A stretch of 33,687 bases of DNA, from the NCBI GenBank assembly GCA_027065775.1, contig JAMONN010000174.1, positions 1-33,687 of the forward strand, given 5' to 3'. Positions within the stretch are counted from its first letter, which is position 1. Each line of letters begins with the position of its first letter. The notes beneath the pieces were generated by a model that ran no database searches, was not told where the DNA came from, and saw nothing but the letters and a program-made list of their open reading frames with translations. This DNA is from Flavobacteriaceae bacterium. GTDB taxonomy: Bacteria; Bacteroidota; Bacteroidia; Flavobacteriales; Flavobacteriaceae. Shown piece after piece: positions 1 through 33,687 of the stretch. The position numbers were made by a program, and so were the translations under genes.

Positions 1-1143
1 TTCACCTAGTTTTTCATCCTTTTCATATTTAGGTTTGTCATCTAAAAACGGTTTGTCTTCATCTTGTGTTCTGTCGTATGTTGTAGTGTAGAAATCGTCA
101 TAAAAAACATTGGCATCGCCATATTGTTCTCTATTATAATAGGCTAATAATTCCCTAGCACTAGACGGATTATTCTCATTAATAGTAGTATTTGCATTTG
201 CTCTAATTGGTAACATTAACCAAGAAGAAAAACCAATCATGATAAACAAAACGCACAAAACTAATAGGTTTGCAATCTTTAAATTATTTTTACGCGTGTA
301 TTTTAAACCATAATAAAAACCTGCAATTAATAACAAAGCAGCAAAAATACTACCTGAATTAAATGGCATACCTAAGGTGTTTACAAAAGTAAGTTCCATA
401 AAACTAAAATACTTTAATGTAAACGGAAACAAGAACTTAAACACAAATGCCAATACTAAAATAGCAACTACATTTGCTAATAAAAAATTCTTTACGGTTA
501 CTTTTTCATAAGTCTTAAAAAAGTATATAAATACTACGGAAGGAATTACTAATAGCGATAAAATATGCACCCCAAAAGATAAACCGACTACCAAACTTAT
601 TAATAATAACCATTTATGACCTCTTGGTTTATCCATTTCTGCTTCCCAACGCAAACCTAACCAAAGTAGCAATGCCATTAAAAATGAAGACATGGCATAT
701 ACTTCTGCTTCTACTGCCGAAAACCAAAAACTATCTGAAAACGTATACGTTAATGCACCAACAACACCACTTGCTAAAATTGCGAATGCTTGACCTTTTT
801 TTAATTCTTCTCCTTTTTTAAGTAACATTTTTTTACCTAAATACGTAATAGACCAAAATAAAAACAAAATGGTAAATGCGCTTGAAAGTGCCGACATAAA
901 GTTTACCATTTTGGCAATTTGCGTTACATCGGTAGCGAACATAGCAAAAAATGCACCTAACATTTGAAATAATGGTGCTCCTGGCGGATGTCCAACTTCT
1001 AACTTAACTGCTGTGGAAATGTATTCGCCACAATCCCAAAAACTAACTGTTGGTTCTAAGGTTAAAGTATAGGTAATTAATGCAATTGCAAAAACCAACC
1101 AACCAAAAATATTATTGTACTTTTTATAACTAAATGAAAGCAT
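1..1143 (-). CDS. DUF2723 / GT117-type polytopic membrane protein (partial, N-terminal part)
   Basis: An open frame runs from an ATG at 1143 leftwards off the window edge, giving 381 codons and no stop, so only the N-terminal part is present. The N-terminus reads MLSFSYKKYNNIFGWLVFAI, followed by a conserved acidic block (FWDCGEYISTAVKLEVGHPP) near residues 37-56 and then many hydrophobic segments. The FWDCGE...GHPPGAPLF signature and multi-pass layout are typical of the Bacteroidota DUF2723 family, which is annotated as glycosyltransferase family 117 and related in fold to protein O-mannosyltransferases. It would sit in the inner membrane and transfer sugar from a lipid carrier to secreted proteins; that role is inferred from the family. 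The acidic residues of the first loop are likely catalytic. The full protein is usually around 1,000 residues, so most of the gene lies outside. Confidence 0.85.
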   Translation of the reverse strand, partial: MLSFSYKKYNNIFGWLVFAIALITYTLTLEPTVSFWDCGEYISTAVKLEVGHPPGAPLFQMLGAFFAMFATDVTQIAKMVNFMSALSSAFTILFLFWSITYLGKKMLLKKGEELKKGQAFAILASGVVGALTYTFSDSFWFSAVEAEVYAMSSFLMALLLWLGLRWEAEMDKPRGHKWLLLISLVVGLSFGVHILSLLVIPSVVFIYFFKTYEKVTVKNFLLANVVAILVLAFVFKFLFPFTLKYFSFMELTFVNTLGMPFNSGSIFAALLLIAGFYYGLKYTRKNNLKIANLLVLCVLFIMIGFSSWLMLPIRANANTTINENNPSSARELLAYYNREQYGDANVFYDDFYTTTYDRTQDEDKPFLDDKPKYEKDEKLGE

Positions 1144-1324
1144 TTGTGCTATTTTATGTTTTGTTAATCTGCGAATTTACTAAATTATAGCAAAACATTG
1201 TTTTAAATACTTTATTTATAGTATTAAACTTTTGTTAATAGTTGTTTTATGATTTAATATTCTTTTGGTTTTAAAATAAAGACATAATTAACCTTGTGTA
1301 ATTACGTTTCTCGTTTGACTATGG

Positions 1325-1367
1325 TTAGTACGGATTTCGAAGAACTGAACTTTAGGTTTAGCACTAA
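1325..1367. other. Intergenic stretch with imperfect inverted repeat, likely accessory-block boundary
   Basis: The 238 bases between the DUF2723 gene and the nuclease gene hold no gene. The left part is AT-rich leader DNA of the DUF2723 gene. The right part contains ttagtac (1325-1331) and gcactaa (1361-1367), an imperfect inverted repeat (6 of 7 pairs), inside a segment of noticeably higher complexity than the flanks. Sequence of this style is, from memory of flavobacterial genomes, found at the downstream edge of swapped-in accessory genes. That reading is inference. Confidence 0.35.
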
Positions 1368-1381
1368 GTTTATTTAATAGA

Positions 1382-2434
1382 CTAATCTTTGTCTTTATCA
1401 CTAAACCTCGTATTAACCATAGCTGTTGTTAGCATTTGTTTTAATTCTTTTGCTGTCGGGACTTTCCCTTTTAATTTATTCGGTAATTCGTGAGTTAATT
1501 TATATTCAGAAACTCCAATTGGTTTTGAACTTGACCTTAAACTATATTCTACTTCAATATTATCTTTCGTAGGGCATAGTATAATTCCAATTGATGGATT
1601 ATCATCTACTTGTTTTTCTTGTTCATCTAATAATTCAAGGTAGAAATTCATTTTTCCTGCAAATTCAGGCTCAAACTCCACAGTTTTTAATTCAATTGCT
1701 ACTAAGCATTTTAAAAATCTGTGATAGAAAAGCAAGTCAATAAAATACTCCTTTTGATTTAGTTTTAGTCGATATTGGTTTCCTATAAATGTAAATCCAT
1801 AACCAAGTTCTAATAATAAATCTCTGATATTTTCTACAAGTCGATTTTCTAATTCTCTTTCCAATATTGGTTTAGTTATTCCAAGAAAATCAAGGTTATA
1901 TTCACTTTTCATTGCTTCATTTGCTTGTTCTGATAAATGAACTGGCAAAGCTCTGTCAAAATTACTGAGTTTTGGATTTATAAGATGATGTTCATATGCA
2001 TTTGCCTTAATTTGATTTAATAAAACAGCTCTACTCCATCCTAATTTGTCGGTTGCAGTTAGATAATATGATTTTTCTTTATCATCTTTAATTTGATGCA
2101 TTATCAATAAATTCTGTCCCCAAGGTATTGTTAATGCAATTTTTAAAAGTTCAGTATTATCCTTATATTCCAAATAAAACTGACGCATTCTCCAAAGGTT
2201 TTGAGATGAATACCCTTTTGCTCCGTCAACTGTTTTGTTAATATCTCGCGATAATGTATCTACAATAGATTTTCCCCAATTATTATTTTCTTGATTTTTT
2301 ACAATCAACTTACCAAGTTCAAAATTTTGACCAATATGATACTTATTGAGTGATTTATATGCTTCATATTTTGCAGAATTAATTGTATCAATTACTGCTT
2401 TAAAGAAATCATTATATGCTGTTAACTTACTCAT
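1382..2434 (-). CDS. PDDEXK nuclease domain protein, YhcG / DUF1016 family
   Basis: This 350-residue protein has the two-part YhcG layout: an N-terminal helical DUF1016_N domain (about 10-180, including the YSSQNLWRMRQFY block at 75-87 and PWGQNLLIMHQIKD at 104-117) and a C-terminal PDDEXK nuclease domain (about 190-340). The nuclease core is visible as D233 in YFIDLLFYHR and E248-x-K250 in LVAIELK, the expected D...ExK arrangement. Length fits the family (about 340-370). Family members occur alone or in restriction-modification and defence loci; the exact substrate is not established. Here it stands without methylase or specificity subunits, next to a small DUF4177-like gene. Its promoter is flanked by two similar palindromes (2449-2473 and 2483-2510), suggesting tight repression. 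ATG at 2434 is the natural start. Probably an accessory, horizontally acquired defence-type gene. Confidence 0.85.
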   Translation of the reverse strand: MSKLTAYNDFFKAVIDTINSAKYEAYKSLNKYHIGQNFELGKLIVKNQENNNWGKSIVDTLSRDINKTVDGAKGYSSQNLWRMRQFYLEYKDNTELLKIALTIPWGQNLLIMHQIKDDKEKSYYLTATDKLGWSRAVLLNQIKANAYEHHLINPKLSNFDRALPVHLSEQANEAMKSEYNLDFLGITKPILERELENRLVENIRDLLLELGYGFTFIGNQYRLKLNQKEYFIDLLFYHRFLKCLVAIELKTVEFEPEFAGKMNFYLELLDEQEKQVDDNPSIGIILCPTKDNIEVEYSLRSSSKPIGVSEYKLTHELPNKLKGKVPTAKELKQMLTTAMVNTRFSDKDKD

Positions 2435-2448
2435 TCAATTTGTTTATT

Positions 2449-2473
2449 AATTCTCGCACACTGTGAGAGAAAA
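2449..2473. promoter_or_regulatory. Operator-like palindrome 1 upstream of the nuclease gene
   Basis: Arms ttctcgcaca (2451-2460) and tgtgagagaa (2462-2471) flank a single central base; one mismatch in the ten pairs. It overlaps the predicted transcription start of the nuclease gene on the minus strand and lies 15-39 bases before its ATG. The same half-site occurs in palindrome 2. A dimeric repressor site is inferred; no regulator gene is visible in the window. Confidence 0.55.
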
Positions 2474-2481
2474 CAAAAATA
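2474..2481 (-). promoter_or_regulatory. Bacteroidota -7 box of the nuclease promoter
   Basis: On the minus strand this reads TATTTTTG, matching TAnnTTTG. It is about 40 bases upstream of the nuclease ATG at 2434. The -33 region would fall inside palindrome 2, and a good TTTG is not seen there, so the promoter may be weak. Confidence 0.45.
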
Positions 2482-2482
2482 C

Positions 2483-2510
2483 AAATTCTCGTACAAGTGT
2501 GCGAGAATTT
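2483..2510. promoter_or_regulatory. Operator-like palindrome 2 upstream of the nuclease gene
   Basis: Thirteen-base arms (2483-2495 and 2498-2510) with one mismatch surround a two-base centre; the core half-sites are ttctcgtaca and tgtgcgagaa. The centre is about 35 bases from that of palindrome 1. It covers the -33 region of the predicted minus-strand promoter. Confidence 0.55.
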
Positions 2511-2529
2511 CATAGTACAATATCTTATT

Positions 2530-2703
2530 TTATTTACAAATTGTTATATAGGCTGTTGGCATCCACCATAAATTTACACCAAAGGCAACAGTTACAATTT
2601 CAAATCCTTCTTTTGATTTTTCATTGATTAGAACTTCTACTTTTTTTCGCAATTTTTCAGTCGACCACATTTCACTAATCTTAATTATCTCAAATTTTTT
2701 CAT
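2530..2703 (-). CDS. Small DUF4177-like protein
   Basis: Starting at the ATG at 2703 gives a 57-residue protein, MKKFEIIKISEMW... ending in WWMPTAYITICK. An upstream in-frame ATG at 2736 would add 11 residues, but AAAAGGAAA sits just before the 2703 start and resembles a ribosome-binding site. The pattern (short beta strand MKKFEIIKI, a helix ending in NEKSKEGFEIVTV, final strand TAYITIC) resembles DUF4177, whose members share a xGWE-V core; here GFEIV replaces GWEVV. The function of DUF4177 is unknown. The gene lies upstream of, and on the same strand as, the nuclease gene, but a separate promoter with palindromes lies between them. Confidence is moderate that it is a real gene and low for any role. 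Confidence 0.5.
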   Translation of the reverse strand: MKKFEIIKISEMWSTEKLRKKVEVLINEKSKEGFEIVTVAFGVNLWWMPTAYITICK

Positions 2704-2762
2704 AATATTTCCTTTTAATAGTTCTTGAATTCTCAATTCAGTTTTTTAATTATTGCTAACGA

Positions 2763-2797
2763 TTATATATAAAATCGTTTCAATGTTTTATATATAA
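2763..2797. repeat. Inverted repeat with 12-base AT arms
   Basis: ttatatataaaa (2763-2774) and its exact complement ttttatatataa (2786-2797) are separated by 11 bases, between the DUF4177-like gene and the haem lipoprotein gene. It has no T-tract typical of a terminator on either side. It could be a hairpin end of the accessory block. Confidence 0.5.
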
Positions 2798-2851
2798 CGA
2801 ATGACGAAGCTAGTAAAAATAAATAACAAAGTCAAATTTTAAAAAACCAAC

Positions 2852-3274
2852 CTACTTAATCAGTAACTTTTTAATTCTAGTAACTGGTCCATGACAAGTA
2901 GTATTATGGCAAGCAATACAAGTATTTATAGCAAGATTAAAATTCTTTTTTGCGGTTTCTTTAGTAGAACTATTTAACCTTTCTATATCTTGAAAATATA
3001 AATTGGTAAAACCTTTAAAAGAAGCATCTCGCTCAAATTGATCGGATAATTCTGCCGAATGAATTTCCTTGAATTTTTCAGGAAAACCCAAAGGCAACTG
3101 GCCATTTTCAATTTGCTTTTTCGATTTTTCTTGAAACTCAAACATTTCACGCATAAGCACAGTCATTTCTGACGGCACGTACATTATCATTTCTTCTTTT
3201 TGCTCTTTTTCTTTAGGTTTCTCACAAGAAATAAGCGCAAAAAGAAGTGATAAAATAAGCATTATATTTTTCAT
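2852..3274 (-). CDS. Lipoprotein with c-type haem-binding motif
   Basis: This 140-residue protein begins with a lipoprotein signal (hydrophobic core, lipobox LISC, acylated C17). The central part is charged and helical. Near the C-terminus CIACH (C119-x-x-C122-H123) is the covalent haem c motif, followed by C127 and the ending GPVTRIKKLLIK. Small proteins with a single CxxCH and this tail are common in Bacteroidota and are annotated as monohaem cytochrome-like. The protein is expected to be lipid-anchored on the periplasmic side and to pass electrons; partner unknown. A distal methionine ligand is not obvious. It lies 64 bases downstream of the DUF4920 lipoprotein on the same strand, so the two may be cotranscribed. 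Confidence 0.75.
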   Translation of the reverse strand: MKNIMLILSLLFALISCEKPKEKEQKEEMIMYVPSEMTVLMREMFEFQEKSKKQIENGQLPLGFPEKFKEIHSAELSDQFERDASFKGFTNLYFQDIERLNSSTKETAKKNFNLAINTCIACHNTTCHGPVTRIKKLLIK

Positions 3275-3338
3275 TATTAATTTTTTATATTAATGATTAG
3301 TGGTTTCTTCCCTTAGGGAAGACGGAAGATGGGATTAA

Positions 3339-3836
3339 CTACTTCACCATTAAAACACCATCGGATTCTACAGCAAAAGTAACTTCGTCTTCGGTGATTT
3401 TATTAATCTCTTCTTTACTTAAACCTTCATCTTCTGCATAATGTCTTAATTGTGCTACAGTAACTACATCTAAATATGCTTTTCCGTTAACAATCACTTC
3501 TTTACTATCTGCATTTAATGGCATAAAGAAACCGTAATCTTTAAAACGTACTAAAGTTTCGTTTTTGTCGCCTAAATCTAAACGCATCCAACAACCTTTT
3601 TTCTTACAAACTTTATTAATTTTTGAAGCGAATTTTACATTAATTGTATCTCCTTTTTTCAAAGATTTAAATTTTGAAAACATAGCTGTTTTTGACAAAT
3701 GATTATCTGCCGAGATTTTTTCGCCAAACGAAAGGTAACTTACTTCCTTAATAGAGTCTGCCTTTTTAACTTCTTTACATGCAACAAATGTAAATGCTAT
3801 AACTAATACTATAATTATTTTATTCAAGTTTTTCAT
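3339..3836 (-). CDS. DUF4920 lipoprotein
   Basis: The 165-residue product starts with a lipoprotein signal ending in FVAC (C20). The body has the DUF4920 pattern: FGEKISADN (37-45), a strand with KGDTINVKFASKINKVCKKK (61-80) then GCWMRLDL, and FKDYGFFMPLNA. The paired cysteines C77 and C82 (CKKKGCWM) are the family hallmark and could bind a metal or be redox active; function is not established. Length fits the family. It is divergent from maeB, with 143 bases between them holding a likely promoter for each direction. Confidence 0.8.
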   Translation of the reverse strand: MKNLNKIIIVLVIAFTFVACKEVKKADSIKEVSYLSFGEKISADNHLSKTAMFSKFKSLKKGDTINVKFASKINKVCKKKGCWMRLDLGDKNETLVRFKDYGFFMPLNADSKEVIVNGKAYLDVVTVAQLRHYAEDEGLSKEEINKITEDEVTFAVESDGVLMVK

Positions 3837-3861
3837 TTTTTTTGGATGATTTTAATTTTCG

Positions 3862-3869
3862 CAAAAATA
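3862..3869 (-). promoter_or_regulatory. Likely -7 box for the DUF4920 gene
   Basis: On the minus strand the bases read TATTTTTG, a match to TAnnTTTG, 26 bases before the ATG at 3836. A matching -33 TTTG is not clear. Confidence 0.4.
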
Positions 3870-3946
3870 CTCTTATATTTTAGAATAAAAGGTGTGTTTT
3901 GTCATCTTTTTAAAAAGATAATTTTACACACTAACTCAAAAAAAAC

Positions 3947-3954
3947 TATATTTG
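3947..3954 (+). promoter_or_regulatory. Likely -7 box for maeB
   Basis: TATATTTG matches the Bacteroidota -7 element TAnnTTTG and lies 26 bases before the maeB ATG. The upstream -33 region reads attttac, a weak match to TTTG. Confidence 0.45.
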
Positions 3955-3979
3955 CAATTCGCTTTTAAACGAAAATTTC

Positions 3980-6265
3980 ATGAGTTCAAACAGAATAAAA
4001 AGAGAAGCCTTAATTTATCACGCAAAACCAAAACCAGGTAAAATTGAGGTAGTTCCTACTAAAAAATATGCCACACAAAGAGATTTATCTTTAGCATATT
4101 CTCCAGGAGTTGCCGAACCTTGTTTACAGATTGAAAAGAACCCAGACGATGTTTATAAATATACCGCAAAGAGTAATTTAGTTGCTGTAATTTCTAACGG
4201 AACTGCCGTTTTAGGCTTAGGAAATATCGGTCCGTTAGCGTCTAAACCCGTAATGGAAGGAAAAGGTTTGTTATTCAAAATATTTGCAGATATTGATGTT
4301 TTTGACATTGAAGTAGACGAAACTGATATTGATAAATTTGTCGCTACCGTAAAGGCAATTGCACCAACTTTTGGCGGCATTAACCTAGAAGATATCAAAG
4401 CACCAGAAGCCTTCGAAATAGAACGCAGATTAAAAGAGGAGTTAGACATCCCAGTAATGCATGATGACCAACATGGTACTGCAATAATTTCTACTGCAGC
4501 ATTAAAAAATGCTTTAGAAATCATCAAAAAAGATATTAGTAAAGTGAATATTGTAGTTAGTGGCGCTGGCGCTGCTGCTGTCTCCTGTACTAAACTATAC
4601 ATACGGTTAGGCGCAAAAATCGAAAACATTGTAATGACCGACAGTAAAGGCGTTATTAGAACCGATAGAGGAAATCTAACCGAATCTAAACAATTTTTTG
4701 CTACTAAAAAAGACCTACATACTTTAGAAGATGCTATGATAAATGCCGATGTTTTTATTGGTTTATCTAAAGGCGGAATTGTCACTGCAAAAATGCTAAA
4801 AAGCATGGCAAATGATCCTATTGTATTTGCAATGGCCAATCCAGATCCCGAAATTGATTATAAAACTGCAATAAATTCTAGAGAAGATTTAATTTTTGCA
4901 ACTGGTCGTTCTGACCATCCTAATCAGGTAAATAATGTACTTGGTTTTCCTTTTATATTTAGAGGTGCTTTAGATGTTAGAGCAACAGGTATTAATGAGG
5001 AAATGAAAATGGCCGCTGTACACGCATTAGCCAATTTAGCAAAAGAAAATGTACCAGAACAGGTTAATATTGTTTATGATGAAGTTAATTTAACTTTTGG
5101 TCGCGATTATATTATACCAAAACCTTTTGACCCTAGATTAATTTATACAATTCCTCCAGCAGTTGCAAAAGCAGCAATGGATTCTGGCATTGCCAAAAAC
5201 CCAATAACAAACTGGGATAAATACGAAACCGAATTAATGGAACGCCTTGGTACGGGCAATAAATTAATAAGGCAATTACATAATAGAGCAAAATCTAACC
5301 TTAAAAAAATCATATTTGCTGAAGCGGATCATTTAGATGTTTTAAAAGCAGCTCAAATTGTAAGCGATGAGCAAATTGGTATCCCTATTTTAATGGGTAA
5401 TGCTGAAAAAATTAATGAATTAAGAGAAGAAATTGGTTTTGATACAGATGTAACCATTATAGATCCAAAAACTAAAGAAGAGAAAAAAAGAAGAAAGCAA
5501 TTTGGTAAAATATATTGGAAAGCAAGACAACGTAAAGGAGTAACACTACTTAATGCTGAAAAATTAATGCGTGAACGTAATTATTTTTCTGCCATGATGG
5601 TTAATGAAAATCATGCCGATTGTATGATTACTGGTTATTCAAGAAATTACGCAAGTATTGTAAAACCGATGTTTGAATTAATCGGTAAAGAAGAAGGAGT
5701 TTCTAGAGTAGCCGCATGTAATATTATGCTAACTAAAAAAGGACCTATATTTTTAGCAGATACTACTATAAATATAAATCCAACTGCAGAACATTTGGCG
5801 AAAATCACATCAATGACAAGTAACTTGGTTAAATTATTTGGTCTAAAACCAAATATTGCTATGTTATCTTTTTCTAATTTTGGTTCTACAAATTCAGAGC
5901 AAACCAATAAAATTGATAAAGCGGTTAAATTTATTCATGAAAATCATCCAAATGTGATTGTTGATGGTCCAATTCAAGCGGATTTTGCTTTTAATCAAGA
6001 ATTGCTAAAAGAGAAATTCCCGTTTTCTAAATTGAATGGTAAAAATCCAAATGTATTAATTTTTCCTAATCTTGATGCTGCAAATATTACGTATAAATTA
6101 ATGAAAGAATTATACAAAGCTGAATCTATAGGACCAATTATGCTAGGTTTTAAAAAACCTGTACATATTTTACAGCTAGGTGCTAGTGTAGATGAAATGG
6201 TCAATATGGCTGCAATTGCTGCAATTGATGCGCAAGAAAAAAGCAGAAAGAAAATTTCTAAGTAA
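3980..6265 (+). CDS. maeB: NADP-dependent malic enzyme with C-terminal phosphotransacetylase-like domain
   Basis: This 761-residue protein decarboxylates malate to pyruvate with reduction of NADP in the cytoplasm, linking the TCA cycle to pyruvate and supplying NADPH. Three domains are seen: malic N-terminal domain (1-160) with the catalytic tyrosine Y40 in SLAYSPGVAEP and lysine K95 in VMEGKG; an NAD(P)-binding domain (about 165-410) with D162-D163 in HDDQHGTAI as metal ligands and GAGAAAVSC as the nucleotide-binding loop; and a C-terminal phosphotransacetylase-like region (about 425-755). The length and layout match the long MaeB class. In that class the PTA-like domain is thought to be regulatory rather than catalytic, sensing acetyl-CoA. 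The gene is alone on its strand, with its own promoter, and is followed by a long inverted repeat. Confidence 0.95.
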   Translation: MSSNRIKREALIYHAKPKPGKIEVVPTKKYATQRDLSLAYSPGVAEPCLQIEKNPDDVYKYTAKSNLVAVISNGTAVLGLGNIGPLASKPVMEGKGLLFKIFADIDVFDIEVDETDIDKFVATVKAIAPTFGGINLEDIKAPEAFEIERRLKEELDIPVMHDDQHGTAIISTAALKNALEIIKKDISKVNIVVSGAGAAAVSCTKLYIRLGAKIENIVMTDSKGVIRTDRGNLTESKQFFATKKDLHTLEDAMINADVFIGLSKGGIVTAKMLKSMANDPIVFAMANPDPEIDYKTAINSREDLIFATGRSDHPNQVNNVLGFPFIFRGALDVRATGINEEMKMAAVHALANLAKENVPEQVNIVYDEVNLTFGRDYIIPKPFDPRLIYTIPPAVAKAAMDSGIAKNPITNWDKYETELMERLGTGNKLIRQLHNRAKSNLKKIIFAEADHLDVLKAAQIVSDEQIGIPILMGNAEKINELREEIGFDTDVTIIDPKTKEEKKRRKQFGKIYWKARQRKGVTLLNAEKLMRERNYFSAMMVNENHADCMITGYSRNYASIVKPMFELIGKEEGVSRVAACNIMLTKKGPIFLADTTININPTAEHLAKITSMTSNLVKLFGLKPNIAMLSFSNFGSTNSEQTNKIDKAVKFIHENHPNVIVDGPIQADFAFNQELLKEKFPFSKLNGKNPNVLIFPNLDAANITYKLMKELYKAESIGPIMLGFKKPVHILQLGASVDEMVNMAAIAAIDAQEKSRKKISK

Positions 6266-6305
6266 AGAACTATTTTAGGATGTAACTCAATCTAATAAAA
6301 ATTAA

Positions 6306-6439
6306 AAGACACGGATTTCACAGATTACACGGAATTTAACCACTTAAATATTTCACAGATTGTTAATTTGCTATGCAAATTTTAATCCGTGAAATTTTAA
6401 CGATTTAATAATCAGTGTAATCTGTGAAATCCGTGTCTT
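6306..6439. repeat. Nested inverted repeat, perfect 25-bp outer arms
   Basis: Positions 6306-6330 and 6415-6439 are exact reverse complements over 25 bases (core cacggatttcacagatta). Inside lies a second inverted pair, tttcacagatt and aatccgtgaaa, with one mismatch, around a small palindrome aatttgctatgcaaatt. The whole 134-base element could form one long hairpin or cruciform. It occupies most of the 285-base gap between maeB and ruvA, which holds no gene. Related words (cgcagattt, tgtgaaat) recur at 25555-25613 and 33127-33250. Confidence 0.85.
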
Positions 6440-6493
6440 AATACTTTGAATAGTTGAGTAGTTACTTTAGATCGTAAATTTTAAATACAATAT

Positions 6494-6525
6494 TTTGAAT
6501 ATAATATATAGAATTTGTACATTTG
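6494..6525 (+). promoter_or_regulatory. Promoter of the ruvA-sprA-gcvH operon
   Basis: TTTG at 6494-6497 and TACATTTG at 6518-6525 match the Bacteroidota -33 and -7 elements with 20 bases between them, the expected spacing. The ruvA ATG is 25 bases downstream of the -7 box. This is the best promoter match in the window. Confidence 0.7.
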
Positions 6526-6550
6526 ACATCTTAAAGTTTTTTCAAAATCT

Positions 6551-7132
6551 ATGATTACACATATAAGTGGCAAATTAGTGGAGAAAAACCCAACGCATGC
6601 AATAATTGATTGTAATGGTGTTGGTTATTTTCTAAATATTTCTTTAAATACTTTCTCAAAAATTCCAGATAAAGAAGGCCTTTTACTTTACACACATTTA
6701 AATGTTCGTGAAGATTCTCATACATTATTTGGTTTTTTCGATAAGTTAGAACGTGAAATATTTAGACTATTAGTTTCTGTTTCTGGTGTCGGACCAAGTA
6801 TTGCTAGAACCATGTTATCCTCAATGGATTGCGAACAAATACAACAAGCAATTGCTAGTGGTGATATACCAACAATTCAATCTGTAAAAGGTATTGGCGC
6901 AAAAACAGCACAACGAGTTATTATTGATTTAAAAGATAAAATTTTAAAAACCTACACTTTAACAGAAGAATCTGCAAGTTCTTACAATACAATTAAAGAC
7001 GAAGCGTTATCTGCTTTAGAAGTTTTAGGTTATACCAAAAGACAAGTAGAAAAATTAATACAAAAAATAGTACAAGAATCCCCTGATATAAGTCTTGAAA
7101 ATCTTATAAAAAGAGCTTTGAAAAACTTATAA
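6551..7132 (+). CDS. ruvA: Holliday junction branch migration protein RuvA
   Basis: RuvA binds the four-way DNA junction as a tetramer and loads the RuvB helicase during recombination and repair. The 193-residue product has the expected order: N-terminal OB fold (1-65, with MITHISGKL and GYFLNISLNTF), two helix-hairpin-helix motifs (74-89, SVSGVGPSIA, and 109-129, VKGIGAKTAQRV), and a flexible linker. The C-terminal helical domain that contacts RuvB (about 148-193) ends in LENLIKRALKNL. Length is normal. It is the first gene after a clear promoter and is followed after 32 bases by sprA, an arrangement that recurs in Flavobacteriia although the two functions are unrelated. Confidence 0.97.
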   Translation: MITHISGKLVEKNPTHAIIDCNGVGYFLNISLNTFSKIPDKEGLLLYTHLNVREDSHTLFGFFDKLEREIFRLLVSVSGVGPSIARTMLSSMDCEQIQQAIASGDIPTIQSVKGIGAKTAQRVIIDLKDKILKTYTLTEESASSYNTIKDEALSALEVLGYTKRQVEKLIQKIVQESPDISLENLIKRALKNL

Positions 7133-7164
7133 CGCTTAATGCGTAATAAAAACAGAAAAATATA

Positions 7165-10100
7165 GTGAAAAATACATATAAATTATTCTTTATTATCCTT
7201 TTAGTTAGTGCTTTTAATATAAATGCACAAACACCGGATAATACTACAGCGAACGACTCTATTCCTCCATTACCATATGATTTTAACGTAAATCAGAATG
7301 CACCTTTATTTTTAAACAGTACCAAATCGGAAGTTATTTACGATGCCGCAACTGGTAGATATATTTTTGCAGAAAAAATTGGCGACTACTTAGTCAAACG
7401 GCCAATTTATATGACTGCTGAAGAATACAAAGAATATAGATTAAATCGTGACATGTTAGATTATTACAAATCTAAAGTAAGCGCAAAAGATGGTAAAAAG
7501 AAAGGTAGTGATGAAGCACAAAAAGATTTATTACCAAAATATTATGTAAACTCTAAATTTTTTGAATCTATTTTTGGTTCAAACGAAATCGAAGTAAATG
7601 CACAAGGTAGTGTCGTGGTTTCTTTTGGTGTTTTATTTCAAAAAACGGAAAACCCAAGAATATCTGAACGCAATAGAAAAAGTACCACATTTGATTTTGA
7701 CCAACAAATTAGTGCTAGTATTAACGCAAAAGTTGGTACTAGATTAAATGTAAATATTAATTATGATACACAATCTACTTTTGATTTTCAGAATTTAATA
7801 AAATTAGAATATACACCAACCGAAGATGATATTATTCAAAAAATAGAAGTTGGTAATGTAAGCATGCCATTACAGAGTTCTTTAATTAATGGTGCGCAAA
7901 ATCTATTCGGTTTTAAAACCAAATTACAATTTGGTGCAACCGAAATTACAGCCGTTTTTGCAAAACAACAATCACAAACCAGAAGTGTTGCCGCACAAGG
8001 TGGTGCAACTATTCAAGAATTTGAATTAAAAGCAAGCGAATACGATAAAGACAGGCACTTTTTCTTAGCACAAAAATTTAGGGATAAATACGATACGGCG
8101 CTAGATAATTTTCCATTAATAAATAGTTCTGTAAATATAACAAGAGTAGAAGTTTGGATTACCAACAGAAGTAATCAAACCGAAAACGTTAGAAATATTG
8201 TTGCTATTGCAGATTTAGCCGAAGGTTTAGATTCAAATAATACCAATGGAAATATCGGTAATACTACCGATGTAAGTATAACTATAGGACAACACAATCC
8301 TTCAAATGAAGTAAATAGTTTAAATGATTTATTTACAAATACAGACATTAGATCTATTTCTACTATAAATACTGCATTTAGTTCCATAGGAACTTTTGGT
8401 CAAGGTACAGATTATACCATTTTAGAAAACGCACAAAAATTAATTGTAGGTAGAGATTTTACTATAAATCCATCTTTAGGTTATATTTCGTTAAATAGAG
8501 TTTTGAGCGAAAGTGAAGTACTTGCAGTAGCATATGAATACACAGAAGAAAGTGCAGGTCAAATAAACACCTATCAAGTAGGTGAATTATCTGGTAACGG
8601 AATTGATGCGCCAGATAATTTAATTGTAAAATTATTACGACCAGAAATAATTACAACAACACTACCTATTTGGGATTTACAGATGAAAAATGTGTATGAT
8701 TTACGTTCTTTTCAAATGAATTCAGATGGTTTTAGATTAGAAATATTGTATCAAGACCCAACCACTGGCGTACCAATTACAGTATTACAAAGTTCATCTA
8801 CCGAGAATATTACCACTAATGGATCTACTACTCCTAGAAATGTGAGAGACATACCTCTTTTAAATTTACTACGTTTTGACCGTTTAGATCAAACAGATAA
8901 TAATGAACCAAGAGGTGATGGTTTTTTTGATTATGTCGAAGGAATAACTGTAAATTCACAACAAGGTTTAATTTATTTTCCAATGGTAGAACCTTTTGGA
9001 GGCCATTTAGATGGTTTGGATGGTGATGGATTATTAAACCACCCAGATGATGAACTATTTATCTTTAGAGAAATGTATAATAGAACACAGGCCGACGCAC
9101 AAAATAATTTTCAAAGTAAAGATAGATATACCATTGCTGGTTATTACAAATCCGAAGGAAGAAATGGTATTCCACTAGGTGCGTTTAACGTACCAAGAGG
9201 TTCTGTAAATGTAACAACTGGCGGTAGAGTTTTAGTCGAAGGTGTAGATTATGTAGTAGATTATCAAATTGGTAATGTGCAAATTATCAATCCATCTTTA
9301 ATAGCATCAAACGCTCCAATTCAAGTTTCCGTAGAAACAAATAATGCATTTTCTACTCAAAACAGACGTTTTTTTGGTGTAGATGTACAACATAAATTTT
9401 CAGAAAATCTTGCTATTGGTGGAACATTTTTGAATTTGCGTGAAAGACCATTTACTCAAAAAGCACAATTTGGTAGCGAACCAGTAAATAATTCCATTGC
9501 AGGAATTAATTTTACTTACAATACAGAAGTGCCAAAATTAACTAAATGGGTAAATTATTTACCAAATATTGATACCGATGCGCCGTCTAATTTATCTATT
9601 AGAGCAGAAGCAGCATATTTAATTCCAAATTCACCTAAAGGTATTGAACTTAACGGCGAGGCAGCATCTTACTTAGATGATTTTGAAGGTACACAAATAC
9701 CATTAAATATAGATTCTCCTGAACAATGGAAAATGGCAAGTACACCACAAAACCAAACAGATGCTACCCTGAATTTTATTGGCGATGGTAGTAATTTAGA
9801 TTTTGGTAAAAAACGTGCAAGATTAGCTTGGTATAATATTGATCGTTTATTTTATGGTTCTAATCTTAGACCTGGCAATATTGATGATGAAGAATTGTCT
9901 AGAGAAGAAGTTAGAAGTATTGGTTTTAATGAACTATTTCCTAATTTAGATTTAGACATTACACAAACAAATATTGTTAGAACATTCGATTTAGCTTATT
10001 ATCCCGAAGAACGTGGTTCTTATAATTATGATGCTAATGCAGCAAATATCAACCTAAATACTGGTGAATTTACAAATCCCGAAGAACGTTGGGGTGGAAT

Positions 10101-13100
10101 TATGCGATCTTTAACTACCACAGATTTTCAACAAGCAAATGTAGAATATATTCAATTTTGGTTAATGAATCCTTACGATAATTATTCTATAAATGAAGCG
10201 GAAGGTGGTGATCCAAATTTTAATCCTGAAAATAATACGGGTGAATTATATTTTAATTTAGGTAATATTTCGGAAGATATTTTACATGATAATAGAAAAA
10301 TGTTTGAAAATGGTTTGCCAGAAGATGGCAATCAGATAAATGATGATAATGTTAATTTCACAAATTATTCTTCGATACCAACTATACAATCTTTATTAAA
10401 TGCTTTTGATGAAGACGATAATTCAAGACCTAATCAAGATGTTGGTTTAGATGGTTTAAATGATGCCGATGAATTCAATGAAAATCTTAATAATAATGAA
10501 GAACCACTTGCTAATCCTGGACATCGATTTGGCGATTATATCACTTTTACGAACACCTTAAATGGCCAGGCAAGAACAGATGCTCAAAATGATATATCTA
10601 GTGATAATTACCGACACTTTAGAACTGGCGCAGATGGTTCTGTTTTATCTAGATATAAAAACTATAATCGTACACAAGGTAATTCGCAAACTATAAACAA
10701 TTCTGGCGATTTTCCAACTGCAGCAACACAATTTCCCGATGCTGAAGATTTGAATAGAGATCAAACTATGAGTGTTGCGGAAGGTTATTATCAATATAGA
10801 ATACCAATTAGTCAAGCCGGTTTTGTAGTTGGCACAAACAATATTGTTGATTCAAAAACAACTTCTGTAACTCTTGCAAATGGTCAAGAAAGAGATACTA
10901 GATGGTATCAATTTAGAATACCCGTACAAAGTGGTGGCGAAGCAATAGGTGGTATTTCTAGCTTTAATTCTATTCGTTTTATAAGAATGTTTGTGACTAA
11001 ATTTCAAAAACCTATTGTTTTACGATTTGGTCAATTAGAATTAGTAAGAGGTAATTGGAGAAGATATACCAAGACTTTAGTTGAACCAACACCTATACCA
11101 TTAGTAGAATTAGACAATACTGAACAAGCAAAATTTGAAGTTGGTGTAGTAAGTATTCAAGAAAATGAAAGAAGAATACCAATACCTTACATATTACCTC
11201 CAGGAGTTGTAAGAGAACGTCTACAAGGTAGTACCTCAATTCAACAGCAAAACGAACAATCTTTAACCATAAAAGTAACCGATTTACCAATTGGCGAAAC
11301 TAGAGCTGTATTTAAAAATACAACTTTTGATATACGTATGTTTAAAAAGTATAAAATGTTTATACATGCAGAAAGCATTAACAGTTCCAACCCAGTAGAT
11401 AATGGCGAAATTGCTGCCATTATTAGGCTAGGTAGTGATTTAGTAGACAATTACTACGAAATAGAAATACCATTAAACATAACCGCATTAACAGGAGAAA
11501 CTTCTGCCGAAGATGTATGGAAAAATAATTTAGATGCTGCTTTAGAAGAGTTTGGAAAACTTCGTTTAGAACGTTTTGAAAGTCCAACTCCAGAGCCAAA
11601 CATTTTATATCCAGAAAATGGTAAAGATTTTGGAACTTACAAACTATATGTTAAAGGTAATCCAACATTAGCAAAAGTAAAAAGCATGATGCTTGGTATT
11701 AAAAATATTAGTAATACTCCTAAAAGTGCCGAGTTATGGTTTAACGAAATGCGTGTTGTAGATTTCGATAATGAAGGCGGTTGGTCTGCTGTTGCAAATA
11801 TAAATGCAAATTTTGCAGATTTTGCAGATATAGCTGTTAGTGGTGCAATGGCAACCAAAGGATTTGGTTCTTTAGATCAAAAAGTAAATGAAAGAAGTCA
11901 AGATGATACACAACAATATGATATTGTTGGAAATATTAACTTAGGGCAATTATTACCGAAAAATTATGGTATAAAATTACCATTAAATTTTAGTGTTGCT
12001 GAAGAATTTAAAGATCCTAAATACGATCCGCAATATCAAGATGTTTTATTCGATGAGACTACAGAAGCTAATAGTCCTAATAAAAATAACGCTACCGATT
12101 ATACTAAAAGGAGAAGTTTCAGTTTAATAAACGTTAGAAAAGAAAAAACAAATAATAAGAAAAAAGCACATATTTACGATGTAGAAAACCTATCTGTTTC
12201 CTTTGCTTATAATGATGTTTTTCATCAAGATTATAATGTAGAAAAATTTAATGACCAGAATGTTAGAGCTGGCGCAACCTATAATTATAGTTTTGAATCT
12301 AAAAGTTACGAACCATTTAAAAAGTCAAAACTTTTAGGTAAATACAAATATCTAAAAATATTAAAAGACTTTAATATAAATCCTTTACCATCAAATTTTT
12401 CGGTGAATTCAAATATTATTAGATCTTATAACGAGCAATTATCTAGACCTTTAGTTACAGGTACAAATCTACCAGACTTACCTACTTTAGAAAGAAGACG
12501 TTTTGCTTTTGATTGGGATTATAGTATTGCATATGATTTAACTAAATCATTACAATTCAATTTTAGAGCAGCAAATACTTACATTAACGATGAATTTGAT
12601 AGAGATATAGATAATAGAGTTATTGACGGACAACTTTTCGATAAATTTTTCACTATAGGTAGGCCAGAACATTATACGCAAGTTTTAGATGCAACCTATA
12701 AATTACCACTTAATAAAATACCTATTCTTGATTTTATTACAGCAACTTATAATTACACTGCAAATTTTGATTGGCGAGCAAGTTCTATAGACAATATTGC
12801 TTTGGTTGGTAATACCATACAGAATGCAAATACGCATAATGTTAATGCCGATTTAAACATGAATAAATTGTATAAAAAAATTGGTGTAAATAAATTATTT
12901 AAAAAGAGTGCTAATAATAAAGCGAAACGCTTAAAAAAGAAAGAAAAAGCGAAAAAGAAAAAAGCAAAAGAATTAACTAAAGCTATAAAAGAAGCATTAA
13001 AAAAAGGAGATAGTATTTTAGTTGCAAAATTAGAAAAGAAGAAAAAAGCAACATCATTTTCTAACCCAAAACCTAAAACAGATAGTAGTTCCGCAGACAA

Positions 13101-14547
13101 TTCTTCTGTAAAAGGTAAAAAAGGCAGTAGGTCTAGTTCTAGAAGTAGATCATTCCGTAAAAAATTATCTTTTCCACAAAAATTAATATTAGCAGCAGTA
13201 GATGTTGCTACTTCGGTTAAAAAAGTAAGAATAAGTTATACCGAAAATAACAGTACTTTATTACCTGGTTATGTTCCTGAAATCGGTTTTTTAGGTAGAG
13301 ATAATGCTTCAGGTGGTTTAGCACCAACATTAGGTTTTGTATTTGGTAGTCAAAGTTCTATATTAGATAGAGCGCTAGATAATAACTGGTTAGTGACTAG
13401 AGATAATGACCCTAATAGTCCGTTTTATAGTAAAACATTTAACAATACTCATTTTGAAGATTTAAAATTAAACTTCGATTTAAAACCTACAAAAAATTTA
13501 AAAATAGATTTAATTGCAAGCAAAACAAAAACAAGAAATATCTCACAACAGTTAGATGTTATTACAGAAATCGATTTAAACGGAAATACAACAGTAGTAA
13601 ATGATCCGTTTGCATCACCAATAACAGAAGTTGGTAATTTTGCGATTAGTAATATCATGATTGGTACTGCATTTAAAAATAGCGATGCCTTATTTGAGGA
13701 GTTTTTGAGTAATAGAAATGTAATCGCTGAACGTTTAGCAAGTGATGCTGGCCAAAATAATACAAACGGTTTCGGAGAAAACAATCAAAGTGTTTTACTG
13801 CCAGCATTTTTCGCCGCTTATGCAGGCAGAGATGTAAATAGTGTAAAAACAAGTGCTTTTAGAGATATACCAATCCCAAATTGGCGCGTTTCTTATAAAG
13901 GTTTATCCAAATTAAAAGTATTTAAAAAAGTATTTAGAACCATTACTTTAGAACATAATTATCAATCTTCTTATTCTATTTTAGGTTATAATAGTAACTT
14001 ACAGTTTGGACAAGAACCTTTTGACGCAGTTGGAAATCACATTAACAAATTACAATTTCAAGGAGTAAATTTAGTAGAGCAATTTTCACCTTTAATTAAA
14101 TTAGATGTAAAAATGAGAAACTCCTTTTCTTTTAAAGGTGAAATCAGAAAAGACAGATCTCTTAATTTAAACTTTGCAAATAGTTCTATAACCGAAATCG
14201 AAGGTGATGAATACATTGTTGGTTTAGGGTATAAATTTAAAGATGTAAAATGGACAGTTAAACCTGGTGGAAAAAAGACAGTATTTAAAGGTGATATTAA
14301 TCTAAAAGCAGATTTTGGTATTAGAGATAATGTTACTATGATTAGATCAATTTCAAACGAAACAGATCAAATTACTGGCGGACAACGTATTTTTACACTT
14401 AAATTTACTGCTGATTACAACTTAAATAAAAACTTGATGGCATCTTTTTTCTATGATCAAAATTCATCAAGATTTAAAATATCTACTACATTTCCAAGAA
14501 ATTCTATAAGTACTGGTATAAGTATTAGATATAATATCGGAAATTAA
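7165..14547 (+). CDS. sprA: SprA, type IX secretion outer-membrane translocon / gliding protein
   Basis: This 2,460-residue protein matches SprA (Sov in Porphyromonas), the very large outer-membrane beta-barrel through which type IX substrates, including gliding adhesins, leave the periplasm. A signal peptide is clear (KLFFIILLVSAFNINAQ). Family features seen are the early motif NVNQNAPLFLNS, the block SINAKVGTRLNVNINYDTQS, repeated DxDxxG-like acidic turns in extracellular loops, alternating strand patterns throughout, and a C-terminal barrel end ISTGISIRYNIGN. Length is close to the roughly 2,400 usual for the family. The start is GTG at 7165; no ATG follows before the signal peptide, so GTG is required. 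A lysine/serine-rich insert lies around residues 1900-2005 (12865-13170). It is cotranscribed with ruvA upstream and gcvH 25 bases downstream. Confidence 0.95.
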   Translation: MKNTYKLFFIILLVSAFNINAQTPDNTTANDSIPPLPYDFNVNQNAPLFLNSTKSEVIYDAATGRYIFAEKIGDYLVKRPIYMTAEEYKEYRLNRDMLDYYKSKVSAKDGKKKGSDEAQKDLLPKYYVNSKFFESIFGSNEIEVNAQGSVVVSFGVLFQKTENPRISERNRKSTTFDFDQQISASINAKVGTRLNVNINYDTQSTFDFQNLIKLEYTPTEDDIIQKIEVGNVSMPLQSSLINGAQNLFGFKTKLQFGATEITAVFAKQQSQTRSVAAQGGATIQEFELKASEYDKDRHFFLAQKFRDKYDTALDNFPLINSSVNITRVEVWITNRSNQTENVRNIVAIADLAEGLDSNNTNGNIGNTTDVSITIGQHNPSNEVNSLNDLFTNTDIRSISTINTAFSSIGTFGQGTDYTILENAQKLIVGRDFTINPSLGYISLNRVLSESEVLAVAYEYTEESAGQINTYQVGELSGNGIDAPDNLIVKLLRPEIITTTLPIWDLQMKNVYDLRSFQMNSDGFRLEILYQDPTTGVPITVLQSSSTENITTNGSTTPRNVRDIPLLNLLRFDRLDQTDNNEPRGDGFFDYVEGITVNSQQGLIYFPMVEPFGGHLDGLDGDGLLNHPDDELFIFREMYNRTQADAQNNFQSKDRYTIAGYYKSEGRNGIPLGAFNVPRGSVNVTTGGRVLVEGVDYVVDYQIGNVQIINPSLIASNAPIQVSVETNNAFSTQNRRFFGVDVQHKFSENLAIGGTFLNLRERPFTQKAQFGSEPVNNSIAGINFTYNTEVPKLTKWVNYLPNIDTDAPSNLSIRAEAAYLIPNSPKGIELNGEAASYLDDFEGTQIPLNIDSPEQWKMASTPQNQTDATLNFIGDGSNLDFGKKRARLAWYNIDRLFYGSNLRPGNIDDEELSREEVRSIGFNELFPNLDLDITQTNIVRTFDLAYYPEERGSYNYDANAANINLNTGEFTNPEERWGGIMRSLTTTDFQQANVEYIQFWLMNPYDNYSINEAEGGDPNFNPENNTGELYFNLGNISEDILHDNRKMFENGLPEDGNQINDDNVNFTNYSSIPTIQSLLNAFDEDDNSRPNQDVGLDGLNDADEFNENLNNNEEPLANPGHRFGDYITFTNTLNGQARTDAQNDISSDNYRHFRTGADGSVLSRYKNYNRTQGNSQTINNSGDFPTAATQFPDAEDLNRDQTMSVAEGYYQYRIPISQAGFVVGTNNIVDSKTTSVTLANGQERDTRWYQFRIPVQSGGEAIGGISSFNSIRFIRMFVTKFQKPIVLRFGQLELVRGNWRRYTKTLVEPTPIPLVELDNTEQAKFEVGVVSIQENERRIPIPYILPPGVVRERLQGSTSIQQQNEQSLTIKVTDLPIGETRAVFKNTTFDIRMFKKYKMFIHAESINSSNPVDNGEIAAIIRLGSDLVDNYYEIEIPLNITALTGETSAEDVWKNNLDAALEEFGKLRLERFESPTPEPNILYPENGKDFGTYKLYVKGNPTLAKVKSMMLGIKNISNTPKSAELWFNEMRVVDFDNEGGWSAVANINANFADFADIAVSGAMATKGFGSLDQKVNERSQDDTQQYDIVGNINLGQLLPKNYGIKLPLNFSVAEEFKDPKYDPQYQDVLFDETTEANSPNKNNATDYTKRRSFSLINVRKEKTNNKKKAHIYDVENLSVSFAYNDVFHQDYNVEKFNDQNVRAGATYNYSFESKSYEPFKKSKLLGKYKYLKILKDFNINPLPSNFSVNSNIIRSYNEQLSRPLVTGTNLPDLPTLERRRFAFDWDYSIAYDLTKSLQFNFRAANTYINDEFDRDIDNRVIDGQLFDKFFTIGRPEHYTQVLDATYKLPLNKIPILDFITATYNYTANFDWRASSIDNIALVGNTIQNANTHNVNADLNMNKLYKKIGVNKLFKKSANNKAKRLKKKEKAKKKKAKELTKAIKEALKKGDSILVAKLEKKKKATSFSNPKPKTDSSSADNSSVKGKKGSRSSSRSRSFRKKLSFPQKLILAAVDVATSVKKVRISYTENNSTLLPGYVPEIGFLGRDNASGGLAPTLGFVFGSQSSILDRALDNNWLVTRDNDPNSPFYSKTFNNTHFEDLKLNFDLKPTKNLKIDLIASKTKTRNISQQLDVITEIDLNGNTTVVNDPFASPITEVGNFAISNIMIGTAFKNSDALFEEFLSNRNVIAERLASDAGQNNTNGFGENNQSVLLPAFFAAYAGRDVNSVKTSAFRDIPIPNWRVSYKGLSKLKVFKKVFRTITLEHNYQSSYSILGYNSNLQFGQEPFDAVGNHINKLQFQGVNLVEQFSPLIKLDVKMRNSFSFKGEIRKDRSLNLNFANSSITEIEGDEYIVGLGYKFKDVKWTVKPGGKKTVFKGDINLKADFGIRDNVTMIRSISNETDQITGGQRIFTLKFTADYNLNKNLMASFFYDQNSSRFKISTTFPRNSISTGISIRYNIGN

Positions 14548-14572
14548 ATAATAAAAATAAACAAAGCATAAA

Positions 14573-14953
14573 ATGAATATTCCAGAAGAATTAAAATATA
14601 CTAAAGACCACGAATGGCTTAAAATTGAAGATGATATTGCAACAATTGGTATAACAGACTTTGCTCAAAAAGAGTTAGGTGATATAGTATATATTGATGT
14701 GGATACGTTAGATGATGAATTAGCAATTGAAGAAGTCTTCGGTAGTGTCGAAGCAGTAAAAACAGTATCCGACTTATTTATGCCAATCACTGGTGAAGTA
14801 GTATCTTTTAATGAAGACTTAGAAGATGCTCCAGAAATGGCAAATAATGATCCTTATGAAAAAGGTTGGATTATTAAAGTTAAAATTAGCGACAACTCTG
14901 AATTAGACAACTTATTAGATGCTAGAGCATATAAAGAACTTATTGGAGCGTAA
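14573..14953 (+). CDS. gcvH: Glycine cleavage system H protein
   Basis: GcvH carries a lipoyl group that shuttles the aminomethyl intermediate between the P, T and L proteins of the glycine cleavage complex in the cytoplasm. The 126-residue product has the typical start ([13 protein letters not shown]) and the lipoylation site K63 in [16 protein letters not shown]. The C-terminal part ([18 protein letters not shown]) is also canonical. Length is standard. P, T and L genes are not in the window. The end of the gene overlaps the following VanZ-like gene by 35 bases in another frame, implying translational coupling. Its place after sprA is a conserved flavobacterial arrangement. Confidence 0.97.
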
Positions 14954-15311
14954 TGCTACAATAATTGCGATATTATCAACGATAATTATAGCTGTTTTAA
15001 GTTTAAAAACTATATCAATTGAAAATCCGTTAGAAATAACTTTTTTTGATAAAATTTTACATTTTAGCGCCTATTTTTTTTTAACCACAACATGGTTATT
15101 TTCGCAAAGATTAAAAAATAATAGTCTTTACATTATTATAGCAGTATTTTTATATGGTGTATTATTAGAATTTTGCCAAGGTTGGTTTGCACCAAATAGA
15201 ACAAAAGATTACGCAGATATTGTAGCAAACAGTGTAGGGATATTAATAAGTGCATTACTATTTAAATATATTTATAAGTACCTAATAAAAAGATTTGGTA
15301 ATACTAATTAA
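14919..15311 (+). CDS. VanZ family membrane protein
   Basis: A 130-residue protein with four hydrophobic segments (about 13-32, 43-62, 68-86, 100-120). The VanZ-type signature is visible as [18 protein letters not shown] (conserved DKxxHxxAYF) and [26 protein letters not shown] (ExxQ, then a DxxxNxxG stretch). Function in the family is poorly known; VanZ itself confers low-level teicoplanin resistance, so an envelope role is inferred. The ATG at 14919 lies inside gcvH and gives a 35-base overlap; no later ATG in the frame precedes the first membrane segment, so this start is preferred. It is the last gene of the ruvA operon. Confidence 0.85.
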
Positions 15312-15347
15312 TTTATTAAATTAGCAGACAATTAAAACACATTAAAT

Positions 15348-16076
15348 ATGGAAATTAAAAAAAGCCCTAAAGCAAATTTAGAAAATTACACTAAGTTATT
15401 TATGTTACTTGGTTTGTTATTTGCTTTATTTGTAGTTTACAAAGGTATTGAATATAAAGCACCGTATGTTGTAGATAATCTAGGTGATGGATCAGAGCAA
15501 GAAGAAATTGAAGAAGAAATTCCAATTACTGAGCAAATAATCGAAGAAGTAAAACCACCACCACCGCCACCACCGCCAGCACCAGAAGTGATTGAAGTTG
15601 TGGAAGATGATAAAGAAATTGAAGAAACAATTATGGAATCTACTGAAACAGATGAAGAAGAAGTAATTGAAGTACCTGAAGAAGTAGAAGAAGTTGTTGA
15701 AGAAGAAGTAATTGATGAAATTATACCTTTTTCAGTAATTGAAAGCGTACCAGTTTTTCCAGGTTGCAAAGGTAATAAAGCTGAATTGACTAAATGCTTA
15801 AATGCAAAAATCAAAAAACACATTGGTAGAAATTTCAATATAGATTTAGCGCAAGATTTAGGTTTATCCCCAGGTAAAAAAAGAATTAGTGTTCAGTTTT
15901 TAATTGATAAACAAGGTAATATTACCAATATTAAATCTAGAGCACCGCACCCAAGATTACAAAAAGAAGCGGAAAGAATCATTAGAAAATTACCAAAAAT
16001 GACTCCAGGTAAACAAAGAAACAAACCTGTAAAAGTAAGATATAATCTACCTATTACATTTAATGTAGAAGACTAG
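15348..16076 (+). CDS. TonB family energy transducer (first copy)
   Basis: TonB proteins span the periplasm and pass the proton-motive force from ExbB/ExbD in the inner membrane to TonB-dependent receptors in the outer membrane. This 242-residue copy has a short cytoplasmic tail and a single membrane anchor (about 16-36, LFMLLGLLFALFVVY). A rigid linker follows with a proline run (about 69-77) and then a long stretch of Glu, Ile and Val (82-125). The C-terminal domain (about 127-242) carries the Bacteroidota cysteine pair in FPGCKGNKAELTKC and ends YNLPITFNVED. exbB and exbD are not in the window. A terminator follows, then a second copy whose C-terminal domain is very similar, so the pair arose by duplication. 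Confidence 0.9.
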   Translation: MEIKKSPKANLENYTKLFMLLGLLFALFVVYKGIEYKAPYVVDNLGDGSEQEEIEEEIPITEQIIEEVKPPPPPPPPAPEVIEVVEDDKEIEETIMESTETDEEEVIEVPEEVEEVVEEEVIDEIIPFSVIESVPVFPGCKGNKAELTKCLNAKIKKHIGRNFNIDLAQDLGLSPGKKRISVQFLIDKQGNITNIKSRAPHPRLQKEAERIIRKLPKMTPGKQRNKPVKVRYNLPITFNVED

Positions 16077-16104
16077 ATTAATCTCAACAAAGAGTCTAAA
16101 ATTC

Positions 16105-16143
16105 AAAACCCCATACATCTTTCGATGATATGGGTTTTTTTTT
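16105..16143 (+). terminator. Rho-independent terminator after first tonB
   Basis: Arms 16105-16119 and 16124-16138 (aaaacccc... and ...gggtttt) pair with two single-base bulges around a tttc loop, and a run of nine T follows at 16135-16143. It ends the first tonB transcript. Confidence 0.8.
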
Positions 16144-16192
16144 GGTACGTTTTTTGTGTATAACTATATATTATTAACTCTTAAATTATAAT

Positions 16193-16987
16193 ATGATGAA
16201 CACAAAAAAAAACAAATCCAAAAAATTGGAAACACCAAACTCAAAGTTACAAAAAAGTTCTGTAATTTTCATGCAACTAGGTTTAATTCTTGCTTTATTA
16301 GCAGTTTATTTTCTTTTAGAGCATAAATCCATAATGCATTATGCTGTTTTTGAAAAACCAATAACTAAAACAGAAGCAATAACTTATGTGCCTGATGATA
16401 TTATAATTATTAGAAAGCAACCTAAAAAAGTAGTGATTTTAGACAAAGACAAACCTGTTAAAGTTGTAAAACCAATTGATAAAATTAAACTAATAGATAA
16501 TAATGATGATAAACAAAAAGAAACTGAAGAAGATCTTTTTAAACCAACTGACAATGATGTAAATCAAGTTACTTCAAAACCAACGATTGATTTAGGCGAT
16601 TTACCAGAAGAAGATTTAGTAGATGAAGAACCAGTCGATTTTATTGTTTTAGAAGAAACGCCAAGTTTTTTTGGTTGCAAAGGTAGTAATGAACAAAAAA
16701 GAAAATGCTTCAATAAAAAAATAAAAAAACATATACAAAGACATTTTAATGTAGATTTAGCCCAAGATTTAGGTTTATCTCCTGGCAAAAAAAGAATAAA
16801 CGTGCAGTTTATTATCAATAAAAAAGGAGAGATTGAAGGAATCAAAACTGCTGCAACACATATAAGATTAAAAAAAGAAGCAGCAAGGATTATTAAAAAA
16901 TTACCAAAAATGAAACCTGGAAAACAACGTAATAAACCAGTAAATGTTAAATTTAATCTACCAATTTATTTTAATGTAGAAGATTAA
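16193..16987 (+). CDS. TonB family energy transducer (second copy)
   Basis: A paralogue of the preceding TonB, 264 residues, with one membrane anchor (about 23-43, VIFMQLGLILALLAVYFLL), a lysine/aspartate-rich linker lacking the proline run, and a C-terminal TonB domain. That domain is close to the first copy: DLAQDLGLSPGKKRI appears in both, as do FGCKG..., KEAxRIIxKLPKM and FNVED at the end. The different linkers point to different receptors or spacing across the periplasm. Two tandem ATGs (16193 and 16196) are possible starts. It lies between two terminators, so it is probably a single-gene transcript. Confidence 0.88.
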   Translation: MMNTKKNKSKKLETPNSKLQKSSVIFMQLGLILALLAVYFLLEHKSIMHYAVFEKPITKTEAITYVPDDIIIIRKQPKKVVILDKDKPVKVVKPIDKIKLIDNNDDKQKETEEDLFKPTDNDVNQVTSKPTIDLGDLPEEDLVDEEPVDFIVLEETPSFFGCKGSNEQKRKCFNKKIKKHIQRHFNVDLAQDLGLSPGKKRINVQFIINKKGEIEGIKTAATHIRLKKEAARIIKKLPKMKPGKQRNKPVNVKFNLPIYFNVED

Positions 16988-17008
16988 TTTTAAAATTATA
17001 AAACTATT

Positions 17009-17046
17009 AAAACCCTATTGTTTCAAATAAAGCAATAGGGTTTTTT
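17009..17046 (+). terminator. Rho-independent terminator after second tonB
   Basis: A perfect 12-base stem, aaaaccctattg (17009-17020) with caatagggtttt (17033-17044), has a 12-base loop and a T-tract through 17046. Confidence 0.9.
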
Positions 17047-17062
17047 ATACACTATTATTTCT

Positions 17063-17070
17063 TACATTTG
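17063..17070 (+). promoter_or_regulatory. -7 box of the deoC promoter
   Basis: TACATTTG matches TAnnTTTG. The predicted start of transcription, about 7 bases downstream, falls between the box and the ATG at 17088, giving a very short leader. The -33 region overlaps the T-tract of the preceding terminator. Confidence 0.5.
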
Positions 17071-17087
17071 CATTGCAAGTAAATAAT

Positions 17088-17831
17088 ATGAAAATCAACA
17101 AACATTTAGACTCCACTTTTCTTAAAACTAAAGAACAAGCAAATATTACGCAAGCAGCAATAAAGCAGCATGTAATCAATCTTATTAACGAAGCAATTAA
17201 ATACAACTTTGTTTTAGTAATGATAAGGCCCGAGTTTGTGTCTATAGCAAAAAAAATAATCCATAATGCAAAATCAAGTGTTACTGTTGGAACTGTTATT
17301 GGTTTTCATGAAGGCACAAATAGTATTAAAGAAAAATTAACCGAAGCGCAAATTGCAATTGATAATAATGTAGATGATTTAGATTATGTAATCAATTATC
17401 GAGCATTTAAAAATGGCGAAATAGACTTAATTAAAGAAGAAATCTTAAAAGGAACAAAACTAGGCCTAGAAAATAACAAAATTGTTAAGTGGATCATCGA
17501 AATTGCAGCATTGAACGATACTCAGATAATTGAAATTACACAATTAATTAGAGATATTGTTCTTGAAAATTTTGAAGAAAAATACTATAAAAATGTATTT
17601 GTAAAATCATCTACTGGTTTTTATAAAACCGAAAACGGAAAACCTGCAGGCGCTACATTCGAAGCGATGCAATTAATAGTAAAAAATGCCAAACCACTTT
17701 CTGCAAAAGCTGCTGGTGGCGTCAAAAATTATAATGATGCTGTAAAAATGATTGAACTTGGTGTAACTAGAATTGGTACTTCTTCCGCTTTAAAAATAAC
17801 ACAAGGAAAACAAAATATTGAAAATTATTAA
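17088..17831 (+). CDS. deoC: Deoxyribose-phosphate aldolase
   Basis: DeoC reversibly splits 2-deoxyribose-5-phosphate into glyceraldehyde-3-phosphate and acetaldehyde, the last step of deoxynucleoside breakdown. The product has 247 residues. The class I aldolase features are present: an aspartate in DDLDYVINY, the Schiff-base lysine in VFVKSSTGFY, and the proton-relay lysine in SAKAAGGVK, with the phosphate loop GTSSALKI near the end. Numbering relative to E. coli was not computed. A TTG five codons upstream (17073) is in frame, but it sits at the predicted transcription start, so ATG at 17088 is preferred. The next gene begins three bases after the stop, so the two are cotranscribed. Confidence 0.93.
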   Translation: MKINKHLDSTFLKTKEQANITQAAIKQHVINLINEAIKYNFVLVMIRPEFVSIAKKIIHNAKSSVTVGTVIGFHEGTNSIKEKLTEAQIAIDNNVDDLDYVINYRAFKNGEIDLIKEEILKGTKLGLENNKIVKWIIEIAALNDTQIIEITQLIRDIVLENFEEKYYKNVFVKSSTGFYKTENGKPAGATFEAMQLIVKNAKPLSAKAAGGVKNYNDAVKMIELGVTRIGTSSALKITQGKQNIENY

Positions 17832-17834
17832 ATA

Positions 17835-18410
17835 ATGAATACAAACTATTTCGCACATGAAACCGCAGTTATAGACTCCGATTGTACTATTGGTGAAGAT
17901 ACCAAAATATGGCATTTCAGTCATATAATGTCAAATAGTAGCATTGGTAAAAAATGTAATATTGGTCAAAATGTAGTCATTTCACCTAGTGTGATTTTAG
18001 GTAATAATGTTAAAGTACAAAATAACGTTTCTATATATACAGGTGTGATTTGTGAAGATGATGTGTTTTTAGGACCATCAATGGTATTTACAAATGTTAT
18101 TAACCCTAGAAGTGCCATAATTCGCAAAGATCAATACAAAGAAACCTTAGTTAAAAAAGGCGCAAGTATTGGCGCTAATGCAACTATTATTTGTGGCAAC
18201 CCTATTGGCGAATATGCCATGATTGGTGCTGGAGCAGTTGTAACAAAAGAAATAAACGCTTATGCTTTAGTTGTTGGCAATCCTGCAAAACAGATAGGTT
18301 GGGTTAGTGAATATGGTCATAGATTAGAGTTTAACAATAACGGAATTGCATTCTGTAAAGAAAGTAATGACAAATACGAATTAAAAAACAATACCGTAAA
18401 AAAAATATAA
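17835..18410 (+). CDS. WbpD/WlbB-like left-handed beta-helix N-acetyltransferase
   Basis: This 191-residue protein is built of hexapeptide repeats (for example [62 protein letters not shown]), the sign of a left-handed parallel beta-helix acyltransferase that works as a trimer. The motifs TNVINPRSA and [16 protein letters not shown] resemble WbpD/WlbB, which acetylate the 3-amino group of a UDP-amino-sugar uronic acid during surface polysaccharide synthesis. That specificity is inferred; a generic nucleotide-sugar acetyltransferase is the alternative. Partner genes (dehydrogenase, aminotransferase) are not in the window. It lies between deoC and the RemB-like barrel gene, separated by only a few bases on each side. 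Confidence 0.8.
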
Positions 18411-18417
18411 TATACTA

Positions 18418-20457
18418 ATGAAGAAAATAATAGTAATCCTTATAATTATATTTCAAATAAGTAATTCTTTTTCACAAAACGAAAAACCGCCAGTATATGA
18501 TGGTTGTGAAAATATTTCTATTACCGAAACGGAAACTTGTTTTTTTAACAAACTAAAAGAAAAGGTAGAAAATGACTTTGTTGTGCCTAAAATTGTAGCG
18601 CAAGAAGATTACAAAGGTATTTTACGCATTGTTTTTAATGTTACCAAAACTGGTGAATTCGATATATTATATATCAGCTCTATTTATCCTGAATTAGAAA
18701 CGGAAGCGAAAAGAGTTTTTGCGAAATTACCAAAAATTAAACCTGCAACATATAATGGCAGAACCTTTGAAAAACAATATATCTTACCTTTAGGAATTCC
18801 GATAGGTTATATACCTGAAAATAATATTGTACAAGATTCTACTACAATAAAAAAAGATATTACCAAAGAAATAAAAAAAATTACTATTAAAAATGAATAC
18901 TTTCCTGAACATGAGAGTCAACTAAATATTCCGTTTACACATCAGAAATATGATGCTTTACAATTTGGTTATAATCAGGGCGAAAACACACATAGTTCTG
19001 TAAAACCATATATCTATAATAGTGTGTCAAAACATGTAGATTTAAGCAAAAATAAGCAGCAATTATTCAAAAAAGCAAATTCTTGGGTCGCTAGAAAATT
19101 ATGGAACGAACATGTTGTTTCTGTTAAAGGTGATGATTATTGGTTTACTTTGGATCCTATTTGGGATCTTCAGATTGGTAAAGATAATTCCGATTTAGAT
19201 TATACCTATAACAATACTAGAGCAATAAATGTGCAAGGTGGTCTAGGTAGCAAATTTAACTTTTCAGCAACTGTTTATGAAAGTCAAGGTCGATTTGCAG
19301 AGTATGTCAATGATTTTAATACCGAACACAGTATTGTTTTAGGAAGAGGTAAATTTAAACGATTTAAAGGTAATGCTTTTGATTATCCAGTAGCGGATGG
19401 TTATATTAGCTATACACCAAATCATTTTTTTAATTTTCAATTAGGACATGGTAAAAATTTTATTGGCGATGGTTATCGTTCCTTATTTTTAAGTGATGTT
19501 GCCTCACCAAATGCTTACTTTAAAATTTCCACCAAATTTTGGAAAATAAAATATACTAATATTTGGTTATTATTAGATGATATTAGACCTGAATTTCAAG
19601 TTGATGGCGTTAATTTAAGAAAATATGTTGGTGTACATCATTTAAGTTACAATGTGACTAAAAAATTAAATGTTGGTTTATTTGAAACTGTAATTACAAA
19701 TAATGAAAGAAAAGATGGTTTTGATGCAAATTTTATCAATCCCATAATATTTTACAGAGCAGCAGAATTTAACAGAGGTTCTAAAGGTGGCAATGCTTTA
19801 GTTGGTTTAAATTTAAGTTACAAATGGAATAAGAAATTATTTTTATACAGTCAGTTTATATTAGACGAATTAAGTGTGGAGCATTTAAAAGAAGGCAATG
19901 GTTATTGGGCTAATAAATATGGTGTTCAGGCAGGATTTAAATACCATAATGCATTTGGTATTGATAACTTATATCTGCAAGGTGAAACAAATATAGTTAA
20001 ACCTTTTACCTATTCGCATAGAGAAAGCACTCTAAATTATAGTCACTTTAATCAACCATTAGCACACCTTTGGGGTTCGAATTTTTACGAATTAATTGGT
20101 ATTGCTAGATATAAAAAAGGTAGATGGTATGCTAATGCAAAATTAGTTTATGGCGAAAAAGGATTTGATTTTGAAGACGACGAAACAAGTTATGGTGGTG
20201 ATATATTTATTCCGTATACCGAAAGAGTTTCTGATTTCGGAAACGATTATGCACAAGGCAACAAAACCAGTATTTTTAATGCAGAATTTCAACTTGGTTA
20301 TTTAGTTAATCCAGCATCTAATTTACAGTTATTTACTGGTTTTACATATCGTGATTTCACACCACAAACAAACACTACAAACTTTAGCAATCAAAATACT
20401 ACTTGGTTTACTTTTGGTTTAAAAACGGATGTATTTAATAATTATTTTGATTTTTAA
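18418..20457 (+). CDS. RemB-like / Wzi-like outer-membrane barrel with N-terminal TonB-C-like domain
   Basis: A 679-residue secreted protein with signal peptide (1-19, KKIIVILIIIFQISNSFSQ) and two parts. Residues 20-133 look like a TonB C-terminal domain: cysteine pair in VYDGCEN...ETCFFNKL, then LETEAKRVFAKLPKIKPATY and YILPLGIPIGY, mirroring the two TonBs upstream. Residues about 200-679 are an outer-membrane beta-barrel with many aromatic strands (NAYFKISTKFWKIKYTNIWL, LGHGKNFIGDGYRSLFLSD) ending in F. The size, barrel and neighbourhood recall flavobacterial gliding protein RemB and Wzi-type capsule assembly barrels; I recognise the type but cannot prove orthology. It follows an acetyltransferase for surface sugars, which fits a polysaccharide or surface-adhesion role. 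Confidence 0.65.
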   Translation: MKKIIVILIIIFQISNSFSQNEKPPVYDGCENISITETETCFFNKLKEKVENDFVVPKIVAQEDYKGILRIVFNVTKTGEFDILYISSIYPELETEAKRVFAKLPKIKPATYNGRTFEKQYILPLGIPIGYIPENNIVQDSTTIKKDITKEIKKITIKNEYFPEHESQLNIPFTHQKYDALQFGYNQGENTHSSVKPYIYNSVSKHVDLSKNKQQLFKKANSWVARKLWNEHVVSVKGDDYWFTLDPIWDLQIGKDNSDLDYTYNNTRAINVQGGLGSKFNFSATVYESQGRFAEYVNDFNTEHSIVLGRGKFKRFKGNAFDYPVADGYISYTPNHFFNFQLGHGKNFIGDGYRSLFLSDVASPNAYFKISTKFWKIKYTNIWLLLDDIRPEFQVDGVNLRKYVGVHHLSYNVTKKLNVGLFETVITNNERKDGFDANFINPIIFYRAAEFNRGSKGGNALVGLNLSYKWNKKLFLYSQFILDELSVEHLKEGNGYWANKYGVQAGFKYHNAFGIDNLYLQGETNIVKPFTYSHRESTLNYSHFNQPLAHLWGSNFYELIGIARYKKGRWYANAKLVYGEKGFDFEDDETSYGGDIFIPYTERVSDFGNDYAQGNKTSIFNAEFQLGYLVNPASNLQLFTGFTYRDFTPQTNTTNFSNQNTTWFTFGLKTDVFNNYFDF

Positions 20458-20480
20458 TGTTAGAAAAAAAAAACATTTAA

Positions 20481-21131
20481 ATGAAAAAATATTTCACAAT
20501 CATAATAAGTATAACACTACTATTTTTTTCTTGCAAAAGCGAAAAATCAAAACTTTTAGATGAAATTGATGTTACATTTAAAAAATATAACAACGAAAAT
20601 TATATTAATGATAGTGTTTTGGATTATTATAAAAACATTAAAATAGATTGTAATAATTTAGAAGAATTATTAGCAAAAGTTCATCATGACGATCAAGATA
20701 TAAGAAAATCAGATGATGGAGATATGTTTGCATTAGATTCTATTAATCAAGTTAAAGTGATTTCTATATTGAAAAATTGTAGTGATTTAAATAAAAAGAA
20801 ACTAAATAACAATTCATATTCAACCATATTTTTAGTTCTACAACATTCTGGTGATAAAGATTTAATGGCGTACTATTATCCGAAAATCAAAACATTTGTT
20901 GATGAAAAAAAATTAGACAAATTACAATTTTCGTTATATGTTGATCGATTTCTAGGACTTAACAATCAATTTCAAATTTTCGGAACTCAAATACTCAATG
21001 GCAATTTGTCTAAATTTGAAAATCTTATTGAAGTTGAAAGTAACAGAAAAAGTATGGGTTTAAATACAATTTCTGATTATTTAAAAAATGGAGCAAATAG
21101 ATTAGAAATATCAAAAAAAACAAACCCCTAA
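20481..21131 (+). CDS. Lipoprotein of unknown function
   Basis: A 216-residue protein with a lipoprotein signal peptide (MKKYFTIIISITLLFFSC, lipobox FFSC). The mature part is mainly charged and helical (KLLDEIDVTFKKYNNENY, CNNLEELLAKVHHDD). I recognise no domain. It follows the RemB-like barrel gene by 23 bases on the same strand and its TAA stop lies inside the stem of a terminator, so it is the last gene of the deoC cluster. A role with the barrel is possible but unproven. Confidence 0.65.
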   Translation: MKKYFTIIISITLLFFSCKSEKSKLLDEIDVTFKKYNNENYINDSVLDYYKNIKIDCNNLEELLAKVHHDDQDIRKSDDGDMFALDSINQVKVISILKNCSDLNKKKLNNNSYSTIFLVLQHSGDKDLMAYYYPKIKTFVDEKKLDKLQFSLYVDRFLGLNNQFQIFGTQILNGNLSKFENLIEVESNRKSMGLNTISDYLKNGANRLEISKKTNP

Positions 21132-21154
21132 AAATCAAAGATTTAAAGGGGTTT
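21122..21154. terminator. Bidirectional terminator between lipoprotein gene and tRNA-Gln
   Basis: aaacccct (21122-21129) pairs with aggggttt (21147-21154), and aaatc/gattt continue the stem after a mismatched aa pair. The plus strand has T-rich sequence just after it; on the minus strand the tRNA is followed by the same stem. It can serve both convergent transcripts. Confidence 0.75.
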
Positions 21155-21158
21155 TCCG

Positions 21159-21230
21159 TTGGTCTACAAGGACTCGAACCTTGAATGTCGGCACCAAAAG
21201 CCGATGTGTTACCAATTACACCATAGACCA
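21159..21230 (-). tRNA. tRNA-Gln (anticodon TTG)
   Basis: Read on the minus strand, a full cloverleaf of 72 bases is seen: acceptor arms TGGTCTA and TAGACCA, D arm GTGT/ACAC, anticodon stem TCGGC/GCCGA with loop TTTTGGT (anticodon TTG), and T stem CAAGG/CCTTG with loop TTCGAGT. The 3' CCA is not encoded after the discriminator base. It decodes CAA (and CAG by wobble). Confidence 0.95.
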
Positions 21231-21312
21231 ATTTCGAGCGCAAATTTAATAAAACTTTTAAAACCACAAGTTTTTTTTTAGATAAAATATTATTTTTTTT
21301 TCAAATAAAAAT

Positions 21313-21336
21313 ATTTGCTATGCATGCATAGCAAAT
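21313..21336. repeat. Perfect 24-bp palindrome upstream of etfB
   Basis: Twelve pairs match around the centre at 21324/21325, with core tgctatgcatgcatagca. It lies 50-73 bases before the etfB ATG, just upstream of the promoter region. It may be a regulator binding site or a hairpin. Confidence 0.75.
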
Positions 21337-21345
21337 TCAAAAAAA

Positions 21346-21378
21346 TATCTTAAATTTGTTGTACAAAAATTTAAGATA
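21346..21378. promoter_or_regulatory. Inverted repeat with 12-bp arms over the etfB promoter
   Basis: tatcttaaattt (21346-21357) and aaatttaagata (21367-21378) are exact complements, around a small palindrome ttgtacaa (21359-21366). The repeat spans the -7 box at 21351-21358 and ends 7 bases before the etfB ATG, so a bound protein or RNA hairpin here could block expression. Confidence 0.65.
21351..21358 (+). promoter_or_regulatory. -7 box of the etfB promoter
   Basis: TAAATTTG matches TAnnTTTG and lies inside the inverted repeat at 21346-21378, 27 bases before the ATG. A -33 TTTG at the usual distance is not clear. Confidence 0.45.
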
Positions 21379-21385
21379 AAATATA

Positions 21386-22132
21386 ATGAAAATTTTAGTT
21401 TGTATAAGTCACGTACCAGACACAACATCAAAAATTAATTTTACCGATGGCGATACAAAATTTGACACTAATGGTGTGCAATTTGTAATAAATCCGTACG
21501 ATGAATATAGTTTAACTCGCGCTATGTGGTTTAAAGAAAAACAGGGCGCAACAGTAACTGTAGTAAATGTTGGTGAAGCAAGTACAGAACCTACTTTACG
21601 CAAATGTTTGGCTATTGGTGCCGATGATGCTATTAGAGTAAATACCGTTGCAACGGATGGTTTTTACGTAGCAAAACAATTAGCCGAAGTAGTGAAAAAT
21701 GGTAATTACGATATAGTTTTAGCAGGTAAAGAATCTATTGACTATAACGGACAAATGGTGCCAGGATTAATCGCAGGGATTTTAGATTACAACTTTGTAA
21801 ATGCTTGTGTTGGTATTGAAGTAGATGGTAATTCTGCAACAATCTCAAGAGAAATAGATGGTGGAAAAGAAATCCTAAGCGCTAACTTACCTTTAGTAAT
21901 TGCTGGGCAAAAAGGAATTGTTGAAGAGTCTGATTTACGTATACCAAATATGCGAGGTATTATGATGGCCAGAAAAAAACCATTAAATGTTATCGAAGCA
22001 GTTGATTTTGAAACTAAAACAAACGCTTCTAGCTTTGAAAAACCTGCTGCAAAATCGGCTTGTAAAATGATTAATGCAGATAATGTTGCGGAATTAGTTT
22101 CGCTTTTACATAATGAAGCAAAAGTAATTTAA
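21386..22132 (+). CDS. etfB: Electron transfer flavoprotein beta subunit
   Basis: EtfB with EtfA forms the soluble ETF dimer (FAD in alpha, AMP in beta) that accepts electrons from acyl-CoA dehydrogenases and passes them to ETF:quinone oxidoreductase. The 248-residue product begins MKILVCISHVPDTTSKINF and has the motifs NPYDEYSLTRAMWFKEK, LAIGADDAIRV and AGKESIDYNGQMVPGLIAGIL. The C-terminal segment RIPNMRGIMMARKKPL is the arm that contacts the alpha subunit. Length is typical. It precedes etfA with a 104-base spacer holding a repeat, so the two are probably cotranscribed. Confidence 0.95.
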   Translation: MKILVCISHVPDTTSKINFTDGDTKFDTNGVQFVINPYDEYSLTRAMWFKEKQGATVTVVNVGEASTEPTLRKCLAIGADDAIRVNTVATDGFYVAKQLAEVVKNGNYDIVLAGKESIDYNGQMVPGLIAGILDYNFVNACVGIEVDGNSATISREIDGGKEILSANLPLVIAGQKGIVEESDLRIPNMRGIMMARKKPLNVIEAVDFETKTNASSFEKPAAKSACKMINADNVAELVSLLHNEAKVI

Positions 22133-22146
22133 TCATTAGACTAATT

Positions 22147-22229
22147 GTCTTTAGTCTTTAGACTATTGACAAAATATAAAAATATTAATGTCGTTTTGGA
22201 CAAAAGACCAAAGATAAGCGACTAAAGAC
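22147..22229. repeat. Inverted repeat in the etfB-etfA spacer
   Basis: gtctttagtc (22147-22156) is the exact complement of gactaaagac (22220-22229). The spacer contains further degenerate words of the same kind (gtctttagac, aaagacc), so it is a small low-complexity repeat ending just before the etfA ATG. Confidence 0.6.
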
Positions 22230-22236
22230 CAAAAAT

Positions 22237-23202
22237 ATGTCAGTATTAGTTTTTGCCGAATCATCGGAAGGAAAATTTAAAAAAGTTGCATTAGAAGCAA
22301 CATCATACGGTAAAAAAATTGCCGAACAAATGGGAACAAATGTAGTTGTTCTTACTATAAATGCTTCAGATACATCTGAATTACAGAATTACGGAGCAGA
22401 AAAAATAATAAAAGTAACCAACGATAAATTACAAAATTTTAATGCAAAAGCAATCGCTAGTGTCATTAAACAAGTTGCAAATAAAGAAAATGCAAACGTA
22501 ATTGTTATCGATTCTAGCGCAAACGGATTATTCTTAGCGCCATTAGTTGCTGTAAATTTAGATGCAGGTTTAGCATCTAACGTAATTGAAGCGCCAAGTA
22601 ATGTAAACCCGTTTACCGTTAAAAGAAAAGCATTTTCTAATAAAGCATTTCAATTTACGGAAATAGCAAGCGAAAATAAAGTAATCGGTTTAGCTAAAAA
22701 TTCTTTCGGTTTGGTAGAAAACTCCGTGAGTTCTTCTGAAGAAGACTTCACTCCTACTTTATCGGATGATTTATTTACTACTACTTCAACTTCCGTTGAA
22801 AAAGCAAGTGGAAAAGTAACCATCGCAGATGCAGATATTGTGGTTTCTGCAGGTCGTGGATTAAAAGGTCCTGAAAATTGGGGAATGGTAGAGGAATTAG
22901 CCGAAATTTTAGGCGCTGCAACAGCATGTTCTAAACCAGTTTCAGATATGGATTGGCGTTCACACGATGAACACGTTGGTCAAACAGGAAAACAAGTTGC
23001 TTCAAATTTATATATAGCAATCGGTATTTCTGGAGCAATTCAGCATTTAGCAGGTATTAACGCATCAAAAGTAAAAGTGGTAATTAATACAGATGCTGAA
23101 GCACCATTTTTTAAAGCAGCCGATTATGGTATTGTTGGTGATGCTTTTGAAGTTGTACCAAAATTAATTGAAGAGTTAAAAAAATTTAAAGCGCAAAATT
23201 AA
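22237..23202 (+). CDS. etfA: Electron transfer flavoprotein alpha subunit
   Basis: The FAD-binding partner of EtfB. The 321-residue product starts MSVLVFAESSEGKFKKVALE. The C-terminal FAD domain (about 200-321) shows the family signature: GRGLKGPENWGMVEELAEIL, then ATACSKPVSDMDWRSHDEHVGQTGK, then NLYIAIGISGAIQHLAGI, and finally VVINTDAEAPFFKAADYGIVGD. Length is typical. It is followed by a strong terminator, so the etfBA operon ends here. Confidence 0.96.
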   Translation: MSVLVFAESSEGKFKKVALEATSYGKKIAEQMGTNVVVLTINASDTSELQNYGAEKIIKVTNDKLQNFNAKAIASVIKQVANKENANVIVIDSSANGLFLAPLVAVNLDAGLASNVIEAPSNVNPFTVKRKAFSNKAFQFTEIASENKVIGLAKNSFGLVENSVSSSEEDFTPTLSDDLFTTTSTSVEKASGKVTIADADIVVSAGRGLKGPENWGMVEELAEILGAATACSKPVSDMDWRSHDEHVGQTGKQVASNLYIAIGISGAIQHLAGINASKVKVVINTDAEAPFFKAADYGIVGDAFEVVPKLIEELKKFKAQN

Positions 23203-23227
23203 AAATACCTTAAATTATATATTCTAG

Positions 23228-23263
23228 AGTGTCTAAAGTTAAATAACTTTAGACACTTTTTTT
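23228..23263 (+). terminator. Rho-independent terminator after etfA
   Basis: A perfect 13-base stem, agtgtctaaagtt (23228-23240) with aactttagacact (23245-23257), has a four-base loop and is followed by a T-tract to 23263. Confidence 0.93.
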
Positions 23264-23447
23264 GTTATATGACTAATTCGGAAAATAAATATCAACATAA
23301 AAAGTGAATAAGTTATCTTTATTCATATTCTATATTTAATAAAAAACAGTAAATTGTGGCTTAGAAATTTTTGTTTAAAAACAATCATTTAAAAAACCAA
23401 TAACACAAGCTTAAAGCATTTTGCCTAAAGCCTAAAACCAAATAAAA

Positions 23448-24071
23448 TTGAGTTTAGTAAGATTAGATATTAAGGGAATTTCATATAGTCAAACACAAAG
23501 TGGCGCTTATGCCTTAGTTTTAAAAGAAGTAAAAGGCGAAAGAACCTTACCGATTATCATAGGTGCTTTTGAAGCACAAGCAATCGCAATTGCCTTAGAA
23601 AAAGAAATAAAACCGCCAAGACCGTTAATACATGATTTGTTTAAAAGTTTTTCCGAACGCTTTAACATCATTGTAAAACAAGTGATTATTCATAAATTAG
23701 TTGATGGTATTTTCTATTCAAGTTTAATTTGTGAACAAGATAAAATAGAACAAATAATAGATTCTAGAACTTCAGATGCTGTTGCATTAGCTACAAGGTT
23801 TAATGCACCAATTTTTACTTATGAAAATATTTTAGAAAAAGCAGGTATCTATCTGAAACCTAAAACAGAAACAGATCTATCTTTAGGTATTGAAGAAAAT
23901 GATGATTTAAATATTCAAGAAATAGTTTCAGAAATTGAAGAATTGGTGGAAACATCAGGTTATCAAAATGAAAGTTTAGAAGAATTAAATAATAAAATGA
24001 ACCAAGCAGTAGAAGATGAAGATTACGAATTGGCTGCTAAAATAAGAGATGAGATTGAAAGTAGACAATAG
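23448..24071 (+). CDS. Bifunctional nuclease (DUF151) family protein with UVR motif
   Basis: A 207-residue protein with an N-terminal DUF151/BFN domain (about 1-130; SLVRLDIKGISYSQTQSGAY, LPIIIGAFEAQAIAIALE, SRTSDAVALATRFNAPIF) and a C-terminal UvrB/UvrC-type motif (about 172-207, LEELNNKMNQAVEDEDYELA, then AKIRDEI). Plant homologues have DNase and RNase activity; the bacterial role is unknown, and the UVR motif mediates protein contacts. The start codon is TTG at 23448: the conserved residues begin directly after it, and no ATG is available nearby. Just before it lies a degenerate repeat of the cctaaagcct type (about 23405-23440). Confidence 0.88.
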   Translation: MSLVRLDIKGISYSQTQSGAYALVLKEVKGERTLPIIIGAFEAQAIAIALEKEIKPPRPLIHDLFKSFSERFNIIVKQVIIHKLVDGIFYSSLICEQDKIEQIIDSRTSDAVALATRFNAPIFTYENILEKAGIYLKPKTETDLSLGIEENDDLNIQEIVSEIEELVETSGYQNESLEELNNKMNQAVEDEDYELAAKIRDEIESRQ

Positions 24072-24076
24072 TTCTG

Positions 24077-24138
24077 TTCAGTGTTCAGTGTTCAGTGTCC
24101 AGTGTCCAGTGTCCAGTGTCCAGTGTCCAGTGTCCAGT
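24077..24138 (+). repeat. Heptanucleotide tandem repeat (ttcagtg / tccagtg)
   Basis: Nearly nine 7-base units run in phase: three ttcagtg, five tccagtg and a final tccagt. The array lies between the bifunctional nuclease gene stop and the transporter ATG at 24171, ending 32 bases before it. The ordered change from the first to the second unit suggests recent expansion. Confidence 0.92.
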
Positions 24139-24170
24139 AAACTCTAAAATTAATTAACAATATTATATTT

Positions 24171-25547
24171 ATGAAAAAATTATGTATCACAGTAATTATG
24201 CTTTTAGGCTTTGCTACTTCGCAAGCGCAAGAATTAATACCAAGTCAAGGTTTTTCTGTAAGTTCAATTGCTAGAGGTATTCTCGGAATGATTGCTCTAA
24301 TTGTAGTTGCATTTTTATTGAGTGCAAATCGTAAAAAAATTAATTGGAAAACAGTTGGTATTGGTTTAGGAGCACAATTATTATTAGCTGTTGGTGTTTT
24401 GAAAATTCCGTTTGTACAAGCAATATTTGAATTTGTAGGTGGAATCTTTATTAATATTTTAGATTATACAAGAGCAGGAAGTGAATTCTTATTTGGAGGA
24501 CTAATGGATATTCAATCTTATGGTTTTATATTCGTATTTCAGATTTTACCAACCATTATATTCTTTGCAGCATTAACTTCTTTATTATTTTATTTAGGTG
24601 TTATTCAGATAATTGTAAAAGGAATGGCGAAAGTTTTAACCAAATTAATGGGTATTTCTGGCGCGGAAAGTTTATCGGTTGCAGGAAATATATTTTTAGG
24701 GCAAACCGAAGCACCTTTAATGATTAAAGCCTATTTAGAAAAAATGACAAAGTCCGAAATACTTCTAGTCATGATTGGCGGAATGGCAACTGTTGCTGGT
24801 GGAGTTTTAGCAGCATATATTGGTTTTCTAGGTGGCGATGATCCTGTATTACGACTTATGTATGCCAAACATTTATTAGCAGCATCGGTAATGGCAGCAC
24901 CAGGCGCAATTGTTATTTCAAAAATATTATATCCTCAAATAGAAAAAATTGATACAGAAGTGCATGTTTCCAAAGAAAAAATTGGTTCAAATATTTTAGA
25001 TGCAATTTCTAACGGTACAACCGAAGGTTTAAAATTAGCAGCAAATGTTGCAGCAATGCTATTAGTTTTTGTTGCATTAATTGCCATGTTAAACGGAATA
25101 CTTGGTTGGGTTGGTGACTTAACGCATCTAAATGATTGGATGGCAGCAAATACACCTTATCAGAAATTTTCATTAGAAGCAATTTTAGGTACAATTTTCG
25201 CTCCATTAATGTGGTTAATTGGTGTTGCTAAAGAAGACATGATGCTTATGGGACAATTACTTGGTGTGAAATTAGCAGCAAGTGAATTTGTTGGTTATAT
25301 TCAACTAGCAGAACTTAAAAATGTAGCAAATGCAACACATTTTACGTATAACAAATCCGTTATTATGGCAACTTATATGTTGTGTGGTTTTGCAAATTTT
25401 GCAAGTATCGGAATTCAAATTGGTGGTATTGGTTCTTTAGCACCAGGAAAACGTAAAATTTTATCAGAATTTGGTATTAAAGCGCTAATTGGTGGTTCAT
25501 TAGCATCGTTAATGTCTGCTACAATTGCTGGGATGATACTTGGATAA
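24171..25547 (+). CDS. CNT-family nucleoside transporter
   Basis: A 458-residue polytopic protein of the concentrative nucleoside transporter family, which imports nucleosides with Na+ or H+. Motifs seen are GQTEAP (177-182) in the nucleoside-binding helical hairpin, TVAGGVLAAYIGFL (207-220) and ASVMAAPGAIVISKI. The C-terminal part contains MATYMLCGFANFASIGIQIG, another conserved binding region. The first 20 residues look like a cleavable signal peptide (ITVIMLLGFATSQAQ), a feature more common in Bacteroidota members. Length is slightly above that of bacterial NupC (about 400), explained by the N-terminal extension. It is upstream of thyA and a DHFR gene, so a role in nucleoside salvage fits. 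Confidence 0.9.
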   Translation: MKKLCITVIMLLGFATSQAQELIPSQGFSVSSIARGILGMIALIVVAFLLSANRKKINWKTVGIGLGAQLLLAVGVLKIPFVQAIFEFVGGIFINILDYTRAGSEFLFGGLMDIQSYGFIFVFQILPTIIFFAALTSLLFYLGVIQIIVKGMAKVLTKLMGISGAESLSVAGNIFLGQTEAPLMIKAYLEKMTKSEILLVMIGGMATVAGGVLAAYIGFLGGDDPVLRLMYAKHLLAASVMAAPGAIVISKILYPQIEKIDTEVHVSKEKIGSNILDAISNGTTEGLKLAANVAAMLLVFVALIAMLNGILGWVGDLTHLNDWMAANTPYQKFSLEAILGTIFAPLMWLIGVAKEDMMLMGQLLGVKLAASEFVGYIQLAELKNVANATHFTYNKSVIMATYMLCGFANFASIGIQIGGIGSLAPGKRKILSEFGIKALIGGSLASLMSATIAGMILG

Positions 25548-25554
25548 ATAATTG

Positions 25555-25613
25555 CACGCAGATTTTCGCAAATTACGCAGAATAAATCTGTGAGATCTGC
25601 GGAAATCTGCGTG
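25555..25613. repeat. Imperfect inverted repeat (cgcagatt type) between transporter and thyA
   Basis: Two 27-base arms (25555-25581 and 25587-25613) are imperfect reverse complements with core cacgcagatttt and gaaatctgcgtg. The element fills most of the 79-base gap and ends 14 bases before the thyA ATG. It resembles the element at 6306-6439. Confidence 0.75.
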
Positions 25614-25626
25614 AAAATTAATAAAA

Positions 25627-26451
25627 ATGAAACAATATCTAGACTTAATAAAACACGTTCAAGAAAACGGAATAGCAAAAGGAGATAGAACTGGTACAGG
25701 AACAAAATCTGTTTTTGGTTATCAAATGAGATTTGATTTATCTAAAGGTTTCCCTATGTTAACTACTAAAAAGTTACATTTAAAATCTATAATACACGAA
25801 TTACTTTGGTTTTTAAAAGGCGATACTAATATTGGCTATTTACAAGAAAATGGTGTGAAAATATGGAATGCTTGGGCAGATGAAAACGGTAATTTAGGAC
25901 CTGTTTATGGTCATCAATGGCGAAATTGGAACGACGATCAAATCGATCAAATCACGGAAGTTATCGAATTAATAAAACACAATCCTAATTCTCGTAGAAT
26001 GTTAGTTTCTGCATGGAACCCTAGTGTGTTACCAGATACCTCAGTTTCTTTTTCAGAAAATGTCGCAAATAATAAAGCGGCATTACCGCCATGTCATGCG
26101 TTTTTTCAGTTTTATGTCGCTGATGGAAAATTGTCTTGTCAACTATATCAACGTAGTGCTGATATTTTTTTAGGTGTACCATTTAATATAGCTTCTTATG
26201 CATTATTAGTATTAATGATGGCACAAGTATGCGATTTAGAAGCAGGTGATTTTATCCATACCTTTGGTGATGCACATATTTATAATGATCATAAAAATCA
26301 AATTGAATTACAATTATCTAGAGATGTGAAAAAACTTCCTATAATGAAATTGAATAAAAATATTAAAAATATTTTCGATTTTACTTTCGAAGATTTTGAA
26401 TTGGTTGGTTATGAACCTCATCCATTAATTCGTGGCAAGGTTTCTGTTTAA
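25627..26451 (+). CDS. thyA: Thymidylate synthase
   Basis: ThyA methylates dUMP to dTMP using methylene-tetrahydrofolate, producing dihydrofolate. The 274-residue product has the phosphate-binding RTGTGT start (21-26), [20 protein letters not shown], the nucleophile C156 in [32 protein letters not shown], and a normal C-terminus ([13 protein letters not shown]). A short insert (about 139-150, [12 protein letters not shown]) precedes the active cysteine and makes it slightly longer than E. coli ThyA. The following transposase begins only 10 bases after the stop. A dihydrofolate reductase fusion is two genes downstream, matching the need to recycle dihydrofolate. Confidence 0.97.
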
Positions 26452-26461
26452 AATAAAGCAA

Positions 26462-26923
26462 ATGTCAAACACATATTCACAAGTTTACATTCAAGCAGTT
26501 TGGGCAGTTAAATATAGAAATTCTGTTTTAGATAAAAAATGGCGACAAGAACTTTTTGCTGTAGTTGCTAATTTAATTAACGAAACTGGTTGTAAAACTT
26601 ATATTGTTAATGGTGTTGAAGATCATATACATTGTTTTTTTAGTTTAAAACCTTCAATTTCTATTTCTAAAGTGATGCAAATTGCTAAAGCAAAATCTTC
26701 AAAATGGTTAAATGAAACCAATTATTTAGAGCATAGGTTTGAATGGCAAAAAGGATTTGGAAGTTTTAGTTATAGTAAATCTTCAATAGATAATGTTTAT
26801 AAATATATTGAGAATCAAGAAGAACATCATAAAAAACAACTTTTCTTAGATGAATATAAAGATTTTTTGAATAAATTTGATATTGATTATGAAGAGCAAT
26901 ATATTTTTAAAGAATTAACCTGA
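26462..26923 (+). mobile_element. REP-associated / IS200-like Y1 transposase gene
   Basis: A 153-residue HUH-family transposase beginning MSNTYSQVYIQAVWAVKYRN. The HUH metal-binding pair is H55-I-H57 in VEDHIHCFFSL, and the catalytic tyrosine is Y115 in NVYKYIENQ with Q119 four residues on, as in IS200/IS605 TnpA. An in-frame GTG-type extension starting inside thyA (26432) is unlikely; ATG at 26462 begins the conserved region. All catalytic residues are present, so it may be active. Only 10 bases separate it from thyA, leaving no room for a classical left-end hairpin, whereas four hairpins lie downstream. That pattern fits RAYT-type (REP-associated tyrosine transposase) genes rather than a complete IS. 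It may be cotranscribed with thyA. Confidence 0.85.
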
Positions 26924-26941
26924 ATTTTAAATTTCTAAAAT

Positions 26942-27065
26942 CTTGGATTAAAATCCAAGGCGATTATATGGGTCGTTCCTATGGAACTTTAAAATGGTTT
27001 ATTAATCAAATCTCTTAAAGTGGCATAGCCACGAGTATATAATACCCTTATGCTTCAGCATAAGG
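26942..27065. repeat. Cluster of four short hairpins downstream of the transposase
   Basis: Four palindromes follow one another: cttggatt/aatccaag (26942-26959), gttcc-tat-ggaac (26975-26987), gtggc-ata-gccac (27020-27032) and ccttatgct-tc-agcataagg (27046-27065). All four are perfect. They fill the space between the transposase stop and the DHFR fusion gene start. Such groups of small hairpins next to an IS200-like gene resemble REP/BIME structures; they could be substrates of the transposase and also affect the mRNA. Confidence 0.8.
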
Positions 27066-27086
27066 TTTTCAAAAAATAAGAAAAAA

Positions 27087-27962
27087 ATGAACAACACTTC
27101 ACATCAACAATACGAAAAAGCAAGAAAACGCATCCATCAAAAAAAACGTTTTTATGTGCATTTTATCCTATTTATAATTGGAGCATCTATCCTATTTGGT
27201 TTAACTTTAATTAAAGGGTTTAATATTAGCAATAGTCCGATTTACATATATATTCTTATTGTAATTTGGTTTGTTTTACTACTGCTACATTTTATTAAAG
27301 CATTTATTACTACCAAATTTTTTGATGATGAATGGGAAAGAATTCAAACACAAAAACTCTTACAAAAACACGATGAAAAAATAGTGAAATTAGAAAAAAA
27401 ACTACAAAAAGAAGGTGTTTTACCAACACCAACTTCGCAAAAGAAAAAAGGCTTTTTTGCTCAATTTAAAAAAGATCAAAAAGTTACTTTAATAGCCGCT
27501 TTAGGTACAAATAACGAATTAGGTAAAGACAATGATTTAATTTGGCATTTGCCAAAAGATTTAAAACGTTTTAAAAGTCTAACAACTGGACATCATATTA
27601 TTATGGGTAGAAAAACATTTGAATCTATAGGCAAACCTTTACCTAATAGAACTACTGTAATAATAACAAGAGATGTAAATTATAAATTTGAAGGCTGTCT
27701 AGTTGCAAACTCATTAGAACAAGCATTAGATTTAGCAAAAAAAGATGAAACTCCTTTTATTATTGGTGGTGCACAGATTTACAATCAAGCATTAAAAACT
27801 GCTACTAATTTAGAAATTACTTATGTGCATCATGAGTTTGAAGCCGATGTGTTTTTTCCTAAAATTGATTTAACAATTTGGGAAGAAACAGCAAGAGAAC
27901 TACATAAAGCAGATGAAAAACATGCTTATGATTATAGTTTTGTGTCTTACAAAAGAAAGTAA
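27087..27962 (+). CDS. Membrane-anchored dihydrofolate reductase (2TM-DHFR fusion)
   Basis: A 291-residue fusion. Residues 1-90 are a 2TM domain: RKRIHQKKRFYVHF, two hydrophobic helices (about 22-42 and 52-73) and the amphipathic FFDDEWERIQTQKLLQK. A charged coiled-coil-like linker (about 88-110) leads to a DHFR domain (132-290), which reduces dihydrofolate to tetrahydrofolate with NADPH. It shows LIAALGTNNELGKDND, WHLPKDLKRF with catalytic D158, IIMGRKTFESIGKPLPNR and FIIGGAQIYNQAL. The DHFR part alone is of normal size (about 160). The domain's start has no initiation codon of its own at the junction, so the fusion looks genuine. Being just beyond thyA and the transposase, it should serve the thymidylate cycle; why it is membrane-bound is unclear. 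Confidence 0.9.
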   Translation: MNNTSHQQYEKARKRIHQKKRFYVHFILFIIGASILFGLTLIKGFNISNSPIYIYILIVIWFVLLLLHFIKAFITTKFFDDEWERIQTQKLLQKHDEKIVKLEKKLQKEGVLPTPTSQKKKGFFAQFKKDQKVTLIAALGTNNELGKDNDLIWHLPKDLKRFKSLTTGHHIIMGRKTFESIGKPLPNRTTVIITRDVNYKFEGCLVANSLEQALDLAKKDETPFIIGGAQIYNQALKTATNLEITYVHHEFEADVFFPKIDLTIWEETARELHKADEKHAYDYSFVSYKRK

Positions 27963-27965
27963 ATT

Positions 27966-28376
27966 ATGAACACTCATTTAAATTTAACAAATTTAGAATT
28001 CGAGACACAACTTGAAAATTGCACATTTAAACCTGAATTATTTAGTCACGAAGCGCATATCCGTTTAGCATGGATTCATGTAACTAAATATGGCGTAGAA
28101 CAAGCAAGTATCAATTTATGTAAACAAATTAAAATATTTGACATTACTTTTGATGATGGTACAAAATATAATAAAACAATAACTATTGCTTGTGTTAAAG
28201 CAGTAAACCATTTTGTTCAAAAATCTAAATCCGTTGTTTTTAAAGATTTTATTTTAGAATTCCCAAGATTAATTACAAATTTTAAAGAACTATTAAATCA
28301 ACATTATAGTTTTGATATTTACCATTCTAAACTAGCAAAAGAAGAGTTTTTAGAACCCGATTTATTGCCATTTTAA
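27966..28376 (+). CDS. Conserved small protein of unknown function
   Basis: A 136-residue cytoplasmic protein with no signal peptide or membrane segment. The block LFSHEAHIRLAWIHVTKYGV (20 residues, about 25-44) recalls a family with an F-H-x-x-H-x-x-x-AW motif seen in many bacteria, with a second conserved part KTITIACVKAVNHFV and a C-terminal LAKEEFLEPDLLPF. I cannot name a function; the two histidines suggest metal binding. It starts three bases after the DHFR fusion stop, so it is cotranscribed with it. Its TAA overlaps by four bases, on the opposite strand, with the end of the TolC gene. Confidence 0.7.
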   Translation: MNTHLNLTNLEFETQLENCTFKPELFSHEAHIRLAWIHVTKYGVEQASINLCKQIKIFDITFDDGTKYNKTITIACVKAVNHFVQKSKSVVFKDFILEFPRLITNFKELLNQHYSFDIYHSKLAKEEFLEPDLLPF

Positions 28377-29689
28377 AACTCAAAATCTAATAGTTGTCCG
28401 CTTAATTGTAATAATTGAATTTCAATAAGTTTAGCAGTATATTTTGCATTATTAACTGCTGTTTTACTATTTAATAAATTCACTTGTGCTTGTCTGAATT
28501 CAACCGAACTTACTTGACCAATTTTAAATCGTTCATTTGTTCTTTCAAAATTATTTTGTGCAGTTACTATATTTTGCTCTTGTACTTTTAAAATAAATAA
28601 CTGATTTTGATAAGCATCCCAAGTATTATGCAAAGTAATTTCTAAATCATCTGTTTGCTGTTGTTTTATTAATTGCTGGTTTTCAATAGCTATTTTGGAG
28701 TTGTTTACTCTTGTTTTAGTATTTCCACCATCAAAAATATTCCAAGATAAGTTAATACCTGCATTTAAACCTAAAATGGTAGAACCTGCTTGAAAAGACG
28801 TTGCTGGGTTATCACTTTTGTTCCAACCATAAGAACTTGACAAACCAATGGTTGGCAAAAAGTTGGCCTTATTTATTTTTAAATTTAATTCGTTTATCGC
28901 AATATTTTGGTCAGCTTGTTTTATAATGGTGTTTTCTTTATTTGCTTTTTGAAGTAAATCTTCATAAGTCAGTAAATCATTAAAATCAACTTGAGTATCT
29001 ACCTCATAATTTAAACCTTTTCCTTTATTATTTAATATCAAATTTAAATTTCGTTTGGCGTTTTTTACTTCTTGATTGGCGTTTATTAAATTTATACTGT
29101 CATTATTAATATCGACTTTTGCATTTAAAACTTCTAATTTATTTGCTTGTCCGTATTCATATTTGTATTCTGCTCTTTGTAAACGTTGTTTGGTGATGCT
29201 TAATGCTTCTTTTAAATTACTTGTGTTTTCAGTTAATCTTGCAATTTGGTAATACATATTAAACAATTGTAAATAAGTGTTCTCTATAGTTGCTTTGGTT
29301 TGTAATTCGCTTAAATTATAAGTTTGTTTTAATTGTTGATAGTTATATTTTCTACCTAAACCATCAAAAATAATATAATTTACATTTACCGATGCATTGT
29401 ACGTTTTTGTTTCTGCACCATTAACCTTCAGGTTCGAACCATCATGATTCTCAATATCTAAATTACTATTGTTATAATTTGTGCCAGTATTAAAACTTAC
29501 CGTTGGTAGAAACCTCGAATTATAAATACTAGAATTGTTTTCAGCAATTTTTACGTTGTTGTTTGCTAATTTAATTCCGTAGTTATTTTCTAAAGCAAGT
29601 TGTAATGCTTCTTTTTTAGTTAATATTTGTTGTGCGTTTAATTGTAATGTGAAAATTATAATTAATATGCTTAGTGTTTTTGTTTTCAT
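28373..29689 (-). CDS. TolC-family outer-membrane efflux protein
   Basis: A 438-residue outer-membrane channel of the TolC type, the exit duct of a tripartite pump. It has a signal peptide (KTKTLSILIIIFTLQLNAQQ) and the duplicated helical-hairpin pattern: LTKKEALQLALENNYGIKLA at the start, then FLPTVSFNTGTNYNNS, LNLKINKANFLPTIGLSSSY and a second repeat ending VEFRQAQVNLLNSKTAVNNA. The IFDGGNTKTRVNNSK strand is a further family sign. Length matches. It is the third gene of an operon with the RND pump and adaptor upstream on the same strand, separated by a 242-base repeat-bearing gap. Substrate is unknown. Confidence 0.92.
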   Translation of the reverse strand: MKTKTLSILIIIFTLQLNAQQILTKKEALQLALENNYGIKLANNNVKIAENNSSIYNSRFLPTVSFNTGTNYNNSNLDIENHDGSNLKVNGAETKTYNASVNVNYIIFDGLGRKYNYQQLKQTYNLSELQTKATIENTYLQLFNMYYQIARLTENTSNLKEALSITKQRLQRAEYKYEYGQANKLEVLNAKVDINNDSINLINANQEVKNAKRNLNLILNNKGKGLNYEVDTQVDFNDLLTYEDLLQKANKENTIIKQADQNIAINELNLKINKANFLPTIGLSSSYGWNKSDNPATSFQAGSTILGLNAGINLSWNIFDGGNTKTRVNNSKIAIENQQLIKQQQTDDLEITLHNTWDAYQNQLFILKVQEQNIVTAQNNFERTNERFKIGQVSSVEFRQAQVNLLNSKTAVNNAKYTAKLIEIQLLQLSGQLLDFEF

Positions 29690-29700
29690 TTTATGTTTGT

Positions 29701-29930
29701 TTGAACCATATAAGGCATTTAAGGTTTTGTTGGAATTACGTTCTTGCTTATATGAACTTAAATGGTTAATTGAATTTTCTTTGTGGGTTTAGTGTTTTCA
29801 ATATTATTTTCATTCTTTTATTTTTGAACCATATAAGACATATAAGGTTTATTGAATTGTCTATTTTTTAAACGTAAAAACCACAAAAAAAATATTACAT
29901 CTTGCTTATATGAACTTAAATGGTTAATTA
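29701..29930. repeat. Two copies of an intergenic repeat (aaccatataag / cttatatgaacttaaatggtt)
   Basis: The gap between TolC and RND genes holds two related units, 29701-29770 and 29824-29930. Each begins with gaaccatataag(g/a)cat and ends with cttgcttatatgaacttaaa followed by tggttaat; the two ends are partial inverted copies of each other, so each unit could fold back. The middle parts differ. The right copy ends next to the RND gene stop. No gene is seen in this gap. Confidence 0.8.
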
Positions 29931-29931
29931 T

Positions 29932-32900
29932 TTATTCCAAATCTTCATTTTCATAACTCATTTCTTTAATTGCTCTTTCTACTTCTTCTTTAGTTACGTC
30001 TTTACCTGTAAAAAGCCATTTAAAAAATACTTTAACAGAATTTGAAACGGACAATAAAAGTGGTAACATAACCAACGTTAATACGGTTGCGATACCAATT
30101 CCGTAAGAAATAGATATTGCCATTGGTTTTAAAAACTGTGCTTGCCTACTAGTTTCTAAAAGTAATGGAGCAAGTCCTGCAATGGTTGTTAATGATGTTA
30201 AAAATATAGCTCTAAATCTCGATTTTCCTGCCTGAACTAAAGCTTCATCATATTTCATTCCTTCTTTTAAATAACTATTAAATTTACCTATAAGTACCAA
30301 ACCGTCATTTACCATAATTCCGATTAAAGCAATAATACCTAACCATGATAAGATATTAATAGCAAAATTGTGAAAGTAATGTCCCCAAACGACACCAATT
30401 AAACTAAACGGAATCATTACAAGTAAAATTAAAGGTTGGCTGTACGTTCTAAAAGTAAAAGCAATAATAATATAAATAAGTGCTAATATAATTGGTCCAA
30501 CTATTTTTACCGAACTAATTGTCTTTTGTGCTTCTCTATTTTGTCCTTCAAAAACTGCTGAAACTGTTGGGTATTTTGAAGAAATTTCTGGCATCACATT
30601 TTCCTTAATATCATCTAAAATATCCGATGCACTTACATCCAATGCTTTTAAATCGGCTGTAATTTGAATTTCACGTTTTCCATCAAGATGATTAATAGCA
30701 ACATCGCCACGAGAAATAGAATACGCAGCAATTTCAGAAAACGGAACACGACTACCTAAAGGTGTGCTAATCCACATATCATCTAAATTTTTGATGGATG
30801 ATCTGTCTTCTTTTCGATAACGTACATATACTTTAATTTCGTCTTGTCCACGTTGAAAACGTTGTGCTTGAAATCCAAAAAATCCAGCACGAACCTGTGT
30901 CATAGCACTTTCTAAATTTAAACCTAATAAATAAGCTTTATCTTTTAACTTTATATGAATTTCTTTAATTCCTTCAGGGTCATTATCCGAAATATCTTTT
31001 AATAAAGAATTATTCTTTAATGCTTTTTTTAGTTCTTCTTTTGCGGATTTTAACTCTTTTATATTATTTCCCAATAAGGAAACTGCTACAGGTTTACCAC
31101 CAAAATCACTGTTAGAACCAAAAGTTAAACTTTCGATTCCTATAATTTCACCTACTTTTTTACGGATAGCATTATTGATTTCAAACGAAGAAAAATCACG
31201 TGATTCTCCTGGTAATAAATTAACAGTTAAACTTGCATTAGATGTGCCTGGACCAACACGTTTTATCACATTTTGCACCACATCTTTATCTCCAGATTGC
31301 TTTTTTGTATATGTTGTATTAATTTCCCAAACTTTTGCCTCAATACTACTAATGATAGAATCGGTTATTTGCTCATTTGTACCTTGTGTCATTTTAAGAT
31401 TTATCGAAATTCGATCACTCGCAATTCTAGGAAAAAAAGAAGTGTTTACAATACCGCCACCAATAGCACCAATACTAAAAATTAATAATGCGATAGGAAT
31501 TGCAAAACCTAAAAATTTGTTTTTTAAGAAAAATCTTAAATATGGCACATAAGCCACATCTCTAAATTTCATAAGCCATTTATCTGCAAATTTGTTTATT
31601 TTCTTGAAAAAAGCATCAATTCGACTCACTTTTCTACCTTCACGTTGTAATGCTTTTGAATGTGCAATATGTGCTGGTAAAATAATTAACGCTTCTAATA
31701 AAGAAACAGACAATGTTAAAATTACAACGGATGAAACTTCGCTGAAAAAATCACCCATTCTACCATCAATAAAATAAAAGGTAGAAAATGCTACAATAGT
31801 TGTTAAAATTGCCGAAATTACTGGTGGCAAAACTTCCATTGTTCCGTCAATTGCTGCTCTAATTGGTGTTTTCCCTTGTTCGTAATGATGAAAAATATTT
31901 TCTCCGATGACAATACCATCATCAACCAAAATACCAATTACGATGATCATTCCGAAAAGTGATAATACGTTTATAGTAATGCCTAATTGAGCTGCAAAAA
32001 TAAACATACCAAAAAATGCGATTGGTATTCCTGCAGCAACCCAAAATGCTAACCTAGCATTTAAAAATAATGCTAAGAAAAATAGTACTAACAAAATACC
32101 TGCAATCGCATTTTTAATTAGCAATTCTGTACGCTGTGTTAAGGTTGTAGATGAATCACTAGAAACATCTAAATGTACATTGTCGTGTTGTTGGTTAAAT
32201 TTTGTTATGTATTTTTTGACTTCTTCTGCCGAAGAAATTAAGTCTTCATTATTGGTGTTATTTACCGTAATATTGATGGCTTTTTTACCGCTAAAATAAG
32301 TCCTATCAGGATTTTCTGACCAAGCATCTTTTACATCTGCAACATCTTTTAATCTAATAATTGTACCATTTGGTGTTGCTCTAACAATTAAATTTAAGAG
32401 TTCGTTACCATGATAAGAACGGTTATTTGCTCTAATTAAATAATCTTCGGAATCGGTTTTAATATTTCCACCAGTAATTAAAATATTTGTTTTACTTACT
32501 GCGTTTGCAACATCTTGAAAAGATAAATTATACGCTCTTAAATCGTTTTCACGAACCGAAATTGCAATTTCTTCATCAGGAAAACCAGATAAAATTACCT
32601 GTGAAATTCCTTTAATATTCCGAATATCATTTTCAATAGTCCTTGCATATTGTTTTAACGTTATTAACGGAATATTTTCGCCACTAATAGAAAAACTTAT
32701 GGTTGGTCGCATAGTTTCTACTTTAGCAATTACTGGCGGTTCCATACCTGTAGGAAAAGATGGCACACGATCTACCGCATTTTTTACATCTGCTAAAACA
32801 GCATCGATATTTTTACCTCTTTCTATCTCAATATTAATTCTAGCCGAATTTTCGTTTGAAACGGAAGTAACTCTATCTACGCCAACAATTCCTTTTAAAT

Positions 32901-33111
32901 TATCTTCTATTTTAAGAACAACACCTTCTTCCATTTCGGCTGGCGATGCTCCTGGATAAATTAAATTAATACTTATTAATTTTGAATCCGTTAACGGAAA
33001 AAATGAGGATAGCATTGATTTTGCTCCAATAATTCCAAATACAATAAATGCAAAAATTATTACATTTACAGCAACTGGAAATTTTATGAAGTAACTTATT
33101 ATTTTTTTCAT
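29932..33111 (-). CDS. RND efflux pump inner-membrane transporter
   Basis: A 1,059-residue AcrB/MexB-type resistance-nodulation-division pump that uses the proton gradient to drive substrates out through TolC. N-terminal helix KKIISYFIKFPVAVNVIIFA, periplasmic porter loops (IYPGASPAEMEEGVVLKIED), the TM4 region GMIIVIGILVDDGIVIGEN with the proton-relay DD pair, a second half with LIGIMVNDGLVLIGKFNSYL, and 12 expected membrane segments in two repeats. Length is normal for the family. It is close to HAE-type drug pumps rather than metal pumps, though the class is not certain. It sits between the TolC and adaptor genes as expected for a pump operon. Confidence 0.93.
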   Translation of the reverse strand: MKKIISYFIKFPVAVNVIIFAFIVFGIIGAKSMLSSFFPLTDSKLISINLIYPGASPAEMEEGVVLKIEDNLKGIVGVDRVTSVSNENSARINIEIERGKNIDAVLADVKNAVDRVPSFPTGMEPPVIAKVETMRPTISFSISGENIPLITLKQYARTIENDIRNIKGISQVILSGFPDEEIAISVRENDLRAYNLSFQDVANAVSKTNILITGGNIKTDSEDYLIRANNRSYHGNELLNLIVRATPNGTIIRLKDVADVKDAWSENPDRTYFSGKKAINITVNNTNNEDLISSAEEVKKYITKFNQQHDNVHLDVSSDSSTTLTQRTELLIKNAIAGILLVLFFLALFLNARLAFWVAAGIPIAFFGMFIFAAQLGITINVLSLFGMIIVIGILVDDGIVIGENIFHHYEQGKTPIRAAIDGTMEVLPPVISAILTTIVAFSTFYFIDGRMGDFFSEVSSVVILTLSVSLLEALIILPAHIAHSKALQREGRKVSRIDAFFKKINKFADKWLMKFRDVAYVPYLRFFLKNKFLGFAIPIALLIFSIGAIGGGIVNTSFFPRIASDRISINLKMTQGTNEQITDSIISSIEAKVWEINTTYTKKQSGDKDVVQNVIKRVGPGTSNASLTVNLLPGESRDFSSFEINNAIRKKVGEIIGIESLTFGSNSDFGGKPVAVSLLGNNIKELKSAKEELKKALKNNSLLKDISDNDPEGIKEIHIKLKDKAYLLGLNLESAMTQVRAGFFGFQAQRFQRGQDEIKVYVRYRKEDRSSIKNLDDMWISTPLGSRVPFSEIAAYSISRGDVAINHLDGKREIQITADLKALDVSASDILDDIKENVMPEISSKYPTVSAVFEGQNREAQKTISSVKIVGPIILALIYIIIAFTFRTYSQPLILLVMIPFSLIGVVWGHYFHNFAINILSWLGIIALIGIMVNDGLVLIGKFNSYLKEGMKYDEALVQAGKSRFRAIFLTSLTTIAGLAPLLLETSRQAQFLKPMAISISYGIGIATVLTLVMLPLLLSVSNSVKVFFKWLFTGKDVTKEEVERAIKEMSYENEDLE

Positions 33112-33126
33112 TTTGTTTTGTTTTCC

Positions 33127-33250
33127 CGCAGATTTCGCGGATTTACGCAGATTTTTACTTTGTGAAATTTTGTGTATCTCTGTAAAATAACTATTTCATT
33201 TTATGTTTTTTTTATTCCCTCTGTGAAACTGTGTTTTTTTCTGTGAAATA
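33127..33250. repeat. Degenerate repeat (cgcagattt / tgtgaaa words) before the RND gene
   Basis: Three tandem words cgcagattt, cgcggattt and acgcagattt (33127-33154) are followed by scattered tgtgaaa copies up to 33250. The stretch fills most of the 142-base gap between the adaptor and RND genes. It shares vocabulary with the elements at 6306-6439 and 25555-25613. Confidence 0.65.
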
Positions 33251-33253
33251 ACT

Positions 33254-33687
33254 TTAATCTTCTTTTTTCTCTTCTATTTTCTCTATTTTCTCATCATTAA
33301 AAATCTTCACTAACATACCGTCATAAGCACCAACAACTGGTTTTGACACTAATGAAGTTCCGTTTTTAAGACCTTTAATAATAACTTTATCTGCTGAAAA
33401 ATAAACAGGATTTACATCAATTAAATTAAGGATAGTCTCATTTACCACAAAAAGTTGTTTGTTTTCTATCAATAATTTTCTTGAAATTTCAAAAGCATTT
33501 TCCTCTGATTTCGCCACTAAATCTGCTTCTAAATACATGCCTTCTTTTAAATCTTTATGAGCAACTTGAATGTATGCTTTTATCGTTTGAGAAGTTGCAT
33601 CAACCTTACCATTTATTCTGATGACTTTACCTGAATATTCTTTCGTTTTTTCAAGATTATGCAATTTTACGGAGTTTCCTTTTTTAA
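33254..33687 (-). CDS. RND efflux periplasmic adaptor (partial, C-terminal part)
   Basis: The frame is open to the right edge; translation from the edge begins KKGNSVKLHNLEKTKEYSGK. It covers roughly the last 144 residues: a beta-barrel-like region (KVIRINGKVDATSQTIKAYI, QVAHKDLKEGMYLEADLVAK) and the membrane-proximal domain (FVVNETILNLIDVNPVYFSADKVIIKGLKNGTSLVSKP). The protein ends in a charged tail (EKIEKIEEKKED). This fits an HlyD/AcrA-type membrane fusion protein that bridges the RND pump and TolC. A TTG at 33664 is not a credible start because the homologous region runs on upstream. First gene (within view) of the pump operon. Confidence 0.85.
   Translation of the reverse strand, partial: KKGNSVKLHNLEKTKEYSGKVIRINGKVDATSQTIKAYIQVAHKDLKEGMYLEADLVAKSEENAFEISRKLLIENKQLFVVNETILNLIDVNPVYFSADKVIIKGLKNGTSLVSKPVVGAYDGMLVKIFNDEKIEKIEEKKED

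What the first reader, a model, noticed from the sequence alone, without database searches (positions are those of the whole stretch)
2449..2510. Nuclease promoter framed by two matching palindromes
The minus-strand -7 box (TATTTTTG at 2474-2481) of the YhcG-type nuclease lies between two palindromes with the same half-site (ttctcgcaca / tgtgcgagaa): one covers the -33 region, the other the likely transcription start. This is the layout of a tightly repressed promoter. The centres are about 35 bases apart, so a repressor could contact both on nearly the same face of the helix or bring them together. No regulator is encoded nearby, so a host factor or the nuclease itself may be the ligand.
Basis: partly seen in the sequence, partly recalled or inferred. 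Interest (0 to 1): 0.62.

Follow-up and report, generated by a model that had tools for sequence, protein, structure and literature searches.

The report
Nuclease that represses its own promoter
A mobile bacterial nuclease carries two matching palindromes around its own promoter, and comparison of relatives suggests that the nuclease's own DNA-binding half recognises them and turns the gene down, the palindromes and the protein changing together.

Summary
The palindromes are real (2486-2507, 2451-2471) with a TAnnTTTG -7 box (2474-2481) between them; 0 of 60 shuffled windows gave a matched pair. The layout recurs in a clade of DUF1016/YhcG nucleases spread over several Bacteroidota orders. Of 40 clade members with upstream sequence, 34 have the ATG-proximal palindrome at 8/10 arm pairs or better. 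Half-sites differ between subfamilies but usually match within a locus; they follow the nuclease tree (r=0.69), not the host order (r=-0.06). No flanking family is shared by more than 2 of 36 loci. In ten relatives' genomes, all 12 matches to the operator pattern (8 genomes) lie at the nuclease promoter. The DUF1016 N-domain model resembles the ParB/Noc DNA-binding domain, and residue 82 in its presumed recognition helix sorts with operator base 7: R with C, N/Y/D with A, K with a mixture. Best reading: the nuclease is its own repressor. Binding is not shown; the residue switch rests on one or two tree changes plus two K cases.

The parts
2486..2507 (-). Upstream palindrome P1 (operator 1); sense strand TTCTCGCACA-CT-TGTACGAGAA; about -38 to -17
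   Evidence: position relative to +1 inferred from the -7 box
2474..2481 (-). -7 box TATTTTTG (TAnnTTTG)
   Evidence: the same consensus lies in the P1-P2 spacer of 12 of 25 loci with both palindromes, shuffled-spacer mean 0.82, maximum 5 of 2000 draws
2469..2469 (-). Inferred transcription start (+1)
   Evidence: arithmetic from TAnnTTTG at -12 to -5; not mapped
2451..2471 (-). Downstream palindrome P2 (operator 2) over the start site; sense strand TTCTCTCACA-G-TGTGCGAGAA; about -2 to +19
1382..2434 (-). DUF1016/YhcG nuclease gene, 350 aa; proposed autorepressor
   Evidence: Pfam DUF1016_N 1.6e-34 and YhcG_C 5.9e-63; PADLOC PDC-S02 5.4e-126
1979..2335 (-). Residues 34-152, the part of the N-domain that aligns with ParB/Noc DNA-binding domains
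   Evidence: N-domain model mean pLDDT 91.8, pTM 0.81; VIA-align top seven rows all ParB/Noc/Spo0J, Z 8.7 to 6.7
2165..2206 (-). Residues 77-90, presumed recognition helix, with residue 82 (codon 2189-2191) that sorts with operator base 7
   Evidence: correspondence with ParB N178 through the HTH_ParB profile
1457..1918 (-). Residues 173-326, PD-(D/E)XK nuclease domain with E192, D233, E248, K250 present
   Evidence: motif E-D-ExK from PMC1189080

Best explanation
The two palindromes are operators for the nuclease's own N-terminal domain. A stand-alone DUF1016/YhcG nuclease folds as a ParB/Noc-like DNA-binding domain followed by a PD-(D/E)XK nuclease. A dimer would bind each 22-bp palindrome: P1 over the -33 region, P2 over the start site, flanking the -7 box, and so shut out RNA polymerase once enough protein has been made. 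Because operator and repressor travel as one small unit, a transferred gene is unregulated for a moment, makes protein, then holds itself low. Shown: the sites, their recurrence, their link to the nuclease and not to host order or neighbours. Supported by prediction: the DNA-binding fold and the specificity residue. Inferred: dimer binding, repression (rather than activation), and that the operator is bound without being cut.
For: (1) Recurrence: of 39 loci at 50% identity or more (window included) 23 have both palindromes at 8/10 arms or better in the expected places, against 0.8% of shuffles; of 65 loci below 50%, 0 have both. In the starred clade of 42 rows, 40 have upstream sequence; 39 of these have P2 at 7/10 or better and 34 at 8/10 or better. 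(2) Within a locus P1 and P2 half-sites agree better than between loci, 6.54 against 5.12 of 8 positions, 0 of 20000 permutations, 25 loci. (3) Operator distance follows the nuclease tree, r 0.69, 0 of 5000 permutations, 36 loci; host order r -0.06, 29 loci. (4) No flanking ORF cluster in more than 2 of 36 loci. (5) In 10 genomes of relatives, one operator pattern with up to 1 mismatch has 12 places in 8 genomes, all 15-76 nt upstream of the nuclease; five same-genus genomes searched have none. (6) N-domain fold: top seven rows ParB/Noc/Spo0J, Z 8.7 to 6.7, next row 4.0; two paralogues in the same genome touch Pfam HTH_ParB at E 1.6e-4 and 1.1e-3, just under its cut-off. (7) Residue 82: R in 22 loci, of which 21 have only C at operator base 7 and the window has three C and one T; N, Y or D in 14 loci, all A; K in 2 loci, both mixed. 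A at base 7: 0 of 78 half-sites with R82, 3 of 8 with K82. (8) Arm mismatches are not of the G-U kind: 3 sense G-U, 9 antisense G-U, 49 other.
Against: No binding or expression data. Linkage alone could make operator and protein trees agree. The R82/C7 switch needs only 2 changes on the tree; 1 independent pair on starred branches (2 on all), so a sign test cannot reach significance. Column 340, in the low-confidence tail, also separates the two operator classes, and columns 9 and 302 nearly do. Profile-profile comparison of the N-domain with ParB found nothing (probability 0.2); none of 56 N-domains in A2 hits HTH_ParB at E 0.1; Foldseek by itself has no hit at E 0.001. Nine clade loci show no recognisable P1 and L093 shows neither site. 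In L047 the two palindromes differ in their outer halves. TAnnTTTG is found in 12 of 25 spacers only.
Confidence: 0.77

Rival explanations
1. A host-encoded regulator binds the palindromes and controls the acquired nuclease, as global silencers do.
For: Operator layout fits any dimeric repressor; no binding protein has been identified experimentally.
Against: Operator sequence does not follow host order (r -0.06); in ten genomes the pattern's matches are all at the nuclease promoter, so there is no wider regulon for that pattern; same-genus genomes searched lack the site. Half-sites differ between nucleases in hosts of one order.
Confidence: 0.07
2. The palindromes act as RNA hairpins in the leader (attenuator, stability element or ribosome block), not as DNA operators.
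For: P2 lies in the inferred 5' leader and could form a stem.
Against: P1 lies upstream of the inferred start; mismatches are mostly not G-U (3 of 61 sense G-U); centres of 1-2 nt leave no loop without opening the conserved CA..TG core; both sites keep the same half-site, which an RNA stem does not need.
Confidence: 0.05
3. The sites are the nuclease's cutting or integration targets (homing-type or resolvase-type), and promoter position is secondary.
For: The protein joins a predicted DNA-binding domain to an intact PD-(D/E)XK motif; the gene is spread across unrelated flanks.
Against: Sites sit at set places around a -7 box and 21-30 nt upstream of the ATG, and no second copy was found elsewhere in the genomes searched; a gene flanked by its own cutting sites would be cut in its own host unless protected.
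Confidence: 0.08
4. Palindromes and nuclease share history only by linkage; the match of residue 82 with base 7 is a coincidence of one or two branches.
For: Only 2 tree changes; many columns were examined.
Against: Neutral linkage would not keep four half-sites matched while they change, nor the set positions; the best column falls in the presumed recognition helix at the place of a parS-contacting ParB residue, and the two separate K82 rows are the two with mixed C/A.
Confidence: 0.03

Closest known systems
I-TevI of phage T4, a homing endonuclease that represses its own gene (PMC2988022, passages)
   Same: A nuclease that is also transcriptional autorepressor, operator overlapping its own promoter, DNA-binding part separate from the catalytic part.
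   Different: GIY-YIG nuclease of an intron, one operator resembling its homing site; here PD-(D/E)XK, ParB-like domain, two palindromic operators, no homing site known.
ParB/Noc DNA-binding domains with parS and NBS (PMC7383237, abstract and sections 9, 10, 12)
   Same: Predicted fold of the N-domain; short palindromic sites; specificity diversified through a few helix residues; residue 82 corresponds to contact residue N178.
   Different: No ParB_N domain was found in the protein by Pfam; ParB and Noc act in chromosome maintenance; here the site is a promoter and the partner domain a nuclease.
KorB of plasmid RK2 (recalled, no call)
   Same: ParB-family protein that represses promoters from palindromic operators.
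   Different: Separate regulator of many promoters, no nuclease domain.
E. coli YhcG and the DUF1016 family (PMC1189080, PMC2672614, passages)
   Same: Same two Pfam domains.
   Different: In print the N-domain is 'mainly alpha-helical', without confident match to known structures; the passages seen describe no operator or self-regulation.
Controller (C) proteins of type II restriction-modification systems (recalled, no call)
   Same: Operator palindromes that time nuclease expression after transfer.
   Different: C protein is a separate small gene; here no shared neighbour was found.

Membership tests
DUF1016/YhcG nuclease | DUF1016_N and YhcG_C domains | tested here: met
   E 1.6e-34 and 5.9e-63, both over the curated cut-offs
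DUF1016/YhcG nuclease | E-D-ExK catalytic motif | tested here: met
   E192, D233, E248, K250 present; motif from PMC1189080
PADLOC candidate PDC-S02 | HMM match | tested here: met
   E 5.4e-126; anti-phage activity itself not tested
ParB/Noc DNA-binding domain | Fold | tested here: inconclusive
   Top seven VIA rows are ParB/Noc/Spo0J, Z 8.7 to 6.7, next 4.0; the tool warns that Z under about 13 can be common for helical folds; Foldseek E 3.9 at best for this family
ParB/Noc DNA-binding domain | Sequence match to HTH_ParB | tested here: inconclusive
   0 of 56 A2 members at E 0.1; paralogues L008 and L010 at 22.2 and 19.5 bits, cut-off 22.6; hhalign negative
ParB family proper | ParB_N domain | tested here: not met
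   Not among the Pfam matches of the protein at E 0.001
Self-repressing nuclease (works like I-TevI) | Operator overlapping own promoter | tested here: met
   (promoter inferred from consensus)
Self-repressing nuclease (works like I-TevI) | Protein binds the operator and represses | not testable with these tools
   needs gel-shift and reporter
I-TevI family | GIY-YIG catalytic domain | tested here: not met
   catalytic domain is PD-(D/E)XK
C-protein-controlled restriction system | Separate regulator gene next to the nuclease | tested here: not met
   no flanking ORF cluster in more than 2 of 36 loci (several flanks are cut short by contig ends)

The most novel reading that the evidence does not exclude
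The ParB-like domain gives the nuclease its target choice as well as its own regulation: operators are uncut decoys of its targets, operator and target specificity diversify together, and invading DNA that carries sites draws the protein off its promoter, which raises expression, so that one 1.3-kb gene is sensor, regulator and effector of a defence.
Probability: 0.15. Interest if true: 0.82.

Novelty: new variant of a known kind. Interest (0 to 1): 0.62.

Why it matters
DUF1016/YhcG nucleases are widespread, listed as candidate defence genes, and their N-domain has had no assigned role in the papers seen. If the N-domain is a ParB/Noc-like reader of a diversifying palindrome, each gene carries its own recognition sequence in its promoter. 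That gives a ready substrate for binding assays, a way to read specificity from genome sequence, and an answer to how a potentially harmful nuclease survives transfer between distant Bacteroidota without a partner gene.

Tried and rejected
Host regulator, RNA stem, target site and pure linkage were considered as rivals (see there). REP-type or dispersed repeat: rejected for the palindromes, since the pattern has one place in the own genome. Attempts that led nowhere: hhalign of the N-domain with ParB alignment A3; sequence search of solved structures with the protein and with A1 (one chance hit at E 0.83, then none); viral contigs (1 locus; 38 loci, all but one fragment at 45% identity or less to the window protein, none with the pair); order-wide and class-wide genome searches for fresh clade members: L142 and L144 repeat L064 and L019 in residue 82 and operators and were not counted, L141 and L145 have F82 and no pair. 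So no independent held-out test of the residue-82 rule was obtained; L114 and L118 (38-42% identity, Y82, one AACA..TGTT palindrome each) agree but were noticed after the fact, and L054, L072 and L073 (Y82) have no such pair. The six paralogues in the own genome (27-33% identity) lack the pair; L010 has one unlike palindrome. An integron-like reading of the conserved gene ends was looked at by pattern only (5' motif 10 of 36, 3' motif 12 of 36) and left open. Rows dropped by hand: L040 from the 25-locus pair test, L048 and L093 from operator comparisons, nine loci from A1 (55 of 64 listed used), loci without a start codon found from counts.

Literature: searches. Of the 10 papers with DUF1016, passages of three were seen; of the 8 with YhcG and nuclease, passages of four. 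None of these passages describes self-regulation; papers outside the open library were not searched.

Full report
OBSERVATION. The sequence at 2449-2510 is as described. Two 21/22-bp palindromes, each with 9 of 10 arm pairs, flank TATTTTTG on the minus strand. With TAnnTTTG at -12 to -5 (PMC9723704, passages) the inferred start is 2469, P1 covers -38 to -17 and P2 -2 to +19. Single palindromes of this quality are common in the window (12, shuffles 9.5 on average), but this is its only pair with a shared half-site within 70 nt; 0 of 60 shuffles had one. In the own genome the pair pattern has one place and the half-site three, the third on another contig without a palindrome.

THE GENE. The gene downstream, 1382-2434 minus, encodes DUF1016_N plus YhcG_C, with E192, D233, E248 and K250 in place, and matches PADLOC's candidate defence family PDC-S02. 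The own genome has six more DUF1016 loci at 27-33% identity; none has the pair, one (L010) has a single unlike palindrome.

RELATIVES. A scan of 85,000 species genomes gave 79 loci (best 80 of 270 kept). Of 39 loci at 50% identity or more with enough upstream sequence (window included), P2 reaches 8/10 arms in 31 and P1 in 27, both in 23; shuffles give 7.7%, 11.3% and 0.8%. Of 65 loci below 50%, 3, 3 and 0. On the protein tree the carriers fall in a starred clade of 42 rows (96/85). Of these, L046 and L028 have no upstream sequence, L093 has no such palindrome, and 39 have P2 at 7/10 or better, 34 at 8/10 or better (counted). Nine of the 39 have no recognisable P1 (L014, L015, L033, L034, L036-L040). 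P2 centres lie 21 to 30 nt upstream of the ATG where the ATG is known; P1-P2 centre distances in the 25 two-site loci run from 35.5 to 50 bp, mostly 36-37. TAnnTTTG lies in the spacer of 12 of 25 (shuffled mean 0.82).

CO-DIVERSIFICATION. Half-sites differ: TTCTCGCACA, TTCTCTCACA, TTCTATCACA, TTCTCCAACA, TTCTCTAACA, TTCTCTATCA, TATACCAACC, AACTGAAACA, TACTGCAACA, around a mostly constant CA..TG core. Within a locus P1 and P2 agree in 6.54 of 8 positions, between loci 5.12; 0 of 20000 permutations reach it (25 loci). L047 is an exception, its two sites differing in the outer half. Operator distance goes with nuclease-tree distance (r 0.69, 36 loci) and not with host order (r -0.06, 29 loci with an order label). 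Linkage by itself could give the first correlation, but would not keep four half-sites matched.

WHO BINDS. No cluster of flanking ORFs occurs in more than 2 of 36 loci (586 ORFs, up to 3 kb each side, several flanks cut short): the nuclease is the only gene common to them. One C7 operator pattern with up to one mismatch, searched in ten relatives' genomes, has 12 places in eight of them; all lie 15-76 nt upstream of the nuclease ATG. The other two genomes (of L034 and L064) have none, their own sites differing from the pattern by more than one base. Five same-genus genomes searched with a looser pattern have none. This excludes a wide regulon for that pattern and speaks for a locus-encoded ligand.

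THE N-DOMAIN. The N-domain model is confident (mean pLDDT 91.8, pTM 0.81). Foldseek alone finds nothing at E 0.001, but VIA-align of its 75 candidates puts seven ParB/Noc/Spo0J entries first (Z 8.7 to 6.7, 89-103 residues, rmsd 2.1-3.1), with a gap to the next row at 4.0; the full-length model gave Noc bound to its site at Z 9.8. By sequence the link is weak: paralogues L008 and L010 touch HTH_ParB at 22.2 and 19.5 bits, cut-off 22.6; 0 of 56 A2 members do so at E 0.1; hhalign is negative. Through L008 and a ParB of a relative (reading the alignments as ungapped over these few residues) residue 82 corresponds to ParB N178, which contacts parS and is conserved in ParB and Noc (PMC7383237, section 10).

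THE SWITCH. Among all columns, residue 82 separates the operator classes best. R82: 22 loci, 21 with C only at base 7, the window with three C and one T. N82 (6), Y82 (7), D82 (1): 14 loci, all A. K82: L032 and L064, separate on the tree, both with C and A. A at base 7 occurs in 0 of 78 half-sites with R82 and 3 of 8 with K82 (Fisher 5e-4, half-sites not independent). Arg facing the G opposite C7 and Asn facing A7 are familiar pairings (recalled). Limits: only 2 changes on the tree and 1-2 independent pairs; column 340 in the disordered tail also separates the classes, columns 9 and 302 nearly. L014/L015 and L030/L031 are near copies.

MECHANISM. Most likely the protein binds P1 and P2 as a dimer and represses. 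Shown: sites, recurrence, link to the gene. Predicted: fold and contact. Inferred: dimer, direction of control, absence of cutting at the operator. The closest functional precedent is I-TevI (PMC2988022, passages). A cutting-target role and a titration-sensor role remain open and form the boldest reading.

VERDICT. Observation confirmed; interpretation refined from 'tightly repressed by a host factor or the nuclease' to 'operator of the nuclease's own ParB-like domain'. Confidence 0.77.

Noticed in passing
window 2740-2835: A hairpin-rich intergenic repeat (GCTAACGATTATATATAAAATCG...) with 22 matches in the own genome, 14 of them (self included) spanning 60 bases or more at 74% identity or higher; resembles cassette or repeat ends, nature untested.
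   Followed up: partly
L191 1590-1660 (own genome contig C122): Beside another copy of that repeat, an uncharacterised gene is preceded by repeated CGTATCACAAT motifs, which look like another paired operator upstream of an accessory gene.
   Followed up: no
window 1382-1420 and downstream; L013, L016-L027, L041, L064 gene ends: Closest relatives share motifs at the outer ends of the unit (5' GTTAGCATT-like in 10 of 36, 3' CATAGC-like in 12 of 36) although flanking genes differ, as if the gene moves as a cassette of about 1.3 kb.
   Followed up: partly
window 2530-2703 (minus): Small upstream ORF of 57 aa without Pfam match at E 0.01.
   Followed up: partly
L188 (NZ_CP116302.1), 5001-6035: A 90%-identical nuclease lies on a 22.6-kb Tenacibaculum finnmarkense plasmid near two restriction S-subunit genes; its near twins L014 and L015 keep only P2.
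   Followed up: partly
L043, -134 to -116 from ATG; L118, -143 to -116: Extra CTGCAACA..TGTTGCAG-type palindromes, in L118 in a DUF1016 branch outside the clade; self-regulation may be wider than the clade.
   Followed up: no
window 6551-14547: RuvA and SprA (motility/secretion) genes beside the malic enzyme gene: an ordinary flavobacterial stretch.
   Followed up: no
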